From Candidatus Woesearchaeota archaeon (GTDB lineage Archaea > Nanobdellota > Nanobdellia > Woesearchaeales > UBA11576): DNA of 64,000 bases. The stretch covers positions 124,001 to 188,000 of the forward strand of contig JABJCP010000035.1 of NCBI GenBank assembly GCA_018668595.1, written 5' to 3'. A program made the translations under genes and the position numbers. Shown one piece after another: positions 1 through 64,000 of this stretch. A model generated the notes under the pieces. That model did not search any database and was not told the DNA's origin. It saw only the letters and a list, made by a program, of their open reading frames with translations. Each line of letters opens with the position of its first letter. Within the stretch, counting starts at the first letter, position 1.

Positions 1-1
1 A

Positions 2-346
2 AATAATAAATTTACAAATCCGCGTCATAGATTTAGTGTTGGTTATCAAGTTAATTCTATTTTCTTATTTAATAAATATCCTAAAAATAAAATTAAGTTT
101 GATAAATGTATGGATGTTGGTATTAGTCCAAAGATAAAAGATTTAGTAATTCATTATGGGAATGCTAAGGGTTCAAGACAAACTCAAGTTGAAATCAAAA
201 ATTTGGAAATAAAAAACCTTGTCCACAACCAAGATGCAAGGAATCAATACAATGAAATTATTCAAATTGCAAACACAATGAAAAATAATTCGCTTGAAGA
301 AATTGAAAATAAAATTAAAAAAATTAAGGAGTTATATAACAATTAA
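2..346 (+). CDS. C-terminal part of a ninth solenoid-array paralog (5' truncated by window edge)
   Basis: The reading frame is open from base 2 to the TAA at 344-346, so the start lies outside the window. The 114 visible residues end in a charged helical tail (NSLEEIENKIKKIKELY) like the tails of the following array members, and the next member starts one base after the stop. Membership is inferred from position, strand, base composition and tail. The diagnostic N-terminal peptide and the 24-residue repeats are not visible, so it could be an unrelated gene of the same operon. Confidence 0.6.
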   Translation, partial: NNKFTNPRHRFSVGYQVNSIFLFNKYPKNKIKFDKCMDVGISPKIKDLVIHYGNAKGSRQTQVEIKNLEIKNLVHNQDARNQYNEIIQIANTMKNNSLEEIENKIKKIKELYNN

Positions 347-347
347 A

Positions 348-1502
348 ATGACACAAACAAACTTATCACTAAAAAAACTGCAAGGTATTAAACCTAAAGG
401 AGTAAAGCAAGCAGATAAAACTATTCAGAAACGGATTGTTTTGTTATGTTCTGAAATGGTTGATAAATATTCTAATAATCCTGAATTAGGATCTGTTCAG
501 TCAGACATGTATGTAGCTGTTGAAAAATCATTGAGGGATTTGGATTTTGGAGAAAAAGAATTAACTCAATATATTCATTCAAGATTTATTAGAAATGAGA
601 CTGAAAACAATGAACTTTATTCAGGAATTTTCTCAGGTTGCCTTTTAGAACTTCTTTGCAGGCGTGCAGATGTAAGAAGAGAAAAGTTTAATTTTTACAT
701 TGATGGTAAAGGTAAAGAATATAATAAGATTTTTTTCCAAGCTAACTTGGTGCATGAGTTAACTGTAGAAAATTTTAAGGGAGACTATTTATGCGGAGTA
801 ATTGGAGGGCAGGGTGGTCGAGCAGATGCGATTAATATTGTTAACTGTGAAGGTTATGGTCCTGGCGCTCAAGTTGCTCAGCATGGTGGAATTTTAAAGT
901 CGTTGAATATTATTAATCATTCTGGTGGTGGTTGTGCTATTGCTGCAGGAGCTCAAACTAAATTAATTGAGGAAATAAATATATTAAATTCCCAAGGATC
1001 TTGGAATGGTGCTCAAATTGGTATGCAGGGAGGCACAGTTAAGCGAGTTAGAATTTTAAATAATAAGGGAGATAGGTGTGCTGCTTACTTAGGTGATTAT
1101 GGTGGTTGTATTGATTCTTTGATTGTTATTAATAGTGAAGGAGATAAACTTGCAGATACGCACGATACATCACTTAATTTGGCGTATTTAGACTATGCTC
1201 TTTTTCATAACATTTCTGGAAAAGATCTCTTAAATCATTTCCAAACAGGAGATTTAATTCAAGGTCAAAACGCAAAAGAATGTTATGATTTTATTAGTAA
1301 CTATATTCTTAAAAAAGCAGATAATCGTTTTGGAATACAACATAAATTAGATTTAAACCAAACTTTAGATTCATTCAGACACAAATCTTATGATGAAATA
1401 AAAAATATTTTCACTGAATTGAATTATGCACTAATGAATTATGAAGCATACGAACTAAGTGTAAGACTAAAAAAGCGAAAAAAACTAGAAGAATTAAAAT
1501 GA
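348..1502 (+). CDS. Array paralog 1: leader peptide + helical domain + 24-residue solenoid, 384 aa
   Basis: Function unknown. Residues 1-20 carry the array leader (NLSLKKLQGIKPKGVK). Residues 21-115 look helical and contain YSGIFSGCLLELL, followed by FYIDGKGK near 117. From about 142 to 265 a regular repeat appears: N-x-x-G motifs at residues 142, 166, 190, 214, 238 and 262, exactly 24 apart, each followed by an Ala/Gly-rich stretch, GG and an Ile/Leu/Val strand. That pattern fits a parallel beta-helix with 24 residues per coil (inference). The frame extends upstream to 294, but the ATG at 348 is chosen because the leader begins there in every paralog and the previous gene ends at 346. No signal peptide or membrane segment. 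Closest sibling by eye is the gene at 3715. Its stop overlaps the next ATG (ATGA). Confidence 0.9.
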   Translation: MTQTNLSLKKLQGIKPKGVKQADKTIQKRIVLLCSEMVDKYSNNPELGSVQSDMYVAVEKSLRDLDFGEKELTQYIHSRFIRNETENNELYSGIFSGCLLELLCRRADVRREKFNFYIDGKGKEYNKIFFQANLVHELTVENFKGDYLCGVIGGQGGRADAINIVNCEGYGPGAQVAQHGGILKSLNIINHSGGGCAIAAGAQTKLIEEINILNSQGSWNGAQIGMQGGTVKRVRILNNKGDRCAAYLGDYGGCIDSLIVINSEGDKLADTHDTSLNLAYLDYALFHNISGKDLLNHFQTGDLIQGQNAKECYDFISNYILKKADNRFGIQHKLDLNQTLDSFRHKSYDEIKNIFTELNYALMNYEAYELSVRLKKRKKLEELK

Positions 1503-2524
1503 AACAAACACAAACAAATCAAACAAATACAAACCAAACTAATTTAGCACTCAAAAAACTGAAAGGTATTAAGCCTAAAGGAGTTAAAACTAATCAGAGT
1601 TCTAAATTAAAAAAATTAATTGATTTATGCGATTCTTCAATCGAAAAGTATTATTCTAGTTCTTCAAATAAATCTATGAGGAATTTTGTGGGTGCAGATT
1701 TAACTAAGGAATACACTTTAATCGGCAGAGAAATAGAACAGTCCAAAATAGAATTTAATGAGAATGAATTAATTGATTTTATTTTTTCTAAAGCTAATTC
1801 TGATTTAGATGACAGGTGTAGTAAGTTATTAGGAACATTCACTAGTTGTCTTCTTCATTTGTTAACAGCTCGAAATAATTATAAGCAGATTCATACTCGT
1901 GTTTATATTGATGGAGATGGTAGTTCTTTTGATTATTTATTTTATGGTGCAAGAAATGTAGATAGGTTAATTATTGATAACTTTGTTGGGAAAAATATAG
2001 CCTGTAATGTGGGTTATATGGATGGTTCTGCTAATGTTTTAGTTGGTAGGAATATTAAATCAATTTCTGCGCTTAGTGCTTTTGGACAAAATGGAAACGG
2101 AGGTTTACTAGTTGGTTGTAATATTAAAGGGCAGTCACCATTGAGTTTTGCAGGAAGTTTTTTTGGTAATGCGGGGATGATTGTTGCAAAAGAGGTTATT
2201 GGTTCTCTTGCTTTAGTTACTGATGAAACTCATTTTAGAAGAACTTATGATTTATTAACAATTGAAAAAGATCAAAACAGAGACTTTACCATTTACGAAA
2301 TTGATATAAGAAATAATAAAACATCCCGGGATAAATTTCAAAGATTTGCAAATATTTCTTCAAAAAAATTGTGCGAGAATTGTGGTTGTGATTCTAAGTT
2401 AATTAATTACTATCAAAACATATTTGAATTAACAGATCATCTTCCAGATCTTGATAAAAAAGAATTAATAGATACTGTAAATAAAATTTATGAAAATTAC
2501 ATAAAAATAAAAAATATAAAATAA
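1499..2524 (+). CDS. Array paralog 2: leader + short solenoid + Cys cluster, 341 aa
   Basis: Overlaps the previous gene by 4 bases (ATGA), implying coupled translation. The leader is preceded here by a low-complexity QTN-rich stretch (residues 3-15), so NLALKKLKGIKPKGVK sits at 15-30. The helical part contains LLGTFTSCLLHLLT (110-123) and VYIDGDGSSFDYLFYGA (135-151). The solenoid is shorter than in its siblings, about 161-240, with NFVG, NIKS, NIKG and VIG turns. Unlike the others, the C-terminal tail has LCENCGCD (near residue 285), a compact Cys cluster that could bind metal or form disulfides. It ends in a Lys/Ile-rich helix. Unknown function; family membership is certain from the leader and body motifs. 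Confidence 0.9.
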   Translation: MKQTQTNQTNTNQTNLALKKLKGIKPKGVKTNQSSKLKKLIDLCDSSIEKYYSSSSNKSMRNFVGADLTKEYTLIGREIEQSKIEFNENELIDFIFSKANSDLDDRCSKLLGTFTSCLLHLLTARNNYKQIHTRVYIDGDGSSFDYLFYGARNVDRLIIDNFVGKNIACNVGYMDGSANVLVGRNIKSISALSAFGQNGNGGLLVGCNIKGQSPLSFAGSFFGNAGMIVAKEVIGSLALVTDETHFRRTYDLLTIEKDQNRDFTIYEIDIRNNKTSRDKFQRFANISSKKLCENCGCDSKLINYYQNIFELTDHLPDLDKKELIDTVNKIYENYIKIKNIK

Positions 2525-2533
2525 AAAAAGAAA

Positions 2534-3664
2534 ATGAATCAAACTAACTTAGCACTTAAAAAACTGCAAGGTATCAAACCTAAAGGAGTTAAGACTAAAG
2601 ACCTGTCTAAACTTGATAATCTTTTATTCGATTATAGAGATTTTGTAGATCATTGTGACTCTGTTGGAATGCGCAATCAAGTTAAGATGATGCATTTAGG
2701 AACAACTCATTATCCTCAAAGAAAAGATTTTTTTGTAAAGCATGATATTGTCAAAGAAGACACCGAAAATTTTATTAAATTAGTGTCTGATTTGGATCTT
2801 GACGATGCCGAAGCTTTTTACACGGGATTGTATTCTGGTCTTTTACTAAGTCATTTAACTGAGCTTGAAAGAAAGAAAGGAAGTTCTGCTAAAATTTATT
2901 TTAATGGACATGGAAGAAAGTTTGATTATTTATTTGCTCGCGCTCCTCATGTTGATAAGTTGATTGTTGACAATTTTTGTGGAAATAATATTCTTTTACT
3001 TGCAGGAAATACTAAATCTTCTACAGATTATGTTCTTGTAAATAATTTATCAGGATCAAATAATTTGGGAGTTGTAGATTTTGGAAATATTGATTTACTT
3101 ATTGCAACAAACTGTAAAGGTGATGAACTTGCAGCAGATGCAATACCTATGTCGTCTAAAGTTGGAATGTTAATTGCAGATAATATTGAGGGTAATTTTG
3201 CACTTAGTAGTGTTGGATTTGGAGGGGGGGCTTGCGGTATTGCTATTGTAAATAACATAAGAGGTAATGGCACTCTTGGAGATTTCGGGGCTAGTGGAGG
3301 ACTTTCAAATCTTGTTTATGCACAAAATATAGTTGGTTCACACATTTTGTATGAGTCAAAAGGAAGTCCTATTTCTGAAGCATTTGATTATCCATTAAAT
3401 TTAGTGCTTTGTAAAAATATTGCAGGAAGCTTTGCAGAAAAAAGACGTAGAATAGACAAATTGGTGGAGTTTGAAAAAGATCCAATTCAGTTTGACGAAA
3501 TCACTAAAAAATATAGAATAAATGAAGTTCTCAACCAAATTAATTCAATCAAAACAGTTGATGAGTCAACATTTGATATCTTGGACAAAATTCAAAGAGT
3601 ATATTTAGAATTAAAACCTAACTTAAAATACTTAGAAAACAAGAAACGTTATGGAGAAGAATAG
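2534..3664 (+). CDS. Array paralog 3, 376 aa (sister of the gene at 4878)
   Basis: Starts 9 bases after the previous stop with no Shine-Dalgarno, only an A-rich tract. The leader NLALKKLQGIKPKGVK is at 4-19. The helical domain reads RDFVDHCDS ... TGLYSGLLLSHLTELERKKG, then FNGHGRKFDYLFARAPHVDKLIVDNF leads into about five or six coils with NxxG turns (DNFCG, NNLSG, TNCKG, DNIEG, NNIRG, QNIVG). The tail contains IKTVDESTFDILD, almost identical to the gene at 4878, so these two are recent duplicates, while 348 and 3715 form another pair. Alternating pairs suggest block duplication (inference). Function unknown. Confidence 0.9.
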   Translation: MNQTNLALKKLQGIKPKGVKTKDLSKLDNLLFDYRDFVDHCDSVGMRNQVKMMHLGTTHYPQRKDFFVKHDIVKEDTENFIKLVSDLDLDDAEAFYTGLYSGLLLSHLTELERKKGSSAKIYFNGHGRKFDYLFARAPHVDKLIVDNFCGNNILLLAGNTKSSTDYVLVNNLSGSNNLGVVDFGNIDLLIATNCKGDELAADAIPMSSKVGMLIADNIEGNFALSSVGFGGGACGIAIVNNIRGNGTLGDFGASGGLSNLVYAQNIVGSHILYESKGSPISEAFDYPLNLVLCKNIAGSFAEKRRRIDKLVEFEKDPIQFDEITKKYRINEVLNQINSIKTVDESTFDILDKIQRVYLELKPNLKYLENKKRYGEE

Positions 3665-3714
3665 TATGATAATAATCATAATAATCTTAATTAACTAAAC
3701 AACCTAAAAATAAA

Positions 3715-4860
3715 ATGACACAACAAACAAACTTAGCACTTAAAAAATTGCAAGGCATCACGCCTAAAGGGATTAAAGCAAATCAAGATAGCTTAGCTTC
3801 AAAAAGATTAATAGATTTAGGTTCAAAAGAAGTTAAAAAATATTCTAGTTTTGTAGATGTAGGTGTTTTTCAAAGAGCTATGTATCGAGATGTCGAAAAA
3901 GAATTAAGAGATTTTGAATTTGGAAAAGAAGAATTAGATCAGTTTATTAGATGTGGTATTATTAATTCTTTTGAGGGTAATGAATCTAAAGTGTTTGGAA
4001 CTTATTCTGGTTGTTTGTTAGAACTTCTTTGTAAACGAGCAGATTTAAGAGGAGATCGATTTAATTTTTACATTGATGGTGAAAATAATAAATTTGATTA
4101 TCTTTTTTTTGAAGCAAATGTAGTTCATGATTTAATTATTGAAAATTTTACTGGACATAATTTGTGTAGTGAAATTGCTTCAGGAGAAGGTAGAGCAGGT
4201 AATATTTCTATTGTTAATTGTGCGGGAGACAATGCAGGTGCTACAATCGCAAGACATAAAGGAGTTGTAAATTCAATTAATATAATAAATCATAAAGGAG
4301 AGTGTATATTATTTAATGCAGGAATTATTTGTGATATGATTAATAAAATTAATATTTTTAATTCTAGTGGTTATTTGATGGGTGATAGACTGGGTTCTAC
4401 AAAAGGAAATATTAAAAGAATAAGATTTGTAAATAATGAGGGAGACGCGTCTTTACATCATTTAGGGTATTTTACAGAAAGTATTAATTCAGTTTGTTTG
4501 ATACAAAATAAAGGAAAATTTAGTTTTGGCGCAAGTGGTTCAAATTCAAAATATGATGTAAATTCTATGCTTGTTCATAACTGTGATGTTGAATTCAAAA
4601 AGAACTTCAAACCAAAGAAGTTAATAACAGATGTTTTTGCAGAGAATGATTATAATTATTTATGTAATCAATTCAAATTTTTTATGTTAAGAGATTATGT
4701 TATAGAATCAAGAAAAGAGCAAGTTGATTTGATCCAGTATGTAGATTCATTTAAAGATAAATCTTACAAAGAAATTGAACCTTATTTTAATTGTATGCGT
4801 AATGCTTTTTCAAGTTTAGAAAAATTAATTAATGAAAGACCAAAACAGATATGGGAATAG
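3715..4860 (+). CDS. Array paralog 4, 381 aa (sister of the gene at 348)
   Basis: Begins 50 bases after the previous gene. The leader has two substitutions (NLALKKLQGITPKGIK). The body follows the 348 gene closely: MYRDVEKELRDFEFGKEELDQFI, YSGCLLELLCKRADLRGDRFNFYIDG, then NFTG, NCAG, NHKG, NSSG, NNEG and QNKG turns about 24 residues apart. The latter half of the solenoid is less Gly-rich and less regular than in its sister, suggesting relaxed sequence constraint with the fold kept. The C-terminal tail is helical (FKDKSYKEIEPYF). No signal sequence. Unknown function. Confidence 0.9.
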   Translation: MTQQTNLALKKLQGITPKGIKANQDSLASKRLIDLGSKEVKKYSSFVDVGVFQRAMYRDVEKELRDFEFGKEELDQFIRCGIINSFEGNESKVFGTYSGCLLELLCKRADLRGDRFNFYIDGENNKFDYLFFEANVVHDLIIENFTGHNLCSEIASGEGRAGNISIVNCAGDNAGATIARHKGVVNSINIINHKGECILFNAGIICDMINKINIFNSSGYLMGDRLGSTKGNIKRIRFVNNEGDASLHHLGYFTESINSVCLIQNKGKFSFGASGSNSKYDVNSMLVHNCDVEFKKNFKPKKLITDVFAENDYNYLCNQFKFFMLRDYVIESRKEQVDLIQYVDSFKDKSYKEIEPYFNCMRNAFSSLEKLINERPKQIWE

Positions 4861-4877
4861 AAAATAAATTAAATAAA

Positions 4878-6023
4878 ATGACACAACAAACAAACTTATC
4901 ATTAAAAAAACTAAAAGGCATCAAGCCTAAATGCGTTAAGACTAAATCTGAATCTAGATTGTCTAAACTTGTAGTAGATTGTAGAGATTTTGTTGGCGAG
5001 TGTAATAGCAAAGAATTAATTCATACTATGGAGTGGATTAGAACTAATCTTGATCGCCATCCAAAAAGAAAAGAATTATTCAAAAAATTAAATATAACCC
5101 AACCAGACCTCGAAAATTTTATTGATATAATGTCTGATTTGATGCTAGACTGCGAAGAGTCTAATTATACAGGTATTTATTCTGGGTTTTTACTTGATTA
5201 TCTTAGTGAACAAGAAAGAAAAAAAGGTCAACCATCTAAATTCTTATTCAATGGAACTGGCAGATCATTTAATTATCTATTTGCTAACTCAAAAAAAATA
5301 GATAGACTTATTTTAAATAATTTTAAAGGAGATAATGTTCTTTATTTAGCAGGTAGAGATTTAGAAAATCCAGCTAATTATATTTATGTTAATAATTTAG
5401 TTGGTAATCAGAATATTGTTTCATCAGGTTCTACGTTTATTGATTTACTTGTTGGAACTAATTGTTCAGGAGAGGGTTTTATGCGTGGTGCAGGAAATTT
5501 AATGGGAAGAATTGGTTTACTAGTTGCAGATAATATTAAAGGTAATTTAGCTCTTGCAAGTGTTGGTGGGAGAGGGGGTAATTGTGCATTTACTATTGCT
5601 ACTAATATTGAAGGCGAATCAACTCTTGCTGATTTTTGTGGTAATTTAGGAGATTCTAATTTTCTTTACATGGAAAATATTGAAGGACCGGATATTTTAA
5701 GAAAAGATGAAATAGAACGCACATTTCCAGGACTTAACAAACCATTAGATTTAGTTGCTTGTAAAAATGTTAAATTTGGATCGAATGAATATAGATTAGA
5801 TATAAATAATTTAGTAGAATACAAAAAACAAAAACAAAAATTCAATGAATTAAAAAACAAATACAGAGTTGAGGAAATATTAACTAAAGTCAGATCTATT
5901 AAAACACCAGACGAGTCAACCTTTGATATTCTCGACGATCTCAACAACATTTATGTTAATATGTATGAACAAATTCCAGAATCAAAAAAGAAAAAACAAA
6001 AAATAATAAATAATAAAAAATGA
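4878..6023 (+). CDS. Array paralog 5, 381 aa
   Basis: The frame opens at an ATG at 4851, but the ATG at 4878 is preferred because MTQQTNLSLKKLKGIKPK then aligns with the family leader; here the second-to-last leader Gly is Cys (PKCVK). The middle contains TGIYSGFLLDYLSEQERKKGQ and FNGTGRSFNYLFANSKKIDRLI, then turns NFKG, NNLVG, TNCSG, DNIKG, TNIEG and ENIEG. The tail IKTPDESTFDILDDL matches the 2534 gene. The stop overlaps the next start by four bases. A helical C-terminus rich in Lys ends the protein. Unknown function. Confidence 0.9.
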   Translation: MTQQTNLSLKKLKGIKPKCVKTKSESRLSKLVVDCRDFVGECNSKELIHTMEWIRTNLDRHPKRKELFKKLNITQPDLENFIDIMSDLMLDCEESNYTGIYSGFLLDYLSEQERKKGQPSKFLFNGTGRSFNYLFANSKKIDRLILNNFKGDNVLYLAGRDLENPANYIYVNNLVGNQNIVSSGSTFIDLLVGTNCSGEGFMRGAGNLMGRIGLLVADNIKGNLALASVGGRGGNCAFTIATNIEGESTLADFCGNLGDSNFLYMENIEGPDILRKDEIERTFPGLNKPLDLVACKNVKFGSNEYRLDINNLVEYKKQKQKFNELKNKYRVEEILTKVRSIKTPDESTFDILDDLNNIYVNMYEQIPESKKKKQKIINNKK

Positions 6024-7303
6024 ACCAAGCATTAGCACTTAAAAAACTGAAGGGAATTAAACCCAAAGGAGTTAAAGTTAGAGATCAAACTAAATTTGAA
6101 CAGTTATTTAATTTAGCTAAGATTGTTATGAGTGGGTTTAATCAAGTTAAGCCAAATAAGTTCCTAGATATAACGTTTAAACAAAATTTTGATGTTGTGT
6201 ATGATCAAGTTAAATCAGTTTCTGATTTTTCCAAAAATGATCTTGAAACTTTTGTTTTATCTTTATCAGGTGATATTGAGGATCATAGTGAAAATACATT
6301 TAGTGATATTTATTTTGATGATAACAAAAAATATGTTTTAGGTTTATTCACTGGAGCTCTTCTAACTGTTTTAACAAAGAGAAACATTAAACAAAACAAA
6401 AAAACAATTATTAATATCGACGGAAATAATCAACGGTTTGATTATTTATTTGCAGGTGCAAGGCAAGTCGATCAATTAGTTTTAAAAAATTTTAAAGGAG
6501 AGGGCATAGGGCAGCATTTAGCAGCTTTTGATGGCTGTGCAAATTTAGTTAAGTTTAGTAATTTAAAAGGAAATAGTATTTTATTTAGGTCTGCATATGG
6601 AGGTAATATGGATATTCTTCATGTAGAAGAAATCAAAGGAGATACTTGTATTTATGGTGTTGCTTCAAATAAAGGCAGTGCTAATTTAGTTATTGCAAAA
6701 AATATTGAAGGTTCTTTGGTTGGTGCTCATTTAGCAAATGATGGAGGTAAAGTTAAATTACTTTTAATTGAGGATGTATTAGGTGATGAAATTTTAGGGG
6801 GATTGTATAGTCAATATTTAGATAAAACCTTTATTGATTTAGTAATTTCTCGCCGTGTTGGAAAGAAAATATTGGAAGATTCTCATCCATTTAAAGGATT
6901 GACATACAAACTAGCGTCTGATTTATTATATTTTGAAGATTCTGATCCTACTGAAATTGAAAATATGAAATGGGCAAGATTCTTTCACGCTTCAACTAGA
7001 TCTTGTGATTTTATAATTAGTACTGCTTGTAATAATGCAAGTTTAGATCTTGATTTTTTTGGTTTTTTGGAAAATAATAATTTAAATATTTACTCTTCTA
7101 AATTTGGTAGAGGAGATCTTATTGAGGAGTATTATGGATATTTTTATGGTAAATCGAGTGATATGTCTAGGTTTAAAAGTAAATTAAAGCAAAAAAATAT
7201 TCCTGAATTATTAAGTGTAATTAACACCATTAAAGGTAATGATTATGAATTTTTGCTAAACCAAGCCAATAAAATAAAACAAATAGTGAAATACAATAAA
7301 TAA
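6020..7303 (+). CDS. Array paralog 6, longest member, 427 aa
   Basis: Starts within the previous stop codon (ATGA). It has the shortest leader lead-in: MNQALALKKLKGIKPKGVK. After the helical region (VLGLFTGALLTVLTKRN) and INIDGNNQRFDYLFAGARQVDQLVL come clean coils with turns NFKGEG, NLKGNS, EIKGDT, NIEGSL and DVLGDE, 23-24 residues apart, each with a GG or DG ten residues later. It is longer than its siblings because of an extra Phe/Tyr-rich segment after the solenoid (around 310-390) containing FGFLENNNLNIY. That insertion is not seen in other members. Unknown function. Confidence 0.9.
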   Translation: MNQALALKKLKGIKPKGVKVRDQTKFEQLFNLAKIVMSGFNQVKPNKFLDITFKQNFDVVYDQVKSVSDFSKNDLETFVLSLSGDIEDHSENTFSDIYFDDNKKYVLGLFTGALLTVLTKRNIKQNKKTIINIDGNNQRFDYLFAGARQVDQLVLKNFKGEGIGQHLAAFDGCANLVKFSNLKGNSILFRSAYGGNMDILHVEEIKGDTCIYGVASNKGSANLVIAKNIEGSLVGAHLANDGGKVKLLLIEDVLGDEILGGLYSQYLDKTFIDLVISRRVGKKILEDSHPFKGLTYKLASDLLYFEDSDPTEIENMKWARFFHASTRSCDFIISTACNNASLDLDFFGFLENNNLNIYSSKFGRGDLIEEYYGYFYGKSSDMSRFKSKLKQKNIPELLSVINTIKGNDYEFLLNQANKIKQIVKYNK

Positions 7304-7365
7304 ACAAACAATAAACAGCAAAAAATAAAAAATGATCAAAAGAAACAAAAAATAATAAATAAAAA

Positions 7366-8616
7366 ATGATCCAAGCTCAAACAAATCAAACAAATACTAA
7401 TCTTTCATTAAAAAAGTTGAAAGGTATTAAACCAGTAGGAGTTAAAGTTAAACCAGAAGACAAAGGTAAAGCTTCTCAGTTAATTAGCATGTTTGATTTA
7501 ATGTTAGAAAAATACGAGTTTCGTCTTGTTGAAGATTATCACAACAAAGATTTCGAAGTTAAGAAAAATATATATGATGAATTAAAAAATGATTTTTTCC
7601 AAGATTTTGATTTTTCTGATTCTGTCTTGCAAGAATTTATTCTGAGAGTTGATTCAGAAAATTTATCTCGACGAGGTGAACGAATTTTAGGTTCTTACTC
7701 TGGTTGTCTTTTGGAATTTTTAACTGAAAAAAACAAACTTACTGGCAAAAGAACAAGAGTTTACATTAACGGAATTGGTAAAAAATTCAATTATTTATTT
7801 TGGCGCGCTAAACACATTGATGAATTAATCGTGGATAATTTTGAAGGGAGAGATATTTGTGCTAGAATTGCTGAGTATGATGGTTCTGCTAATGCAGTTA
7901 TTGTTTGTAATTCTATTGGTGGAAACATATTAGATTACGTCGGGCATGGGCGCGCTAAGGTAGGGCTTGTCGCGTCAATTAATAATATTGTTAAAGGCAG
8001 TGATTGTGGTGGTGTTGGTTCTGATGGCAGCCAAACTGGTTTAATTGCGTTAATTAATAATAAAGGGAACGCAACGTCTGAGACTGCGGGCGCAGGCACA
8101 AGTAATCTTGGTTCTATTCTTTGTCTAAATAGTTCTTACTCAGAAAAAGATCATCCTATTGCTCAAAACGCAGGTATTAGTATTAGTAGATATCAATCAG
8201 CATTTATTCTATTTACTTATCTTAATTCTAGAGGATATCCGTTGGGTTCTAATGGTTATTCTCTTCCAAAAGTTAGACCAACTCTTTTAAGTTATCCTAA
8301 ATTAAGAGGATTTCAAGCTCAAAACAATAAAGATGATAAAGATACATATAAAAAAATAATTAACCTAGGAAATAGTATGAAGTCAAAAACTGGTTTAGAG
8401 ATTAAAGAAATTTTAAAAGAGCTACTAAAAATATACAATCCATTATTTCAAAAAAGTGCGCTCACATTCAAAAATTCTTGTTATGAAAAAGTAGGCGATT
8501 CATATTTATTTGAGAAAAAAAAAGATTGTCAAGTTATTCCCTCACCAGAACAAGTCAACGATGTAATTAATCATTACAACAAAATGCAGGAATTATTCAC
8601 TGAACCTAATCAATAA
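7366..8616 (+). CDS. Array paralog 7, 416 aa
   Basis: A 62-base A-rich gap precedes it. As in the 1499 gene, a short QTN-rich stretch comes before the leader (NLSLKKLKGIKPVGVK). The body has SYSGCLLEFLTEKNKLTGKRTRVYINGIGKKFNYLFWRAKHIDELIVDNFEG in order, then coils that become unusually rich in Gly/Ser/Ala (VGHGRAKVGLVAS, GVGSDGSQTGLIALINNKG, SETAGAGTSNLGSILCLN). Around 8221-8460 the pattern stops and a Pro/Tyr-containing segment and a charged tail follow. Local GC is slightly higher in the Gly-rich coils. Unknown function. Confidence 0.9.
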   Translation: MIQAQTNQTNTNLSLKKLKGIKPVGVKVKPEDKGKASQLISMFDLMLEKYEFRLVEDYHNKDFEVKKNIYDELKNDFFQDFDFSDSVLQEFILRVDSENLSRRGERILGSYSGCLLEFLTEKNKLTGKRTRVYINGIGKKFNYLFWRAKHIDELIVDNFEGRDICARIAEYDGSANAVIVCNSIGGNILDYVGHGRAKVGLVASINNIVKGSDCGGVGSDGSQTGLIALINNKGNATSETAGAGTSNLGSILCLNSSYSEKDHPIAQNAGISISRYQSAFILFTYLNSRGYPLGSNGYSLPKVRPTLLSYPKLRGFQAQNNKDDKDTYKKIINLGNSMKSKTGLEIKEILKELLKIYNPLFQKSALTFKNSCYEKVGDSYLFEKKKDCQVIPSPEQVNDVINHYNKMQELFTEPNQ

Positions 8617-8631
8617 AATTATTATAAAAAA

Positions 8632-9801
8632 ATGAACCAAACTAATCTATCATTAAAAAAACTCAAAGGCATCAAGCCCAAAGGAGTTAAAACTAAAACC
8701 AGCTCCACTTTTGAAATTTTGTTAGAAACTGGTTTTAATTTTGTTTCAAAATATGAGGGGTTTGTAGGAATGATGGCATATCCTCATCAACTAGTTTCTT
8801 TGCGAGATAAACTTTGTGATGATTACTTAAATTCGTCTGTATCTGAATTAAAATTTTCAGAGAAGAATTTAATAGATTTTCTCAAATCAAGAGATTATAA
8901 AGAACATTCTAAAACCGAAACTGTTATTTTTGGTTTGTATTCTGGTTTATTGTTAAATAGTCTCACCAAGAGAAACAAACAAATCAATAAACGAACAATT
9001 ATTCAATTAAATAATTTAAACTATGACTATTTATTTGCTTATGCAAAAGATATTGACACAATTATTTTAAACAATTGCAAAGGTGAGCAAATTTTATCGG
9101 GTGTTGGCAGAGATTCAGTAGTTAACAATATAATTGTTAATAATTTTGAAGGAGAACATCTTATGACTGATACTGCGTCTAATGGTAAAGCTAATTTTGT
9201 TTGGGTTGATGGTTTTAAAGGTAATGATTTGGGTTACATGCTTGCTGTTGATGGAGGGAGTATAGATTTCATGCACGTCCAAAATTTTGATGGTACTTTT
9301 TTAGGTTTAAGATTTGGATTTGGTAATAAAGAAAATGGTTTTATTAACGTCCTTTCTCTTAAAAACATTCTTTCCGGAGGGGATTTGATGTATATGCTTT
9401 ATGCTAAACGGATTTTTATTGACAACATGCGTCCTAAAAGTCCTCAGCATTATTTTAAAAACATAACTGCAGATGAATTAATAATAAAGAATTCTGATAC
9501 AAAATATTCTGGTTTAGATAGAGATTGGTCTAAGATTGAGGATCATAATTATGTCGGTACGCAAAAACCAAGAATAAAACAAGTATCCAAGGGATTATTG
9601 GCAATTCCTAAATATAGGAAAGTCTCAAAAGAATATAAAATAAAACAACTAAATAATATTATCTCCAATTATTTTAAAAATTCAACTCAAGATCCAGAAA
9701 AATTTATCAAATCAATGGAATCAATCAAACCTAACTACCAAAATCTATTAAATAATTTTTACAAAAAATTATCAAAAAAAAATATTAAAAATGATATTTA
9801 A
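8632..9801 (+). CDS. Array paralog 8 (last of the array), 389 aa
   Basis: Leader NLSLKKLKGIKPKGVK at residues 4-19. The helical part contains FGLYSGLLLNSLTKRNKQ and IQLNNLNYDYLFAYAKDIDTIIL. Turns NCKG, NFEG, GFKG and NFDG are 23-24 residues apart, with VDGGSIDFMHV as a model coil; the last coils are bulkier (GLRFGFGNKENG). The protein ends in a Lys/Asn-rich helical tail. A convergent small gene begins nine bases after its stop, so this is the 3' end of the array operon. Unknown function. Confidence 0.9.
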   Translation: MNQTNLSLKKLKGIKPKGVKTKTSSTFEILLETGFNFVSKYEGFVGMMAYPHQLVSLRDKLCDDYLNSSVSELKFSEKNLIDFLKSRDYKEHSKTETVIFGLYSGLLLNSLTKRNKQINKRTIIQLNNLNYDYLFAYAKDIDTIILNNCKGEQILSGVGRDSVVNNIIVNNFEGEHLMTDTASNGKANFVWVDGFKGNDLGYMLAVDGGSIDFMHVQNFDGTFLGLRFGFGNKENGFINVLSLKNILSGGDLMYMLYAKRIFIDNMRPKSPQHYFKNITADELIIKNSDTKYSGLDRDWSKIEDHNYVGTQKPRIKQVSKGLLAIPKYRKVSKEYKIKQLNNIISNYFKNSTQDPEKFIKSMESIKPNYQNLLNNFYKKLSKKNIKNDI

Positions 9802-9809
9802 AAATAAGT

Positions 9810-10205
9810 TTATGATTTTAAATAAATTTTCAAAAAACTAACATCCTCACAACTACATCCTTCTCCACTTTTCCATTTTACATATTTTGTAGTTCTAGCA
9901 GTTATTCTTTTTGGAACATATTTTCCTTCATATTCTCCTATTTCTCCTATATGTTCAAAGCCTGTTGTTCCTTGCATTATGCATCCTGTACAACACATTT
10001 TACTATCTAATGCTTCTTCACCTTCTGTTTCTAATATATATCTACTTTTTAATTTATAGAATTCGCTTAGTTCTCTATGGTAACTTCTTTCATGTCTTGG
10101 CCATGTTTTTCCATATTTTTCTCTTAGTCCTTCTATCATATCATCTAGTTTTTCCATTCGATCTATTTCTTCTTCTGACATTTTTTTTATTTCTTTTTTT
10201 TCCAT
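9810..10205 (-). CDS. Small cysteine-containing hypothetical protein, 131 aa
   Basis: Not recognised. A good ribosome binding site (GAGGTG, 7 bases before the ATG at 10205) supports it over the hydrophobic frame on the other strand. Residues 1-60 are charged and helical (EEEIDRMEKLDDMIEGL, then SEFYKLKSRYILE). Then come CCTGC near 70 and a C-terminal CSC near 120, giving five Cys that could form a metal site. No membrane segment. It points away from the Lrp-type gene and converges on the solenoid array. Confidence 0.7.
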   Translation of the reverse strand: MEKKEIKKMSEEEIDRMEKLDDMIEGLREKYGKTWPRHERSYHRELSEFYKLKSRYILETEGEEALDSKMCCTGCIMQGTTGFEHIGEIGEYEGKYVPKRITARTTKYVKWKSGEGCSCEDVSFLKIYLKS

Positions 10206-10270
10206 TTCTCAACACCTCGGTTTTTTTTATTTTTATTTTTTTATTTTTTTATTTAATTTAGAAAATAATT

Positions 10271-10498
10271 CTAAACTAATATTGCATATTCTCCAACCTC
10301 TTTTTCTAATTCTCCTCTTTTATCTAATTCTATTACTAGTCTATAATCTACTTTTCCATATATCTCTTCATAAAATCCTTTAACTTTTTTCAACGTCTCT
10401 GTTTTCACATCTTCTTTTTCCAATAACATTCCCACAACTACTTTTCTTTCTAAATCACTATCGCACATTCCTAACATTTCCATTATTTTTTCTTCCAA
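10271..10498 (-). CDS. Small acidic helical protein, about 75 aa (TTG start preferred)
   Basis: The frame also opens at a GTG at 10507, but that GTG is part of a GAGGTG ribosome binding site like those used elsewhere in the window, placed six bases before a TTG at 10498; TTG is therefore preferred. The protein is charged and probably all-helical (LEEKIMEMLGMCDSDLERK ... LEKEDVKTETLKKVKGF). No recognised domain. A TATA-like ACTTTATAAG at about 10562-10571 could serve it. Cotranscription with the gene at 10205 is likely. Confidence 0.6.
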   Translation of the reverse strand: MEEKIMEMLGMCDSDLERKVVVGMLLEKEDVKTETLKKVKGFYEEIYGKVDYRLVIELDKRGELEKEVGEYAILV

Positions 10499-10608
10499 TT
10501 TTTTCACCTCTATTTTCTTAAAATCAAACGCCTCTTTTCTACTAATAAGTAATAACGGGATACTTTATAAGTTTATTCCGAAAATAGTGGGATAAATGGC
10601 AAAAAATA

Positions 10609-10642
10609 GGAACATTTATATAAAAGTTGGAACATTTGTTCC
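10609..10642 (+). promoter_or_regulatory. TATA box and palindromic operator of the Lrp-type gene
   Basis: A TATA box (TTTATATAA, 10615-10623) is centred 27 bases before the ATG at 10646, so the transcript is probably leaderless. A palindrome GGAACA-TT-TGTTCC (10629-10642) lies exactly between TATA box and start codon, and an additional half-site GGAACATTT (10609-10617) precedes and overlaps the TATA box. A dimeric HTH protein bound here would block transcription. Autorepression by the downstream product is inferred from placement. Confidence 0.7.
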
Positions 10643-10645
10643 ATC

Positions 10646-11101
10646 ATGGAAGAAATATTGGATAAAAAAGACAAATTAATTTTGGAAATTCTGCAAGAAA
10701 ATAGCAGTCTCACAACTCGTCAAATAGCAAAAAAGACTCTTCTTCCTCCAACTACTATCCATAATAGAATTAAGAAGCTGCGTGATGATGGCATAATTAG
10801 ACGTTTCACTGTTGACATAGACCATGAAAAACTCAAAAATAACTTTGTTGCCTATGTCCTCATCTCAGCTGATCTTAAAACTCTAAAACAAAAAAATAAA
10901 TCTCAATACGATCTTGCAAATGAACTTAGAAAATTTCAATTTGTAGAACGCGTTGATATAGTCTCTGGAGGAACAGATCTTGTCACAATAATCCGTGTAA
11001 AAGGTGTTAGAGAATTTGATAAAATTCTACTCGGAACAATTCAACTAATTGAAGGTATTAACAAAACTCAAACAATGATTGTGATTCATGAGGGTAAATA
11101 G
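10646..11101 (+). CDS. Lrp/AsnC-family transcriptional regulator, 151 aa
   Basis: The N-terminal winged helix is typical of the family: DKLILEILQENSSLTTRQIAKKT, then PPTTIHNRIKKLRDDGIIRRF (residues 8-55). The C-terminal half is a RAM/ligand-binding alpha-beta domain (VAYVLISADL, VDIVSGGTDLVTIIRVKG, FDKILLG). These proteins bind DNA as dimers or octamers and respond to small molecules. The central segment has a basic insertion (KTLKQKNKSQ) as in some archaeal members. Probably autoregulated (see the palindrome upstream). Target genes and effector cannot be read from the sequence. Confidence 0.9.
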   Translation: MEEILDKKDKLILEILQENSSLTTRQIAKKTLLPPTTIHNRIKKLRDDGIIRRFTVDIDHEKLKNNFVAYVLISADLKTLKQKNKSQYDLANELRKFQFVERVDIVSGGTDLVTIIRVKGVREFDKILLGTIQLIEGINKTQTMIVIHEGK

Positions 11102-11106
11102 TTTAA

Positions 11107-11142
11107 CCCTACAAAAAAATTAATTTTTTGTTTTATGTAGGG
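11107..11142 (+). terminator. Inverted repeat with A/T-rich loop after the Lrp-type gene
   Basis: CCCTACA (11107-11113) and TGTAGGG (11136-11142) can pair, with an inner A-run/T-run (AAAAAAATTAATTTTTT) that can extend the stem. It sits six bases after the stop codon. A role as 3' hairpin or terminator is inferred; archaeal termination depends mainly on T-runs, which are present within it. Confidence 0.45.
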
Positions 11143-11237
11143 GTAAATGGTTATTTCTACATTCTACTACCCAAATATTAATAAAACCCTTATCGAAAAT
11201 TAACTTTGGGGTGTAATTTGGGGAGGAATATGATAAA

Positions 11238-11534
11238 ATGAAATTAAATATGTCTTATGCAAAAGTAACTAGGGGCGGTTTAAATTTAGAAAATGTTGAT
11301 TTGGATGAATTAGTTTTAAATGATGCTGAAATTAGGGGAGATATTATTCTTGCGAATGCAAATATTTTCAAGTTGGATTTAACTCAAACAAAACTTAAAG
11401 GAGTATTGGATCTTCGAGGAGCAAATATTGTTAGTTGTGTTGGTTCTGACGGAGTTAGATTTGGTAGTTATTTGACAGATAGTGAAACTAAACTTCCATC
11501 GAATCTTAAGAATTATTTGGATAATTATTATTAA
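11238..11534 (+). CDS. Pentapeptide-repeat-like small protein, 98 aa
   Basis: A strong ribosome binding site (GGGAGG, 11221-11226) precedes the ATG. Residues 6-65 show A(N/D)-L-x-x pentapeptide-like periodicity (GLNLENVDLDELVLNDAEI, then ANANIFKLDLTQTKLKGVLDLRGANI), the hallmark of right-handed quadrilateral beta-helix proteins. It is short (about three coils) and soluble. Known family members range from DNA mimics to scaffold proteins, and no specific role can be assigned. It is another solenoid near the 1-9801 array but shares no leader peptide with it. Confidence 0.7.
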   Translation: MKLNMSYAKVTRGGLNLENVDLDELVLNDAEIRGDIILANANIFKLDLTQTKLKGVLDLRGANIVSCVGSDGVRFGSYLTDSETKLPSNLKNYLDNYY

Positions 11535-11556
11535 ATTGACCTAAGGTAGTTTTTTT

Positions 11557-11778
11557 TTATTCTTTCTTTTTTTTAATTTCTTTTCCAGTAAACCCTGAAT
11601 AAAATCCATATCCATATTCTAAAATTGCGATAGGTGCACCCATTTGTAAAATAACATTTGCAGTAGCATAAGGATTGATTTTCTCGTAATATCTAATTCT
11701 CTCACCTAATTCTTTCAAACTTTCTCGACCAATTTCATGACCTTTTTTTATTTTTTTAATGACTGAACAAATACTCAT
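11557..11778 (-). CDS. Small hypothetical protein, 73 aa
   Basis: The frame opens at 11820, but GGAGGG followed by TTAAAT and an ATG at 11778 marks the likely start, and a TATA-like TTTATAAAT on the minus strand (about 11828-11836) fits a promoter for it. The sequence is basic at first (SVIKKIKKGHEIG), then amphipathic (ESLKELGERIRYYEK), then a hydrophobic Gly/Ala/Tyr-rich stretch (TANVILQMGAPIAILEYGYGFYSG) that might associate with membrane, ending in a Lys/Glu tail. Not recognised. Confidence 0.6.
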   Translation of the reverse strand: MSICSVIKKIKKGHEIGRESLKELGERIRYYEKINPYATANVILQMGAPIAILEYGYGFYSGFTGKEIKKKKE

Positions 11779-11936
11779 ATTTAACCCTCCTACTTCAAAT
11801 AATTTAGTTAGACAACTCACTAACTTATTTATAAAATTTTCCTTAAAATTAGCACTATTGAGTAGAAACGATAGAAAGTCTTTTAAATAACCTATCCCTT
11901 ACTAATTATAATATTAAGCAGAATGAGGGTGTTATT

Positions 11937-13751
11937 ATGGCAAAAAGAATCGATGATAATTTAGCAAAACATATTTCAAATTTAATGTTTGGAGAGTTCA
12001 AAGAAACACAAGCAGATGTTTTTTTAAGAAAAGAACTTGAGCGTTATGTTCCAGAATTCTCAAAAGCAGATGAAGCAGAAATAAAAAAATTCATAAAAAA
12101 TCAAAGAGCAGCATATATTGGAGGAAAAGTACCTGTGCTTGGAGAACTTCTTGCATGTCTAAATCCTACTTTTATTGATGAAGTAAGTTCAATTAAGTTT
12201 TCTTCAAAAGATTTAGAAATTTATACTAGAGCCTCAACAAAAGAAAACGGGTACAGAATGCAAATTCATATCGGACCGCAGGATTCAGAGTTTTCACAAG
12301 CCTGCGCACTTACCAGACAATTTACTCCTTATGATCTGAGAATGTTTCCAGAGTTTCATGAAACACTAGCAAAACTTCCTGTTATGATTGGTGATTCAGA
12401 ATTAGTTAACAAACACTATAAACATTTAGCAGGATTCAATCGTGTTGATGCAAGACTTCCAGATTTAAGATATTGGCCAAAAAATGGTTCGCATAAAATC
12501 GACGATGAATTTCTAGAACAATATCTTGAAGGACATCTATTCGAAGACAGAATGCCTAAAAAAGAATTCGAATTGACTTTAGCGTTCCATGGATTATTTG
12601 CAATTGCGCATCCAAACACTTGGAATAAATCTCGTGATGAACAATTAAACAGAATGATTTCGTTATGTAAACTGCCTATGAATTATCAAAAAGTAGACAC
12701 ATTACTAAATATGTTAGACCATCACATAAATGAAAATAATCTAAATGCGCGAGTTGTAGAAAGAAAACAAATCAAAAATAGAAAGCAAATGGGTAGTTAT
12801 ATTCAAGAAAAAGAAGACCAAGGTCTCGAGGGAGTTTGTGTTGTTCAATTCGCAAGAGACGAACAAGGCTGTCCATCATTTAAAGTCGGAAAAAGTTTTA
12901 AGATTAAAAAATATGAAACTTTTGACATGGCTTTGATAGGGCTCTACTTAAAAGACGCGAGTGAAGAAACTCATGAAGAAAATATTTCTGGAGCAATGCT
13001 TGGTTTATACGACGAGCGTGTTGGAACTTATGTTCCTGCGTTGAAAGTTAATCTTGATCCGAGTGGAGTTCAAATAAAAACAAAAGGTCAAAAGGAACGT
13101 CTAACAAAACTTAGAAAAAATATTTTTGAAGAGTATAAACTAAGAGAAGATTTGGAAGAATCAAAACTTGTTACTTTGTATGATGTTTATATGTATCAAT
13201 CTAATTTTAAAATCCAAGCACTTCTTGAAGATTGTGCTTTTGAAGTAGAACAGAAAATTCCGGGAGCTCTTGATAAATTACCTAGAGGGAAAAACTTTTT
13301 ACAAATGCTTGATAGGTATCAAGAAAAAAGAGATGATTATGACTTTAATAGTCTTGGTTCTAAGGATAAACACACAAAAACAGACAGGTATGTTTTCTTC
13401 AATAGACATTTATTTGCAATAATTACAGATTCAAAAGAATTTAATCCTGGAGCATATGAAGATTTTAGAAGATATTTTTCTAAAGCAAAAGATGTTAAAA
13501 AGAAATCTGCAGCACTTAACAAACCAGGCATACTTCTCAATACAGAAAAGCCAGTAATTTTAGAAGCGCAAGTTTTTGATTTAAAATGTGCATTTAATCC
13601 GTTCCCTGCAGGTTTTCACTCGTGGTATTGTGATAGTTTCAAATTTAATAATGCATTCGCAGAGAGAGTAAGATACGACAAAAAAACAACTACTGATTAC
13701 GCAACTATTTATAGAATTGCTCTTAACAACACTGTAAAGAAAAAGAAATAA
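11937..13751 (+). CDS. Divergent ATP-dependent DNA ligase-like nucleotidyltransferase, 604 aa
   Basis: All nucleotidyltransferase motifs of ATP-dependent ligases can be traced in order. Motif I is TKENGYRMQ with the predicted AMP-accepting Lys102; motif III is MIGDSELV (Glu155); motif IV is LEGVCVV (Glu298); motif V is SFKIKKY (Lys322, Lys324). An OB-fold-like region follows, and C-terminal RVRYDKKTTTDYATI (577-591) matches motif VI. The length fits archaeal DNA ligases (about 560-600). The odd point is Asn104 where nearly all DNA ligases have Asp (KxDG). The N-terminal 80 residues do not resemble the usual DNA-binding domain. It should seal nicks or adenylate another nucleic acid; the exact substrate is uncertain. 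Its 3' end is duplicated at 15200. Confidence 0.75.
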   Translation: MAKRIDDNLAKHISNLMFGEFKETQADVFLRKELERYVPEFSKADEAEIKKFIKNQRAAYIGGKVPVLGELLACLNPTFIDEVSSIKFSSKDLEIYTRASTKENGYRMQIHIGPQDSEFSQACALTRQFTPYDLRMFPEFHETLAKLPVMIGDSELVNKHYKHLAGFNRVDARLPDLRYWPKNGSHKIDDEFLEQYLEGHLFEDRMPKKEFELTLAFHGLFAIAHPNTWNKSRDEQLNRMISLCKLPMNYQKVDTLLNMLDHHINENNLNARVVERKQIKNRKQMGSYIQEKEDQGLEGVCVVQFARDEQGCPSFKVGKSFKIKKYETFDMALIGLYLKDASEETHEENISGAMLGLYDERVGTYVPALKVNLDPSGVQIKTKGQKERLTKLRKNIFEEYKLREDLEESKLVTLYDVYMYQSNFKIQALLEDCAFEVEQKIPGALDKLPRGKNFLQMLDRYQEKRDDYDFNSLGSKDKHTKTDRYVFFNRHLFAIITDSKEFNPGAYEDFRRYFSKAKDVKKKSAALNKPGILLNTEKPVILEAQVFDLKCAFNPFPAGFHSWYCDSFKFNNAFAERVRYDKKTTTDYATIYRIALNNTVKKKK

Positions 13752-13753
13752 TA
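13680..13753 (+). repeat. Left copy of a 74-bp direct repeat (end of the ligase-like gene)
   Basis: These bases encode the last 23 codons of the ligase-like gene, including its stop, and recur at 15200-15273 with only three mismatches (27 identical bases, then T/G, A/G and T/C differences, then more than 30 identical). The copies are exactly 1520 bp apart and bracket the AbiE genes. Arrangement like attL/attR. Confidence 0.9.
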
Positions 13754-13830
13754 TTTGATTTTTTTTTAAATAATTTAATAAAAGAAAATAATTTAAAAAT
13801 TTTAATAAAAAATTAGTTTTTTATTTTTGT

Positions 13831-14616
13831 TTAATAATTATCTTTTAGTTTTTCTTTCTCTTCTTTTAAGTTAAAATGTTTGGAAATTGTTTTCATAACT
13901 TTTTGAAACGTAATTGGTTCTGATATTAAAGGAATCAAATCTTCATTCCATTTTTTATGAAGTTTTTTTGCGCGATTAAACATTTTAATAATGTTAAACT
14001 CATCTCCTGATTGTTCACATTTTTTCTTAACTAAATCCAAATCAATTTTAATTCCTTTGGAAATAATTTGATAAAGATCGAAATGATCGCGAGGTTTATT
14101 CCTTCCTATTGTCGCAGCCATTTTTTCTGCAATCATTTCATCAGGATCTAGGATGTAACAAGAAAACTGAGGGATAAAATCGGGATAAAAATGTGGAACT
14201 TCTTTTTTTACAGGCTTGAGATTCAGTTTAGCTCTCGAGTTCAAATCAATAAATATTGTGCCTTGGTTCATAAATGGATCTGTGAAATTAACCGTTAATC
14301 TCGTAAATTTGTAAACTTGTTTATCTTTGGTTATGTTTCCGAATAGTTTACTTTGTCTAATAACTGTTTCAATTTCTTTTATTAATTCATTAAGTTCTCT
14401 TGTTACTGTAAAATCAATATCTTCACTTAATCGAGAATAGTCTAGTATTATTTTTTGCAAAGCAGTACCGCCTTTAAAATAAATTCCTTCGATGTTTTGC
14501 ATAAGATAAAGTAGAACTGTGATGTAATAATCTTTAGCTATTAGTCTCTGGTTGAATTTTGATTCTGCAGAAATTTCAATCAAATCATATTTATCTATGT
14601 TCTTAATTTCATCCAT
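13831..14616 (-). CDS. abiEii: AbiEii/AbiGii-family nucleotidyltransferase toxin, 261 aa
   Basis: Signature residues of the family are present: FKGGTALQK (47-55), a variant of the GSx nucleotidyltransferase turn; RLSEDIDF (62-69) with the metal-binding acidic pair; and the downstream LDPDEMIAEKMAA and RDHFDLYQI blocks. Family members are toxins of type IV toxin-antitoxin/abortive infection pairs that transfer nucleotides to tRNA 3' ends (family knowledge). The start overlaps the end of the AbiEi gene by 22 bases, the usual antitoxin-toxin order. Length is normal and no key residue is missing, so it appears active. Confidence 0.9.
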   Translation of the reverse strand: MDEIKNIDKYDLIEISAESKFNQRLIAKDYYITVLLYLMQNIEGIYFKGGTALQKIILDYSRLSEDIDFTVTRELNELIKEIETVIRQSKLFGNITKDKQVYKFTRLTVNFTDPFMNQGTIFIDLNSRAKLNLKPVKKEVPHFYPDFIPQFSCYILDPDEMIAEKMAATIGRNKPRDHFDLYQIISKGIKIDLDLVKKKCEQSGDEFNIIKMFNRAKKLHKKWNEDLIPLISEPITFQKVMKTISKHFNLKEEKEKLKDNY

Positions 14617-15095
14617 TTTTCTGCCTCTTTTTTTGAAATTATTTTAAAATCGTGCTCTGAACTTTTTTTAGTGATTGATTTGTTTACTTTGTTTTTAGTA
14701 GTTCTATGGAAAACAAAACGATTATTTAGGATGTTTATTTTGCCTTGTCTTTGAGTTGTGTAAATATCGATTTGTAGGGGAATTTGATCTGTAAGTCTCC
14801 AAAAATTTGCAGCAGCCCATCCGCCAATAAAATAATTTTTTCCATCAAACATTTCGTCTGCTATTGTGAATGGATCGTCTGTCCATTTTCCTTTTCTTGC
14901 TTTAATCGGAATAAGAAAATATTTTTTTTTGCTTAGCTTTACTATTCGTCCTTTCTTACGCAGAGTGTATATTGTATTGATCATTTGCTTATTATTTGCA
15001 AAATGTTTTTCTATGTCGTCTGTGGTGAAGTACTGTTTTTTTCTAAATTCTAGATCTGCAACAACCTTTATTTCCATATTAGATAGTCCTTTCAT
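14595..15095 (-). CDS. abiEi: AbiEi-like antitoxin/transcriptional regulator, 166 aa
   Basis: Lies immediately upstream of the toxin and overlaps it. The N-terminus is a winged helix (YFTTDDIEKHF ... INTIYTLRKKGRIVKLSKKKYFLIP), followed by the AbiEi body with YFIGGWAAANFWRLTDQIP, a motif common in this family. The frame stays open to 15209, but the extra residues read through intergenic and direct-repeat sequence, so the ATG at 15095 is chosen; an ATG at 15077 is the next alternative. The protein should repress its own promoter and neutralise AbiEii without direct binding (family knowledge). Confidence 0.85.
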   Translation of the reverse strand: MKGLSNMEIKVVADLEFRKKQYFTTDDIEKHFANNKQMINTIYTLRKKGRIVKLSKKKYFLIPIKARKGKWTDDPFTIADEMFDGKNYFIGGWAAANFWRLTDQIPLQIDIYTTQRQGKINILNNRFVFHRTTKNKVNKSITKKSSEHDFKIISKKEAEKWMKLRT

Positions 15096-15199
15096 AATTA
15101 ACACCCAAATCTTAAATATTAAGATGTAAATGTTATTGATATTTAAACTTTTCGCTTTTTTGATAGAATATTGTAAGCAACCGAATAGTGTGTGGTTTA

Positions 15200-15273
15200 A
15201 AAAAAACAACTACTGATTACGCAACTAGTTGTAGAATCGCTCTTAACAACACTGTAAAGAAAAAGAAATAATA
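15200..15273 (+). repeat. Right copy of the 74-bp direct repeat (orphan ligase gene end)
   Basis: Second copy of 13680-13753. The reading frame of the ligase tail is intact here, including the TAA, but two neighbouring codons changed (Ile-Tyr to Ser-Cys) and there is no gene body upstream. This marks the right edge of the AbiE island. Confidence 0.9.
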
Positions 15274-15308
15274 AAAACTATTTTTTTAAATTTTTTTCAG
15301 TTGTTAAT

Positions 15309-15500
15309 TCAACTATTCTCTTCAACAAATTTCTCAAAACTTCTGTCATAACTTTTTTCACCAGAAACACTAAAAAAACATGCAGGAAGTTCTCTACGAT
15401 TTCGATGATATCTTACACATTCACAGCATTTTCCGCTTCTCGAGCATCCTGCATAAGTGCATTTACAACTTTTTTTATTTTCTTCTTGTTTGCATTCCAT
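15309..15500 (-). CDS. DUF6485-like small Cys-rich (zinc-binding) protein, 63 aa
   Basis: MECKQEENKKSCKCTYAGCSRSGKC is followed by CECVRYHRNRRELPACFF. From memory this matches a widespread short family (DUF6485) with a fixed C-x-C ... C ... CC-x-C-x(n)-C pattern and the ending RELPACFF. The eight Cys suggest structural zinc. A TATA-like TTTTATATATT lies about 27 bases before the ATG, so the mRNA is probably leaderless. Biochemical role unknown. Confidence 0.8.
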   Translation of the reverse strand: MECKQEENKKSCKCTYAGCSRSGKCCECVRYHRNRRELPACFFSVSGEKSYDRSFEKFVEENS

Positions 15501-15581
15501 AAGGATAAAGAATTAAAAGAAATATATAAAATTAGTTAAAATTCAATAAATAATCACTGAAGAGTAGTCAAAAAACAAAAC

Positions 15582-15590
15582 ATTTATAAA
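15582..15590 (+). promoter_or_regulatory. TATA box of the PPP-phosphatase gene
   Basis: ATTTATAAA preceded by A-rich AACAAAAC is centred 27 bases before the ATG at 15613, giving a leaderless transcript. The same arrangement recurs at 37605 and 62662. Confidence 0.65.
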
Positions 15591-15612
15591 GGAGTAGTTC
15601 TAACTGCTGATT

Positions 15613-17253
15613 ATGGTTGGGAAAGTGTTATGGCTAGATTCAAATGACGAGCTCTATAATGAGCTAATTAAATCAGATCTTGCTAAAAAGTATTCTTTTG
15701 AAAAGGCTAATACAACAACAGAATTAAAAGGTCTTGTAGACAAATCCATTGATACTATTGTGTTTGGTGTATCTACTGTTCTAAAAGAAGGTGGACTGAT
15801 TGAAGATATGGATGACGTGGTTGATTTTGTTAAAGACCTTAGAAAAAATTATCAAGGAAAATTGCTTGCATTGGATGGAAGTTATTTAACAGATCAAATT
15901 CTAAAATCTAATTTCGAAGAATATATTGTTGGTTCAATGGCTTATTTTGATGTTAAAAAAGAGCGAGAGAAAAATCAAATCTCTGTACGTGGAAAATTAA
16001 AACGTTATTTTGGAAGCTTAGATTCAAAACTAGACGGTTTAGAAAAACCAAAACCAAAAAGGAAATCAGCAAAGAAAAAACCTGCTACTAAAAAAGCTTC
16101 AAAAAAGAAGCCAGCAAAGAAATCAGCAAAGAAGCCAACAAAGAAATCAGCAAAGAAAAAATCAAAACCTGAATCTATTGATGATTCGATACCTATGCAA
16201 GGACCTTTGTCAGACAAAGAGGATGTGCCTCAAAAAATTAAAGAACCTACTCTCGGACCATTATTGTCCGAAGTAGATGGTCTTGATGATTCGCCTAGTG
16301 AAACATTTGATTATTCTCAACAGTACAATAAACGGTTAGTTATTGGAATTGGTGATTTGCATGGTCATTATCCTGCACTGGTTGAATTATTTGATAAACT
16401 TGATAAATTCTATGATATTTTTGAAGATAGACATAATTTAATTTTAAAACAAGACATTGAAATTAATTTTACAGGAGATCATATTGACCGTGGAAAAAAA
16501 TCATTAAGCATATTGTCTGACTTAGCAATATTAAAAAGAAATAATTCTAACCAAGTTGGTTTGATTTTTGGTAATCATGAACTTATGGCTTTGGCATGTT
16601 TAGATCATGCGCGGTATGTTTCAAGAGTGGAAGACTATGCTCAATATTCTTATTGCATGCATGGAATAAATGGTGGAAAAACTTTTATTGATGAATTTAC
16701 TATTGATGGAACAGACGAATCTGCATTTAGAAATTATCTTGCAAGAATGTGTAATGGTGGAGATGTTGGTCAGTTTATGAGAGGACTTGAACCTTTAATT
16801 TATTCTACAATGTATGATAAAAAAATTCTTTTTGTTCATGGAGGTGTTCCTGAAAATTTGAGAACTGCGTCTAGTTTAAACGAATATGTGGATAGATTCA
16901 ATCAGCTTAAAGAAACAGACACAATTATATTGGGCGGTTCTGATGAGAAATACACTAATGAAGATGTTTTAGGAGATGAGAGTGTTTTTTGGGATAGAAG
17001 TTTAATCTCCCCTGAAAAAAAGTGGACTAAAACAAAACTCAAAAAAGTTTTACGAGATATAGAGGTTGATTATATTGTTATTGGACATACTGCGGGAAGA
17101 GAAATTAGATCATTCCATGATTTAATTTTTGATATTGATGTAAGAATGTGTCCTGCGTATGGAGAACTTGAACCTGCGGCAATTGTTTTCAAACAAGAGG
17201 GAGTTTATGGTTTCTACGCAGACCAAGGAGAGAAAGAAATAACTAAATTCTAA
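15613..17253 (+). CDS. PPP-type metallophosphatase fused to a receiver-like domain through a Lys/Ala-rich linker, 546 aa
   Basis: Residues 1-140 form an alpha-beta domain (VLWLDSNDELYNELI, then KLLALDGSYLTDQIL) reminiscent of response-regulator receivers, without an evident full phosphorylation site set. Residues 145-188 are a histone H1-like KKPAKKSAKK linker of Lys, Ala, Ser and Pro. Residues 240-545 form a calcineurin-like phosphatase: GDLHG (247-251), GDHIDRG (288-294), GNHE (320-323), HGGVPE and GHT, all metal or phosphate ligands in the PPP family (Ser/Thr protein phosphatases and symmetric Ap4A hydrolases). It should act on phosphoprotein or dinucleoside substrates; which one cannot be decided. 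The linker could bind nucleic acid (inference). Confidence 0.85.
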   Translation: MVGKVLWLDSNDELYNELIKSDLAKKYSFEKANTTTELKGLVDKSIDTIVFGVSTVLKEGGLIEDMDDVVDFVKDLRKNYQGKLLALDGSYLTDQILKSNFEEYIVGSMAYFDVKKEREKNQISVRGKLKRYFGSLDSKLDGLEKPKPKRKSAKKKPATKKASKKKPAKKSAKKPTKKSAKKKSKPESIDDSIPMQGPLSDKEDVPQKIKEPTLGPLLSEVDGLDDSPSETFDYSQQYNKRLVIGIGDLHGHYPALVELFDKLDKFYDIFEDRHNLILKQDIEINFTGDHIDRGKKSLSILSDLAILKRNNSNQVGLIFGNHELMALACLDHARYVSRVEDYAQYSYCMHGINGGKTFIDEFTIDGTDESAFRNYLARMCNGGDVGQFMRGLEPLIYSTMYDKKILFVHGGVPENLRTASSLNEYVDRFNQLKETDTIILGGSDEKYTNEDVLGDESVFWDRSLISPEKKWTKTKLKKVLRDIEVDYIVIGHTAGREIRSFHDLIFDIDVRMCPAYGELEPAAIVFKQEGVYGFYADQGEKEITKF

Positions 17254-17291
17254 AAAAATCACTAAAAAAGAAAATAATAATTTAAATTTAT

Positions 17292-18620
17292 CTAAGGCAT
17301 CCACCTTAGCATTGTTCTTGGAAATGGTATGGCATCTTTGATATTTTCTAGTCCACATATCCATTTTATAATTCGTTCAATTCCAATTCCATATCCTGAG
17401 TGTGGAACAGATCCATACCGTCGTAAATCAAAATACCATTCATAATTTTTTATATCTTCGCCTTCTTTTTCAAGAGCTTCTGTCATTTCTTTTATGTCTG
17501 TACTTCTTTGACTTCCACCAACAATTTCTCCATGTCCTTGCGGTGCTAGCATATCAAAACATAATGCTTCGTCAGAAAATTCAGGATCTACTGGTTTGTA
17601 AAATGCCATTACTTCTTTTGGATAATGTGTAACAACTATGGGTACGTCAAAGTGTTCCATTAGTTTTTCTTCTTCTATTGTTCGAAGGTCTTTTCCAAAT
17701 TCAACATCCATTCCACATTTTTCTTTTAGAATTTTAAGCGCTTCTCGATACTTGATTGTTGGCCATTCCTTTTCAGAAAGTTCCAATAGTTTTGCAGCGT
17801 CTTGTTCTAATAGTTTTAATTCCTCAACACGTAACTCTGCAACTTTTTTAACGCAGTACTTTAACTCTTCTTTTGCAAGTTCAGATATTTGGTGAAGGTC
17901 ATACCATGCAACTTCTGTTTCTGCCATCCAAAACTCAGATAAGTGACGAGAAGTTTTTGATTTTTCTGCTCTAAATGTTGGTCCCATGTTGTATACTTTT
18001 TCAAGGGCAAATACTGCTGCCTCACCATATAGTTGCCAGGTTTGTGAAAGAAATGTTTTTGCTTGATAGTATTTTACTTCAAAGAGTGTACTGCCACCTT
18101 CGCATTGATTTGGTTGTAAGATTGGTGCGTCAAATCTATGAAATCCTTTGTTTCTAAAAAATTCATCTCTTGCTTGAATATATGTACTTCTTATTTTTAG
18201 TATTGCAGTCATTTTTCTAGATCGCAACCATAAGTGTCTGTTATCTGCTAAAAATTCTACACTTTGATCTTTTGTAATTGGAAATTTATCTGAGTCTCCT
18301 ACAAGTTCAAAATCATTTGCATGTAATTCATATCCTGTTGGAGCTCGTTCTTCTTTTACTATTTCTCCAAATATTTTTATACATGCTTCTACTTGGATTT
18401 TTTTGATAGCTGCAAATTTTTCATCTCCTATTTTTTCACGTTCTAAAACGCATTGGATTATGTTGGTAGAATCACGCAGTACTATGAATTTAAATTTTGA
18501 GCTTCCTCGTTCTCTATGAATCCAACCGCGTAGAGCAACCGTTCCAGTACCTTGGTTCATTGCGTCTTGTATTGATAAAAAATCTTTATTTTGTTCTGTT
18601 TTTTGATTTTCTGATGTCAT
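17292..18620 (-). CDS. asnS: Asparaginyl-tRNA synthetase, 442 aa
   Basis: Class II synthetase charging tRNA-Asn. The N-terminal OB-fold anticodon-binding domain starts with VALRGWIHRERGSSKFKFIVLRD (residues 29-51). Motif 2 is FRAEKSKTSRHLSEFWMAE and motif 3 is GYGIGIERIIKWI. The ending with HSGYG, CGLENIKDAIPFPRT distinguishes it from aspartyl-tRNA synthetase, which usually has HGG and ILFPRD. Length fits the family. It converges with the phosphatase gene and lies downstream of the cold-shock gene on the same strand, 85 bases away. Confidence 0.95.
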   Translation of the reverse strand: MTSENQKTEQNKDFLSIQDAMNQGTGTVALRGWIHRERGSSKFKFIVLRDSTNIIQCVLEREKIGDEKFAAIKKIQVEACIKIFGEIVKEERAPTGYELHANDFELVGDSDKFPITKDQSVEFLADNRHLWLRSRKMTAILKIRSTYIQARDEFFRNKGFHRFDAPILQPNQCEGGSTLFEVKYYQAKTFLSQTWQLYGEAAVFALEKVYNMGPTFRAEKSKTSRHLSEFWMAETEVAWYDLHQISELAKEELKYCVKKVAELRVEELKLLEQDAAKLLELSEKEWPTIKYREALKILKEKCGMDVEFGKDLRTIEEEKLMEHFDVPIVVTHYPKEVMAFYKPVDPEFSDEALCFDMLAPQGHGEIVGGSQRSTDIKEMTEALEKEGEDIKNYEWYFDLRRYGSVPHSGYGIGIERIIKWICGLENIKDAIPFPRTMLRWMP

Positions 18621-18705
18621 TTTACATAAAAGAAAAAGTTATTGTTTATAAATTTTAATGAATTAATAAGAAAATAAAGTAAAATAAAAAAGAAATTTTA
18701 AAAAA

Positions 18706-19239
18706 TTATTCTGCAGGTTTTTCTTCTTCAGAATCTTCAGCAGCTTCTTCTTTTGGTTCTTCAGCTGGTGCTTCTTCTACAGGAGTTTCCGCAGCAGGTT
18801 CTTCTGGAGCGTCTTCAGCGGGTGTTTCTTCTGCAGGTTCCTCTACAGGTGCTTCTTCTACAGGAGTTTCCTCTACAGCTTCTTCTTTTGGTTCTTCAGC
18901 AGGAGCTTCCACAGCAGGTTCTTCTTTAGCTTCTTCACAACCGCATTCTTCACAAGCTTCAGGTTCTTTTGCTTCTGCTTCTTCTGCAGGTTTTTCAGTT
19001 GCTTCTTCAGATTCTTCTTGAGGAATGTCTGTTCTGTCGCTTCCTTTTGTTAGAAGTTTGACATCTTGAGCATTCTTACCTCTTTCGCCTACACCAGACT
19101 CGAATGAGACAACATCATTATCTCTTAAGAATTTTAATCCATTTAATGCAGAGTAGTGTACAAAATAATCTTCTCCGTCTTCACCCTTAATAAAACCATA
19201 ACCGTTTTTTCGGTTAAACCATTTTACTGTTCCTTCCAT
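18706..19239 (-). CDS. Cold-shock domain protein with a long acidic C-terminal tail, 177 aa
   Basis: Residues 1-66 are a canonical cold-shock domain: GTVKWFNRKNGYGFIKGE (RNP1), DYFVHYSAL (RNP2), and the GERGKNAQDV end. It binds single-stranded RNA/DNA as a chaperone. Residues 70-177 are almost wholly Glu, Ala and Pro in imperfect repeats (EAPAEEPKEEA, VEETPVEEAPVEEPAEE) with one Cys patch (CEECGC). Such a tail is not part of the usual family and may be a self-inhibitory nucleic-acid mimic or a solubility tail (inference). AGGAGG ribosome binding site ten bases before the ATG. Confidence 0.9.
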   Translation of the reverse strand: MEGTVKWFNRKNGYGFIKGEDGEDYFVHYSALNGLKFLRDNDVVSFESGVGERGKNAQDVKLLTKGSDRTDIPQEESEEATEKPAEEAEAKEPEACEECGCEEAKEEPAVEAPAEEPKEEAVEETPVEEAPVEEPAEETPAEDAPEEPAAETPVEEAPAEEPKEEAAEDSEEEKPAE

Positions 19240-19582
19240 TTTTTTCGTTCCTCCTATTTACTTGATTCTATGTTCTCAATACAGATTTATTTTTTTTAAT
19301 ATCTGTATTACTCGAGTTTAGCAGAAACCTCAAGGGGTATATAAATGTTTAGGTATAGGTTACGCATATTAAAATAGTTGTTTAATCATATTTATGAGTT
19401 GATATAAAAGTTGATATAAATTTAGTGTAGAGGTATAGTGTAATTATTAATATAAAAATTAATGGTCGTAAACTTTCCATTTTTTTTCAAATAAAGCTTT
19501 TAATAACAATTGTCAAATAATAAATTTAAATAATAAATTAATCAAATTAATCAAATTAATCAAATTACTTGGAGGGTTATTT
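19240..19582. promoter_or_regulatory. Divergent control region with hairpin leader of the cold-shock gene
   Basis: This 343-bp gap separates the cold-shock gene (minus) from a membrane-protein gene (plus). For the minus gene a TATA box (CATTTATATA, 19338-19347) predicts a leader of about 75 nt containing a perfect 9-bp stem (AATACAGAT 19278-19286 with ATCTGTATT 19301-19309). The distance from this hairpin to the AGGAGG makes it a candidate temperature-sensitive element. On the plus strand, GTTGATATAAA occurs twice (about 19395-19425). Just before the plus gene the 9-mer AATTAATCA repeats three and a half times (19537-19567). Confidence 0.5.
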
Positions 19583-20125
19583 ATGGTAAAATTAGATAGA
19601 GGATTAGGTTTTGGATTATTATTTGGACTTATTGGAATTATTATTTCTGCAATTATTTTTGTAGTTGTTGCAGTTAAAACCGACACAATCTTTGGGATTG
19701 TTGCAATTCTTTGTGGTGCAATTTCAGGCGGAGCTTTTGGTTTAGGTTATAAAATTGGAAAAGGAACTTTCAAAAAAGAAGCTTGTGTTAAGAATTTTTT
19801 ACTTTTTGCAACTGCATTTGGTTTGGTGGGAGTGCTTGCAGCATATCTTGCACCGAGCATATGGTTTGCAATGCATGGAATTCCACTTAGTTTTTATTTG
19901 TCATTAATAGAGTTTGATTTTATGGATGCATTGTTCATAGCTATTGGAGCTTATGGTGGACGATGGGCAGGTAAGAAAGTTGCAAATATGATTATTGTTG
20001 ATTTACAAACTCAGCATGCTGTTGCACAGATGAGACCGATTAAACAAACTGAGCAAACTAAAAGTAATGTCAAAAAAACAACACCTGTCAAGAAATCATC
20101 TAAAATTGCATTAATCAAGAAATAA
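19583..20125 (+). CDS. Integral membrane protein with basic tail, 180 aa
   Basis: Ribosome binding site GGAGGG six bases before the ATG. Four hydrophobic segments can be placed at about 8-32, 40-60, 70-95 and 105-130, rich in Gly with GxxxG spacing (GLGFGLLFGLIG, GAISGGAFGLGYKIGKG). Residues 150-180 are Lys/Thr/Gln-rich and presumably cytoplasmic. No family recognised. It might pair with the next secreted protein, but there is a separate promoter-like region between them. Confidence 0.75.
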   Translation: MVKLDRGLGFGLLFGLIGIIISAIIFVVVAVKTDTIFGIVAILCGAISGGAFGLGYKIGKGTFKKEACVKNFLLFATAFGLVGVLAAYLAPSIWFAMHGIPLSFYLSLIEFDFMDALFIAIGAYGGRWAGKKVANMIIVDLQTQHAVAQMRPIKQTEQTKSNVKKTTPVKKSSKIALIKK

Positions 20126-20238
20126 TTTATTAATTCATTTATAATTTATTTCCAATTTATTTTTTTACTTTTTTTACTAATTACTCGTCTTTTTTAAGAA
20201 AAATATATATACTATAATTAAAATAATATCTATTTATC

Positions 20239-22479
20239 ATGAAAAGAGGTAAAGCACTTAAGTTATCTTTAGTATTATTCATAGCACTTATTCTACTTAT
20301 GCCTGCATCATTTGCTAGTCTTTCTGATAGTATAGATAAAATGAATTCTTACGTTGATCAATACAAAGAGGGCAAACTGGATGCAGCAAAGCTTGTTATT
20401 TATTTAGAATATACAAAAAATCAGCTTTATGATTCATTAGATAAAAATGAAGAGGAGGGTTTTCCAGAATCAGAAGTTAAATCTGTTTTAGGTGAAAGTG
20501 AACATAGCCAAGGTTATGAATCTATTTTTTCTACACCTGATTTTGATGTTGTTATTGTGGCGCATCCTTTTTTTAAGCGCGATAAAGATTATTATGAGCA
20601 GCGAGAAGATGAAGCAGATGCTTATTTTAGAATTGATTATGATATTAGACAATCAAAAGGTTCTACAAACACAGATTCAATAAAAGAAGATATAAAGTCT
20701 TTTGTTGATGACTTTAAAGATGAACTTGAAAAAGATGATCCTAAGAATACTGTCGAGACTTTAAGAGAGCGTTTTGCAAAAATTAAACAAAAAATGCAAT
20801 CTGTAAAACGCGAGAATTGCGAAGATTTAATGAGTGGTATGTTTGAAGTAAGTGAACATCAAGATAAATATCGTGATCAAGTTAATTATTACAAAAAGTT
20901 GAAAATTGTTTTGATGGAAGATTGTAGATGGGATAATGTGTGTAATAATGTTTGTGAACCTGAAGAATATTGTTTTGAAGATTGCCACGCCCAACAAGTT
21001 TGTGATAATAATTGTTTTGAAGATTGTCATGATGAAGACATTTGTAAAGAGGTCTGTAATGAAATTGATCTTAGCATAACATCTGAAAACAATCAAACAC
21101 AAGATGAATCTGAAAATGAATCTGAATATGAACCATCTGACGAGACTGAGCAGACAAATCAGGAAACTAATTCAACTGAAACTGGAGAAAATACAGAAGA
21201 TAATTATCAAGATCAACCTAATCTACCTCAATTTGAATCTATTTGCGAAACTGTTTGCGAAAATGAACATGTTTGTAATGAAGTTTGTAATAATAATTGT
21301 CATGATGAGCATATTTGCGAGGAAAAATGCGAAATGCGTGAAAATTGTTTTCAAAAATGCGATCCTGTAGAATATTGTGAGAATCGTACAGATGGAGAAA
21401 TTGGAGTTAATGGTGTTTGTGGAAAAGATTTTTCAGATATTCATATTAATGCATGGGGTCCTGATTTAGATTTTTATAATGAGCTTAATCATTTTGATCA
21501 AGGTTTTGAATGCGAGGAACAATTAGAAAGTTTAGTTAAGCTTAGAAAAGCATTCCAGGATTCTGTTGATGATAATCTTGTTGAATGGTTTTATGAGGAT
21601 TTTATAGGTGATGATCCTGAGAAAGTTATTAATGGCGAGTCTGGTCTTCATAGAGTTTTAGATGTTCTTACTAGAAATGAAGAGGAGATTTCTCACAACC
21701 TGCATTGTGATAAAGAAATGAGTTATTGGCCTAAAGGTTTTGAAAATATTGATATTACTTACCAAACAAAAAATGCAAACATAGAAATTTGGGAAAAACG
21801 TATTCCTGTTGAGGGAACAAAGGTTAAGTATTGGACTACTCTCTATAAATATGCTTGGATGCCTGATAAGTCTTTAATTAAAAAGTTAATTGATCATAAA
21901 TTATCTGAAGAAGAAACTATTGGTCCGTCTAAAAAAGAAATTGCAGAGATTAAATCTGATGAAGGTAAAATGGAATTGATAAATAGACTTGCTGAAAAAT
22001 ATGGTGGTTCTTTTGATGTAAAATTAGAATTGGTTGATGAGCAAGATGCTATTGTGACAAAGTATCTTCATGTAAATCCTGATGTCGCAATTCAGATAGA
22101 TAATGATCTTCCAAATAATGGTAAGTCGGATATTTCTGTTAGTATTGATTACAATGTTCTTTATAGTTTTATTAGTTATATTAATTTTGAAATTGAAGGA
22201 GATCAAATTAAAGGACCTTACTGGGTCGAGATTCATGAAGATGGAGGGCCAGGTCAGTTTTTTAGTATAATTGGAGCACTTTCAAAAATGTGGAGAGATG
22301 GAGTAAAGATTCGTCCAAGATATGCTATTATTAAAATGTTTGTTAATGCAAAAGATGTTGTAGGCTTAATGCAAGATGCAGGGTCAGATGATAATAATTA
22401 TGATTCGATAGGTGCTAATGCTGTTGACATGAAAGAAGATGCGAAGATTAACGGCAATATAGTTTTAGAAAGGGATTAA
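20239..22479 (+). CDS. Secreted Cys-rich protein with C-x3-C repeats, 746 aa
   Basis: The N-terminal signal peptide is clear (MKRGKALKLSLVLFIALILL, then MPASFA). The middle has two Cys blocks of repeated C-x3-C units: about residues 230-275 (NVCNNVCEPEEYC, CHAQQVCDNNC, CHDEDICKEVC) and 335-395 (ESICETVCENEHVC, CHDEHICEEKC, ENCFQKCDP). They are separated by an acidic Asn/Thr/Glu linker with NxT/S sites. The rest is alpha-beta with no recognised motif. More than 25 Cys in an exported protein imply disulfide-linked helical hairpins or metal binding. A TATA box (AATATATATAC) lies about 30 bases before the ATG. Probably a cell-surface protein; function unknown. Confidence 0.8.
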   Translation: MKRGKALKLSLVLFIALILLMPASFASLSDSIDKMNSYVDQYKEGKLDAAKLVIYLEYTKNQLYDSLDKNEEEGFPESEVKSVLGESEHSQGYESIFSTPDFDVVIVAHPFFKRDKDYYEQREDEADAYFRIDYDIRQSKGSTNTDSIKEDIKSFVDDFKDELEKDDPKNTVETLRERFAKIKQKMQSVKRENCEDLMSGMFEVSEHQDKYRDQVNYYKKLKIVLMEDCRWDNVCNNVCEPEEYCFEDCHAQQVCDNNCFEDCHDEDICKEVCNEIDLSITSENNQTQDESENESEYEPSDETEQTNQETNSTETGENTEDNYQDQPNLPQFESICETVCENEHVCNEVCNNNCHDEHICEEKCEMRENCFQKCDPVEYCENRTDGEIGVNGVCGKDFSDIHINAWGPDLDFYNELNHFDQGFECEEQLESLVKLRKAFQDSVDDNLVEWFYEDFIGDDPEKVINGESGLHRVLDVLTRNEEEISHNLHCDKEMSYWPKGFENIDITYQTKNANIEIWEKRIPVEGTKVKYWTTLYKYAWMPDKSLIKKLIDHKLSEEETIGPSKKEIAEIKSDEGKMELINRLAEKYGGSFDVKLELVDEQDAIVTKYLHVNPDVAIQIDNDLPNNGKSDISVSIDYNVLYSFISYINFEIEGDQIKGPYWVEIHEDGGPGQFFSIIGALSKMWRDGVKIRPRYAIIKMFVNAKDVVGLMQDAGSDDNNYDSIGANAVDMKEDAKINGNIVLERD

Positions 22480-22484
22480 AAAAT

Positions 22485-22665
22485 GCATTACTGCCTTAGC
22501 AAATCATTTGAACACAAAGTGTTCAATACATTCAAAGTAAAACTTTGATGTTTTCAGCAATGAGCAAAGCGAGTTGTTGATTTATGGCAGAAAATGGTCT
22601 GATTCATGCAAGACCATTTTCGATATGTAAAATTCATAGGATTTTATGAACTGCCGCAGTAATGC
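22485..22665 (+). ncRNA. Multi-hairpin structured repeat, copy 1
   Basis: A 181-bp element between two plus-strand genes, bounded by perfect inverted ends GCATTACTGC and GCAGTAATGC. Inside are consecutive hairpins: 22508-22526 (8-bp stem, AAA loop), 22532-22548 (7-bp stem, AAA loop), 22554-22580 (7-8 bp around GAGCAAAGCGA), 22591-22620 (10-bp stem) and 22633-22650. A further pairing GGCAG (22586-22590) with CTGCC (22651-22655) encloses the last two. Comparison with the copy at 43048 shows compensatory base changes in three stems. Either a structured RNA or a foldback repeat element; ribosome binding site AAGGAG of the next gene follows directly. Confidence 0.6.
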
Positions 22666-22681
22666 AAAGGAGTGAATTAAA

Positions 22682-23059
22682 ATGACAAAACTAATAGGAG
22701 ATAAAAAACATAATTTATTACTTGCACAATCTATTTTAGTACTTTTAATTTTCTTAATGTTTTTTTCATCTGTGTTCTTCGTCGAGGCGTACCTTTTTCA
22801 CTATGTCCTTATCATTTTTATTGTAGCAAACATTATTCTTTTATTTATTAATCAAACTAAGGGTTTGTTTGCAAACATTTTCATGCTTATTTGTGCTTTA
22901 TTACTTAGAGTTTTTTTAATAGAATACATTGCAGCAATTTTAGGATTAATAATTAGCATTTATCATGCTCTTAGAATATTGATTCCTTTCATAAAAAATA
23001 ATGTTCTTGGAAACAATTCAAAAGCATCAAAATCTACAGTAACCAAAAAGAAAAAGTAA
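22682..23059 (+). CDS. Small polytopic membrane protein, 125 aa
   Basis: Three to four hydrophobic segments between residues 10 and 105 (LLLAQSILVLLIFLMFFSSV, then YVLIIFIVANIILLF, IFMLICALLLRVFLI, AAILGLIISIYHALRIL), with a Lys/Ser tail. AAAGGAGTGAATTAAA before the ATG gives a good ribosome binding site. The multi-hairpin repeat lies immediately upstream and would be in its leader if it is cotranscribed with the secreted protein gene. No family recognised. Confidence 0.75.
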   Translation: MTKLIGDKKHNLLLAQSILVLLIFLMFFSSVFFVEAYLFHYVLIIFIVANIILLFINQTKGLFANIFMLICALLLRVFLIEYIAAILGLIISIYHALRILIPFIKNNVLGNNSKASKSTVTKKKK

Positions 23060-23131
23060 TTATTGTTTTCATGATTATTATTTCTAATATTTACTATTTT
23101 TAATATTTTTTTTTTAAATAATTTATCTCAG

Positions 23132-23671
23132 TTAATTTATTTCAGTTATGATTTCTTCAACAATTTCGTCAGGTTTTTTAGTTTCTATGATTATTTTAAC
23201 ATCAAATATATTTTCATAAATTGGAGTTCTTAATTTATACAACTTTAGAGTTTCTTCTTCTGATTGATTTCCGCCTCTAGATTCTTCTCTTTGTCGTAGA
23301 ATATCAATTGCGCGAGAATCATTCTCAGATCCACAAAGATAAATAAGTTTTCCAATTGTTTTAAGCAAATCAACATTTTTAGAACTAACATCTTTTAATT
23401 GTGATGCAACAGTTCCTCCTCCAACACTCATCACAAATTTATTAGACATAGACTTCAAAAATTCAACAAGTATTTCATGTTCTTCTTCTCTATACTTATC
23501 TGCTCCAAATTGAGATAGGTATTCATCTAAATTTCCTAGCTTTTCTTCAACAATAGAATCAAAATCATAACATTTCAAATTTAATCTTTCAGCAAGTTTC
23601 TTTCCAATAGTTGTTTTGCCTATAGATCTTGGTCCAATTAGTATTATTTTTTTAGTTTTCATTTCATTCAC
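23132..23671 (-). CDS. Shikimate-kinase-like P-loop kinase, 179 aa
   Basis: Walker A GPRSIGKTTIGKKLAERL (residues 13-30), DFDSIVEE (37-44) in the position of the shikimate-binding DxD, REEEHE, GGGTVAS (83-89, shikimate-binding Gly-rich loop), and a lid region with RxREESR. Length and order match shikimate kinase, which phosphorylates shikimate with ATP. No other aromatic-pathway gene is nearby, and the gene sits directly downstream of a TrmB regulator (adjacent stop and start). A related gluconate- or nucleotide-type kinase is therefore possible. Confidence 0.7.
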   Translation of the reverse strand: MNEMKTKKIILIGPRSIGKTTIGKKLAERLNLKCYDFDSIVEEKLGNLDEYLSQFGADKYREEEHEILVEFLKSMSNKFVMSVGGGTVASQLKDVSSKNVDLLKTIGKLIYLCGSENDSRAIDILRQREESRGGNQSEEETLKLYKLRTPIYENIFDVKIIIETKKPDEIVEEIITEIN

Positions 23672-24418
23672 TCATTCTTCTTCACAATGATCCCATATAA
23701 AATCAAAGAATTTTCTGTACCCGTCTGCGAGTCTTCGACTTTTCAAAACAAACTGTAGTGGTTCTTCATATAATTCTCCAACCTTTACTCCTACAAATGT
23801 TATAACATAATCTCCAAATACATCAATTGCAGTAGAGCTAGAATATTTTGCAGGCAAAAATTTGTAGGGTTTTCCAACAAGTTCTAAAATTTCTGATTTT
23901 TTTTCTTTAACATCGTGATCAAATAAGTGTTTAAATTTTATTCCTAATCTTTTTCTTTCGCGCTCAAACCTTGGCAAAAAATGTTTCAATCTAGGATCTA
24001 ACCAGAATGCTTTTGCACCAATAAAGTAAACTGTTTCTTTTGTTTCTAGAATATCTTGTAAATAATTTTTAAATCCTTCAATTCCTCTGTAAAAATAAGC
24101 TTCTTCATTTTCTTCTACTGCTTTATATTTTGCTTTCATTTCTTCAATTACTTTATTGACTTTTTCTTCTTTTTCTTTTAGCAGTTCAAGTAATCTGCGC
24201 GGATTTGTAGCTTTGAATCTTTTTTCTCCTTTTACAAATACTTCTGATGCAAGTCCATGATCTGATAACTTTGCAAGAGAGTCATATACATTTCTTCTAT
24301 GCACCTTGGATTTAAGAGAAATCGCCTGAACAGATGCCTCTCCTGTGTGTAGCAAAGCTTCGTAAACACGCGCCTCATTTGGGCTTAATCCTAAATCTCG
24401 TAATAGTTCTTCGTACAT
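23672..24418 (-). CDS. TrmB-family transcriptional regulator, 248 aa
   Basis: The N-terminal winged helix matches the TrmB pattern (LGLSPNEARVYEALLHTGEASVQAI, then VHRRNVYDSLAKLSDHGLASEV, residues 9-62), followed by a coiled-coil dimerisation helix (LLELLKEKEEKVNKVIEEMKAKY). The C-terminal effector-binding half contains YFIGAKAFWLDPR and YVITFVGVKVG. Relatives control sugar transport and metabolism genes. The gene is divergent from a transporter operon with a palindrome between them, and is cotranscribed with the kinase. A TATA box (AAATATAAAG) predicts a leaderless mRNA. Confidence 0.9.
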   Translation of the reverse strand: MYEELLRDLGLSPNEARVYEALLHTGEASVQAISLKSKVHRRNVYDSLAKLSDHGLASEVFVKGEKRFKATNPRRLLELLKEKEEKVNKVIEEMKAKYKAVEENEEAYFYRGIEGFKNYLQDILETKETVYFIGAKAFWLDPRLKHFLPRFERERKRLGIKFKHLFDHDVKEKKSEILELVGKPYKFLPAKYSSSTAIDVFGDYVITFVGVKVGELYEEPLQFVLKSRRLADGYRKFFDFIWDHCEEE

Positions 24419-24440
24419 AATTGGTATAGTAGAAGCCTTT

Positions 24441-24491
24441 CTTTATATTTCTTCCGATTTTGGTGGTATTTACCACCACGAATGTTTATAT
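24441..24491. promoter_or_regulatory. Divergent promoters around an 18-bp palindromic operator
   Basis: A perfect palindrome TGGTGGTA-TT-TACCACCA (24461-24478) lies between back-to-back TATA boxes: AAATATAAAG on the minus strand (24441-24450, TrmB gene) and TTTATATA on the plus strand (24484-24491, transporter operon). The site is adjacent to the plus-strand TATA box in the BRE position and further from the minus one. Binding of the TrmB product is inferred. Confidence 0.75.
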
Positions 24492-24584
24492 ACTTGCTAA
24501 CAATTCATCATTGTATAGTAAGAACAAATCAATAAACAAAAAAGAGATTAAAAAAAATAAAAATCAGAAGAGGTGAATAATAAA

Positions 24585-24860
24585 ATGGTATTATTAACAA
24601 AAGTCGAGTCTAACAAATATGGTGCTTTATTTGGATTAATGAATGATGAACTTGGTGAATCAAAAACGCTGATACGTAATCCCGTAGTTCTGATGAGATC
24701 TGGTTTAGCAAGTGTAGTAGATGATCTTGTAAACGAAGCTGAACACGATCCTCATTGTTTTTACCAAATTGGAATTGCTCAAACTTTCAAAAACGAAAAT
24801 GGAATTGAAATGAGCGTTGTACCTTATGTTAGATATATGAAAATTGAAAATATGGAGTAA
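24585..24860 (+). CDS. Hypothetical protein, first gene of the symporter operon, 91 aa
   Basis: The frame can open at a GTG at 24573, but that GTG belongs to the ribosome binding site AGAGGTG; the ATG at 24585, ten bases downstream, is the start. The sequence is mixed alpha-beta (YGALFGLMNDELGESKTLIRN, LASVVDDLVNEAEHDPHCFYQIG, EMSVVPYVRYMK). No membrane segment or recognised motif. First in an operon of four after the palindromic operator. Confidence 0.7.
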   Translation: MVLLTKVESNKYGALFGLMNDELGESKTLIRNPVVLMRSGLASVVDDLVNEAEHDPHCFYQIGIAQTFKNENGIEMSVVPYVRYMKIENME

Positions 24861-24873
24861 GAGGAATAATAAA

Positions 24874-25206
24874 ATGAAATTAAGCGAACTTGAGATTATG
24901 TTGGACGGGTCATTTGATAAAAAAGAAATTAGCGACTTCATAAATAATTGTCCTATTGTATTTCATGGCTGCGAAAAAGGAGTTGTGGTGAGGGGTTCTT
25001 ATCTATTTGATGAAATCGAGATTGAGCCAAAAGATTGTGACTCTTTGATTTCTTGCGAACTTAACTTTCCAATAGATGATGGGAGATTCAAACTAGAAGT
25101 TTTTGCAAATGGATCATATGCTGCTTTATACTATTTGAATGAAGATGAAAAATATTGTGGCTTTAATAAAATAACTATCGTGTATAGAAAAACAAAAACA
25201 AAGTGA
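24874..25206 (+). CDS. Hypothetical protein, 110 aa
   Basis: An upstream ATG at 24844 overlaps the previous gene. The ATG at 24874 follows AAGAGGAATAATAAA, like the leader of its neighbour, and is chosen. The sequence is alpha-beta with many acidic residues (MKLSELEIMLDGSFDKKEISDF) and alternating strands at the end (FKLEVFANGSYAALYYL, KITIVYRK). Four or five Cys are scattered. Not recognised. Confidence 0.65.
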   Translation: MKLSELEIMLDGSFDKKEISDFINNCPIVFHGCEKGVVVRGSYLFDEIEIEPKDCDSLISCELNFPIDDGRFKLEVFANGSYAALYYLNEDEKYCGFNKITIVYRKTKTK

Positions 25207-25262
25207 AAACAAAAAAAGAGATTAAAAAAAGATGATAAAAAACCCGTGCGAGATAAATTAGA

Positions 25263-25607
25263 ATGTTAAATAATGATGATGAAGCTAAACAAAAAATAGT
25301 TGAACTTTTGTCTAACTGGACGGGGTTTTTAACTGCACAAGGCAGGATTCAATTAATTAAGGATGCGTATAGTGCACCTGATTATCAAAAAGTATCTAGA
25401 AATATAGTTCCTAGAGTTCCGTATGAAGGTTTATCTTGGTTAGTTGCAAGTAAAACAGTATCGCGTTTAAGTTCACAACGACCAGAAGTATTTGTTCAGT
25501 ATTTGGTAACATTCAGAAATAAGTTAAACAATTCTGATGAGGACGAAAAACAATTGAAAAGTGAATTAGACGAAGTGTTATCAAAATATGAATTAAAATT
25601 AGAATAA
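25263..25607 (+). CDS. Helical protein resembling effector-associated domains, 114 aa
   Basis: Predicted all-helical: KQKIVELLSNWTGFLTAQGRIQLIKDAY, then YEGLSWLVASKTVSRLSSQRPEVFVQYLVTFRN. The pattern of a short helix ending in a GR-x-x-L-I motif, a polar linker and a helix with WLV-x-x-L recalls the death-like effector-associated domains (EAD) that adapt bacterial conflict and signalling proteins. That similarity is from memory and weak. No strong ribosome binding site (GTGCGAGATAAATTAGA upstream). Third gene of the symporter operon. Confidence 0.55.
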   Translation: MLNNDDEAKQKIVELLSNWTGFLTAQGRIQLIKDAYSAPDYQKVSRNIVPRVPYEGLSWLVASKTVSRLSSQRPEVFVQYLVTFRNKLNNSDEDEKQLKSELDEVLSKYELKLE

Positions 25608-25656
25608 TAAAAAAAAGAAAAAAAGAAATTAAACAATCAGAAGAGGTGAAAAACAA

Positions 25657-27105
25657 ATGGCATTTATATCACAAGCAAGCGGATACTGGTTCCTGATAAT
25701 TTTTGGAATCTGTATGATTTTAGTAACATATTTTTTTTCTAAATGGAAAAACTACAAAGGTCAACAAACCAAAGATAGTTTTCTTGTTGCAAACCGTAAA
25801 GTTGGTTGGTTTGTTGGTGGTGCAAGTATTGCAGCATCTTGGATTTGGGCACCTGCACTTTTCGTGTCGGTTCAAATGGCATACCAAAAAGGTATTGCAG
25901 GAATTTTTTGGTTCACAGTTCCAAACGTAGTTGCATTGTTAATCTTTGCATTTTTGGCACCAAAGATTAGAGATAAACTTCCGGCAGGATATACTCTTCC
26001 GCAATATATTAAACACAAATTAAAAAGTAATCGTGTTCATAAAGTATATTTATTCCCTTACTTTTTATATCAATTAATGGCAGTTACTGTTCAGCTTTTT
26101 GCAGGTGGAGGATTAGTTTCATTACTAACAGGAATTCCACTTACAATAGTTATGCCTATACTTGCAATTATTGCATTGACATATACTTTAATATCTGGAC
26201 TTGAAGCATCTTTAGTTACAGACTTTGTACAATTGGCAATGATTTTTACAATTGGCGCAGTAATTCTTCCTTTAGTCTGGTCGACAGCAGGAGGATCCGC
26301 AGCAATTCATGCAGGACTTGGAGGGTTAGCAGGAATTCGCAATATGTTTGATCCAGGAGTTGCTTTTTCATTTGGAATAGTAACATCTATAGGACTCATT
26401 GCAGGTGCAATATCTGATCAGCAATATTGGCAAAGAAGTTTTGCAATCAAAAAACAGAAATTAGAAAAAGCATTTTTGTTTGGCGCAGTATTATTTGCAA
26501 TTGTTCCAATAGCATTATCAACATTGGGATTTTTAGCAGCAAACCCAGCACTAGGAATTTCACTTGCAGCGGGAGTTGATGTTTCAATGATTGGAGTTCA
26601 AACAGTAGCTCAATTACTTCCTGGATGGGCATTGTTTTTATTCGTTGTTATGTTATTGTGCGGATTAAGTTCAACTCTCGACTCAGGATTATCAGCAGCA
26701 AGTTCATTATGGGTTACTGACGTAAGTAAATCAAAGTTTGGAAAAGGCGCAGTATCTTCTGCAAGAAAAGCAATGGTTGGAATAATGGTGCTTGGACTTA
26801 GTGTTGCACTTGGAGCATTATACATTCCAGGTTTTGGACTTAAACATTTATGGTGGGTCTTCAACACTATTGCAGCATGCGTTATGGTTCCAACAGTACT
26901 AAGTTTATATTGGAAGAAACTCGACGAGCGTGGAGTTTTTTGGGGAGTGCTAACTGCATTCGTAATTGGAATTCCTTTGTTCATCTACAGTAACATAATA
27001 AACAATGCAACATGGATTGTAGCATCAACATTATTTATTGTTGGAGTAAGTACATTGTTTTGTTTAGTGTTGAAAAAAAGAGAAAATGTCAAACTTGTTG
27101 TTTAA
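25657..27105 (+). CDS. Sodium:solute symporter (SSS) family transporter, 482 aa
   Basis: About 13 hydrophobic segments across the whole length. Family features include DSFLVANRKVGWFVGGASIAASWIWAPALF (TM2, broken-helix region with conserved Ser/Gly), LPAGYTLPQYIKHK, LISGLEASLVTDFVQLAMIF (signature near residue 180), ISDQQYWQRSFAIK (cytoplasmic QYWQR motif) and the CGLSSTLDSGLSAASSLWVTD block. These proteins import sugars, amino acids, urea or organic acids with sodium; the substrate cannot be read. The ribosome binding site AGAGGTG is like that of the first gene. TrmB-family control suggests a carbon substrate (inference). Confidence 0.9.
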   Translation: MAFISQASGYWFLIIFGICMILVTYFFSKWKNYKGQQTKDSFLVANRKVGWFVGGASIAASWIWAPALFVSVQMAYQKGIAGIFWFTVPNVVALLIFAFLAPKIRDKLPAGYTLPQYIKHKLKSNRVHKVYLFPYFLYQLMAVTVQLFAGGGLVSLLTGIPLTIVMPILAIIALTYTLISGLEASLVTDFVQLAMIFTIGAVILPLVWSTAGGSAAIHAGLGGLAGIRNMFDPGVAFSFGIVTSIGLIAGAISDQQYWQRSFAIKKQKLEKAFLFGAVLFAIVPIALSTLGFLAANPALGISLAAGVDVSMIGVQTVAQLLPGWALFLFVVMLLCGLSSTLDSGLSAASSLWVTDVSKSKFGKGAVSSARKAMVGIMVLGLSVALGALYIPGFGLKHLWWVFNTIAACVMVPTVLSLYWKKLDERGVFWGVLTAFVIGIPLFIYSNIINNATWIVASTLFIVGVSTLFCLVLKKRENVKLVV

Positions 27106-27217
27106 TTTTTTTTATAATTTTATTTTTGGATAAACTTCTTAGGGGTATTTAATCTAAATAGCTTAATTCCTTTATAAAATCGATACATTTAAATATTATG
27201 TGGTATTATATAATATC

Positions 27218-27469
27218 ATGACGACTCAAATTAATTTAAGATTAACTGAAGATTTTTTTGAACAAGCTAAAGAATACGCCAAAGCTAATGGTTTTTTGAA
27301 TGTTCAGGAATTTTTCCGCGAAGCTGCTAGAGAAAAGCTATTCAAAGATGTTCAAGTTAGACCTGAGTATTTAGAGAGATTAAACAGCAAGGAAGCAAAT
27401 ACTTTTTTGACTGAAAGCGAAGCTAAAGAGTTTGAAAACGAGCTAAAAAAGAGAGTAATGTTAAATTGA
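27218..27469 (+). CDS. Ribbon-helix-helix antitoxin, 83 aa
   Basis: Short beta strand and two helices at the N-terminus (TTQINLRLTEDFFEQAKEYAKANGF, then NVQEFFREAAREKLF) as in MetJ/Arc/CopG antitoxins. The C-terminal part is charged and probably wraps the toxin. The frame opens at a GTG at 27200, but the ATG at 27218 fits the RHH start. A palindrome ATTATATAAT (27206-27215) just before it may be the operator. Confidence 0.85.
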   Translation: MTTQINLRLTEDFFEQAKEYAKANGFLNVQEFFREAAREKLFKDVQVRPEYLERLNSKEANTFLTESEAKEFENELKKRVMLN

Positions 27470-27765
27470 GAAAAGCTAAATATGGTCATCTCTTCAGAAA
27501 GCAACTCAAAAAAATCAAAGGTCAAGAACTGCAGAACATTCTAAATAAAAGAGATGAAATTCTAAATTGTGAAGATTTAACTCATTACAAAAATCTTACT
27601 CGTAATCTGAAAAAATTTAGAAGAGTGCATGTAAATAATTCTTATGTGATTCTATTTTTTGGAGATGATGGCACTGTTTATTTTGTTGATTATGAACATC
27701 ATGATGTGATTTATAGATGTAGTAAAAAACATTTTAAAAAATATCAAGATCTAAAATTTAAATAA
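27466..27765 (+). CDS. RelE/ParE-superfamily toxin, 99 aa
   Basis: Starts with TTG overlapping the antitoxin stop (TTGA), the tight coupling typical of toxin-antitoxin operons. The fold pattern fits RelE: basic helix (FRKQLKKIKGQELQNILNKRDEIL), then strands (KFRRVHVNNSYVILFFGDDGTVYFVDYEHHDVIYR) and a C-terminal basic helix. Arg/His/Tyr in the last strand are candidates for the mRNA-cleaving centre. RelE toxins cut mRNA on ribosomes; ParE types poison gyrase; the former fits better because of the basic patch. Confidence 0.85.
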   Translation: MRKAKYGHLFRKQLKKIKGQELQNILNKRDEILNCEDLTHYKNLTRNLKKFRRVHVNNSYVILFFGDDGTVYFVDYEHHDVIYRCSKKHFKKYQDLKFK

Positions 27766-27888
27766 AAAGAAATTGTTCATTATTCTTTTAACTTCTATTT
27801 TTTTCTCGATAGCAAGTTCTATTAATTTCTCAGGTTCTAAACTTCCGTCAGAAAATGTTGTGTGGGTGTGCAGGTCGTGATTTTTCAT
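27751..27888 (-). pseudogene. Truncated PHP-domain phosphoesterase (N-terminal 31 residues only)
   Basis: The minus-strand frame begins MKNHDLHTHTTFSDGSLEPE and continues KLIELAIEKKIEV, the classic first motif of PHP metallophosphoesterases (HTHTxxSDG, metal-binding His). The next residues of a real PHP protein (a strand ending in TDHD) are missing; instead the frame runs 14 more residues and stops inside the end of the toxin gene. The break is at about 27790, 25 bases from the toxin stop. It lies 20 bases downstream of the operon gene ending at 27908, so this was probably its last gene before the toxin-antitoxin pair arrived. Confidence 0.7.
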
Positions 27889-27907
27889 TTTACTTATTAT
27901 TTGATTG

Positions 27908-28864
27908 TTAATTAGAGATTAGAGTTATAGAATCCAAATAAACAGTGCAAGCACTTGATTTAAATTTATTCTTATCAAGTTCACTAGTTGGTTTTCCATC
28001 AAACCCAGTTACATAAAGTTCTTTTGTTTGTTTTCCCTTTGCAGATTCTAGCTCAATAGAAAATGTTCCTCCATCAGCACTCCCGTATGGATCAATCTCA
28101 TTATATTTCACAGTTCCCGATGATTTTTGTATTCCTTTTCGTGCGACAGACTTGTAGGGGTTTCTTCTCTCTTCGTCCCAGCCATTTAGACTAAATTCAA
28201 TGCAAATGGAACTCAGTTTTTTCCCTTTGTTTTCAAATTTACTTTTTATTCCGACAAGATATGCTGCAACCTCATTTATTGCTTGATTGTATTTTGGATC
28301 ATCTGTTAGTTTTATTTTCTTTTTTTCAAATTTTTGCAAGTCTAATTCAACTTCATTTTCATTTTTAACATCATCTAATGTCTTATAAGATTTAACATAA
28401 CCTTTTTTAACAATGTTCTCTAATTGTTTAAGCATTGATTTGCATATATCTTTTGATTTTGGCAGGGATGGTTTGTTTTCATCATCAGAACTTTCTTCTG
28501 GACTGAGCCAGTCAAGTTCGTATGAGAAATGTTGTATCTTGCTTGGTTTTCCACTATACTTAACAATTTCTATATCGCAGTTTGTGTGTCCTCTAATAAA
28601 ATGGGGTTTTTGTGTTGATATTGTCGCCCACATTTTATTTTTAGAGTTTGTTAGCAGTATAACAAAGTTTGTTTTCAGTGCATTGTATTTTCTAATATCT
28701 TTTTCAATTTCTTCAGTAGGTTTTGTAATGTCCAATAGGCAAATTTCTGGATTTTTAAAATTTATATCTGGACAAAACTCATAAATGTCTTCAGTGTTTC
28801 CTTGTTCCCTTGTTGGAATTGCTTCTTCTAATAATAGTTTTTCTAGTTCTTCGAATAATGCCAT
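27908..28864 (-). CDS. Unknown protein, 318 aa
   Basis: GAGGAGG six bases before the ATG at 28864 identifies the start; the frame continues eight codons further. The first 20 residues are a Leu/Glu-rich amphipathic helix (MALFEELEKLLLEEAI). An alpha-beta part follows (EICLLDITKPTEEIEKDIRK, NFVILLTNSKNKMWATI), then an acidic linker (EESSDDENKPS). The C-terminal half has charged helices (YNQAINEVAAYLVGIKSKFENKGKKL) and strands (GGTFSIELESAKGK, CTVYLDSITLI). No domain recognised. Last intact gene of the minus-strand operon. Confidence 0.7.
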   Translation of the reverse strand: MALFEELEKLLLEEAIPTREQGNTEDIYEFCPDINFKNPEICLLDITKPTEEIEKDIRKYNALKTNFVILLTNSKNKMWATISTQKPHFIRGHTNCDIEIVKYSGKPSKIQHFSYELDWLSPEESSDDENKPSLPKSKDICKSMLKQLENIVKKGYVKSYKTLDDVKNENEVELDLQKFEKKKIKLTDDPKYNQAINEVAAYLVGIKSKFENKGKKLSSICIEFSLNGWDEERRNPYKSVARKGIQKSSGTVKYNEIDPYGSADGGTFSIELESAKGKQTKELYVTGFDGKPTSELDKNKFKSSACTVYLDSITLISN

Positions 28865-28939
28865 TTTTCCTCCTCTGAAATTTATCAAAAATTAATTTTT
28901 TAATTTTTATTGAATATTACTACTACGATTAATACAACT

Positions 28940-29620
28940 TCACTTACCTTCCAAAATGATTCTCGCAGCTTCTATTAAGTCGCTAACAATATAAATTCTT
29001 CCGTCATATTCAGGATCGTTTACCATTGTTTCAATCTTGTCTGTTTTGTAAAATGAACTAGTTCCTCGTCCAACAGAAGGATTATTTACTAAAATTCCAA
29101 CGCCGCCTGAATTAATTCCACATAATGCATCTGATGATCTATCTCCCAAAACATATTTTTGTACAGAATCATACTCTATGTTTAGTTCTTTTGCTGCTCG
29201 TCGTAAAAGACCATCTTGAGGTTTTAATAAATTTAATTTTTCATCTCCCTCTTCTAAAACAAAATCGTAATTTAAAGTTGTAATATCTCGCTCTTCCCAA
29301 CGCTTTGCTCCTTTTCTATTAACAAAAGGAGAATATTGCCAAGAATCTACATTCACGCCTTGTTCTCTAAGCAGTCGATCCATTGTTTCATTAACTTCTT
29401 CAACTTGTTCTATAGTAAGAACTCCTTTTGCAATTCCAACTTGTGAAGTAAGCACTGCAATTGCAATGTCTGGATTTTCTGAGAGTTTTCTTAATCCTTC
29501 AATTGCACCTGAACAAAATTTCAATTCAGCTTTCCAATTATCTTCACTTCCAAAGTATGCTTTTTCATCGTGATTAATTGTATTGTCTCGATCAACACCT
29601 GCTAGTATTTTGTATGTCAT
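28940..29620 (-). CDS. HAD-superfamily phosphatase, GmhB/HisB-N-like, 226 aa
   Basis: HAD motifs in order: VDRDNTI (DxDx(T) nucleophile and acid, residues 9-15), LTSQVGIAKG (motif II region, about 57-66, as in heptose bisphosphate and histidinol phosphatases), KPQDGLLRRAAKEL (motif III Lys) and LGDRSSDALCG (motif IV). GmhB-type enzymes remove the 7-phosphate from heptose 1,7-bisphosphate. The family's Cys/His zinc loop is not seen, so another sugar phosphate or a nucleic-acid end phosphate is equally possible given the nuclease next door. Confidence 0.8.
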   Translation of the reverse strand: MTYKILAGVDRDNTINHDEKAYFGSEDNWKAELKFCSGAIEGLRKLSENPDIAIAVLTSQVGIAKGVLTIEQVEEVNETMDRLLREQGVNVDSWQYSPFVNRKGAKRWEERDITTLNYDFVLEEGDEKLNLLKPQDGLLRRAAKELNIEYDSVQKYVLGDRSSDALCGINSGGVGILVNNPSVGRGTSSFYKTDKIETMVNDPEYDGRIYIVSDLIEAARIILEGK

Positions 29621-29630
29621 TTTTTCTACC

Positions 29631-30335
29631 TCAAAACTCTTTCATCTTCTCAGCCCATTCGCAAAATCCACAATCTTCTGCAGATTCAGGCATTTCTCCT
29701 CGTAATACTTTTCGAGCTTTTCTAAATAGTTTATCTGCACTTTTTACATTTACATCCATTTTCACAAGTTGTGTATTAAATTTTACAATACCTTCTTCTT
29801 GAATTTCTTCAGGCATGTAAAATAACAAAAAAGAATAATCTTCTGTTTCAAATCCATTTCGTCGCAATAATAAATTATAAATGTCCAATTGATTTTGGTA
29901 ATATCCTGCAGTGTTTTCTTTTAATTTAAATCCGCGAGTTTTGTAATCTAATACAATTAATTTATCGTTGGAATTATTAATTAGTATTTCATCCACTGCT
30001 CCTCTAAAAGTATTGCCTTTAGAATCTTCCCATGAAACTCCTTTCCAATTATTTCTCCATTCTTTCATTAATTTTTCATCAGAAAACAGTCCAATTGATT
30101 CTTCAAGTTCTGAAAGTTCTGGGGGTCTTTTACCTTGTGATCTATATCCATCAAAGTAAGGTTTTAATTTATAATCCATTCCTGACGGTAATGAAGGAAA
30201 TGGTCCGCTTGGTCTTCTAACTTTGCAGTTCATTTGTAGATAAAAACATTTTGGACATCTTTCTAATAATCCTATTGAACTTGGTGAATATTTATGTGTT
30301 TTATTATCTGTTGTATCTGTTTTTTTATTAGTCAT
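29631..30335 (-). CDS. Cas4/RecB-like PD-(D/E)XK nuclease with four-Cys cluster, 234 aa
   Basis: The pattern follows Cas4-type exonucleases: SPSSIGLLERCPKCFYL at the N-terminus (Cys27, Cys30, Cys37), GAVDEIL with Asp115, VLDYKT with Asp130 and Lys132, then YYQNQLDIYNLLL (QxxxY motif) and a C-terminal CGFC (222, 225). The Cys set could hold an iron-sulfur cluster. No CRISPR array or cas1 gene is visible, so this is a stand-alone nuclease. It overlaps no neighbour and is the third gene of a five-gene operon. Confidence 0.8.
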   Translation of the reverse strand: MTNKKTDTTDNKTHKYSPSSIGLLERCPKCFYLQMNCKVRRPSGPFPSLPSGMDYKLKPYFDGYRSQGKRPPELSELEESIGLFSDEKLMKEWRNNWKGVSWEDSKGNTFRGAVDEILINNSNDKLIVLDYKTRGFKLKENTAGYYQNQLDIYNLLLRRNGFETEDYSFLLFYMPEEIQEEGIVKFNTQLVKMDVNVKSADKLFRKARKVLRGEMPESAEDCGFCEWAEKMKEF

Positions 30336-30371
30336 TTTAAGCCCCGCAATATTTTTTTAATAGTTTAAATT

Positions 30372-30926
30372 TTATTCTGGATCTTCGATTCTCATTTTTC
30401 CGTCAAAATATTTTTTATTAATATCTTTTAAAATGCTTAATTGTAATTCGTGATTTGCTACGCCTTCAGGTCCATCTGTATATCCTGTGTTGGTACTCAT
30501 AGAATCTATTAATATTACAAACTCATATTCATCAACTCTATTTTGTTGGAATTCTTCAAGCTTTGTTCCTCCTTTTCTAAATAAAAATCTTAACGGTTCT
30601 GCTCTGTCATAAGTCCATAAGTAAACTCCTGTTTGTTTAACAGTGGTCGACATTAGTCTCCGACACAAATCTTGGTGAGTATCGTTTGGCATTGGATCAA
30701 TTTCTGCAACTTCACAAAATCTTCTTACTCTTTGTTCAGCACTCATTGCCCAATCAATTCTTCCAGGTTTTTCTATTGCATCACGAGATATCGTGTAAAA
30801 ATACTTTCCTTTTGCTCTTTCTGTTCTATATCCATTTTCTCGTGCAAGTTTTTCTACACATCTAACTAGACTATTAACTGTTTTTCCTTTTGCTAAGTCT
30901 CCTTCATAATGTATTGAAACGCCCAT
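30372..30926 (-). CDS. Unknown protein, 184 aa
   Basis: The opening MGVSIHYEGDLAKGKTVNSL followed by VRCVEKLARENGYRTER resembles, from memory, a small uncharacterised domain found in various bacteria that begins GVSIHYxGxL and has alpha-beta character. The middle contains LWTYDRAEPLRFLF and VDEYEFVILIDSMSTNTGY. No catalytic motif stands out. Between the nuclease and the 390-residue unknown in one operon. Confidence 0.65.
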   Translation of the reverse strand: MGVSIHYEGDLAKGKTVNSLVRCVEKLARENGYRTERAKGKYFYTISRDAIEKPGRIDWAMSAEQRVRRFCEVAEIDPMPNDTHQDLCRRLMSTTVKQTGVYLWTYDRAEPLRFLFRKGGTKLEEFQQNRVDEYEFVILIDSMSTNTGYTDGPEGVANHELQLSILKDINKKYFDGKMRIEDPE

Positions 30927-30946
30927 TTTAATCTAAACCTCATATT

Positions 30947-32119
30947 TTATTTTTTCAAATAATCTTTTCTTTCTACTGCTTCATTTATTTCAAAATTTAA
31001 TCGTCTTTGGTATTTATGATCATTTTCAAATCCCATAAATTCCATTGGAAACATTGAAATTTCGTCTAAATCTAGTCGAGTAAAGTTTCCTTGTTTTTTG
31101 TGCGCTTCTTTTGCAAGTTCGGTTATTTCTTTTGTTGTTGAATAAATTCCTCCTGTAACAACAGGTAGTCTTCCTTTAGAATCTTTAACATTTATTAGTC
31201 CTAGTATTGATTTATTTCTATACAGTTTCATTGATCCAACTAAATTATTATCGACGTAAATTAATGTTGCCCAACCATAAACATCAGGATTTTGATTTTT
31301 ATCCACGAATGTTTCATAATGAGCTTGACTCATCCATCCGCATGTTCCTGCAAAATAATCTACACTTTTTACGGATTTTATTTTGTCTGTTTCCCAAACT
31401 CCCGAACTTAAGTCAATCCACTTATCTACATCCAATTTAAATCTTTCAGGCATTTCTGAAATTGGGAGATTTGAAACAGCAGGTAATAAACTTTTAGATC
31501 CCGTAATAAATCCTGTTAAATATGCAATCAAATCAGGTCTATCTGAGAATTCGGAAACTATTTTATCTAAATACAGTGCAAGTGGATGTCCTGCTATACC
31601 TTCATCTGTTTCCAAAAGCCTTCCAAAAACATGTTCTTGTTCATTTTTAGATAATTCGTTTTTCCATAAATCCAGGTATCTTAATGCAGGTTTTGTTCTT
31701 TCCCAATTACCCTCTTGTTTTACTGCTGCCATAATCCAATCATGAATATTTAATTCAAAAGGAACTATTTCAATTATTGCAGGTAAAAGAGATATTGCTT
31801 TGCTAGGCACTATGCTTGTTAATGCCGGGTCTATTGTATTGATTATTAATTTTTCCAAATCTTCTTGTGTTGTGAATTCTATGTTGTATGATTGAATTAT
31901 TTTAATAAAATCTGAAAAATGTTTATCTAATTTTTCTTCTGCTTGTTGTTGTGTAAATCCTTCTTTTAGAAATATTGGGAAGTATTTTTCTTGCATTTGG
32001 CGAAGATGGGCTATTGTTTTGCAAGTTGCAACTTTGCCCTTACTACTAACAACTCCTTTTTCTACAAACCAATCTGTTAATTGATTTATGTGATCTTCGG
32101 GGGTTGGTTGTTCAAACAT
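30947..32119 (-). CDS. Unknown protein, first gene of nuclease operon, 390 aa
   Basis: Residues 1-220 look helical (TIAHLRQMQEKYFPIFLKEGFTQQ, FSDFIKIIQSYNIEF, DLIAYLTGFITGSKSLLPAVS). The C-terminal half has strands with Trp, Tyr and Gly (YFAGTCGWMSQAHYETF, YGWATLIYVDNNLVGSMKLY), loosely like an acyltransferase or PUA-type sheet but without a recognised signature. A minus-strand TATA (ATTTATAAAA, about 32142-32152) lies upstream. Function unknown. Confidence 0.7.
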   Translation of the reverse strand: MFEQPTPEDHINQLTDWFVEKGVVSSKGKVATCKTIAHLRQMQEKYFPIFLKEGFTQQQAEEKLDKHFSDFIKIIQSYNIEFTTQEDLEKLIINTIDPALTSIVPSKAISLLPAIIEIVPFELNIHDWIMAAVKQEGNWERTKPALRYLDLWKNELSKNEQEHVFGRLLETDEGIAGHPLALYLDKIVSEFSDRPDLIAYLTGFITGSKSLLPAVSNLPISEMPERFKLDVDKWIDLSSGVWETDKIKSVKSVDYFAGTCGWMSQAHYETFVDKNQNPDVYGWATLIYVDNNLVGSMKLYRNKSILGLINVKDSKGRLPVVTGGIYSTTKEITELAKEAHKKQGNFTRLDLDEISMFPMEFMGFENDHKYQRRLNFEINEAVERKDYLKK

Positions 32120-32185
32120 GGGTTTAGCAACACATGGCTGTTTTATAAATATTTCGCCTTGTCACCACTATTTAATAGAAAAAAT

Positions 32186-32203
32186 ACCGAAAAGTTTAAA
32201 AAC
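32186..32203 (+). promoter_or_regulatory. BRE/TATA promoter of the 877-residue gene
   Basis: ACCGAAAAGTTTAAAAAC has the same BRE-like CCGAAA plus T/A-rich TATA arrangement as at 37596 and 62653. It predicts a leader of about 60 nt before the ATG at 32283, which is not preceded by a clear ribosome binding site. Confidence 0.55.
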
Positions 32204-32282
32204 TAGGTTTATTTCCTAGATAATATACAAATTAATTTAATAAACAATATTTATCTAATTTAACAATACATGGGTATATACT

Positions 32283-34916
32283 ATGTCAAAAAATAATCCA
32301 AAATCAGGACTGGGAAGAAGACTTCTAGAATACATTTCAACTATCGAAGATCAAACTCAAAAATTAGATGCAGAAGAAACCGCATACAAACTTATCGCAA
32401 CTAAAGATACAACTACAATTGGTGCTATTGAGCAAGTAATTGCTTTAAGCATTAGTAAGAATCCATTTGAAGCAGTAAAAGAATGGGAACTTATTAATCA
32501 TGTTGAGGTTCCAAGATGGGAGCGAAAAGATCTTCCAAAAGATTGGATTCTTGGTGAATGTTTTCATTGCGGTAGAAATGTTAAAGCAGAATTGTACGAA
32601 CTGATAAACACAAAAGATACTAATAGACTTATTACTGTGGGTTATACTTGTCATAAAAAAGCAGAACTTGCATTCCAAGCATTTGGGCAATCAATTGCAC
32701 CAACAAAAAAACTTATCAAAGACAAACAAGAAAAAAAACAAGCCGGCCTTGAACAGGTTGCAAAAGATCCAAATTGTTTTGAAAAAATTCTACAATCACT
32801 AAAAGATAAAAAAGATGATCTGTCAGATGCATTCAAAGATTTATATCAAGATTTTAAAGATAATTTAAAATACACTGCACTCACTTTAGAAGCAACACCT
32901 GAACTTTTCGATAGTGATTTTGAAGATCATTTTATTTCTGCAAATAAACAAAGAAATTTTCTAAATTGGTTTGCACAACAAAAACAAGACGGAAAATTAA
33001 AAGGAGTTATTGCAGATATTTACTCACGTTCAAGAAAAGATCTTGTAGATATTAATCCTGCTGAGTGGGCTGCACTTTACATGTATGCGGCAAACAATAG
33101 AAAAATGTCTAAGCGAGTTCTTATCGGAAGCGTCGCAGCAGATCTTAAACTATTATCTCAACTTCCAAAAGATCACGAACTAATTCAAAAATATGGCCCT
33201 GTTGACATTCACATGGTTAAGGACATCCTCGAGCAAAAAGAAAGACCAATTACTTTGCTTGAAGCGTCACGTGTTTTTGATGCAAAGCCAGAAATATTAG
33301 AAATAAGAAAAGAAGTTAACGCAAAAACAAAAAAAGAAAAGTATGACGGAGAAACTCTTGACGTAATCATGCCTTTAGAAAAAATCTTCATGACTGAAAA
33401 AGGTCATTGGAGAGAAGAGTACTTAACAGGTCAAAATTTATATGACAAAACACTAAACGCATCTGATTACAAATTTGTTAAATCTCTTTTGAAAAAAGGA
33501 ACTATTGGTAAAGGAACATTTGAAGAAAATTTATTTTCAGGTCATAGCATGGAAAATTTTGAAGATGTTGTCGATCATTTAGAGATTATTAGGAGAAAAA
33601 TGAGATATCAAACTAATGTTCTAAAAGAAAGAGGAATAGAATTAGAAGACGAATATGATTTAACTCATGAGCTTCAAGAAACATTAGATAAAGAAGATTT
33701 TTTGAAAGGAAAAAATTACAGATTAGAAGAATCATTTAAAGAAAATCAAAACAACACTTCAGGAATGGAACTTAAAGATCTTATAGAAAGAATTGAAAAA
33801 ACAGCTGTTGAAGAAAAAGGTTTTAAAACATTTGAGAGAATGCGAAAGCGTTGGCTTCCAAAAATCAAAGCACAGCAAGAAGCAGGACTTTATCATGAAA
33901 ATGACGTCGAGAGATTATTGGGTATGTATGATCGAATAAGCGAATCAACAGACAAAATAAATTCTGAAATTGAAGATACAATTTCTAAGTTTACTCGTTT
34001 TAAAGAACTTGATATTCTTAATGAATATATAGTTGTTCCAGATATTTCAAAAAAATATTTTACTGCGAATCAATTAGCAACATTAAAAAAACTTACAAAA
34101 TCAATTAATGAATTAGATGAAATTATTGAGAATAAAGATGAATTTGCAGGAAAGATAGGGAAATTAAAAGAATTAGATTCTAATTATTGGTTTTTGAATT
34201 TATTCCCTGGTTCTGATCGCGATGAGTTTTTTCTATTTCCTCAAAGAGTGACTTTTGATTTTGATAGGGCGAGATCAAAATGCGGTTGTTTCGCGTATTA
34301 CCATCCAGAAAGTTTAGAAAGAACATTTAGAAGTTTTACAGAAAGATATTCTACCCTTTCAGATGTTTTAGAAGAAGATCCAGAACTATTAACAAAAGCA
34401 AAAGAAATCTCAGATAATGTGGGGCTTTTCCAAAGGTATGGGAAAACGCGATCAATGGCAGGTCCTCGATCAATAGTAACTCATAGATCAGTAGGTAGTC
34501 TGCAATTGTTAATCAAATCAGATCCTGAAAAAACAAAAATTTCCAAGAACGTTAAAGAAAGAATTGATTTTGTTTATGAAAAACTACGAGACTATAAAAC
34601 AAGAGCGCAAGAAGAAAAAAATTATGTTGTCAATGATGAAACAATCAAAGCAGCAATCAAATCTGGTTTCCAAAGTAATTACAATCCGCAAGATGAATCT
34701 GCTACTTATAAAGTTTTCATTCCAAAAGGCAGGGGGAAAACAAGTACGTATGATCATAAAGAATTTATTAAAAGTCAGGGATTCCGTTGGAGAAATAATG
34801 GTTGGAATGCAGAACTCGTGCAAAAAGATCTTGGCAGATTTGCTGATAAACTCGCACAATACAATGCTGAAAACAAAATCAATTTAAAGTTAGAGTTAGA
34901 ATTAGTCGAGGATTAA
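32283..34916 (+). CDS. Large uncharacterised protein with zinc-like Cys motif and coiled coils, 877 aa
   Basis: Residues 90-130 contain CFHCGRN and, about 35 residues later, GYTCHKKAELAF, a plausible C-x2-C / C-H zinc site. Most of 130-640 is charged helix (KEKYDGETLDVIMPLEKIF, YQTNVLKERGIELEDEYDL, ELDEIIENKDEFAGKIGKL). Near 660-690 there is KCGCFAYYHPE. The C-terminus has VFIPKGRGKTSTYDHKEFIK and FRWRNNGWNAEL, reminiscent of the small (G-x-x-W-x-x-x-x-x-W) domains at the ends of phage and plasmid proteins. I do not recognise the whole. Possibly nucleic-acid binding. Own promoter; divergent from the nuclease operon. Confidence 0.75.
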   Translation: MSKNNPKSGLGRRLLEYISTIEDQTQKLDAEETAYKLIATKDTTTIGAIEQVIALSISKNPFEAVKEWELINHVEVPRWERKDLPKDWILGECFHCGRNVKAELYELINTKDTNRLITVGYTCHKKAELAFQAFGQSIAPTKKLIKDKQEKKQAGLEQVAKDPNCFEKILQSLKDKKDDLSDAFKDLYQDFKDNLKYTALTLEATPELFDSDFEDHFISANKQRNFLNWFAQQKQDGKLKGVIADIYSRSRKDLVDINPAEWAALYMYAANNRKMSKRVLIGSVAADLKLLSQLPKDHELIQKYGPVDIHMVKDILEQKERPITLLEASRVFDAKPEILEIRKEVNAKTKKEKYDGETLDVIMPLEKIFMTEKGHWREEYLTGQNLYDKTLNASDYKFVKSLLKKGTIGKGTFEENLFSGHSMENFEDVVDHLEIIRRKMRYQTNVLKERGIELEDEYDLTHELQETLDKEDFLKGKNYRLEESFKENQNNTSGMELKDLIERIEKTAVEEKGFKTFERMRKRWLPKIKAQQEAGLYHENDVERLLGMYDRISESTDKINSEIEDTISKFTRFKELDILNEYIVVPDISKKYFTANQLATLKKLTKSINELDEIIENKDEFAGKIGKLKELDSNYWFLNLFPGSDRDEFFLFPQRVTFDFDRARSKCGCFAYYHPESLERTFRSFTERYSTLSDVLEEDPELLTKAKEISDNVGLFQRYGKTRSMAGPRSIVTHRSVGSLQLLIKSDPEKTKISKNVKERIDFVYEKLRDYKTRAQEEKNYVVNDETIKAAIKSGFQSNYNPQDESATYKVFIPKGRGKTSTYDHKEFIKSQGFRWRNNGWNAELVQKDLGRFADKLAQYNAENKINLKLELELVED

Positions 34917-35056
34917 CAAATCAATTCGTCAATTTTTTCATTTCTTTCAAATATTTTTTTAATTTTATACATAAAAATAATCTTAAGTTAGATAAACATA
35001 TTAATGAGTGGGAATTAGTAGACTTAAATGTTATTTAAAATAAGTTTTGATTAAGA

Positions 35057-35521
35057 ATGCTTTCGCACTTTAATCTGAAAAAAAAGTTTAGAAAACACAT
35101 AAAAGAGATTGTTAAGACTAAAAAATCAGCACATTCAGTTGCTATTGGTTTTGCTATAGGTACTTTTATTAGCTTGCTTCCGACTCCTGGCTTTAATATT
35201 TTGCTTGGAGTTTTATTGGTTTTGATTTATGAAAAAGTTAATAAATTTTCTTTGTTTGGATCAATGGCGTTTTGGAATCCTTTTGTACTTGCTCCAATAT
35301 ATTTTTTGAGTTATAAAATAGGAGATCTTTTATTTAGTATTACGCCAGTTATAAAATATGATTTGTCTATTATAAATCAGTTTTTTAATTTTTCCAGAAC
35401 GTTTTTAGCAGGAAATCTAATACTGGCATTAACCCTTTCAGTAGTCGGATATTTTTTAGTGAAAAAAATAGTTGAGGTTTTACAAGAACGACATATTATT
35501 AAAAATACAGATAATAAATAA
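35057..35521 (+). CDS. DUF2062-family membrane protein, 154 aa
   Basis: An N-terminal basic helix, then SAHSVAIGFAIGTFISLLPTPGFNILLG, the DUF2062 hallmark, then FSLFGSMAFWNPFVLAPIYFLSYKIG, and a final membrane helix (LAGNLILALTLSVVGYFLV). Three to four membrane segments. The family is common in bacteria and archaea, sometimes fused to glycosyltransferases; its molecular role is not established. Confidence 0.85.
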   Translation: MLSHFNLKKKFRKHIKEIVKTKKSAHSVAIGFAIGTFISLLPTPGFNILLGVLLVLIYEKVNKFSLFGSMAFWNPFVLAPIYFLSYKIGDLLFSITPVIKYDLSIINQFFNFSRTFLAGNLILALTLSVVGYFLVKKIVEVLQERHIIKNTDNK

Positions 35522-35540
35522 AATTGGACGTTTCTAAATT

Positions 35541-36335
35541 TTATTTAATAAATTTGTTACATTCTTTCAAATATTTTTTTAATTTTTTAATAAACTTTTT
35601 TTGTTCAACAACAGTTAATTCTTTATCGCAGTTTTTCATTAATCTAAATTTAATAGCGTCCTTCACAACATGATCATTATCAGAAATAGATTTTGCAAGC
35701 AGTTTCCAATTATGTGGCACACTTTTATCTTTTGCTTTTTGTTCAAATTCTACTAACCAAAATATTTGTTTTATTATTTGTGAAAATAAAAACTCTCCTC
35801 GAACATAGCCTGGTAAAAATATATTTTCAAATGCCCAAATCATTCCTTTAAGATCATGAGCATCTGTTCGTCTTAAAAAACCATCAGAAATTAAGTTCAG
35901 ATCTTTGCCATAGATTAATTTGTAATGAGGTAAGTGTTTTACAAATCTGGGAGGTGGAGTCAGCGTCACTTTATTCTTAACCCTGCGACCTGTTTTTAAT
36001 TCTGAAAACGCATATCCTCTTATTTCTGTTTTAATTTTATTTAATATTAGTTTATTAGATTTTTTTTTATTTAGTTTTTGTTTCTTTTCTTCTTCTTTTT
36101 CTATTCTGCGAAGATTATCTAAATATTTTGCATGCTTTACAATTGTTACTGTATCAACATCACTTTGTTGGTTCATTTCGCGTCGAATAAAACTTCCTTT
36201 AACATAGATTGATACAATTTCATCAGGAGGAATAGAACTCAGAATAGCTTTCTTTGCAACTTTCAAAGAATCAATAGCAGCTTCTTCTATTTGAGTTTTT
36301 CTTTTCCAACTTTTCCAGAAATTGTATTGAAGCAT
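35541..36335 (-). CDS. Nucleotidyltransferase-fold protein, 264 aa
   Basis: The N-terminal part has IVSIYVKGSFIRREMNQQSD followed by VDTVTIV, i.e. the G-S ... D-x-D signature of MNT-type nucleotidyltransferases (Ser at about 48, Asp pair at about 59-61). An acidic/basic coiled insertion follows (RIEKEEEKKQKLNKKKSNK), then RGYAFSELK and a helical C-terminal half with a Trp-rich core (GMIWAFENIFLPGY, QIFWLVEFEQKAKD). The protein may transfer NMP to protein, RNA or antibiotic. It is on the same strand as the GT-B gene but 54 bases downstream of its stop. Confidence 0.7.
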   Translation of the reverse strand: MLQYNFWKSWKRKTQIEEAAIDSLKVAKKAILSSIPPDEIVSIYVKGSFIRREMNQQSDVDTVTIVKHAKYLDNLRRIEKEEEKKQKLNKKKSNKLILNKIKTEIRGYAFSELKTGRRVKNKVTLTPPPRFVKHLPHYKLIYGKDLNLISDGFLRRTDAHDLKGMIWAFENIFLPGYVRGEFLFSQIIKQIFWLVEFEQKAKDKSVPHNWKLLAKSISDNDHVVKDAIKFRLMKNCDKELTVVEQKKFIKKLKKYLKECNKFIK

Positions 36336-36389
36336 CTATACTTTTATTTTTTCCAGAGTTTATATTTTTTTCTAAAAGTATGCGAGAAT

Positions 36390-37532
36390 TCACAAACCTA
36401 ACATTTCATAAACCAATGCAGTAACTCTTTCTGTTGCTTTTCCATCAGTTCTAAATCTGGATGCTTTCTCTCTTAGTTCATGTTCACGATAATTAGAATC
36501 AGTTATCACTCGTCTAACTAGTGCTTTACAATCGTCAACAGTATAGCCAACAGGTGCAATATCATTTTTAGTTAAAATAGATAAGTAATCTTGGCATTTT
36601 AATCCTGGTTGTATGCTTGCTGCAGGTTTATTCATATAGATTGCTTCAATTGCTGCTGTTGAACTTGGGGTAAATGTAATGTTGGTTGATAAAATCAAAT
36701 CGTGTGAATTCATATTTGAAACTAGTTTGATATTATTTTTTGAGTTGTGAATATATGTTTGGATCTCTTCGAGATCTTCACTTGGACATCGAGGATGTAA
36801 CTTGACACAAACTCCTGTTTTTTCTTTCAAATTTGCAGGAACACTTTCCAATGCATTATCAATTATAATTATATTTTCTAAATCCCAATAACCAAATTTT
36901 TCTATGTTTTGCTTCCATGCATTTGCTGCATAGAAAAGTAGTACATTTTGTTCAAGACCTATTTTTTTTCTTATGTTTTGTTTGTCAGTTTCACTAAAAT
37001 TAAGCGCATAATTTTCTATATTATCAAAAAAGGGATTGCCAGTTATTTTAAGTAAGTCTGAGGGAAATTCTCTTTCAATTAGATCTTTTTTTGCATACTC
37101 GTCCATGATTGCAAGTGTATCTGGTAAGATTGTAAATTCATCTTGAGGTTCAAGTTTACCGAACCTTTCTGAATATTGTCCCCAGAAATCTAATACTGCT
37201 AATGTAGTCATTTTCTTTTCTTTTGCAGCTTTAATTATTGTTTGTTCAAACGCAATATCCTTTTTATTTTCTTGTACACTAGTTCCTGTAAAAACAAGGT
37301 CTGGTTTTTCAGTGTCTAATATTTGTTTCATATTCTCCACAGAAACCTGAGTAATATCATAATCTTGAATTGTTTTGTAGGGAATATTGTGAGAATCTAA
37401 AATTTTTTCAGAGAAGTTATGACTCATAACAACTAGTTCAATTAAGTTTTTTTCTTGTAATAATTTAATAACTGGTGCAATAGCATTCATTCCACCGGGA
37501 TGCCAAGACGTCGCAAGTACTTTTGGTTTCAT
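36390..37532 (-). CDS. GT-B-fold protein, glycosyltransferase or UDP-GlcNAc 2-epimerase-like, 380 aa
   Basis: Two Rossmann halves: PKVLATSWHPGGMNAIAPVIKLL (residues 3-25), PDLVFTGTSV (about 79-88), then VLLFYAANAW, CVKLHPRCP, SHDLILSTNITFTPSSTAAIEAIYMNKPAAS (the late S/T-x-x-x-x-E motif that binds the sugar nucleotide phosphate). The layout fits non-hydrolysing epimerases, LpxB-like and CDP-glycerol-type transferases. It should act on a sugar nucleotide. Substrate unknown. The start ATG is close to the oppositely oriented promoter at 37596. Confidence 0.75.
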   Translation of the reverse strand: MKPKVLATSWHPGGMNAIAPVIKLLQEKNLIELVVMSHNFSEKILDSHNIPYKTIQDYDITQVSVENMKQILDTEKPDLVFTGTSVQENKKDIAFEQTIIKAAKEKKMTTLAVLDFWGQYSERFGKLEPQDEFTILPDTLAIMDEYAKKDLIEREFPSDLLKITGNPFFDNIENYALNFSETDKQNIRKKIGLEQNVLLFYAANAWKQNIEKFGYWDLENIIIIDNALESVPANLKEKTGVCVKLHPRCPSEDLEEIQTYIHNSKNNIKLVSNMNSHDLILSTNITFTPSSTAAIEAIYMNKPAASIQPGLKCQDYLSILTKNDIAPVGYTVDDCKALVRRVITDSNYREHELREKASRFRTDGKATERVTALVYEMLGL

Positions 37533-37595
37533 ATTTCTAGAAAATCACTAGGAGCATATAAATTTAACTATTTCACCACTCCTGAATAGTCAAAA

Positions 37596-37669
37596 ACCGA
37601 AAGGTTTATAAATCGAACATCCATTCCTTATTATATTATATTAATAAATCCTATTATTAATATTAGGAT
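37596..37669 (+). promoter_or_regulatory. BRE/TATA promoter and leader hairpin of the macro-domain operon
   Basis: ACCGAAAGGTTTATAAAT (37596-37613) is a clear BRE plus TATA. The predicted start is near 37635, giving a leader of about 70 nt that contains the near-palindrome ATCCTA (37648-37653) and TAGGAT (37664-37669). The hairpin could be an RNA element or an operator downstream of the start site. Confidence 0.65.
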
Positions 37670-37703
37670 ATCATTAAAAGAAGATGTGTGGAGTGTTGAG
37701 ATT

Positions 37704-38132
37704 ATGTCGGATAAATTAGTTTTAGAAACATTACTTGATGAAAATACAGTTTTAAGAGAATTTCTTGGTGGTATTCCTGATGATTTGGATCTAGGTAGTT
37801 TAGAGCGTGAAGCATTTACTTATCTTGGTGAATGGCGTAGTGCTATGAAGCAAGGAAAAGATTATGGATTCGCATATAGAATGGGAATCAAAGAAAATGT
37901 GGTTGATAGTGAAGGTGATCCTGCTACATTAATTATGTATTTTGTAAATCCTTTAGTTGAGCGAGGAACAGTATTATCTGTAGAAGATAATAAAGATCTG
38001 ATTAAAAATATAAAGACCCTTGTTAGCATGACGAGCCTTATTCAACAAATGAGATATGGGGAAAATAGTGTTGTTTGCACATTACCGCCTCCTGAATATA
38101 TGCTAAATGAATTATTGAAAGATCTAGGATAA
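37704..38132 (+). CDS. Unknown protein, first gene of macro-domain operon, 142 aa
   Basis: The frame opens at a GTG at 37686; the ATG at 37704 follows GGAGTG and is preferred. The sequence is acidic, alpha-beta: LVLETLLDENTVLREFLGGIPDDLDLG, EAFTYLGEWRSAMKQGKDYGFAYRMG, ATLIMYFVNPL. No recognised domain or membrane segment. Twenty bases separate it from the next gene. Confidence 0.7.
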   Translation: MSDKLVLETLLDENTVLREFLGGIPDDLDLGSLEREAFTYLGEWRSAMKQGKDYGFAYRMGIKENVVDSEGDPATLIMYFVNPLVERGTVLSVEDNKDLIKNIKTLVSMTSLIQQMRYGENSVVCTLPPPEYMLNELLKDLG

Positions 38133-38152
38133 CTAAGTTAAGGTATTAAAAA

Positions 38153-38551
38153 ATGGCTGAACAATTACAAGCAGGATTGGACACGTGGAATTTATCTATT
38201 GACGAAATTATTAATAAAGTTAGTGATGTTGTTGTTTTGAAAAACTCAAATTCTCGAGGATATTTTGGTCAATATACTACAGAGTATGAAGCTTTAGTAA
38301 AAAATGAAGAGACTAATCTTGTTGTTTATGTTAGAAAACAAAGATTGATTCGAGATCCTGATAGAGAAAAAGATAAATCTAAACATACTTCTTTACGTAC
38401 TATTTTATTCAAACCTTATTTTGGGTTTACTCATGTTCCTACTGGACACAATGCAGTTGCAGTAGATCTTCAAAAATATTTATCTCAAAAAGGATCTAAA
38501 AAACTTTTCAAAGCATTAGAACAAAGATATTTAGAACAAACAAAGGAATAA
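38153..38551 (+). CDS. Unknown protein, tandem paralog A, 132 aa
   Basis: Shares with the next gene the blocks LKNSNSRG(Y/G)FG, YTTEYE, YVRK(Q/H)R, RDP(D/S)R and KYLSQK(G/E)SKKLFKA, so the two arose by tandem duplication. The strand-rich middle (NLVVYVRKQRLIRDP) and C-terminal amphipathic helix suggest a small alpha-beta fold. Begins 20 bases after the previous stop. Function unknown. Confidence 0.75.
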   Translation: MAEQLQAGLDTWNLSIDEIINKVSDVVVLKNSNSRGYFGQYTTEYEALVKNEETNLVVYVRKQRLIRDPDREKDKSKHTSLRTILFKPYFGFTHVPTGHNAVAVDLQKYLSQKGSKKLFKALEQRYLEQTKE

Positions 38552-38552
38552 A

Positions 38553-38990
38553 ATGACTGAAGGATTTGACTTAAAATTAGAAGATTATGATTTAACTATT
38601 GATAAGCTTGTTGATAAGCTCAAAGATACTGCTGTCACAAAAAACTCGAATTCTCGGGGAGGTTTTGGCCCGTATACTACTGAGTATGAAACTTATTTTG
38701 ATTTTGGAGAAACTAAATTTACTCTTTATGTTAGAAAACATAGATTTACTAGAGATCCTAGCAGAGATGAAGATCCTGATGGGGGTAAAAGAGCTTCTTT
38801 AAAAAATCTGTTGATCCGACCTTTATTTGGAGTTTTTAACAGGGTAGAAAACAAGGAATTAATACTTCCTGTCAAATATTTATCTCAAAAAGAATCTAAA
38901 AAACTTTTCAAAGCAATGCAAACACAATATGAAAATCAAACACATGAAATGCATGCAGAAATAAAAAAATATTGGGGTTTTGAAAAATGA
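38553..38990 (+). CDS. Unknown protein, tandem paralog B, 145 aa
   Basis: Second copy of the duplicated pair. It keeps KNSNSRGGFGPYTTEYE and KYLSQKESKKLFKAM and adds a C-terminal HAEIKKYWGFEK extension. The end overlaps the next start (ATGA), implying coupled translation. The SR-G-x-FG and YVRKxRxxRDP blocks are the most conserved between copies and are the likely functional core. Confidence 0.75.
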   Translation: MTEGFDLKLEDYDLTIDKLVDKLKDTAVTKNSNSRGGFGPYTTEYETYFDFGETKFTLYVRKHRFTRDPSRDEDPDGGKRASLKNLLIRPLFGVFNRVENKELILPVKYLSQKESKKLFKAMQTQYENQTHEMHAEIKKYWGFEK

Positions 38991-39379
38991 TATCACAAAC
39001 ACAACTCGGAAACTTTTATGCAAACCTCCCTGGAGGATTTTATAGAACTTGTGCTAAAACAGGTCAAGCGGTTTTAGATGAAAACAGAATTTCTTTATTT
39101 CAAACAATTGATTCATTATTAACAAATTTCAACTTAGATTCTTTTGAAGAAAATAAAGATTCTGCACGAGAACAAACAAAATTATATGTAGCAAACTTAA
39201 ATCGATTAGGTTTACATTCTGAAGAATTAGGAGAAGAAGCTAAATCAACAATCAGAACAGAATTGGAATTACTGGAAAGTAAAATTAAAGCTTATGCTGT
39301 TCAACGAGATAGTATTTTACAACCTTTGTTTGATAAGATCGTAGAGCAGGGTTATGATATAAAATTATTAAAAAATTAA
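38987..39379 (+). CDS. Unknown helical protein, 130 aa
   Basis: The start overlaps the preceding stop. After an N-terminal segment (NFYANLPGGFYRTCAKTGQAV) the protein is helical with acidic stretches (DSFEENKDSAREQTKLYVANLNRL, EELGEEAKSTIRTELELLESKIKAY). No family recognised. Its fixed coupling to the duplicated pair suggests a common complex (inference). Confidence 0.7.
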   Translation: MISQTQLGNFYANLPGGFYRTCAKTGQAVLDENRISLFQTIDSLLTNFNLDSFEENKDSAREQTKLYVANLNRLGLHSEELGEEAKSTIRTELELLESKIKAYAVQRDSILQPLFDKIVEQGYDIKLLKN

Positions 39380-39391
39380 GGAGTAATTAAA

Positions 39392-39952
39392 ATGAAACAG
39401 AAAATTAAATCATTTGGAAATTTAGATCTTTATCTTATGCAGGGAGACTTAACGCAAGTTCCTGTCGACGCAATCATGACTGCAATTAATTCTGGAGCTA
39501 TGTGGTTTGGAGGTATTGATGGTGCAATTCAAAGAGCTGCAGGAACTCGGTATCATGATCAAGCAATGCAAAATATGCCTTTAAAAAATCTAGATGTCGT
39601 CGATGCAAAAGGAGATTCTGATAATCATGCAGGCATGTTTGATAATGTTATTTTTGTTGTAGATAATTTAGAATCGTCATTAGATCAAGTTGTTTACAAA
39701 GGTCTTGAAGCAGCACATAATATAGGATATGAAACACTTGCAGTGCCTGCAATAAGAATGGGCGTTATGCAGGGAGTAGTAGAAAAAACTCCTGAGGAAA
39801 CAGTTAGAAAAATTGGAGAAGGTGTTTTGAATTTTCTAGAAGTTTATGGTGACAAAACGAGTTTGAAAGAATTAACTTTTGTTGTTTACAATGATCCTAA
39901 TTCTCAAAGGCTTATTTCAGAGGGAATTAGTTTACTTCCAATAAAAAATTAA
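39392..39952 (+). CDS. Macro-domain protein (ADP-ribose binding), 186 aa
   Basis: The N-terminal half follows the macro-domain pattern: LYLMQGDLTQVPVDAIMTAIN, then SGAMWFGGIDGAIQRAAG (residues 13-48), where the Asp after G and the N-SG...GG-x-DGAI loop bind ADP-ribose. A later alpha-beta segment (ETLAVPAIRMGVMQGVVEKTPEE) matches the second phosphate loop region. Such proteins bind or hydrolyse ADP-ribose and its derivatives. A weak GGAG ribosome binding site precedes it. Nearby NrtR, PRPP synthetase and Nudix genes fit an NAD/ADP-ribose theme. Confidence 0.85.
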   Translation: MKQKIKSFGNLDLYLMQGDLTQVPVDAIMTAINSGAMWFGGIDGAIQRAAGTRYHDQAMQNMPLKNLDVVDAKGDSDNHAGMFDNVIFVVDNLESSLDQVVYKGLEAAHNIGYETLAVPAIRMGVMQGVVEKTPEETVRKIGEGVLNFLEVYGDKTSLKELTFVVYNDPNSQRLISEGISLLPIKN

Positions 39953-39972
39953 TTTTTGCGTGGGGCGAAAAA

Positions 39973-40539
39973 ATGAATGTTTATAAAAAAAGTTTAGATG
40001 AATTAAGAAGCTTTCATCTCAAAGCACATAATGAAACTAAATTAGAATCTGATCCTAAATTGTTTTTAGAAAAAATAGTAGAAACATATGGTGAGGATAA
40101 TGTTATGATTAGATCGTTAAGCAGTAAGAGTGAAAGCAAAGGTTCTGTCAATTTTGATGGATCAAGAACATTTAATCCAGATCGTCCATTTAATATGTTT
40201 GTGTCTTATAAGAATTCAAAAAATGTGTTGAATGGTTTGTGGGATTGTTTAGAAGAATCTGATGCATATTTGATTGAATTTGCAGTTAAGCGAGAATCAA
40301 CTGATGTTTGGAATTATGTTCCAGAGGAGTTACAGGGTGCTGTTAATTATTTTGGCAGTGCTATTGAAAAATCAAATACTGAATGGAGATCTGGTAATTG
40401 GATAAAACCTTCAAACACTGGTTTTTGTGAAATGTATGATGATGATGGGTACAAAATGTATAATATTTATTTTAAATGGGTTGATGAATTAAAAAGTATT
40501 GATAAAAAAATCATTGATGAAAAAAAGTTAGATAACTAA
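39973..40539 (+). CDS. Unknown protein, 188 aa
   Basis: Alpha-beta protein with LRSFHLKAHNETKLES, GSVNFDGSRTFNPDRPFNMFVSY, VLNGLWDCLEESDAYLIEFAVKRES and a Tyr/Trp-rich end (CEMYDDDGYKMYNIYFKWVDEL). Not recognised. The ribosome binding region is weak (GTGGGGCG). Follows the macro-domain gene by 20 bases, so it may supply or remove a substrate for it; no catalytic motif was found to support this. Confidence 0.7.
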   Translation: MNVYKKSLDELRSFHLKAHNETKLESDPKLFLEKIVETYGEDNVMIRSLSSKSESKGSVNFDGSRTFNPDRPFNMFVSYKNSKNVLNGLWDCLEESDAYLIEFAVKRESTDVWNYVPEELQGAVNYFGSAIEKSNTEWRSGNWIKPSNTGFCEMYDDDGYKMYNIYFKWVDELKSIDKKIIDEKKLDN

Positions 40540-40553
40540 GCAGGTGTTATTTT

Positions 40554-41057
40554 ATGAAAACATTAAATAAAATTTTATTATTGAGTATTGCTGCAACGTT
40601 TGCTACTGGTTGTGTAGATGATGCATGTAGAACTTATTCGAGCGCAACTTCTAAAACACATATTTGTGCTTATGATATGGATGGTGATGGCAAAGCTGAC
40701 GAGAAACGATATATAGAAACAAATTATAGTGGTAATAGGATTTTTAGTAAAAAAGTCGACAGAGATAATGATGGTAATATTGATGAAGAGTTTAAATATA
40801 TTAGACTAGAGAGTGCGACAGAAACAATTCATAAAGTAGACCAAGATGATGACGGAACAATTGATTTTATAGAAATATCTCATTTTAATGAAGATGGAAA
40901 TAGGACAGTTACTGAAATTGATATGGATGGAGATAATGTTCCTGATTTGATGAAAATTTATGATGAAAATAGTCAACTAAAGAGTGTTCTTAAGAAAGAT
41001 TCTATGGCTGAGGGATGGAAAAAAGTTTTAGATAGCGATGAGTTATATAGTTTATAA
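40554..41057 (+). CDS. Lipoprotein with calcium-binding DxDxDG repeats, 167 aa
   Basis: The N-terminal signal ends in a lipobox (LLSIAATFATGC), so Cys20 is probably lipid-modified and the protein faces outward. Four DxDxDG-like loops occur: DMDGDGKAD, DRDNDGNID, DQDDDGTID, DMDGDNVPD, about 30-45 residues apart, as in EF-hand/thrombospondin type 3 loops. Strand-rich spacers. Likely binds calcium at the cell surface. An exported lipoprotein is odd at the end of an operon of cytoplasmic proteins. Confidence 0.8.
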   Translation: MKTLNKILLLSIAATFATGCVDDACRTYSSATSKTHICAYDMDGDGKADEKRYIETNYSGNRIFSKKVDRDNDGNIDEEFKYIRLESATETIHKVDQDDDGTIDFIEISHFNEDGNRTVTEIDMDGDNVPDLMKIYDENSQLKSVLKKDSMAEGWKKVLDSDELYSL

Positions 41058-41173
41058 TTATTCGATTTTTTTTATCATATTTTTTTTTTAAAGATTAATT
41101 CTATTGTTCATTTAGAATTTGTTTTAAATTAATAATTAAATCATTTTCAATAGAATATTGAATTTAGAAAGAG

Positions 41174-41833
41174 TTACTTACAACTTATTTCATGTACTTC
41201 TGCTTTAAATTTATATAATTTACTTGGTCTGTGCGAACAACCTTTTTGTATTTGGTCTGTTTCTTCTACACACCCTGATTGGATCATTTTTTTTCTAAAA
41301 TTTCTATTATCGTATTTTCTTTTTCCAACTACTTCATGAACTTCTTGTAATTTGTTTAGTGGGAAATATTCGGGTAAGAATTGTTTTGCAACCATTAGAT
41401 TTAGATGTTGGCAAAGATGATTTTTAGCAAGTGTTATAATTTCTTTGTGATCGAATGCTAGGTCGGGCAGTTTTTCAACATCAAACCAACTGTCTTTTAT
41501 TTCAATTGATTCTTCATTTACTAATGCCATAAATCCTATTGAAATAATTCGTTCACGCGGATCTCTATTTGGTTTTGTAAATGATTGGAATTGCATGAAA
41601 AATATTTTAAAGTCTCCTAATAGCTCTTTGAGTTTTCTCTCCATAGTTTGTTCTGCTGTTTCGTCATGGAGTAATAATCCTCCTGGTAATTCGTATTTGC
41701 CTTTAAAGGGGTCCTTTTCTCTTTTTTTTAGGAATATTTTGAGTTTTTTATCAGAAATAGTGAAGATTATTGGATCTACTGCAATTAATGATTTTTCATA
41801 GAGGTTCTTATTTTTCTTAAAATCATCGATCAT
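41174..41833 (-). CDS. nrtR: NrtR-type Nudix-domain transcriptional regulator, 219 aa
   Basis: The Nudix-like domain starts SLIAVDPIIFTISDKKLKIFL and KGKYELPGG, but its box (GGLLLHDETAEQTMERKLKELLG) has lost the catalytic Glu residues of REUxEE. This is expected of NrtR sensors, which bind ADP-ribose rather than hydrolyse it. The C-terminal winged helix is AEYF-like LQEVHEVVGKRKYDNRNFRKKMIQSG. Start: the frame extends to a TTG at 41905, but CTTTTATAAAT (TATA on the minus strand, 41854-41864) with GCGAAAAC as BRE lies 26 bases before the ATG at 41833, so the shorter form is preferred. Divergent from PRPP synthetase. Confidence 0.8.
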   Translation of the reverse strand: MIDDFKKNKNLYEKSLIAVDPIIFTISDKKLKIFLKKREKDPFKGKYELPGGLLLHDETAEQTMERKLKELLGDFKIFFMQFQSFTKPNRDPRERIISIGFMALVNEESIEIKDSWFDVEKLPDLAFDHKEIITLAKNHLCQHLNLMVAKQFLPEYFPLNKLQEVHEVVGKRKYDNRNFRKKMIQSGCVEETDQIQKGCSHRPSKLYKFKAEVHEISCK

Positions 41834-41880
41834 TAGAGTATATAGTTTTTTATCTTTTATAAATGTTTTCGCTTCAACAT

Positions 41881-41962
41881 ACGTTTTAACGTCAAAAATA
41901 CGCAAAGTTTATATATTAGTTAGGTATACCTATATTTGGAGTTAACGTAATTAAAACGTTAA
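41881..41962. promoter_or_regulatory. Divergent nrtR-prs control region with three palindromic sites
   Basis: Sites visible: ACGTT-TT-AACGT (41881-41892) upstream of the nrtR promoter; a TATA box GTTTATATATT for prs (41907-41917); a perfect 12-bp palindrome TAGGTATACCTA (41921-41932) between that TATA box and the predicted start near 41938; and AACGT-7-ACGTT (41944-41960) within the prs leader. The AACGT half-site recurs on both sides, so the same dimer could control both genes. Binding by NrtR is inferred. Confidence 0.7.
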
Positions 41963-41979
41963 GATCGGAGGAACAAAAA

Positions 41980-43038
41980 ATGAACCAACAAAACCAAGAA
42001 AATCAAGACAACCAATCAACTGATGAAACCCAAATTCAAATCATAGCAGGAAAAGGGATGGAAAGTATTGCACAAAAGACATATGCGATATTAACTGAGA
42101 ATGAAGAAAACAAACAAAAGTTTGGTTACACAGAAGTTAGTTACACTCAGTTCGCAAACAATGAAATTAAACCAAAGATTCCTGTGCCTATTAGACAAAA
42201 AGATGTTTATCTATTTCATGCAGGTTTTCATCCAGATCCGAACCAAGGAATGATGGAACTTTTGTTAACTAATGATGCAATCAGCAGAGCATCTGCAAAA
42301 TCAATCACATTAGTTCTTCCATACATGCCTTACTTGAGACAGGACAGAAAAGATGAGCCTCGTGTTCCAATCTCGGCAAAGTTAATGGCAGATTTGGTGC
42401 AGACAAATTCTAAAGTTGAGAGAATTTTAACAATGGATCTTCACTGTGATCAAGCTCAGGGTTTTTATCAAATTCCTGTAGACAACCTTTACGGTTCACT
42501 TGTTCATTCTGCATATTTCAAAGAGAAATATGACAACGACTTTAGTAATTTAATTGTTATGTCTCCTGACCATGGAGGTGTTAAAAGAGCGCGAAGATTT
42601 GCGCGCACACTAGACGAATCTGTTCCGGTTTACATGATTGATAAAAGAAGAACTGGTGCAAATCAGTGTGAAGTTATGAATTTTGTTGGCGGCAGTGTCA
42701 AGGGAAAAGACATCATAATTTTTGATGACATGATTGACACTGGAGGGTCAATGCTTGCAGCATACAAAGTAGCAAAAGAGCGAGGAGCAAACAAAGTTTA
42801 TGCATGTGTTACTCATGGACTTTTCAGCACAAAAAAAGGAGCACAGCAAAGTACTGAAGAGAGGTTTAGAGATGAAGGACTTGAGGTTGTTATTGCAGAA
42901 ACAATTCCTCTAAGTCAAGAATACAAAGAACAAAACAAGAATTGGTTGACTGCACTTCCAATCGAAGGTTTACTTGAAAAAGCAATTTATCAAGCATCAA
43001 AAGTTGGAGGCAGCATAAGTTCATTGTTTGAAGAGTAA
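41980..43038 (+). CDS. prs: Ribose-phosphate pyrophosphokinase (PRPP synthetase), 352 aa
   Basis: Makes PRPP from ribose 5-phosphate and ATP. Markers: NEIKPKIPVPIRQKDVYLFH (substrate region), YLRQDRKDEPRVPISAKLMADL, the signature DLHCDQAQGFYQIPVDNL and the PRPP-binding loop IIFDDMIDTGGSM. It is longer than typical archaeal enzymes (about 285-290) owing to a Gln/Asn-rich N-terminal extension (first 20 residues) and a longer C-terminus. Ribosome binding site GGAGGA. Regulated from a palindrome-rich region shared with nrtR. PRPP feeds NAD, purine, pyrimidine and histidine synthesis. Confidence 0.95.
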   Translation: MNQQNQENQDNQSTDETQIQIIAGKGMESIAQKTYAILTENEENKQKFGYTEVSYTQFANNEIKPKIPVPIRQKDVYLFHAGFHPDPNQGMMELLLTNDAISRASAKSITLVLPYMPYLRQDRKDEPRVPISAKLMADLVQTNSKVERILTMDLHCDQAQGFYQIPVDNLYGSLVHSAYFKEKYDNDFSNLIVMSPDHGGVKRARRFARTLDESVPVYMIDKRRTGANQCEVMNFVGGSVKGKDIIIFDDMIDTGGSMLAAYKVAKERGANKVYACVTHGLFSTKKGAQQSTEERFRDEGLEVVIAETIPLSQEYKEQNKNWLTALPIEGLLEKAIYQASKVGGSISSLFEE

Positions 43039-43047
43039 ACAACAAAA

Positions 43048-43280
43048 GCATTACTGCCTTGGCATACAGTTGAACTCGTAGAGTTTAAGGTTGTCAAAGC
43101 AAAGTTTTGATGATTTCAGCGACGAGCAAAGCGAGTTGCTGAGTGATTGCGTAAGAACTGCCGATTGCTCCCAAAATCGAAGATTTTGTGAGACCTCGCA
43201 AATTTTTAATTTGCAAGGTATGCAGGCAGTTCGTCGAAAAGTCATACGCCCTAGGCGATGATGATTTGCCGCAGTAATGC
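43048..43280 (+). ncRNA. Multi-hairpin structured repeat, copy 2
   Basis: A 233-bp element starting nine bases after the prs stop, with the same inverted ends as the copy at 22485 (GCATTACTGCC 43048-43058; GCAGTAATGC 43271-43280). Hairpins: 43070-43088, 43094-43110, 43116-43142, 43172-43188, 43198-43214 and 43247-43257; AACTGCC (43156-43162) pairs with GGCAGTT (43225-43231). Compared with copy 1, stems keep pairing through compensatory or G-U changes while loop GAGCAAAGCGA is unchanged. No plausible coding frame. Confidence 0.6.
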
Positions 43281-43322
43281 AAAATATTTCAAATAATTCA
43301 AAAAACCAGAGAGGTCAAAAAA

Positions 43323-43730
43323 ATGGCGAACTCAATTGAAAGTTTATTAGATAAAATTGAAGAGTGCAAATCCGATTTTTATAAACGTACAATTGAACTC
43401 CACCTTTGTAAACGTTTAAGAAATTACGTGGCTGATAACTGCAATATTTTTATTTCAAATATGGACGGACGCAAGGGTAATTTGTATTATTGCGAAGATG
43501 GATTTAATCTTGTTTACAGTAGACAAAGCAATCAATATAGAACAAATAATCAAGAAAAGTTTGCATTAGAAGTAGAAGAAAATTGTTTGGTTGTCAAGGA
43601 AGGAATTGCAAAAAAAGAATTACTTACTTTTTGTTCAAATTTAACTGTTTCGACTATCGAAACAAATATTGCTAATTATTTGAGAAAGAATAATTTATAC
43701 GCTGCAAAACATTCAAACAGGAGGTATTGA
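43323..43730 (+). CDS. Unknown protein, 135 aa
   Basis: AGAGGTC precedes the ATG by about seven bases. The sequence has IESLLDKIEECKSDFYKRTIELHLCKRL (helical), then strands (CNIFISNMDGRKGNLYY, FNLVYSRQSNQYR, FALEVEENCLVV), and a helical basic end. Six Cys. No domain recognised. The next gene starts three bases after its stop. Confidence 0.7.
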   Translation: MANSIESLLDKIEECKSDFYKRTIELHLCKRLRNYVADNCNIFISNMDGRKGNLYYCEDGFNLVYSRQSNQYRTNNQEKFALEVEENCLVVKEGIAKKELLTFCSNLTVSTIETNIANYLRKNNLYAAKHSNRRY

Positions 43731-43732
43731 AA

Positions 43733-44155
43733 ATGAAAATGTTTAATTCACGCATAGAAATTCCAAGAATTTCTGACCAAAAATTAAATAGACTTTACAA
43801 AAAGATTAAACCTGTTGTAAGATTTATAGAACTTAGATATAGAAATAAAGTTGAGTTTGAAGCAGATCCTCGAGGAGATTTATACACTGTAAAACAAATC
43901 AATCCAAGAATATGTGGTTTTACGTCTGAATCTGAAGCAGATTCAAAAATAAGCAAACTAAAACTAGTGGCGGAAATTCAAACTTATCACAATGCAGACG
44001 AGTGTACATTTTTCAGACCTAGTGTTGCTGAAGTTCTTGCTCAAATTCCTGCTCAGTTTATTGGAGATGTTGTAGCGTTTGAAACATTAACAGATTCATT
44101 TGAACTTGACGGAGATAATTACAGAACTAAAACAATTTTATATGGAAAAAACTGA
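43733..44155 (+). CDS. Unknown protein, 140 aa
   Basis: GGAGGTATTGAAA precedes the ATG at 43733; a TTG at 43727 in frame overlaps the previous stop and is less likely. Alpha-beta with a basic start (NRLYKKIKPVVRFIELRYRNK), then QINPRICGFTSESEADSKI and VAEVLAQIPAQFIGDVVAFETL. Not recognised. Together with its two neighbours it forms an operon after the structured repeat. Confidence 0.7.
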   Translation: MKMFNSRIEIPRISDQKLNRLYKKIKPVVRFIELRYRNKVEFEADPRGDLYTVKQINPRICGFTSESEADSKISKLKLVAEIQTYHNADECTFFRPSVAEVLAQIPAQFIGDVVAFETLTDSFELDGDNYRTKTILYGKN

Positions 44156-44195
44156 ACATAATTCAAAAATTAAATGATTTATAGGAGGATTGAAA

Positions 44196-45029
44196 ATGAA
44201 ATCAAAAAAAGATTATAAATTAATTGAAGATAATAGAAAACTTAGTGGAGAAGGCGGCAAGCAAAGATACAAACCTGCTATAGCTGTTGATGCAATTACT
44301 CTTTACAAAGGGAGTATTTTATTTATTGAAAGAAAAAAAGCACCTTTTGGTTGGGCTTTTCCTGGAGGACATTTGGAACCTGGAGAGTCACTAGAACAAG
44401 CTTTAGTTCGTGAATTAAAAGAAGAAACTAATCTTGATGTAAATAAAATGTATCAGTTTAAAAATTATTCTGATCCAAACAGAGATCCTAGAGGTAGAGT
44501 TATCTCGACTGTTTTTGTAGTTGATGCATATGGAAGACCAAAGGCGCAAAGTGATGCAAAGAATTTTAAATTAATTTCTTTAGACCAAATTGATTCTATG
44601 AAGAATGATTTTGCTTTTGACCATTATACAATTCTTAATGATTATATTGCAAGTTTAGAACCTGGTGGAGTTCAAACAAATTCAAACATTATGCTTTGGC
44701 AAGCACATTATATGTCTGAGTATTATGATAATGATCCTCGAATGCCTGGTATTGTTCCAGTGGATAAACGTTTTTATGTTGTCGCAGATTCTTATAACTT
44801 AGCTTTAGAAAAAATACTGCGAGCAAATCCTGGTTGGAATAATTTAGGAGATAAAGAAGAACTTCAGATAATGCCTATTGATTCTAGATCATTGAAAGTT
44901 GCAAGAAATTCAAAAAAAGATGGGCGAATGAGGTTTATTGCAATGCAGTATCTTAATGAGATTGGTTTATCTTTAGAAGAAGACAAAAGAGATTATGAAC
45001 TTAAAGTTGTTTTGGAAGAAAAAAATTAA
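44196..45029 (+). CDS. Nudix hydrolase, ADP-ribose pyrophosphatase-like, 277 aa
   Basis: The Nudix box is intact (GGHLEPGESLEQALVRELKEE), with the catalytic REL-x-EE Glu pair, preceded by KPAIAVDAITLYKGSILFIER and WAFPGGH. The second half (residues 150-277) is unusual for small Nudix enzymes: MLWQAHYMSEYYDNDP, FYVVADSYNLALEKIL and a charged end, perhaps a second domain. Start chosen after GGAGGATTGAAA; a TTG at 44190 is in frame. NrtR and PRPP synthetase nearby favour ADP-ribose or a related NAD breakdown product as substrate. Confidence 0.85.
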   Translation: MKSKKDYKLIEDNRKLSGEGGKQRYKPAIAVDAITLYKGSILFIERKKAPFGWAFPGGHLEPGESLEQALVRELKEETNLDVNKMYQFKNYSDPNRDPRGRVISTVFVVDAYGRPKAQSDAKNFKLISLDQIDSMKNDFAFDHYTILNDYIASLEPGGVQTNSNIMLWQAHYMSEYYDNDPRMPGIVPVDKRFYVVADSYNLALEKILRANPGWNNLGDKEELQIMPIDSRSLKVARNSKKDGRMRFIAMQYLNEIGLSLEEDKRDYELKVVLEEKN

Positions 45030-45067
45030 TTTTTTATTTTTTTTCTAATTAGTTTATATTGTGCATG

Positions 45068-45082
45068 CCAAGGCAGTAATGC
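45068..45082 (-). repeat. Solo end of the multi-hairpin repeat
   Basis: CCAAGGCAGTAATGC is the exact reverse complement of the first 15 bases of the copy at 43048. Only this end is present; the neighbouring sequence lacks the internal hairpins. A third, decayed or truncated copy on the minus strand. Confidence 0.6.
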
Positions 45083-45091
45083 TTTATTCAC

Positions 45092-45655
45092 TTACTCGCT
45101 AAAGAAAGAATACAATAATTTGTTCTGATATTTTCTTGATACTTCTGGATCAATTTTAATTATTTTCTCACGTGCTTGTATAAGTCTAAATTCTTCATCT
45201 AATTTAAAGTGTGTTTCTCCATCAACATCTGTTCTGTGCATTGGAATTCCTTTATCAGTCATAGATAGAATTAATTCTTCTGCAAATATGTGGGTCGCAC
45301 TCATTTTTGAGACTATTTGCTTCACATTTATTGGATCATCTGTTGTGTAAAATACTAAGAATAGTTTTTGCTCATCAGGTGTTAGTTCTATTTTAAAATT
45401 AGAAGGTGTAAGTAGGGCTTTGACCATCATGTGGATGTTGTCCATGCGCTCTTCTATTTTACTGAGGCGTTTGTCGATATCACAGATGTTTCCTTCTAGG
45501 ATTGTAATTTCTGATGTATTGTCGTTTATAGATTGAAGGTGTTCGTCAAATTCTTCCTTTATTTTTAAAAAAGATTTTCGAAGGCCTGTATTCATATTAG
45601 CCAGTTCATTGGCTAGCTCTGATCGTAATTTACTTTGGCCCCCATTTAGCATCAT
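45092..45655 (-). CDS. Coiled-coil plus winged-helix protein, 187 aa
   Basis: Residues 8-85 form a heptad-rich coil (LRSELANELANMNTGLRKSFLKIKEEFDEH, ITILEGNICDIDKRLSKIEERMDNI). Residues 95-160 look like a winged helix (LTPDEQKLFLVFYTTDDPINVKQIVSKM, AEELILSMTDKGIPMHRTDVDGETHF). A DNA-binding or scaffold role is likely; target unknown. A TATA-like ATTTAAAT on the minus strand lies about 35 bases before the start. Two adjacent ATGs; the first is taken. Confidence 0.7.
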   Translation of the reverse strand: MMLNGGQSKLRSELANELANMNTGLRKSFLKIKEEFDEHLQSINDNTSEITILEGNICDIDKRLSKIEERMDNIHMMVKALLTPSNFKIELTPDEQKLFLVFYTTDDPINVKQIVSKMSATHIFAEELILSMTDKGIPMHRTDVDGETHFKLDEEFRLIQAREKIIKIDPEVSRKYQNKLLYSFFSE

Positions 45656-45663
45656 TGAATATG

Positions 45664-46121
45664 CACCCCCAACAACTCCTGCATTTTCGATGATTTAAAT
45701 AGTTTTGTAGCCTTCATTTTATAGTCTCAAAGTTATAGTTTGATTATGATATTTTTGTAATTTTTTCGTTTTTTATTTTTTTGTTGTCAAGCGTTAGGGA
45801 CGCTCGAGTTTGTTTATTTCAGTTTGTAAAGAGGTGTGCTTTTTTCATATTTAAAGGTTCCGTTTTTTCCCTCCCTTCCGATACTTCCGATACTTCCAAA
45901 CACATTCGCTTAGTGTTTAAGAAGTTCTATAGATTAAGGAATATATTACAAAAAAAGATTACCTCGCCTTTTAAGGTGAGCTTGTGCTTTCTTTTTTTGT
46001 AATGAATGCCAAGGACGTTAGTCCTTGGTTTTTTATTTACTTAATTTTTTAAAATCTACTCAGGAAATATTTCGCTTTTCATTCAGAAAACTATATAAGT
46101 ATAAACTCAATTAATGAATAT
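45664..46121. other. Gene-free region rich in hairpins and short repeats
   Basis: About 460 bp with no credible gene. It holds a palindromic stretch AGCGT-TAGGG-ACGCT (about 45791-45805), a tandem CTTCCGATA repeat (45886-45909), AAACAC...GTGTTT (45898-45919), a perfect 14-bp inverted repeat ATTACAAAAAAAGA (45945-45958 with 45990-46003) enclosing CTCGCCTT...AAGGTGAG (45963-45980), and a terminator-like hairpin at 46009. An RNA gene is possible. The last 30 bases contain the promoter of the M20 peptidase gene. Confidence 0.5.
46009..46034 (+). terminator. Terminator-like hairpin with T-run
   Basis: CCAAGGAC-GTTA-GTCCTTGG is a perfect 8-bp stem followed directly by TTTTTT (46029-46034). No gene ends just upstream on the plus strand, so if it terminates a transcript, that transcript is the hairpin-rich region before it. 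Confidence 0.55.
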
Positions 46122-47279
46122 ATGGCACTCATAAAATCAAAATTAACAATAAAGAAAAAGCAGAATGATCTAAAATCTGCTCTTGTGAAAGAACTGTCTA
46201 AACTAATTAGTATTGATTCTCAAAATCCTCCTGGGAACGAAGCAGTTATTATTAGTTATATTAAGAAAGAGTTTAATAAAGTAGGAATTAAAACAAAAGT
46301 TATTGGGGAGAATAAAAGACATAATCTTATTGCAGAAATAAAATTAGGAACAGGAAAACGAAAAATTCTATTTATGCCGCACATTGATACAGTGCTTGGT
46401 TCAAATAGTTGGAACACGCCTCCCTTAAAGCCCGTTCTAAAAGGAAATAAATTATATGGTTTAGGAAGTGGAGATATGAAATGTGCTGCAGCGTCTCACA
46501 TTGTTATGGCTAGAGAATTGATGAAAAATAAAAAAGTGCATGATAACTTAAACGCAACAGTTAGATTTGCTTTTTGTGCAGACGAAGAAGTGACAGCCAT
46601 AGGAATTAATTATCTTTTGAAAAAAGTTCCTAAGTTTTTTAAATGCGATCTTATTATTTGTGGAGAGCCAACAAATCTCAAATTAAAAGTAGCACATAAA
46701 GGTATTTGTCCTACTAAGATTGATGTTTTTGGGAAATCTGCACACGGGTCTACTCCTCAACTAGGAGTCAATGCAATAAATGCAGCTGCAAAAATAATAA
46801 CCGGTCTAAAAAATATCAAAATTGGCAAGCCTCAGAAATATTTTGAAACAGGGGTTACGTTGAATGTTGGAATAATTAATGGTGGAGACATGATGAACAA
46901 AGTTGCAGATCATTGTTCTTTTGTAATTGATGTTAGACTTATTCCTAATATAACTCCTCAGCAAGTAAATACAGGATTCAAAAAAGTTATTGACAAACTT
47001 AGAAAAGTAGATAAGAATAGTTGGAATTATAAGATAACTAATCTTACTTATCAAAAAGCAGTTAGAACTTCAGACGCGTCGATAAAAAAGTTAGAAAAAA
47101 TTTTTAATCAGAAAGCAGATAGTATTAATTATACAACCGATCTAAGATTTCTTAAAGCGGATTTTGTAGTGTATGGTGCAGGTAATGAAAAACTTGCTCA
47201 CTGCCCTAATGAATGTGTAGAAATTAATAAACTTGTAAAGTCTCATAAAGATTATTTTAAGTTGTTGGAACATTATTAA
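46122..47279 (+). CDS. M20-family metallopeptidase/deacylase (ArgE/DapE/ACY1-like), 385 aa
   Basis: Zinc ligands and catalytic residues are in place: MPHIDT (His87, Asp89), GLGSGDMK (bridging Asp118), CADEE (Glu155 base, Glu156 ligand), CGEPT and a later GKSAHGS in the lid domain, plus YGAGN near the end. The family hydrolyses N-acyl amino acids, succinyl-diaminopimelate or dipeptides; the exact substrate is not decided by the sequence. TATA box ACTATATAAG (46090-46099) 27 bases before the ATG predicts a leaderless mRNA. Basic N-terminal extension of about 18 residues. Confidence 0.9.
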   Translation: MALIKSKLTIKKKQNDLKSALVKELSKLISIDSQNPPGNEAVIISYIKKEFNKVGIKTKVIGENKRHNLIAEIKLGTGKRKILFMPHIDTVLGSNSWNTPPLKPVLKGNKLYGLGSGDMKCAAASHIVMARELMKNKKVHDNLNATVRFAFCADEEVTAIGINYLLKKVPKFFKCDLIICGEPTNLKLKVAHKGICPTKIDVFGKSAHGSTPQLGVNAINAAAKIITGLKNIKIGKPQKYFETGVTLNVGIINGGDMMNKVADHCSFVIDVRLIPNITPQQVNTGFKKVIDKLRKVDKNSWNYKITNLTYQKAVRTSDASIKKLEKIFNQKADSINYTTDLRFLKADFVVYGAGNEKLAHCPNECVEINKLVKSHKDYFKLLEHY

Positions 47280-47316
47280 TATTTTATTCAGGTTCAAATT
47301 TATCGAGGAGATTTGT

Positions 47317-47721
47317 TTGTTAAAAAATGATTTAACTAATATAGTAGATATTATAAAAAACGGAGAAAAAGAATATCTTTCTAATTATGCAGGTCATAGT
47401 AATCAGGAGTGTGCAACAGGTCTTGCAAAACACATTAATAAAAAACTATCTATTATGTATATTAAAAAAGGTTTTTGTTATGCTGCAGCAGCCACAGGTC
47501 TTTATTTTTTTTCGAATTCATTTGAAGAGTCTGCTCATTTTTTGAGATTTGTTAGCAATGTGGGTATGTGGCTTATGGGTATTAATGCTTTTCTAAATTT
47601 GACCTTGCCTATTCACTATAAGATCAACGAAGAAAAATATGTCGAGTTCTGTAGGCCTACTGCAAGTAAACACTTAACAGATAAACTTTATGGCAGAGAA
47701 AAAAGTGTTTCAGATGTCTAA
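47317..47721 (+). CDS. Small membrane-associated protein (TTG start), 134 aa
   Basis: Start TTG at 47317 with GAGGAG six bases upstream. Residues 45-62 (MYIKKGFCYAAAATGLYFF) and 75-95 (FVSNVGMWLMGINAFLNL) are hydrophobic and probably span the membrane; the N-terminal half is soluble and helical. Not recognised. Downstream of the peptidase by 37 bases, likely cotranscribed. Confidence 0.65.
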   Translation: MLKNDLTNIVDIIKNGEKEYLSNYAGHSNQECATGLAKHINKKLSIMYIKKGFCYAAAATGLYFFSNSFEESAHFLRFVSNVGMWLMGINAFLNLTLPIHYKINEEKYVEFCRPTASKHLTDKLYGREKSVSDV

Positions 47722-47848
47722 AAATCAATACTGTTTTAATTCTGTTTAAAAAATTTAAAATAAACACGTTAAACATTTATCATTTCTTCAAATAACTAAG
47801 TTTTATCACCAATAATTTTATAAATCAATCCACACATCTTATTTTATT

Positions 47849-48400
47849 ATGAAGAAGGGCAAGCAAGATAATACTATAGATGTAATTCTATTCAATGCAG
47901 TTTCTATTATTGCAGGTAATTATAATAATATTAAGCGTTTTAGTTTGAAGTCAACAATTAAAAATGGCATAAATAATGTTTTGAAAGAAAATCTTGATGA
48001 ACGATTAGGTCATTACAGAGGATTAGTTCTAATGTGTGATGGAAAACATGAACGTTTCAATCTTAAGTTTGTTGGTTCTGATCCTGAGGTTAAATTCAGT
48101 AGAACTTATGGTAAGAGTGAAAAAGTGTATAGTTTAGAAAATAGAATCCCTGATTATTTTAGTAAACCTCTTGACGACATAGATGAAAAAAAAGAAAATT
48201 ATATTCATTTAATCCAACCACAGTACCAGGATTCGTTTGAAAAAGAAGCAATATCAAAAGGATTCAAAGTTAGACTTTTTGATGGATCTAATATTGATCA
48301 AGAAATAATTCAAATTTTAGAATATTCTCCAGAAATTAGGGCTAGATTGGGATTAAATAATAAATCTCCCGAAGAGATTAAATCTTTATTGGGGTTATAA
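47849..48400 (+). CDS. Unknown protein, 183 aa
   Basis: A TATA box (ATTTTATAAAT, 47814-47824) lies about 30 bases before the ATG, so the mRNA is near-leaderless. Alpha-beta: DVILFNAVSIIAGNYNNIKRF, LDERLGHYRGLVLMCDGKHERFNL, NYIHLIQPQYQDSFEKEAISKGFKVRLFDG. The C-terminus is a small helical unit (SPEIRARLGLNNKSPEEIKSLLGL). No family recognised. An AT-rich repeat region (unit like TTCTAAAGATTAT, 48415-48495) follows. Confidence 0.7.
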   Translation: MKKGKQDNTIDVILFNAVSIIAGNYNNIKRFSLKSTIKNGINNVLKENLDERLGHYRGLVLMCDGKHERFNLKFVGSDPEVKFSRTYGKSEKVYSLENRIPDYFSKPLDDIDEKKENYIHLIQPQYQDSFEKEAISKGFKVRLFDGSNIDQEIIQILEYSPEIRARLGLNNKSPEEIKSLLGL

Positions 48401-48518
48401 TTCAGTAAACTAATGATGATTCTAAAGATTATAAAATTATTCTAAACTAAAGATTATTATAATAATTCTAAAGATCATAATAATAATTCTTAAATACTAA
48501 CTTGCTTTTCTGAGTGTT

Positions 48519-49157
48519 ATGTCCGCATCAAAATCGAGTCTTGCAGTTGCATTATCTAAACTTAAGTTATTTTCAAAACCAGATGTTAAGTTAGAGCAGT
48601 ATCCTACTGATTCTGAAATTGCTGCAGAGATTTTATGGAATGCTCATATGCGTGGAGATTTAGATAACAAAATTGTTGCAGATCTTGGTTGCGGCACAGG
48701 TATTTTAGGTATTGGCGCACTCCTGCTTGGAGCAAAAAAAGTTTTTTTTGTAGATATTGATAAAAACGCACTTGAAATTCTAAAACAAAATTTAGATGAT
48801 CTTGATGCAAACGAATCTATTTATGAAATTATTAACAAATATGTTTCTAATGTTTCTTTGGATTATGTATCTGATTGTGTTAAAGGTAAACTAGATGTTG
48901 TTTTTCAAAATCCTCCGTTCGGAACAAAAGAAGAACATGCAGATAAAATGTTTTTAGAAAAAGCATTTGAATTATCAGACACAGTTTATTCATTTCATAA
49001 ACTCAGTACAGAAAAATTTGTTAATGCAATAACTCGAGACCATAACTTCAGAATAACTGAGAAATGGATTTTTAAATTTCCTTTAAAACAAACTCAAAAG
49101 TTTCATAAAAAAAGAATTGAGCACATTGATGTTGGTTGTTGGAGACTTGAGAGATAA
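48519..49157 (+). CDS. METTL5-like rRNA adenine N6-methyltransferase, 212 aa
   Basis: Class I SAM methyltransferase: [20 protein letters not shown] (entry segment typical of METTL5-type enzymes), [18 protein letters not shown] (SAM motif I), [14 protein letters not shown] (motif II) and the catalytic FQNPPFGTK (NPPF, motif IV). The C-terminal [10 protein letters not shown] and [16 protein letters not shown] also fit. The human relative methylates a 18S rRNA adenosine; archaeal members probably act on 16S rRNA (family knowledge). A TATA-like CTTAAATAC lies about 28 bases upstream. Confidence 0.85.
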
Positions 49158-49216
49158 AACCTTTATAAATTAAGTCTACATATTCTAAATCTTATTATTT
49201 AGTATGAAAAAGTTAG

Positions 49217-49261
49217 CCCCCCTATTTTAACAAAAATCAAAAGATTTATATATTTAGGGGG
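49217..49261 (+). promoter_or_regulatory. Promoter of the Fic gene inside an inverted repeat
   Basis: CCCCCTA (49218-49224) and TAGGGGG (49255-49261) flank a TATA box (GATTTATATA, 49243-49252), a layout suited to repression by a dimer. Upstream, another TATA (CTTTATAAAT, 49161-49170) precedes an eight-codon frame (49204-49230) that ends inside this site; it may be a decayed gene start or leader peptide. Confidence 0.6.
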
Positions 49262-49274
49262 ATAACTTGGTTGT

Positions 49275-50171
49275 ATGGTTACACTTAAAACTAAAACAAT
49301 AAAGAATAAAAAATACTTTTATTTAGTTCACAATGGTGTGAAAAAGTCTAAAAAGCACAGGGTTGAATTTTATTTAGGCACATCTATACCCAAAAATATA
49401 GAAGAGATAAAAATAAAGTTCTTACAAAAAGTATATTATGATAAATGGTACTCTTTGCTTGATAAAATCAAATTTAATTATTCTAAAGATCATAAAAAAA
49501 TGCCTGTTTCCGCCAAGAAAAAAGAAACAGAGACTTTCGCAATTAAGTTTACTTATGACACTCAGCGTATTGAAGGATCTACTTTAACATTAAGAGAGAC
49601 TGCTAATTTGCTAGAAAATGGAATTACTCCATCACAAAAACCTTTGCAGGATGTAAAAGAAGCAGAGTCACATCTAAAAGTATTTAGGGAGATGTTAGAT
49701 TATGACAAAGATTTATCTCTTCAAATTATATTGTATTGGCATAAGTTACTTTTTGAATCTTCAAAAAAAGATATTGCGGGTAGGATTCGAGTTCATCAAG
49801 TGGCAATTGCAGGATCTAAATTTATGCCTCCTTTTCCTGCAGAAGTGTATCCTTTACTTAGAGATTTTTTTAAGTGGTATTCTAAATATAAAACCAAAGT
49901 TCATCCTGTTGAACTTGCAGCATTAGTTCATTTAAAATTTGTAACAATTCATCCTTTTGCCGATGGTAATGGTAGATTGAGTAGGTTAGTGATGAATTTT
50001 GTATTGAATAAGTTTGGTTTTCCTTTGCTCAATATAGAATATAAGAATAGAAATAGTTATTATAATGCATTAGAGCGATCTCAAACAAATAAGGATTATA
50101 ATATATTTGTTCATTGGTTTTTTAGAAGATATTTGAAAGAGTACAAAAGATATTATGAGAAACAAAACTAA
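49275..50171 (+). CDS. Fic-domain AMPylation enzyme, 298 aa
   Basis: The catalytic motif HPFADGNGRLSRL (His226 onward) matches HxFx(D/E)GNGRxxR. The inhibitory motif TQRIEG (residues 96-101, Glu100) sits N-terminal to it, a class II arrangement in which the Glu blocks ATP binding. The GSKFMPPFPAEV segment before the core is the usual flap. The first 60 residues form a separate basic strand-rich module (TKTIKNKKYFYLVHNGVKK) seen in archaeal Fic proteins and some recombinase N-termini. Fic proteins transfer AMP (or other groups) to Tyr/Thr/Ser of targets. Target unknown; no separate antitoxin gene adjoins. Confidence 0.9.
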   Translation: MVTLKTKTIKNKKYFYLVHNGVKKSKKHRVEFYLGTSIPKNIEEIKIKFLQKVYYDKWYSLLDKIKFNYSKDHKKMPVSAKKKETETFAIKFTYDTQRIEGSTLTLRETANLLENGITPSQKPLQDVKEAESHLKVFREMLDYDKDLSLQIILYWHKLLFESSKKDIAGRIRVHQVAIAGSKFMPPFPAEVYPLLRDFFKWYSKYKTKVHPVELAALVHLKFVTIHPFADGNGRLSRLVMNFVLNKFGFPLLNIEYKNRNSYYNALERSQTNKDYNIFVHWFFRRYLKEYKRYYEKQN

Positions 50172-50177
50172 TTATTT

Positions 50178-50342
50178 CTAAAACGATTTCTGCAAAATCA
50201 CACTCGGAGAATTTCTTATCTTAGTATAACCTAACCTTTCGGTAAATATTCTTTCAAATATTTCTCTACATGAATAAAGATTATAATTTGCTATTATTCC
50301 GCCAGGCATTAATAAATCTGATAATGCTTTTGCACAATCCAT
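50178..50342 (-). CDS. Small protein, 54 aa, resembling a methyltransferase C-terminal fragment
   Basis: The frame MDCAKALSDLLMPGGIIANY followed by NLYSCREIFERIF is preceded by GCGAGG eight bases upstream and a TATA box (CTTTATAAAAAG) about 60 bases further. The leader resembles that of the next minus-strand gene (ATAAATTAATAAT...ATCAG). The LLMPGGIIANYN stretch recalls the strand after motif IV of SAM methyltransferases. Either a true small gene or a remnant with a working start. Fills most of the gap after the Fic gene. Confidence 0.45.
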   Translation of the reverse strand: MDCAKALSDLLMPGGIIANYNLYSCREIFERIFTERLGYTKIRNSPSVILQKSF

Positions 50343-50498
50343 TTTATAATTCCTCGCCTGATATTATTAATTTATACTTGTAAGAATGAGTATTCTTTTT
50401 ATAAAGCTTTCTATTTTAACCCCTTATAAATAGTAAAAATAATTAAAAAAATCACATCTTTTCATGCTTTTTTATGTATTTGAAGGTGCCTTTGAGTA

Positions 50499-50771
50499 TT
50501 ATTTTTTAGTTTTCTTGCCTTCGAACATTGATGTTACTAGCCCTGCAAGTCCTCCTGCACCTAGACCTATGCCTCCTCCCATAAAACTATGAACTAGTGT
50601 TGTTGCGCCTTCCATTCTCCAAGGATTACGACAATCCATAAATGCCATCCAAGCATCACTTGATGAGTTGGTTATTGCAGTATACATTCCATGAAATCCG
50701 CCAATAGCAAGTCCAAGTCCTACCCCGTATAGTGCATAAGTTCCGATTTTTTCATAATTAAGTTTGGTCAT
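50499..50771 (-). CDS. Small glycine-zipper membrane protein, 90 aa
   Basis: AGAGGATTGAA precedes the ATG at 50771; the frame opens five codons earlier. Two hydrophobic segments rich in Gly: YALYGVGLGLAIGGFHGMY and FMGGGIGLGAGGLAGLVTSMF, both with GxxxG repeats, and a Lys-rich tail. The pattern resembles glycine-zipper proteins that oligomerise in membranes. Function unknown. Confidence 0.7.
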   Translation of the reverse strand: MTKLNYEKIGTYALYGVGLGLAIGGFHGMYTAITNSSSDAWMAFMDCRNPWRMEGATTLVHSFMGGGIGLGAGGLAGLVTSMFEGKKTKK

Positions 50772-50996
50772 TTCAATCCTCTCCACAACCTGATATCTGA
50801 TTATTATTAATTTATTCCATCTTTGTTGTATTATTGGGTAGGATTATTCTGCTTTTAAATGTAATTTTTAAAAATTGATTCAGAAAATGACAAAACAAAT
50901 ATTTTTTGCGTGTTTTGCAATTAGCAATTAGTATTATAATTTTCACATTCTAATGACTATAATGTTTTAAATAATTCAAAAAAACAAATTACTAAA

Positions 50997-52055
50997 ATGA
51001 ATCAAAATAATTCAATAAACATTGGTGGTTTAGAATTCTCATTAGATGAACTAGCTCATATTCGCCCAGAAAAAGATCTAAACAAGTTAGAGCAATTCTA
51101 TCAAGATCCAACTTTAAAAAATTTCAAACTTAAAGGAAACAAAGTAAGAGATTTGATTGTTTCAAAGTTAAACCAGAGTTCAGATCAATTTGAAAAACAA
51201 ACTGGCAAAAGACCAGGTCTTGGAATTATTCAATCAGGCGATCTTCTGCAGTCTAATACTTATGTAAAAATTAAAGAAAAAAAAGCAGTAGAAGCAGGAT
51301 TTAATGTTTTCAAAGCCAAGTTCAAAGATTGTGTTGATCAAAAAATGATTGAAGATAAAATTATTGAATTTAATAATTCTGACTTAGTTCATGGTTTTAT
51401 AATTCAACTGCCATTAATTCCGCAAGAAAAATTTAATATAGGCGAACTAATAAAACAAATTGATCCAACAAAAGATGCTGATTGTTTTCATCCTTATAAT
51501 GTTGGTTTATTTTATTCTGGTGATGGTTATGCTCTTGCACCTGCAACTCCTCAAGGCACTTTAATGATTTTGCAAGCGTATGGAATTCATTTAGAACACG
51601 AAGACAAAACAATTTATTCTGCTGCCATTTCTGGAAGATCAGATATTGCAGGTAAACCTTTTGGTAGAATCATAGAAGCGAAACAAAATAATTACAATGT
51701 TGATTATCATTTAATGAATTCTAGAACAGATACAAAAAAATTCTTTAAGACAGGATTATACAATATTCTTATTTCTGCAATTGGAAAAGCAAATTATTAT
51801 CGGCCAGAAGATGTTCCACAAACAACAAAAATTATTATTGACGTTGGTGTTAATTTTATAAAAAATCCAAACTACGTTGCAGGTGCTAAAGGAAAAAAAG
51901 GTAGAGAATTTATCCAAGTTGGTGACTTTCATAAAACTGCTTATGAAAAAGCAAAAATAGTAGTCCCCTCGCCAGGTGGTTCTGGTCCAGGAACTGTTGC
52001 AGCCCTTTTAGTCAACACTTGGAAACTTGCTTGTAAGAAAGAAAATTTTTTGTAA
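50997..52055 (+). CDS. folD: FolD-type methylenetetrahydrofolate dehydrogenase/cyclohydrolase, divergent, 352 aa
   Basis: FolD interconverts methylene-, methenyl- and formyl-THF with NAD(P). Visible features: catalytic Tyr89 and Lys93 in TYVKIKEKKA, QLPLIP, the D-x-D-C-F-H-P-Y-N-V-G-L loop, SGRSDIAGKPFG (nucleotide loop) and PSPGGSGPGTVAALL near the end. It differs from the usual enzyme by a 40-residue N-terminal extension, an insertion around 190-215, and PGGSGPGT where most have PGGVGPMT. Probably functional; cofactor preference not readable. No ribosome binding site. Confidence 0.85.
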   Translation: MNQNNSINIGGLEFSLDELAHIRPEKDLNKLEQFYQDPTLKNFKLKGNKVRDLIVSKLNQSSDQFEKQTGKRPGLGIIQSGDLLQSNTYVKIKEKKAVEAGFNVFKAKFKDCVDQKMIEDKIIEFNNSDLVHGFIIQLPLIPQEKFNIGELIKQIDPTKDADCFHPYNVGLFYSGDGYALAPATPQGTLMILQAYGIHLEHEDKTIYSAAISGRSDIAGKPFGRIIEAKQNNYNVDYHLMNSRTDTKKFFKTGLYNILISAIGKANYYRPEDVPQTTKIIIDVGVNFIKNPNYVAGAKGKKGREFIQVGDFHKTAYEKAKIVVPSPGGSGPGTVAALLVNTWKLACKKENFL

Positions 52056-52089
52056 ATTTTTTTCTATTTTAATATTTTTTGGGCTCTTT

Positions 52090-52710
52090 TCAAAAAATTA
52101 AATAATTCCTAAAAAAAAAGATTGCCAACATAACTGCAACAAACAGAACAATAACTACTATTTGAATCCAGTTAATTTCTTGTATTTTTTGCTTTATATT
52201 TATTGAGCAAACGTTTCCAGGACATAGCTTTGCTTTCTTTTTATTGAATTTATTGTAAACCAAACATCCTAAACAGATTCCAAAAACAGATTCAAAAAAC
52301 AAAAACGTCAAACAAGCTACGCATATAATCAGATTTATAGGTCCAACAACGTTGAAAACAACCACTAGAAAAAACATTGTAATTGCTAAAACCAGACCTA
52401 GTATCCATGCAAACTTTTTTTGTGGCGCACCTGAATATTCAGGGGTTTGGTTTTGCACCATAACTCGTCCTGCAATCAAAAAGGGAGAATATTTTGGATT
52501 AATAACTAATCTAATTGTAAAATCAACTAGGAATGCAATAACAAATAGTTTTAGAAATAAATAATTTTTAATTAAAAATGCATTCATGAATGCAATCATT
52601 GCAAACAAAAACATTATTCCTGCTCCTGCTCTTATTTCTCGTTCATTTAAGACAGGTACATCATAACCTTTTATGTTTTCACCAAATTGAAATAAAATTT
52701 TATTTAACAT
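52090..52710 (-). CDS. DUF4395-family membrane protein, 206 aa
   Basis: Starts at the ATG after GAGGTATTTTGAAA; a TTG two codons earlier is in frame. The pattern VNE-like PVLNEREIRAGAGIMFLFAMIAFM, VDFTIRLVINPKYSPFLIAGR, PQKKFAWILGLVLAI and FGICLGCLVY is that of DUF4395, four membrane helices with a CLGC motif, often found with thioredoxin-like proteins. An added C-terminal Cys pair (CPGNVC) and fifth membrane helix follow. A role in thiol redox at the membrane is suggested by the CLGC motif and nearby thioredoxin (inference). Confidence 0.85.
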   Translation of the reverse strand: MLNKILFQFGENIKGYDVPVLNEREIRAGAGIMFLFAMIAFMNAFLIKNYLFLKLFVIAFLVDFTIRLVINPKYSPFLIAGRVMVQNQTPEYSGAPQKKFAWILGLVLAITMFFLVVVFNVVGPINLIICVACLTFLFFESVFGICLGCLVYNKFNKKKAKLCPGNVCSINIKQKIQEINWIQIVVIVLFVAVMLAIFFFRNYLIF

Positions 52711-52764
52711 TTTCAAAATACCTCATTTAAATAAATGCGTGTTCATTAAACAAAAATCAAATGG

Positions 52765-53112
52765 TTACCATTCATCAAATTCTTTTTCAACGCCTTTTGA
52801 CCATGCGCGAACAACATCAAGAATAATTTTTCTTATTTCGGATTTGTACTTAATTCTATAAACAAAAAAGTATCCACCTCCATTAAGATTTTCTTGTCGT
52901 CGCATTAGAATTTCTTTTTCGTTTAGTTTTTTTACACTTCTTTGAACAGTAGAAAGATTCAATTTTAATTTCTTGGCAAGTTTTTCTGTTGTAAACCATT
53001 CTTCGGTATGTTCAAGCAAATAATCAAAAAGAGATAAATCTGCTTTTGTAAGTCCTAGTCCACATTTTATTATTTTGCGAAGTTCAAATCTTTTACAAGC
53101 AAAGTCTATCAT
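52765..53112 (-). CDS. Winged-helix transcriptional regulator, 115 aa
   Basis: Residues 18-75 form a MarR/TrmB-like winged helix: GLTKADLSLFDYLLEHTEEWFTTEKLAKKL, then NLSTVQRSVKKLNEKEILMRRQ. The ending is a charged helix. Three Cys near the start (Cys6, Cys17). It lies 55 bases downstream of thioredoxin on the same strand and may regulate the redox genes around it (inference). Confidence 0.8.
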   Translation of the reverse strand: MIDFACKRFELRKIIKCGLGLTKADLSLFDYLLEHTEEWFTTEKLAKKLKLNLSTVQRSVKKLNEKEILMRRQENLNGGGYFFVYRIKYKSEIRKIILDVVRAWSKGVEKEFDEW

Positions 53113-53167
53113 TGTTTAACACCATCTACTTAGTTGATAATTAAAAAGAGTAAATAAAAAATTTAAG

Positions 53168-53497
53168 TTACATTGATCCAAGTATTTCATCAACTTTTTT
53201 CTTAAGTGCTTCTTTTGGAGAGAATCCTACTATTCGATCAACTTCTTTTCCGTCTTTCATCACAATTAAGCAAGGTATTCCTCGTACTGCATATTCTTCT
53301 GCAATTTCTCCGTCTGATTCAGTACTTACTTTTGCAAATTTTAGCTTACCTTCATATTCTCCACTTAGTTCTTCAAATACTGGTGCAAGCATATTGCATG
53401 GTCCGCACCATGATGCAAAAAAGTCTACGAGTACTGGTTCATCTGCGTTTTTAACTTCTTGTTCAAAATTTTCTTTGGTTGCGTGTACAACTGTCAT
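53168..53497 (-). CDS. trxA: Thioredoxin, 109 aa
   Basis: WCGPC active site (residues 30-34) in VLVDFFASWCGPCNMLAPVF, the conserved cis-proline loop RGIPCLIVMKDGK and the G(F)-x-x-K-E-A-L end. Length normal. The start is the ATG at 53497 after GGAGGTATGTAAA; the frame extends 19 codons further without support. It reduces protein disulfides. The Cys next to the cis-Pro (IPC rather than IPT) is a small peculiarity. Confidence 0.95.
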   Translation of the reverse strand: MTVVHATKENFEQEVKNADEPVLVDFFASWCGPCNMLAPVFEELSGEYEGKLKFAKVSTESDGEIAEEYAVRGIPCLIVMKDGKEVDRIVGFSPKEALKKKVDEILGSM

Positions 53498-53662
53498 TTT
53501 ACATACCTCCGTTTGGATTGTATTGATCGTTATGTTGATCATCCAAAAATTCAAAATTAAGCGATTAATTAACCACAGTACTGCTAAAAAACAGAAGTAA
53601 TATATAAATGATTCCTAGAACTGATATAATTAATAAAAAAACAGCAGTTCTATTCTATTTGT

Positions 53663-54904
53663 TCAATCTATCAAATGTTCTTCTTCAACTTTAGAAATAA
53701 GAGACACAATAATTAATGCAAATCCTAGTATTACTAATGTCATTGTTAGAGATTGTTCCACGAGTAGTCCTATTATTGGATATGCTATTGCGCGCGATAG
53801 TTTACTCATCATAGAAATGGAAGATAAAACTGTTGCTCGGTTATGAGATTCAATATATTTATTCAAATAATTATTAAATAATGTTTGTCTTGAAAGTCCA
53901 AACGCGCTAACTAATAAAATTGCAAATATTGTTAATGGAACATATTTGCTTACTCCCATAATTATCATGCCAATTCCTGTTATTAATGCGCTCAGAAATA
54001 AATATCTTTTTTTGGAACGCACTAATTTTTCTAATTTATCAAATCCATTCAAAACAGGTATTTGTATTCCTGTTATTGCGGAATGAACTATTCCAAAATA
54101 TATAAGATGGATTCCTAATGTTGTCAAAAGTGGCTGGTATGTCCAGATTACAAAAAATGCTAGTGTTGAAACTGAAATCATATCGAATGCTAATATTTTA
54201 AGTATTCTATGTTTTCTAAAATAATTAATTCCTTCTGTTATTGTTTTTAGATAACTTGGTCTTTTTTGATTATTTTTTTTATTTGAATTAATTTTCTTCA
54301 CAATAGGTTCTTTAATTGTTAACGCAATAATGAACGAAATAAACATGGGAATTCCGATTGCCATAAATGCATATCTTAATCCAAATTTAACTGCAATAAT
54401 ACTTCCTATTGGTGCTGATATCATAAGACCTATGAGGCTTAGACTTTGCATTTTTCCAAATATTTTCTTTGAAGTATTTTCTTTTTTTATTTTTTTAAGG
54501 GAATCATAAACTAGTGCTTCATGCGCTCCCGAAAGTAATGCAAATCCTAACGCCCACATAAATTCTCCGACTAAGAATACGTAAAAGCTAGGATATGATG
54601 TATATACAAATGCAGAAATTGCAGTTATTAACGCTCCTAGAACAATTGAGGTTTTCCGTCCAAAAAAGTCCGCAACTGCGCCTGTTGGAATTTCAAGTAA
54701 GAATATGGAAAATACAAATACGCTTTGTAAAATCATGATTTGTGTAAAACTAATTCCACCCCAGTCTAAGTAGAATGGAACTAAAACTCCGCCCATAAAA
54801 TGCAAACTCATGAAAAATTGAAATAAGTATAACTTCCAAATGTTGGCTTGATACATCTTTTTTTCTAAAAAAGATTTAGATAATTTACCTCTTAATTTAC
54901 TCAT
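53663..54904 (-). CDS. Major facilitator superfamily transporter, 413 aa
   Basis: Twelve hydrophobic segments in two halves with a central basic loop (VKKINSNKKNNQKRPS). The loop 2-3 motif GAVADFFGRKTSIVLG is the MFS signature. LSGAHEALVYDSLKK resembles the DHA1-like drug and metabolite exporters with a conserved A-x-x-YD in TM5. Substrate unknown. The promoter region is short, only 27 bases from the YkgJ-type gene's end, so the two may be cotranscribed. Confidence 0.9.
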   Translation of the reverse strand: MSKLRGKLSKSFLEKKMYQANIWKLYLFQFFMSLHFMGGVLVPFYLDWGGISFTQIMILQSVFVFSIFLLEIPTGAVADFFGRKTSIVLGALITAISAFVYTSYPSFYVFLVGEFMWALGFALLSGAHEALVYDSLKKIKKENTSKKIFGKMQSLSLIGLMISAPIGSIIAVKFGLRYAFMAIGIPMFISFIIALTIKEPIVKKINSNKKNNQKRPSYLKTITEGINYFRKHRILKILAFDMISVSTLAFFVIWTYQPLLTTLGIHLIYFGIVHSAITGIQIPVLNGFDKLEKLVRSKKRYLFLSALITGIGMIIMGVSKYVPLTIFAILLVSAFGLSRQTLFNNYLNKYIESHNRATVLSSISMMSKLSRAIAYPIIGLLVEQSLTMTLVILGFALIIVSLISKVEEEHLID

Positions 54905-54931
54905 AGAATTATGTTTTGTTTAATTTACTAT

Positions 54932-55492
54932 TTAAACTTTACTTGTTTCTTCTCTTAAACCTTGAATGCATATTGTGGGTTCACAATCTTCATATTCATC
55001 CTGTTCTTCTCCCTGTTCTTCATCTAGTTCTTCTTCAGGTTCTACTTCAAATTCTTTTTCTTCTTGGTCTATTTCTGATTCTGTTTCTTCATTCTTTTTT
55101 TCCTGTTCTGCTTGTGCATATGATTTTTCTTTCAACTTTTCTAAATCAATTTCTTTCTTTTGCATATACTCTTTTAACTCATCTACATTTGCAAATAATT
55201 CAAGATATGGAGACTCGCAATTATTATTTTCACAATCATCTGCTTCATGGTCGCGACATACTTCTGGTCTTTCAGAATAAACAGCACATCTTCCATCACT
55301 CATTGTTTGTTCACATTTTGTTTTGAACTCTACAAACCAATCGCCGTCATGATCAATGTATACAAAAACTTTCTCGTGGTGAAGATACCAAAATAATTGA
55401 TTCCAGTCGTCATAGTCAGAGGGTTCATCCAGTGCAACAGTTACATAATTACAACACTTTCCGCATGTTAAGCACTCATTTTCTTGTTTCAT
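54932..55492 (-). CDS. YkgJ-type Cys cluster protein with acidic tail, 186 aa
   Basis: The N-terminal CLTCGKCC (Cys7, 10, 13, 14) with later KCEQ, GRCAVYSERPEVCRDH fits the YkgJ/CxxCxxCC family, thought to bind zinc or an iron-sulfur cluster. The middle has further Cys (DDCENNNCES). From residue 115 the tail is a long Glu-rich helix (EQEKKNEETESEIDQEEKEF) ending near CEPTIC. The acidic tail echoes that of the cold-shock protein. Molecular role unknown. Confidence 0.85.
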   Translation of the reverse strand: MKQENECLTCGKCCNYVTVALDEPSDYDDWNQLFWYLHHEKVFVYIDHDGDWFVEFKTKCEQTMSDGRCAVYSERPEVCRDHEADDCENNNCESPYLELFANVDELKEYMQKKEIDLEKLKEKSYAQAEQEKKNEETESEIDQEEKEFEVEPEEELDEEQGEEQDEYEDCEPTICIQGLREETSKV

Positions 55493-55562
55493 ATCTTGGA
55501 GCGATCGCGAGTAATATTTAAAGTTAACTATTTAGAAAAAATCAATAATAAAATAAATTTAA

Positions 55563-56033
55563 TTAATTAGAAAATACAGCCACATTTTCTTTTTCCATTT
55601 TTTCTAGAACTTTCTGCAGCAGCAGTTTATGCCTCATTTCTTGTCGAGCCATTTCTTCTAAGACATCTCTTCCATCTCCAAAATCTAAATGTTTTGCAAT
55701 CACAGAATAATCATCATGTGCTTTTTGCTCTTCATTTATTGCAAAATTTATTGCTTTTTTTATTTCATCACAGCTTTCGCAAGTTAGTTTGTTTTGATTA
55801 AAGTTATTAAGAAGATTTAATTTGTGCAGTGGAGCTTCATTTACAATCTTTACAACATTAACTGCCATTTTAGAAAATAGTCTGTAGTGGACTAGTTCTT
55901 CTTCTGCAAGTTTAAAAAACAGTTCTTTAACAATTTTATTATTTGCAGTTTTAGCTAATTGAGTATATAATCTGTGAGCACTTTCTTCTCGAATAAGCGC
56001 ATTTTCAAATATTATTCTTATAAAATTGTTCAT
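55563..56033 (-). CDS. Rubrerythrin-like ferritin-fold di-iron protein, 156 aa
   Basis: Four-helix pattern with the ligand set of rubrerythrins: REESAHRLYTQL (E-x-x-H), EEELVHYRLF, NEEQKAHDDYSVIA and ARQEMRHKLLL. It has no rubredoxin domain, so it is the short (erythrin-like) form; CESCDE in the middle adds two Cys. Relatives reduce hydrogen peroxide or store iron. A stem-loop element related to the one before peroxiredoxin lies in its upstream region. Confidence 0.85.
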   Translation of the reverse strand: MNNFIRIIFENALIREESAHRLYTQLAKTANNKIVKELFFKLAEEELVHYRLFSKMAVNVVKIVNEAPLHKLNLLNNFNQNKLTCESCDEIKKAINFAINEEQKAHDDYSVIAKHLDFGDGRDVLEEMARQEMRHKLLLQKVLEKMEKENVAVFSN

Positions 56034-56125
56034 AATAGAACATTAAATACTTAGAATATATTAAACTCTGCTATTATTTGGAACTTTTTATGGTTTGATG
56101 TATCGAAACTGCAAAGTAAGTTAAT

Positions 56126-56215
56126 AAAAGAGAATTTTGAATGATTTTTTTTTATTTAAAATTTCAATGTTCTCTTTGAGAAATTTGCCAAATAGAATGG
56201 TTTTGCAAAATTCTC
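56126..56215 (-). promoter_or_regulatory. Stem-loop leader upstream of the rubrerythrin-like gene
   Basis: Two adjacent stems: AAAGAGAA (about 56127-56134) with TTCTCTTT (56170-56177), and GAGAAATTTGC (56178-56188) with GCAAAATTCTC (56205-56215, one mismatch). On the minus strand it shares TTCTCAAAGAGAACAT, 16 identical bases, and the same two-stem layout with the element before peroxiredoxin. It lies about 95 bases before the rubrerythrin start. Confidence 0.55.
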
Positions 56216-56300
56216 ATAATTTATTGTGGTTGAGAATATATAAAATGTAAGAAAAAAATAAAATAATTATTGTTTAATGTTTTACTGAACGTACCAACAC

Positions 56301-57053
56301 TTAATTAAGTTTTTGTACTGCAGGAGTGTATTCGTGGTTTAGTTTGATGTTTGTATTGGCATTCAGCTCACTTAAAAAATCTCTAAATTTATTAAATGTA
56401 ATCGAACCAAAATAAGGGTGTGAGTTCCAAGTTCGGGAACCTTCTGAATAATTAATCAAGTTTTTAGTTTCTAATTTAATCCCTGAGTATTGGTCATAGC
56501 TTATTTTTAAAATGGGTTTTACCGATTCTGTTAAACTGTGAGTCATTTTATATTTAGCAGAAGTTCCCTTTTTTGTTTTTGACGCAAGTATTCTACATAA
56601 TGCATATTCTGGTCCAACTCGCTTAACTTTTTTGTCAAATTTCTTTTGTGCTTTCGGTGTTTTGTAAGGATTTTCTATTTTTTTATCATATACAATTTTA
56701 ATATTAAAGAATTCCTTTTTATTCTTGTCTTTAAATATCGTGTTGGTAACAGTTAGTTCAACAGGAGTTTCATCAAGATATGTTTCTAGTTTAGCATACT
56801 TAGTTTCATATTTTTTAATAAAATTATCTTTGCGTTTTTTAGATTCAGTAAATATTTTGTTAAGGGTTTCATCTTCTTCAAAAAGTTCTTTTGCCATATT
56901 TTGTGAAAACTTGTGGTGATGTTCAATTTTATTGAGTTCAGCATTAATCTGGTCTTCTAATGTCATCAACGCATCTACTGTTTCAACAAAGTATTTCATA
57001 TCAAATTCTACATTTTCTGTTGTTGTAACTTCTTCTACTTTTTCTTGTACCAT
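56301..57053 (-). CDS. Unknown acidic/basic helical protein, 250 aa
   Basis: Residues 15-95 are a long helix with acidic N-terminus (FVETVDALMTLEDQINAELNKIEHHHKF, ESKKRKDNFIKKYETKYAKLETYL). The C-terminal half has strands (VELTVTNTIFKDK, FNIKIVYDKKI) and Lys-rich loops. No recognised domain. GGGGGTTAAAA before the ATG and a TATA box (TTTTTATAAATAG on the minus strand, about 57137-57149) support the gene. Confidence 0.7.
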   Translation of the reverse strand: MVQEKVEEVTTTENVEFDMKYFVETVDALMTLEDQINAELNKIEHHHKFSQNMAKELFEEDETLNKIFTESKKRKDNFIKKYETKYAKLETYLDETPVELTVTNTIFKDKNKKEFFNIKIVYDKKIENPYKTPKAQKKFDKKVKRVGPEYALCRILASKTKKGTSAKYKMTHSLTESVKPILKISYDQYSGIKLETKNLINYSEGSRTWNSHPYFGSITFNKFRDFLSELNANTNIKLNHEYTPAVQKLN

Positions 57054-57494
57054 TTTTTAACCCCCTAAACTAAACTAGTTTATTCAGTGTATTTGTATTT
57101 CAGAACTCTTTTTTTTATCAATAATGCAACTTCTATTTATAAAAATTTCTATGTTTAAGGGGATATTGGGCTATAAATTGTAGAATTAGGTGTATTATTC
57201 GCTAACATATTCACAATTATATTTTCTATTAGAATCAGCACATACTTTTTTTACTTTTATTCCCTGGAACCAAAATTCATTTATTGTTAAAAGTCGGGTT
57301 TAATACAGGAACTTTTAAGCATTTTATTATTTGACTTTTTACACTAAAAACTTAGTACTTTGGTGCTGAGTTTTTTATTGTTGTCATTTTTTCATACCTC
57401 ATTAGTATTAATTAGATTAATTAACTTATTATCAATTAAATTAATTATATTAGAATAAAATAAAATTATTAAAAATTAAAAAAATTTAAATTAA
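57054..57494. other. Gap with a decayed-looking minus-strand frame
   Basis: The part next to 57053 is the promoter and leader of that gene. Between about 57195 and 57300 the minus strand has a frame without a start codon ending NEFWFQGIKVKKVCADSNRK YNCEYVSE, which looks like a protein C-terminus; it may be a remnant. An 11-codon frame with a good ribosome binding site (GAGGTATGAAAAA) ends near 57356. Below 57494 it is simple AT-rich sequence. No intact gene is seen. Confidence 0.35.
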
Positions 57495-57626
57495 TTAAGA
57501 ATAACTATCTTTCTGAGCCCAAAACTTAGTACATCCTGCGCATCCTCTTCCGCAACATCCACGTCCAGAATAGTTTGATGATTCTTGATTTGAACTTGAT
57601 CCATATGTTTTTTTGGTATCATACAT
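57495..57626 (-). CDS. Small Cys/Gly-rich protein downstream of peroxiredoxin, 43 aa
   Basis: Encodes a polar Ser/Asn-rich start (MYDTKKTYGSSSNQESSNYS), then GRGCCGRGCAGCTKFWAQKD. The four Cys in CC-x3-C-x2-C with Gly/Arg between could bind an iron-sulfur cluster or another metal. The ATG follows the peroxiredoxin stop by 12 bases with GGTGA upstream, so they form an operon. Too short for automatic gene calling. Function unknown, but redox-linked by position. Confidence 0.7.
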   Translation of the reverse strand: MYDTKKTYGSSSNQESSNYSGRGCCGRGCAGCTKFWAQKDSYS

Positions 57627-57638
57627 TTTATTCACCAA

Positions 57639-58202
57639 TTAAATCTTTCCAACAAGATCGAGTCCTGGTTTTAATGTTTCTTTGCCAGGTTTCCAACTTG
57701 CAGGACACACCATTCCATCATGTTCTGCAACAAACTTTGCCGCTTCGATTTTTCGAATAAGTTCATCTGCACTTCGTCCAATACTATTGTCGTGGAATTC
57801 AAATGCTTTAATTATTCCTTCTGGATCAATTATTATTGTTGCACGTAAACTCAATCCTTCTTCTTCAATCAATGTCCCATAAGAATTTGTAACTCTCATT
57901 GCAGGATCTGCAAGCATTGGAAATTTTATTTTTTGAATTGTTGGAGAATGATCTTGCCATGCTTTGTGTACAAATGCAGTGTCTGTGCTTACACTAATTA
58001 TTTCTGCACCTAGTTCTTGTATTTTAGGATACTTATCTGCTAACTCTCCTAATTCGGTAGGACACACAAATGTAAAGTCTGCAGGGTAGAAAAATAGAAC
58101 AACCCATTTTCCTTTGTAGTCTGATAGGTTTATTTTTTTTATTTCATTGTTCACAAATGCGTTTTCTGTAAACTCTGGTGCTTTTTCATTTATTTTTATC
58201 AT
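57639..58202 (-). CDS. 2-Cys peroxiredoxin (AhpC/Prx1 type), 187 aa
   Basis: Reduces hydrogen peroxide and alkyl hydroperoxides. The peroxidatic Cys47 is in YPADFTFVCPTE, the conserved Arg120 in LSLRATIIIDPEG, and the resolving Cys166 in GMVCPASWKPG. Thr44 completes the active site. Length normal for the AhpC class. The ATG at 58202 follows GAGGCAAAATGAA; an ATG five codons upstream is alternative. The thioredoxin 4 kb away may be its reductant. Preceded by a structured leader. Confidence 0.95.
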   Translation of the reverse strand: MIKINEKAPEFTENAFVNNEIKKINLSDYKGKWVVLFFYPADFTFVCPTELGELADKYPKIQELGAEIISVSTDTAFVHKAWQDHSPTIQKIKFPMLADPAMRVTNSYGTLIEEEGLSLRATIIIDPEGIIKAFEFHDNSIGRSADELIRKIEAAKFVAEHDGMVCPASWKPGKETLKPGLDLVGKI

Positions 58203-58276
58203 TTCATTTTGCCTCATACATTTTCATTTTCTTTTTTTCATTAATGATTAGCGCACTCTTTTTAAAAAATAAAAAA

Positions 58277-58424
58277 CAAGAGCCTCAGGAAAAGAGAACC
58301 TCTAGTTATTCAAAAAAATGCTAAACATTATTGGATAGCATCTCTGAATACAAACTAGATGTTCTCTTTGAGAATTTCTGACATTAATGGAAATTCTCAA
58401 AAGAGGCAAAACCCAAGACTCTTG
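58277..58424 (-). promoter_or_regulatory. Structured leader element before peroxiredoxin (candidate riboswitch or attenuator)
   Basis: Outer stem CAAGAG (58277-58282) with CTCTTG (58419-58424). Inside, AGAGAAC (58293-58299) pairs with GTTCTCT (58361-58367), enclosing a long arm with CTAGTT/AACTAG, ATTCA/TGAAT and ATGCTA/TAGCAT. The next stem is GAGAATTTC (58370-58378) with GAAATTCTC (58390-58398). On the minus strand the outer stem is followed at once by TTTTTTATTTTTT, as in a terminator, 75 bases before peroxiredoxin. A stand-alone RNA gene is the alternative. Confidence 0.6.
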
Positions 58425-58439
58425 CATAGACTTAACATG

Positions 58440-58604
58440 TTATTTATTCTGTCGGTGGGAACTTCTAGCATACATGGATGATTTTAATAAATCAAACCTT
58501 ATTTGTTCTACAGCATTATTTTGATCAAAAACAAAATTAAATTTGCTAGCCAGTGATTCTGCATCAATACATTTTCCATCTCTGCACGTTATGTTTTGCT
58601 TCAT
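58440..58604 (-). CDS. Small protein coupled to DUF1858, 54 aa
   Basis: The start ATG shares a base with the DUF1858 stop (TAATG), and GAGGTG lies eight bases upstream. The protein begins MKQNITCRDGKCIDAESLAS and continues KFNFVFDQNNAVEQIRFDLL, with a C-x4-C pair near the N-terminus that could be a redox or metal site. The end is basic. Not recognised. Confidence 0.65.
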   Translation of the reverse strand: MKQNITCRDGKCIDAESLASKFNFVFDQNNAVEQIRFDLLKSSMYARSSHRQNK

Positions 58605-58819
58605 TATATTTCACCTCGTATCAGTTCATTTATTTCTTTAATTATCTTATTCGGATTAATTTTGTGATAGTTTGCTCCTTGTTCAATTGTTTCGTTCATT
58701 GCTATATGGTTTCCAATAAACACAATTCCATTATCTGTTAGAATTTCTATTGATGCAGGATATTTTTTTACAAGATCTGCAATTAACATTTGTTTATCTA
58801 TTAGAAATGTTGATGTCAT
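58604..58819 (-). CDS. DUF1858-domain protein, 71 aa
   Basis: LIADLVKKYPASIEILTDNGIVFIG, then ETIEQGANYHKINPNKIIKEINELI, matches the DUF1858 pattern (helical, often associated with disulfide or hybrid-cluster redox proteins; the usual Cys after GI is Val-Phe-Ile-Gly here, so the redox Cys is missing). GGTGGGG ribosome binding site. First gene of the operon leading to peroxiredoxin. Confidence 0.8.
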   Translation of the reverse strand: MTSTFLIDKQMLIADLVKKYPASIEILTDNGIVFIGNHIAMNETIEQGANYHKINPNKIIKEINELIRGEI

Positions 58820-59026
58820 TTTTCCCCACCTTTTTTAGTTTAAACGATATTATCTATCTGTTCTGACAAACTGTTTATACTGAATAATTGGTGTAAGTTA
58901 TATTTAAAATTGATTACTCTGAATTATAAGTTTGTTAAACTCATTTTCTTTTAATCAAAGGAAACCTTTATAAACTAGATTGCATTATTCGTATAAATTA
59001 TTAATAATTCAATTAAAGGTGATTTT

Positions 59027-59632
59027 ATGGCTGCAAAAAAATACTTTCAAAAAGTTGAAGATTTTAAAAAAAAGATTCGTTTTAATGAACAACTTGGTTT
59101 GGATGAACGAGATAATACTATTCTTTCATTAATTCAAAATAATCCTGAAATTTCTCAAGAAGATGTTGCGAAAAAAGTTAAACTTTCTCAACCCTCTGTT
59201 GGCGCAAGAATTAGAAAATTAAAAGAAAAAGGTATTTTGTGTAATATTAATGGTGTAAATTTTAAAGTTGTTGAACTTTTCTTGGCTAAAGTTGATGTTA
59301 ATGCAACTGATACTAATTCAATTATTGAGGAGTTTAAAGATTGTCCATTTTTCTTAAATGCATTAATTGTTTCAGGAAGATATAATGTTTGTCTTTTATT
59401 TACTGCAACAGATCTTAAGCGTTTAGAAGGATTGATTAATTATCATTTGAGAGATCATCCTAAAGTTAAAGAAATTCAAATGAATATTGTTATCTCGACT
59501 GCAAAAGACTTTGTTCTTCCATTGAATATTAACTATGAGAATAAACGTCAGATTGAATGCAATCAAAAGTGTAGAGAATGTGTGGGTGAGATTTGTCCTG
59601 ATGAATTTCCTACAATTAATGTTGATGAATAA
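59027..59632 (+). CDS. Lrp/AsnC-type regulator with C-terminal Cys cluster, 201 aa
   Basis: Winged helix at residues 24-70 (LDERDNTILSLIQNNPEISQEDVAKKV, SQPSVGARIRKLKEKGILCN), then a RAM-like domain (LFLAKVDVNATDTN, NALIVSGRYNVCLLFTATD, VKEIQMNIVISTAKDF). The C-terminal CNQKCRECVGEIC (about 179-191) has four Cys spaced C-x3-C-x2-C-x4-C. That is unusual for the family and could bind zinc or an iron-sulfur cluster, making it a redox or metal sensor (inference). TATA box CTTTATAAAC (58976-58985) and AAAGGTG ribosome binding site. It lies next to the redox operon. Confidence 0.85.
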   Translation: MAAKKYFQKVEDFKKKIRFNEQLGLDERDNTILSLIQNNPEISQEDVAKKVKLSQPSVGARIRKLKEKGILCNINGVNFKVVELFLAKVDVNATDTNSIIEEFKDCPFFLNALIVSGRYNVCLLFTATDLKRLEGLINYHLRDHPKVKEIQMNIVISTAKDFVLPLNINYENKRQIECNQKCRECVGEICPDEFPTINVDE

Positions 59633-59688
59633 ATAAAATAATTAAAAAATTTAAATGTTTTTTTTCATTTTAAGATTTTATGATTTTG

Positions 59689-60471
59689 TTATGCTCTATA
59701 ATTAATTTTTATTGTTCCATTTTTTGTTATAGTTCGTAGAATTCCTATTGGTTTTTCATTTCGAGGCATATAAACTCCTCGGGATGTTTCAACCATTCCC
59801 TTAACATTTATTGTTCCATTTTTTGTACTTGTGTGGATTTCTAAAGGTGCATAAACATTTAAGTTTATTGAGCCATTTTTTGTTTCAACATATCCTTTAT
59901 GTGCGATTTCACCACTTATTGTTCCATTTTTTGTTTCTAATGCAAGTTCTAAATTTGATTCTTGTTGTGGTAACCAAAGAGTTCCATTAAAATCAAATAT
60001 TTGTACAACTCCATTTTCATATGTTGGTAATTTATCTGTATCGCCTTTGATTCTTAGTTGATTATCGTCTCTTAAATCTAAATCAATAGAATTATTTTTT
60101 GTAGTTAAACAAATTTTATCTCCTGGTGTAACTGCTCCAATTTTATCGATAGTATGTTCAAGACTCGATCCACCCATATTTATAGTGGTTGTTCCTCCTC
60201 TAACATTACTTCTAATGTTCATGCCACCTATGTTAATATTGCCCATACTAATTCCAGATCCTTTCATACTAACAGATCCATTTCTATATTGGATTTGCAT
60301 TCCATCGACAGTAACTTTTCCATTTGCAGGCATATCGTGTTCTTCAAGTTTTCCACTGCGAATAACTGCATATTTTTTTCCATCTCTAGAAAATACTACA
60401 TTGTTTACTACTCCAGTTCCTGAATATTCTTCAGGCATTTCCACTCCGTTTATGGTTGTTTTATTTCTCAT
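59689..60471 (-). CDS. DUF4097-like beta-solenoid protein, 260 aa
   Basis: Repeated (T)KNG(T/S)I motifs (LTTKNNSIDLDL, LETKNGTISGEI, VETKNGSINLNV, STKNGTINVKG, ITKNGTIKINY) mark the DUF4097 adhesin-like parallel beta-helix. The N-terminal 100 residues contain a different Gly/Asn-rich section (SGISMGNINIGGMNIRSNVRGG) with its own short repeats. No signal peptide. GAGG ribosome binding site 8 bases before the ATG. Family members are often membrane-anchored; this one appears soluble. Role unknown. Confidence 0.8.
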   Translation of the reverse strand: MRNKTTINGVEMPEEYSGTGVVNNVVFSRDGKKYAVIRSGKLEEHDMPANGKVTVDGMQIQYRNGSVSMKGSGISMGNINIGGMNIRSNVRGGTTTINMGGSSLEHTIDKIGAVTPGDKICLTTKNNSIDLDLRDDNQLRIKGDTDKLPTYENGVVQIFDFNGTLWLPQQESNLELALETKNGTISGEIAHKGYVETKNGSINLNVYAPLEIHTSTKNGTINVKGMVETSRGVYMPRNEKPIGILRTITKNGTIKINYRA

Positions 60472-60511
60472 TTGAAATCCTCTACCTATTATTTAATTTA
60501 ATAATTATTAT

Positions 60512-61159
60512 TTATTCTGAAAAGTCCGCTTCCCAGGGTTTTCCTATTTCTGGATTGTATTCAAATCCTTTATCAGTTAATGCTTCTTTTATTTCTTTTT
60601 CAGTATTCAAAACTCTTGATTCAAAAAAACATTCTGATGATTCCATTAGCTCTTCAGGAACAAGAAATTTTAGCAAGTACTGGCAGGCAGGACTTCCATC
60701 ATCTAAAAATCCTTCATTATCCCAATATTCTTTGTGTGTTATTATTGCGTATGATTCTCCAGTTCTTCTGCGGGTGATTGTGCAAAAATAAAAATCTGCT
60801 TCTGTGAATGTGTTTTTTTCTTCATCACTTATTTCTCTGGTTCTTCCGGAAGATATTTTTTCAAGATCATTTTTATTAACTTGAGAATTTTTATTCCAGG
60901 TCCATTTACCTACATGTTTTACAAAGTAGGGTCCTGTTATTTTTGTAACTGGTGCATTTTCAATTCCAAGTCTTGCTCTATCTGCTTGTGCTTCTTGACA
61001 TGTATTGTATGCGGGTGAGACTAAAGATATATCTTCGTCATCAAATCGAAAAATAGTATATTCTCCTAATCCTGTTTCTGCAGGCCAATTGGCATGTTTT
61101 CTATCTTCAATTTTCCAGCCTAGATCTTTTGCATCTTGAATTATGTCTCTAAGAGTCAT
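60512..61159 (-). CDS. Unknown protein, 215 aa
   Basis: A TATA box (GTTTATATATAG on the minus strand, about 61181-61192) lies about 28 bases before the ATG at 61159, so the upstream extension of the frame is unlikely. Alpha-beta: TLRDIIQDAKDLGWKIEDRKH, EYTIFRFDDEDISLVSPAY, YFCTITRRRTGESYAIITHKEYW. Acidic end (EIGKPWEADFSE). Not recognised. Confidence 0.7.
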   Translation of the reverse strand: MTLRDIIQDAKDLGWKIEDRKHANWPAETGLGEYTIFRFDDEDISLVSPAYNTCQEAQADRARLGIENAPVTKITGPYFVKHVGKWTWNKNSQVNKNDLEKISSGRTREISDEEKNTFTEADFYFCTITRRRTGESYAIITHKEYWDNEGFLDDGSPACQYLLKFLVPEELMESSECFFESRVLNTEKEIKEALTDKGFEYNPEIGKPWEADFSE

Positions 61160-61258
61160 TATATTGTTTATTTTAGAACTACTATATATAAACTTTTCCT
61201 TTTTAACTACTAGACGATAGAGAATAAATAAAAAATTTAATTGAGTCAATAAAAATTA

Positions 61259-62452
61259 TTAAACTCTATAGATTCTACTTGCTTCAGAATCATTTAGTTC
61301 AGGAATATTTGTCCAATCTTGATATGCTTTATAGTCTCCTGTACAAACAATTCCTTTTACTTCTGCAGGTGTAAAACTTTTTTTTTCAACCATTGCTAAA
61401 TTTTTAAGTCCTATTACTATTGCTGCTTCATCGTCGGGATCAACGTCGAATCCTTCTTGACACATCATTTCAGTAAGAGTACTTTTCGCACTTGAAACTC
61501 CCCATCTTACAGGAATATATTCTTCTGCTTTTCCAGTGTAAACTTCAATTCCTATATTTCTTGCTCGTTGTAATGCGTGGATGTGCATTCCTGATGTTTG
61601 TATTGCATGTCCAACAATTGCTGGTTGATTTTCAGGAGTTAATACTTTTACTTTTTTAACTACTCTATCTAATTGATCATAGTTTACTCCGCGTACAACA
61701 AATCCTTTTTTCTTTAGATCATAAAGTACTTCTTCTGTCGGAGCATTTCCTGCTGCTCTTTCACCAATTCCTGTTAATGTGGTCGAGATCCCGTCTGCTC
61801 CGCCAATTATTCCTTGAGTTGTATTTTCAACTGCGAGTCCATTGTCGTTGTGACAATGCAACATTATTGACATTCCTGTTTTATTTACAAGATGATTGAT
61901 TCGAATACGTGTTTCGTCTGGATTTGCAATTCCATTTGTATCGCAATAAATAAAGTAATCTGCTAACGAACCACAAGCACCAAAGTATTCTGTTAAAAAA
62001 TCTAAATTTGCTCTTGATGCATCTTCACATGCAACTCCAATTTCCATAACTCCATTTCTTTTTGCTCGTTCTAATTCTCTAACTGTGGAATCGATATTTC
62101 TTTTGTAATTATTTTTGTTATTTTTATCATTCCATTTTACTGCCATTAATTCATCAGAAACAGAACTGATTGTGATTATTTTATCATTTAATGTTAAAGA
62201 ATTTCTAATATCTGCTCCTCGCATTCTTGTGGCTAGAGTTATGGGTATTTTTTGTTTTGATAAAACTCTTGCAGCGTGTTCATGCATGGGGTGCATTACA
62301 GGCATTATATCTATGTTGTATATTGCTGGACCTATTTTATATATTTCTTGAGCTAGGTCTATCATCTCGGGAAAATTAAATGAAATTCCTCTTGGATCTT
62401 GTTGTCCATCTCGCAGTACTTCTTCTGATATTTTTAAGTATATCTCAACCAT
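61259..62452 (-). CDS. DRE-TIM metallolyase (isopropylmalate/homocitrate/citramalate synthase-like), 397 aa
   Basis: A TIM-barrel start EVLRDGQQDP with the metal Asp and catalytic Arg (Arg14, Asp15; most relatives have RDGxQ), then LATRMRGADIR, IGVACEDASRANLDFL, the metal-binding LHCHNDNGLAVENT and GIGERAAGNAPTEEV. The C-terminal part lacks a LeuA regulatory domain. Enzymes of this group condense acetyl-CoA with 2-oxo acids or cleave HMG-CoA. No leucine, lysine or isoleucine pathway gene adjoins, so the substrate is open. Confidence 0.85.
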   Translation of the reverse strand: MVEIYLKISEEVLRDGQQDPRGISFNFPEMIDLAQEIYKIGPAIYNIDIMPVMHPMHEHAARVLSKQKIPITLATRMRGADIRNSLTLNDKIITISSVSDELMAVKWNDKNNKNNYKRNIDSTVRELERAKRNGVMEIGVACEDASRANLDFLTEYFGACGSLADYFIYCDTNGIANPDETRIRINHLVNKTGMSIMLHCHNDNGLAVENTTQGIIGGADGISTTLTGIGERAAGNAPTEEVLYDLKKKGFVVRGVNYDQLDRVVKKVKVLTPENQPAIVGHAIQTSGMHIHALQRARNIGIEVYTGKAEEYIPVRWGVSSAKSTLTEMMCQEGFDVDPDDEAAIVIGLKNLAMVEKKSFTPAEVKGIVCTGDYKAYQDWTNIPELNDSEASRIYRV

Positions 62453-62652
62453 TGTTTCGCCTCTAATATCAACTTCTCGCCAAAGTCGTATTTATTTGTC
62501 AATTTGTTTTTATTTTTATTAAGAGGTTCGAAGAATTTCGAGGTTATATATAAAGTTAACTGTTTTAGAAATCGAATATTTGGCTTTTTATGGCTTTTAG
62601 AGGGCAATTTAGGCAAAATTAAGGATTTGTAACTACTAAACAGAAATAAATA

Positions 62653-62670
62653 ACCGAAAGATTTATAAAT
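62653..62670 (+). promoter_or_regulatory. BRE/TATA promoter of the HExxH peptidase gene
   Basis: ACCGAAAGATTTATAAAT differs from the promoter at 37596 at one position. The TATA box (62662-62670) is centred 26 bases before the ATG at 62692, giving a leaderless mRNA. Confidence 0.7.
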
Positions 62671-62691
62671 GGATCATCTATAATTATAAAA

Positions 62692-63720
62692 ATGATAACT
62701 AAAAAAGCTCTTAAAAATCTAGAATTATTCGCAAATGATATTTATCCTGAATTCGCAATACAATATAGAAAATATTCAGGTGTAAGGTTTCAAGATCCTG
62801 ATAAAATTCAGGTAAAAGATTGTGTTGGGTTTTTAGAAGATTGCATCACTTACAAATTAGAAAATAATCTCAAATTCAAAAATAATCCATTTCTAAAATT
62901 ATTCTCAGAAGCAGTATTTGGAGGATATAGATCTGCTACAAAAGATCATAAAGTTTGTGATTTTAGAGAACAAAAAGCAGCATTATTACAATCTGCATAT
63001 TCGATTGTTATGGACGATGATCAAAGAGAAAAATTTGACAATGCAGAATCTTTTGAAGATGCTCAATCTGTGTTAGATAGTTCACCTCAAATTAAAACAT
63101 TGGATGCTTGGTTAGAACTTTTTGAAGATGCTCGCGCAGCATTTCCAACTTTGCTGGATGATAATGTGAGTATTGCAAATAGTGTTTTTCACACAGATCC
63201 TGTCATGAGTGATAATTCAATTTATGTTATTAATTGGGGTGGAGTTTTAGTTGAAGAGGAAAAAGAAGATATGGGTGATGATATTAAAATGTTTTTAGGT
63301 CATGAATGTTCTCATTTACTAAATGAAAAAGTAGGTAAACTACATTCAAAAAAAACAGATCCTAATTTATCAAAAGAATCTAGAGCAGATTATGGAATGC
63401 TTGACGAAGGTTTTGCATTCTTTGGAGGACTTAGATCAACTCTTAATAAACAGAGTTCAAAATATTCATTGCCTGTGGCACTTGGAGCAAGAAGAGTTTG
63501 TAGTGTGGTAAAAAGCATTGCAGATAAAACATTAGGTCTTTTACCAAAATATAAAAAGTCTGAAAATAAATATAAACAAAATATTCAAATGTATGATTTT
63601 ATCATGCACGTTGCACTCAATCATGGATTAGAAGAAGTGTATAAATTAGTAGCAAATCCAGAACACTTAACAAAACAAGAAATAGCAAATCCTAAGTTGT
63701 ATAGTAAACGGTTTAATTAG
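62692..63720 (+). CDS. HExxH zinc metallopeptidase-like protein, 342 aa
   Basis: FLGHECSHLLNE (His204, Glu205, His208) is an HExxH zinc site, and LDEGFAFFGG (Glu239) thirty residues later can provide the third ligand, as in gluzincins. The N-terminal 160 residues are helical without recognised motif, and the C-terminal part is basic and helical (ALGARRVCSVVKSIADK). No signal peptide, so it acts in the cytosol. Substrate unknown. AT-rich short repeats (ATAATTAAATC) follow the stop. Confidence 0.75.
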   Translation: MITKKALKNLELFANDIYPEFAIQYRKYSGVRFQDPDKIQVKDCVGFLEDCITYKLENNLKFKNNPFLKLFSEAVFGGYRSATKDHKVCDFREQKAALLQSAYSIVMDDDQREKFDNAESFEDAQSVLDSSPQIKTLDAWLELFEDARAAFPTLLDDNVSIANSVFHTDPVMSDNSIYVINWGGVLVEEEKEDMGDDIKMFLGHECSHLLNEKVGKLHSKKTDPNLSKESRADYGMLDEGFAFFGGLRSTLNKQSSKYSLPVALGARRVCSVVKSIADKTLGLLPKYKKSENKYKQNIQMYDFIMHVALNHGLEEVYKLVANPEHLTKQEIANPKLYSKRFN

Positions 63721-63843
63721 ATCATAATTAAATCATAATTAAATCTAATCAAATAATATTAAGTCATATCAAATTAAATCAATTTAAATTAATAGATTCA
63801 TAAAATTTATTTTTAACAAATACTTTCGGGGAGTATACTTTAA

Positions 63844-64000
63844 ATGGGCAAAGATCATTATTTAGAAGACAGTAGTAGACTACAGGGGCAACCAAAAAGA
63901 ACTCTTGGAGACTATGTAGAACAAAATGGAATTTTAGTTCCAAGAAGATTTAATTCTTTAGATGAAGCTAGAAAATCTCATAACAGGATTCTATTAAGAA
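63844..64000 (+). CDS. Partial gene cut by window end, 52 residues visible
   Basis: CGGGGAG precedes the ATG by about nine bases. The visible residues are MGKDHYLEDSSRLQGQPKRT, then LGDYVEQNGILVPRRFNSLDEAR. The GDYVExNGxxVPRRF stretch is distinctive, but I cannot assign it. The gene continues past 64000. Confidence 0.6.
   Translation, partial: MGKDHYLEDSSRLQGQPKRTLGDYVEQNGILVPRRFNSLDEARKSHNRILLR

Follow-up and report, generated by a model that had tools for sequence, protein, structure and literature searches.

The stretch of DNA analyzed here (the window) is 64,000 nucleotides long and corresponds to C22:124001-188000, that is, part of contig C22 in the 2.32-Mb draft genome (G000) of a Candidatus Woesearchaeota archaeon. 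The plus strand of window positions 1-9801 carries nine genes of one family, eight of them complete (341-427 aa) and one represented by its 3′ end. The features are listed in window positions.

1..346, plus strand: preceding array member, 3′ end, 114 aa (whole gene C22:123234-124346)
348..1502, plus strand: array member P0002, 384 aa from the ATG, structure-modelled
348..407, plus strand: leader of P0002 (MTQTNLSLKKLQGIKPKGVK), low pLDDT of about 45
675..1217, plus strand: solenoid predicted for P0002, at residues about 110-290, with a strand every 24 residues (from AlphaFold and the NxxG positions)
1499..2524, plus strand: array member P0003, 341 aa
2534..3664, plus strand: array member P0004, 376 aa; its nearest relative in the window is 4851-6023
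3715..4860, plus strand: array member P0005, 381 aa; its nearest relative in the window is 348-1502
4851..6023, plus strand: array member P0006, 390 aa, with an alternative ATG at 4878 immediately 5′ of the leader
6020..7303, plus strand: array member P0007, 427 aa
7366..8616, plus strand: array member P0008, 416 aa
8632..9801, plus strand: array member P0009, 389 aa, the final one; the next gene is on the opposite strand

A first-pass annotation of the window described a nine-gene tandem array. The family, the strand and the eight complete genes and one partial gene were correct. Nine is an undercount because the array extends 73 kb upstream of window base 1, where the neighboring genes, once examined, proved to be further array members and the machine genes described below. 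A member search, a reading of the contig and a family profile together gave about 75 paralogs, all on the plus strand, spanning 82 kb (C22:51348-133801), and the window genes are the tail end of this array. The array makes up 3.6 % of the 2.3-Mb genome. Further copies were found at the end of contig C9 (at least three, a lower bound since the cluster is broken off by the contig end) and as one solo gene at C22:195687-196604. The 71 ordinary junctions between array genes all lie within −53 to +62 nt (median 0), a spacing like that of a polycistron; left out of these statistics are the stretch near 116945-118059, which is disrupted, and the vWA gene (72009-74108). The family was not found in the sole other genome of the same genus in our sample. 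The G000 genome is bigger than those of its sampled relatives. No clear defense island was seen near the array, although the neighborhood includes an AbiE pair and a PIN gene. Some 75 same-strand paralogs in 3.6 % of a DPANN genome call for an explanation, and the pairing of a tag with a machine is a testable one.

The paralogs all share a leader, NLALKKLKGIKPKGVK. In the 76 C22 members, identity is 85 % over the 15-residue leader and 22 % over the bodies. Both lysines, the leucine and the glycine of KKLxG are invariant in 76/76 members, which bears out the earlier claim of a conserved leader. A genome-wide search for the leader motif, proposed with that claim, was run with a degenerate codon pattern for KKLxGIKP. 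It returned 71 matches, every one in the family and on its coding strand, and the control returned 0. The C9 and solo copies bear the same tag, and only one AAA+ and one vWA gene were found genome-wide. A scan of genome contigs with the leader found no relative. The leader has a mean net charge of +5.6 (−5.1 for the body), contains no acidic residue in G000 and is disordered in the P0002 model. Hydropathy detected no signal peptide, in agreement with the annotation, and no transmembrane segment in any of the 76 members. The L-x-G-I-K codons of the leader have a GC3 of 53 % versus 17 % in the bodies and occur as synonymous haplotypes. An RNA hairpin beneath these odd codons was considered and rejected: the mean z was −0.38, and the third-base covariation resembles haplotypes with A-A mismatches.

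The body of the first complete protein has NxxG turns at residues 142, 166, 190, 214, 238, and 262, exactly the 24-residue period that had been reported for it. The 23-24-residue spacing claimed for the other members was also found: 89/216 successive NxxG spacings in the 76 C22 members are 23 or 24 residues, while 200 shuffles gave 1.6 on average and 6 at most. P0002, the one array member modelled, was predicted by AlphaFold with a pLDDT of 85 and a pTM of 0.85. The model consists of the disordered leader, four helices up to residue 109, a solenoid (134-287) and a helical tail, so that the order of leader, helical domain, solenoid and helical tail proposed from the letters reappears in it. Eight-residue strands start at 134, 158, 182, 206, 230, 254, and 279.

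This architecture had been called unrecognized, and it remains so in the databases searched. Pfam (nothing above the cut-off), NCBIfam and PADLOC have no family that it matches, and Foldseek of P0002 found nothing at E < 0.001 in the PDB or among viral models (BFVD), the best PDB match having an E of 0.19. The weak Foldseek matches mix leucine-rich-repeat (LRR) with pectate-lyase folds, and each coil of the model contributes a single strand; the solenoid is thus at most a possible beta-helix in the sense of pectate lyase. Like such solenoids, the array family has a repeat about 24 residues long with an Asn and one strand in each coil; unlike them, it has no Pfam match or significant Foldseek match. 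The coil register, N then xxG rather than LxxLxLxxNxL, also does not fit LRR membership. A PDB sequence search gave nothing for the AAA+ protein and chance-level matches for the vWA protein and the solenoid family.

We then compared the copies with one another. Close pairs have a dN/dS of about 0.3-0.5, and therefore the genes are maintained proteins. Calculating dN/dS by region had been suggested as a check on coil diversification. The values are below 1 in the solenoid and in the other regions, and replacement changes are not enriched in the solenoid; positive selection on it was rejected on these values. The annotation had also read two sister pairs, 348/3715 and 2534/4878, as block duplication with ongoing amplification. 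They are indeed the nearest relatives within the window (body identity 0.38 and 0.44, respectively); the block duplication was not borne out. Genes flanking close pairs have an identity of 0.223 versus a background of 0.216, and neighboring array genes are no more similar than distant ones. If the copies ever arose as blocks, these have therefore not been preserved. Nor is there a sign of ongoing amplification, with the closest pair 82 % identical at a dS of about 0.30 and the median best partner 33 % identical.

Two genes upstream of the window are of a different kind.

C22:49610-51082: MoxR-type AAA+ ATPase, directly upstream of the first array gene, outside the window
C22:72009-74108: HExGH-vWA protein, inside the array

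The machine they encode belongs to the MoxR-vWA kind. The G000 AAA+ protein matches Pfam AAA_3 above the cut-off (E 3e-8), and its counterpart in G065, a genome of another family, falls below the cut-off. The Walker A (GxxGxxKT) and Walker B (DE) motifs are conserved. The vWA protein combines a zincin-like HExGH motif with a vWA domain at its C terminus, in which the MIDAS residues are intact. Four archaeal loci share HExGH and the MIDAS DxSGS, T and D without variation; in eight loci at a greater distance, HExGH, DxSGSM, GGGT and a D do not vary either. In the bacterial locus L095, an N replaces the MIDAS T. A D downstream of HExGH is invariant as well. In the model of this protein, most of the N-terminal half has a pLDDT under 50. 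Foldseek of this low-confidence model led to vWA domains, and Pfam gave neither a vWA match nor a peptidase match. Judged by its motif, the HExGH-vWA protein is possibly a peptidase. The MoxR motifs of the VMAP type (WxhapG and PsWRxa) were not seen by eye in the aligned AAA+ N-terminal regions. VMAP, iSTAND, FtsH, and beta-propeller are absent from the Pfam, NCBIfam and PADLOC matches of the AAA+, vWA and array proteins, and PADLOC had no convincing match for the machine or the scanned array proteins.

The machine recurs with 1-10 tagged paralogs in about 12 other Nanoarchaeota-type genomes and one bacterial MAG. In G065, the AAA+ and HExGH-vWA proteins are 50 % and 44 % identical to those of G000, respectively, and there are nine tagged members. 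As in G000, the AAA+ gene comes first and the vWA gene is surrounded by tagged ones. The array proteins have diverged, and those of G065 are only about 15-21 % identical to P0002. Among 371 genomes of the phylum, the AAA+ occurs in 9, the vWA in 13 and both in 8 (hypergeometric p 1.4e-12, relatedness ignored). The AAA+ occurs together with the solenoid family in 6/371 genomes (p 4.9e-9, relatedness ignored). An AAA+ search of genome contigs with named records gave four loci, three of them archaeal (one from a Woesearchaeota archaeon and two from other MAGs) and the fourth from a bacterial MAG labelled Brevinema andersonii. Viral contigs were scanned with the AAA+, vWA and family alignments and no relative was confirmed; a virus origin was rejected on these scans.

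The tag differs from locus to locus. In ten profiled loci, the first 20-residue block is conserved within a locus and different between loci, and G000 behaves likewise (0.85 vs 0.22). Examples of the tags of other loci are GIEKREKKE, FDDLKGIKEREIKRRE, GIEGPRDVQ, GKPEEKK, YVPERVEE, and GEPKAREEN. The tag block is the most conserved one, or nearly so, in most loci; in G065, L092, G269, and G127 some other block matches or exceeds it. Two genomes, G023 and G263, have one orphan homologue each with no recognizable leader, and an AAA+ or vWA of the machine type was not found there. It is mainly because of these leaderless orphans in machine-free genomes and the trans copies on C9 that we take tag and machine to belong together. 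The substrates of the more distant loci are only weakly similar to the solenoid family (hhalign probability 32 %, 36 columns) and may therefore form another subtype or else be unrelated proteins that this machine also handles. Two membrane helices can be read in the hydrophobic-rich C-terminal stretch of the bacterial homologue from L095.

The computed array, its tag, the conserved neighborhood, the locus-specificity of the tag and the predicted fold are probably best explained by a three-part cytoplasmic system. Its components would be the MoxR-clade AAA+ ATPase, the vWA protein with its zincin-like HExGH and a set of solenoid proteins, 75 of them in the array and at least 4 elsewhere, that share one short, basic, disordered N-terminal tag through which they are handled. 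In known vWA-AAA+ pairs, the vWA domain captures the target, which is then remodelled at the expense of ATP (PMC9976466; PMC7159879). We infer that here the vWA-peptidase, docked on the AAA+ ring, would recognize the tag, and that ATP hydrolysis would drive remodelling of the tagged protein, with the tag possibly clipped by the HExGH domain. Such remodelling would release, activate or load the tagged protein. In NorD-type vWA domains, an acidic residue of the target is proposed to ligate the MIDAS metal (PMC9976466); the G000 tag has none, and therefore some other contact would be required in G000. The solenoid bodies could diversify toward different partners while the constant tag keeps all of them readable by one machine. 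The first-pass annotation had suggested a modular recognition or assembly system, and diverged solenoids on one tag fit that suggestion, without the block duplication and ongoing amplification it included. The purpose would most likely lie in biological conflict, as in other MoxR-vWA systems with variable third components, and recognition of foreign or partner molecules appears likeliest because of this analogy with the ternary conflict systems. It is the weakest step of the proposal, as an arms-race signature and a clear defense context were not found.

The same components could be arranged differently. The tagged solenoids may be subunits of a large cytoplasmic or cell-associated structure that the AAA+/vWA machine assembles or loads, with the tag as an assembly handle. 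Known MoxR-vWA pairs (NorQD, RavA-ViaA) remodel and mature complexes, the machine genes adjoin the substrate genes and the putative membrane helices of the L095 homologue would suit such a structure. We still regard this as unlikely, since a structural complex has no obvious need for 75 paralogs of 22 % identity in one genome when another genome has 2. The tag could instead be a degron, with the AAA+/zincin-vWA machine degrading or clipping the solenoids and so controlling their amount or switching them on. The invariance of HExGH across loci and the N-terminal, disordered nature of the tag are compatible with this. MoxR-vWA pairs are usually non-degradative, however, and the HExGH protein is only a putative peptidase with no Pfam peptidase match, which makes a degron quite unlikely.

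Two further explanations concern the array itself. Its common 5′ end, with unusual codons and synonymous haplotypes, could serve as recombination homology in a cassette reservoir for antigenic or phase variation. Against this, most of the genes are complete, they are packed as tightly as in a polycistron and have no distinct expression site, they encode no signal peptide or transmembrane segment, and the distant copies are tagged too. The close pairs show no clear mosaic, with identity changing moderately along their length, and we consider a reservoir highly unlikely. An ordinary gene could also have been amplified in tandem, neutrally or selfishly; this is already disfavored and the least probable of these explanations. 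The absence of the family from the only other sampled genome of the genus and the size of the genome relative to sampled relatives would agree with it, but purifying selection acts on the copies and few of these approximately 75 old, diverged genes are disrupted. The tag is also conserved, and the same machine recurs with the family in other genomes.

If the three-part system is correct, it would add to the MoxR-vWA systems one with a tag-addressed repertoire, found in archaea with reduced genomes, for which defense and host interactions are poorly known. One peptide and one protein pair would then be on offer for direct binding and cleavage assays. It is possible, though doubtful, that this is a new kind of archaeal system, in which an AAA+/peptidase-vWA machine reads a locus-specific N-terminal tag on up to about 80 germline-encoded, diversified solenoid receptors of the cytoplasm, duplication adding specificities and the tag preserving compatibility.

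Targeted literature searches of open-access papers found none on the G000 array. The nearest known systems are the MoxR-vWA ternary conflict systems (Kaur et al. 2020, PMC7159879), the main text of which does not mention DPANN, Woesearchaeota or Nanoarchaeota. They likewise combine a MoxR AAA+, a vWA protein and a variable third component in one locus, and peptide capture by the vWA domain has been proposed for them too. Their third components are VMAP, iSTAND, FtsH, and beta-propeller, none of which was found at the G000 array. Unlike them, the G000 system has an N-terminal HExGH on the vWA protein and many paralogs with one locus-specific N-terminal tag. NorQ-NorD and RavA-ViaA (PMC9976466, PMC10585395) are similar in having a MoxR AAA+ ring, a partner with a C-terminal vWA MIDAS and dedicated substrates that are remodelled. 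These pairs act on one or a few enzyme complexes, whereas G000 has an array of tagged paralogs, and the partner is not described in these two papers as an HExGH protein. The putative antigen sensors of ternary conflict systems that are diversified by DGRs (PMC10907252) are also diversified putative sensors with a MoxR-like AAA and a proposed role in defense. Their diversity is made by a reverse transcriptase, whereas that of G000 is spread across dozens of gene copies.

Among the array members on contig C22, the codons for the leader motif L-x-G-I-K differ in composition from those of the solenoid bodies, with a GC3 of 53% in the former and 17% in the latter. CTG, GGC, ATC and AAG are much commoner in these leader codons than in the bodies (for example, window 348-407), and the third bases of adjacent leader codons covary in a haplotype-like manner. 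When the leader codons of the C22 members were checked for RNA folding, no signal was found. The array members at C22:116945-118059 are frameshifted or truncated, and this stretch is among the few decayed parts observed in the array.

Other genes of interest on C22, and those adjoining the family cluster at the end of contig C9 of the same genome, include the following.

C22:48563-48994 (L054:3563-3994): PIN-domain gene, a short distance upstream of the AAA+ ATPase gene
Window 13831-15209, minus strand: AbiEii toxin-like nucleotidyltransferase (Pfam E 7e-29) plus a weak AbiEi-like partner
Window 38153-38990: paralogous neighbouring gene pair (132 and 145 aa)
L038:2740-7127 (C9), strand opposite to the cluster and adjoining it: two large ORFs (868 and 566 aa)

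About 4 kb separates the array from the AbiEii-like gene and its partner, which lie downstream of it. The first gene of the paralogous pair returned no Pfam match. The two ORFs on C9 have similar N-termini.

Loci L089, L090, L097, L098 and L099 of another genome, G346, comprise two AAA+ 5′ ends, almost identical to each other, together with three solenoid fragments. Both AAA+ ends and all three solenoid fragments terminate at contig ends, thus suggesting that an array in this genome broke the assembly.

The bacterial MAG contig of locus L095 carries an AAA+ gene, one solenoid gene and an HExxH-vWA gene. The C-terminus of its solenoid protein appears membrane-spanning, and in its vWA domain the MIDAS T is replaced by N.

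Follow-up and report, generated by a model that had tools for sequence, protein, structure and literature searches.

A shared N-terminal peptide in a 75-gene Woesearchaeota tandem array, a candidate docking tag for a neighboring MoxR-type AAA+/HExxH-VWA machine

Eight tandem genes of an uncultured Woesearchaeota archaeon share a short, strongly conserved peptide near their N termini. They lie in a window of 64,000 bp, the whole stretch of DNA that was analyzed, which corresponds to positions 124001 to 188000 of contig C22 in the archaeon's own genome (G000; 2.32 Mb, 90.5% complete). These genes form the 3′ end of an 82-kb tandem array of 75 genes; the peptide tag noted in an earlier, sequence-only reading of the window is thus confirmed and extends far beyond eight genes. 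The tag is present in 8/8 window genes, all on the forward strand, at residues 5 to 30. Gene 68 of the array (348 to 1502; 384 aa) carries the tag LSLKKLQGIKPKGVK at nt 363 to 407, gene 69 (1499 to 2524; 341 aa) carries LALKKLKGIKPKGVK at nt 1544 to 1588, gene 70 (2534 to 3664; 376 aa) carries LALKKLQGIKPKGVK at nt 2549 to 2593, and gene 71 (3715 to 4860; 381 aa) carries LALKKLQGITPKGIK at nt 3733 to 3777. Gene 72 (4878 to 6023; 381 aa from the ATG at 4878, with a longer open reading frame possible from 4851) has the tag LSLKKLKGIKPKCVK at nt 4896 to 4940, gene 73 (6020 to 7303; 427 aa) again has LALKKLKGIKPKGVK, at nt 6032 to 6076, gene 74 (7366 to 8616; 416 aa) has LSLKKLKGIKPVGVK at nt 7402 to 7446, and gene 75, the last of the array (8632 to 9801; 389 aa), has LSLKKLKGIKPKGVK at nt 8647 to 8691. 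Position 8690, previously given as the end of the series, marks where the final leader stops, and the gene that carries it continues to 9801. The array has no Pfam family above cut-off, and an Rfam scan of the window gave no match.

A profile built from the bodies without the tag matched 80 of the 296 ORFs in the scanned stretches of G000, and 78 of these 80 bear the tag, a count in which the genes were found independently of the tag and tag presence was scored by the tag pattern. One exception is a gene remnant of 143 aa; the other lies near a contig end and has its tag just upstream of the called ATG, which brings the number of copies to about 79. Searching the 2.32-Mb genome with a degenerate DNA pattern that encodes the tag gave 76 exact matches, every one within a gene of the array family, versus 1 for the reversed control pattern. 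Within G000 the tag pattern is confined to this one body family, and a tag on unrelated cargo is not supported there. Mean pairwise identity is 0.85 in the leader, versus 0.18 in the N-terminal domain, 0.39 in the core, 0.17 in the solenoid, and 0.15 in the C terminus, and the claim that the leader is better conserved than the bodies of the eight paralogs holds. The residues K, K, L, and G are invariant in 78/78 tags, in part because the search pattern required them. The tag is Lys-rich in G000 and has no conserved acidic residue. It is preceded by 4 to 23 residues in all but one of the 78 ORFs as called; it lies near the N terminus, as first described, and this variable distance makes it an internal motif and not a strict N terminus. 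A signal-peptide reading was rejected, since a hydrophobic core is absent by inspection, in agreement with the earlier judgment that the tag is not a Sec signal.

An AlphaFold2 model of the gene 70 product (pLDDT, 86.3 overall; pTM, 0.86) contains helices at residues 26 to 114, a beta-helix at about 120 to 312, and C-terminal helices at 317 to 363. Residues 1 to 20 are modeled as disordered (pLDDT, about 47 to 48), and the tag is accordingly predicted to lie outside the helical plus beta-helix body; the refuting case named at the outset, a motif within the folded body, is not borne out by the model. For the putative right-handed parallel beta-helix fold of the body, Foldseek found no close fold in PDB (best E value, 0.28) or BFVD, and VIA-align matched many beta-helices, with Z scores as high as 14.3 and root mean square deviations mostly of 3 to 5, an arrangement that can be common.

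The tag is maintained at the protein level by selection. Leader pN is 0.087 and pS is 0.549, and the bodies have pN of 0.42 to 0.61 and pS of 0.52 to 0.56; nonsynonymous divergence collapses in the leader only. Because leader pS stays body-like while pN collapses, selection on the peptide, and not recent duplication, keeps the tag.

Two candidate partner genes are found at the same locus. A MoxR-type AAA+ ATPase (AAA_C; C22:49610-51082) lies 265 bp upstream of the array and matches PF07726 (AAA_3) at 34 bits (cut-off, 27) and PDB 2r44 at an E value of 4.6e-17 by profile; sister AAA proteins match bpMoxR below its cut-off. Inside the array, a second gene (VWA_C; C22:72009-74108) encodes a protein with HExxH and VWA motifs. 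The MIDAS elements DxSGS, GGGT, and DG are invariant in 10/10 aligned partner C termini, only 3/10 of which match Pfam VWA_2 (best E value, 1.9e-4). Of 12 partner proteins, the 11 with a complete N-terminal region all contain HExxH; the twelfth (from genome G257) is cut by a contig end. Pfam and NCBIfam scans of the HExxH-VWA partners gave no peptidase match. The sequence-only reading had predicted a single partner elsewhere in the genome; genomic context supports the existence of a partner, in the form of a MoxR AAA+/HExxH-VWA pair in the same locus.

Related Woesearchaeota loci share this plan of a MoxR-type AAA+ ATPase, a HExxH-VWA protein, and paralogs with a locus-specific N-terminal tag, and the two partner genes are adjacent and co-directional across loci. 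AAA+ homologs (57% and 49% identity) and HExxH-VWA genes adjoin tagged bodies in G244 and G065; with G000, these are the only genomes among 287 with strong VWA orthologs (E value, 0), and they are the same three that combine a large array with intact partners. Gene order is AAA-C-C-VWA in archaeon nzgw59, AAA-C-VWA-C in S5B12_HD70, and AAA-VWA-C x4 in G380, C denoting the body type. Sister loci with a second body family, type D, confirmed by the D profile in G422, G314, G427, and G471 and by paralogy grouping in G099, G226, G253, G280, and G140, also keep the AAA and HExxH-VWA genes; types C and D are weakly linked by profile (hhalign probability, 39; E value, 3e-4). In G257, the cut VWA gene is followed by about 12 paralogs of another type. 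A second array in G000 (array B), WD40-like by profile and unrelated to the C bodies, has its own tag, P-loop ATPase, and HExxH-VWA protein, these partners being very divergent (E values, 3e-4 for VWA and 0.23 for AAA). Untagged bodies occur in G023 and G224, which have no AAA_C (E ≤ 1e-10) and no VWA (E ≤ 1e-20); bodies are thus untagged in 2/2 judgeable genomes where both partners are absent. Tagless bodies in G282 were withdrawn as a case, since its AAA_C copies and bodies are cut at contig ends and tags are not visible for that reason, and a match in G250 (E value, 3e-5) to a 1,010-aa protein was set aside as probably due to chance. An LDDL-like core, seen in 15 of 17 hand-picked representative tags across loci, was dropped as evidence because the pattern is nonspecific, occurring in the first 40 residues of 20 of 43 other window genes used as a control. 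Exceptions to the plan include G253 (76% complete), with tagged C bodies, no close AAA_C, and only a weaker sister AAA; G226, where AAA_C is split and no C-type VWA is found; and G029 and G045, with an AAA-VWA pair and no such array.

The related loci suggest that the tag hands clients to the neighboring ATP-driven machine. We put a probability of roughly 55% on the tag being a short linear docking or loading motif that presents clients to the AAA+/HExxH-VWA machine. The clients would be cytosolic beta-helix (solenoid) proteins forming a large family, and the tag in their disordered N termini would bind the AAA+ or the VWA subunit; ATP-dependent remodeling, assembly, or cleavage of the clients by the machine would follow, and the variable solenoids would carry out recognition. 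Docking is favored by a tag that is kept at the protein level, predicted outside the fold, and family specific, and by a three-part gene plan that recurs with its own tag each time, bodies being untagged where the partners are absent. Against it count a charge-swap co-evolution test of the tag versus AAA/VWA, which found no excess in G000; the lack of a conserved acidic residue in the tag, since MoxR-VWA partners usually offer such a residue to the MIDAS, according to PMC9976466; the 3 of 12 multicopy loci (C_G380, D_G226, and D_G099) in which the tag is no more conserved than the body; and the exceptions G253, G226, the divergent array B partners, and the array-less G029 and G045. Of the earlier idea of a docking, sorting, or processing signal, a selected peptide outside the fold stands, and an encapsulin-like setting with unrelated cargo is not supported: Linocin_M18 shell genes had 0 matches in G000 (90.5% complete) and were found in 3 of 14 control genomes, and an encapsulin cargo system was rejected.

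A processing role, which overlaps the docking model, is rather unlikely: the HExxH protein would cut at or after the tag and free the body. The motif in every complete partner and a tag that is disordered and accessible in the model fit such cleavage, but the position following the tag is variable (V 24, T 14, and P 12 of 78), giving no single cleavage context, the stretch before the tag differs in length, and HExxH is a putative zinc site; an AlphaFold2 prediction for the HExxH-VWA protein (pLDDT, 37.7, from a 2-row alignment) was too poor to confirm the fold. It is unlikely that the tag addresses clients to a target other than AAA+/VWA, such as nucleic acid, the ribosome, a membrane surface, or another scaffold, with the shared locus reflecting co-inheritance. 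The Lys-rich tag and the negative charge-swap result would suit this; however, the gene plan is conserved across many loci that differ in tag sequence and body family, bodies are untagged where partners are absent, and tags in other lineages are acidic, which argues against a conserved nucleic acid-binding role.

We consider it very improbable that the leader DNA or mRNA is itself the conserved element (a recombination anchor, hairpin, or antisense target) and the peptide a by-product. GC-rich codons do recur at set leader positions (CTG in 50/78 versus 2% in bodies; GGC in 47/78 versus 9%), and the folded leader mRNA is slightly more stable than codon-permuted versions of it (mean minimum free energy, −5.96 versus −5.41; standard deviation, 0.18), but synonymous sites have diverged as in the bodies with amino acids fixed, RNAalifold gave no consensus for the leader, and both hairpin pairs are kept in only 29/78; a hairpin as the cause of leader conservation was rejected. 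Recent duplication alone, raised at the outset as a possible refutation, or gene conversion alone is scarcely credible; the pN/pS contrast largely refutes it already, since conversion should reduce pS as well as pN, even though the distance between leader DNAs shows a weak correlation with gene order (r = 0.14, P = 0.0025) and none with the distance between cores (r = 0.03, P = 0.30).

A phage origin was rejected, as 50,697 phage records contained no match, and IMG/VR searches with queries A1 or A3 gave no match. PADLOC/PHROGs membership was rejected, with weak ATPase-type or borderline matches only. A contig scan of a genome collection that may exclude the archaeon's own genome gave no match to query A1.

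If docking is correct, the locus would be a one-machine, many-clients system of a new kind, in which a single short peptide apparently links some 79 diversified clients to one machine. Tag and body are separable and swappable between lineages, which makes client selection by MoxR-VWA machines directly testable. More tentatively, the locus could be a germline-encoded recognition repertoire, in which about 79 variable solenoid sensors with one shared tag would serve one AAA+/HExxH-VWA signaling or execution machine, a design recurring across Woesearchaeota with different tags and with WD40-like or type D bodies. A conceptual parallel is an array of innate immune receptors that share a single adaptor. 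A locus of the one-machine kind would also offer a possible function for a very large archaeal tandem array without a Pfam family above cut-off and would suggest expandable recognition repertoires in DPANN archaea.

Among the papers listed by the literature searches, none linked Woesearchaeota to MoxR/VWA or DPANN to such arrays, and none dealt with docking motifs in clients of archaeal VWA proteins. One or a few clients have usually been the focus of work on MoxR-VWA machines, and no more than a few are known for each of NorQ-NorD, RavA-ViaA, CbbQ-CbbO, and Rea1/midasin. Like these pairs, the archaeal locus sets a MoxR-type ATPase beside a MIDAS-bearing VWA-type protein; unlike them, its VWA protein has an N-terminal HExxH region, and its putative clients are large tandem families with a common disordered tag. 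Dedicated client remodeling by MoxR AAA+/VWA pairs is an established theme, as PMC9976466 describes. MoxR-vWA-centric ternary conflict systems, which in the account by Kaur et al. (2020; PMC7159879) involve VMAP, iSTAND, FtsH, and beta-propeller components, likewise combine MoxR, VWA, and a fast-diversifying third component. No VMAP or other named third component was found in the eight window proteins (Pfam, E ≤ 10), and the archaeal third components are instead tagged beta-helix or propeller arrays of up to 79 copies in Woesearchaeota-like archaea. Diversity-generating retroelement (DGR)-diversified sensors in MoxR ternary systems, as presented in PMC10907252, similarly link a diversified putative sensor set to a MoxR ATPase, whereas the archaeal diversity arises through tandem paralogy. 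As with encapsulin cargo tags and RiPP leaders, a short peptide is common to varied proteins; unlike those, the archaeal bodies are large and folded, and the tag pattern is on one family only. We rate the system as a variant of MoxR-VWA systems.

The eight tagged genes of the window (348-9801, all on the plus strand) form the end of a larger array, C, in which 75 tagged genes occupy a single strand of contig C22 (C22:51348-133801) of the source genome, G000 (2.32 Mb, 45 contigs); the window itself corresponds to C22:124001-188000. The array is 95% coding; 32 of its 74 junctions are overlaps and 35 are gaps of 0 to 30 bp, and of the two gaps longer than 100 bp one contains a HExxH-VWA gene and the other a gene remnant. 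Further family copies are located on contig C9 (three, running to a contig end) and at C22:195687 (one). When 296 G000 ORFs were scanned, 78 of the 80 matched by a body-only profile carried the tag. Beside the C9 copies are three tandem paralogous ORFs of 548 to 868 aa (C9:71044-77127), which we take to have a helix-turn-helix and homing-endonuclease look, and about 10 kb away are several genes with CxxxCxxC-like motifs (C9:60279-67045), presumably resembling radical SAM peptide maturases.

The sequence-only reading held that the tag is far better conserved than the bodies, and array C bears this out: the 15-residue leader averages a pairwise identity of 0.85, and the N-terminal domain, core, solenoid, and C terminus average 0.18, 0.39, 0.17, and 0.15, respectively. 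Nei-Gojobori differences across all C22 pairs of array C genes gave pN and pS values of 0.087 and 0.549 for the leader, 0.599 and 0.518 for the N-terminal domain, 0.421 and 0.560 for the core, and 0.609 and 0.542 for the solenoid. Synonymous divergence is equal in leader and body, which makes the genes old copies, and because pN is low only in the leader, the tag peptide is under purifying selection across the array. Leader codons are position specific (Leu CTG in 50/78, Gly GGC in 47/78, second Gly GGA in 70/76), a preference absent from most body columns of equal invariance; leader mRNA folding shows a small excess. The codons of all 78 leaders (e.g., window 2549-2593) are GC-rich relative to the bodies, with third-position haplotypes linked within them.

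Pfam returned no family above the cutoff for the eight window proteins. An AlphaFold2 model of the product of window:2534-3661, built from an alignment of 19 sequences (pLDDT, 86.3; pTM, 0.86), contains helices up to residue 114, a parallel beta solenoid at about 120 to 312, and C-terminal helices, with the tag region (residues 1 to 20) at a pLDDT of 47 to 48. Foldseek found no significant match to the modeled body in PDB or BFVD. VIA-align grouped the solenoid with right-handed beta-helices, at Z scores reaching 14.3 and rmsd values mostly between 3 and 5, a likeness of the predicted fold that is a common arrangement and says nothing about function.

A MoxR-type AAA+ gene, AAA_C (C22:49610-51082), is directly upstream of array C, and the HExxH-VWA gene within it, VWA_C (C22:72009-74108), encodes 699 aa with HExxH and a VWA-type MIDAS. 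The family alignment matched 9 of 287 genomes of the order, including G000; the match in G250 was judged to be chance. Those relatives that could be named are Candidatus Woesearchaeota. G244 contains about 20 bodies (AAA at the array 57% and HExxH-VWA 38% identical) and G065 9 body ORFs (49% and 41%); among the 287 genomes, only these two and G000 have strong HExxH-VWA orthologues. A widened search matched 23 of 371 genomes of the phylum, from which eight loci were taken for gene-order inspection. Six (G337, G422, G314, G380, G427, and G471, the last with a single match) combine AAA, HExxH-VWA, and at least one body of type C or of a second family, D; in the other two (G029 and G045) the pair is present with no array of this kind. 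Gene order is AAA-C-C-VWA in the archaeal contig nzgw59 and AAA-C-VWA-C in S5B12_HD70, which is the G337 locus. A HExxH-VWA search recovered the same plan at sister loci in G280, G099, G140, G226, and G253. In G257 the VWA gene is truncated, and behind it come about 12 paralogues that belong to a different type.

Bodies without the tag occur in G023 and G224, where neither AAA_C (E ≤ 1e-10) nor VWA (E ≤ 1e-20) was detected; G282, whose AAA_C copies and bodies are cut by contig ends, was left out of this comparison. G253, a 76% complete genome, has tagged bodies without a close AAA_C. In G226, whose type D locus is intact, the one tagged body has next to it a C-type AAA+ gene split between two reading frames (G226:C13:27238-28363), possibly through decay.

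Two further arrays lie on C22. Array B (C22:22001-42932) comprises 17 tandem body ORFs that share a distinct tag at the N terminus, SLDDLARQTAxDDKDLI, and has very divergent partners, a P-loop ATPase (C22:20455-21978) and a HExxH-VWA protein (C22:24388-26382). Its bodies have a WD40-like profile (best PDB match, 2.2e-7) and are unrelated to those of array C by profile comparison; tag, ATPase, and HExxH-VWA thus recur while the bodies change. Just after array B is a gene for a TldD/PmbA-type metallopeptidase (PF19289; C22:43263-44762); TldD proteins elsewhere function in peptide processing. Array A (C22:5448-14166, minus strand) comprises about 10 paralogues in tandem, which carry the motif IPQIxNLEGI at the N terminus and LLDIIExTE internally, and adjoins two large unannotated proteins (C22:14541-20317), with no clear partner in its surroundings.

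The C-body tag is LKKLKGIKPKGVK in G000, (F)DxLxGIDEARDVQAR in G244 and G253, xELSGIEKREKKE in G065, FDDLKGIQKERDVQER in G226, FNDLKGIQGPRDIKER in nzgw59, and FDDLKGIKEREIKRRE in S5B12. Across 12 multicopy loci, the ratio of tag identity to identity in the rest of the protein is 4.0 for array C and 3.0 for array B of G000, 1.7 to 2.1 for seven others, 1.1 for G226 type D, and 0.8 for both G380 type C and G099 type D, so extreme tag conservation is strongest in G000 and not universal.

The tag most likely (probability, roughly 0.55) serves as a putative docking element through which client proteins would be held on the AAA+/VWA machine. Against docking, a simple charge-swap test gave no coevolution signal, and the tag lacks a conserved acidic residue that a MIDAS could bind; for NorQD, the proposed ligand of the MIDAS is the target and not NorQ (PMC9976466). 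The main rival, that the HExxH protein processes tagged clients, seems rather unlikely, and such processing could take place within the same mechanism as docking.

Our literature search, of partial coverage and therefore weak as to absence, found no description of such a tagged array with an AAA+/VWA system. VMAP is a third component of the ternary MoxR-VWA systems described by Kaur et al. (PMC7159879); the eight window bodies are not VMAP according to Pfam. By its features, the AAA+/HExxH-VWA pair is a member of the MoxR-VWA systems, and the locus is a departure within them rather than a wholly new kind.
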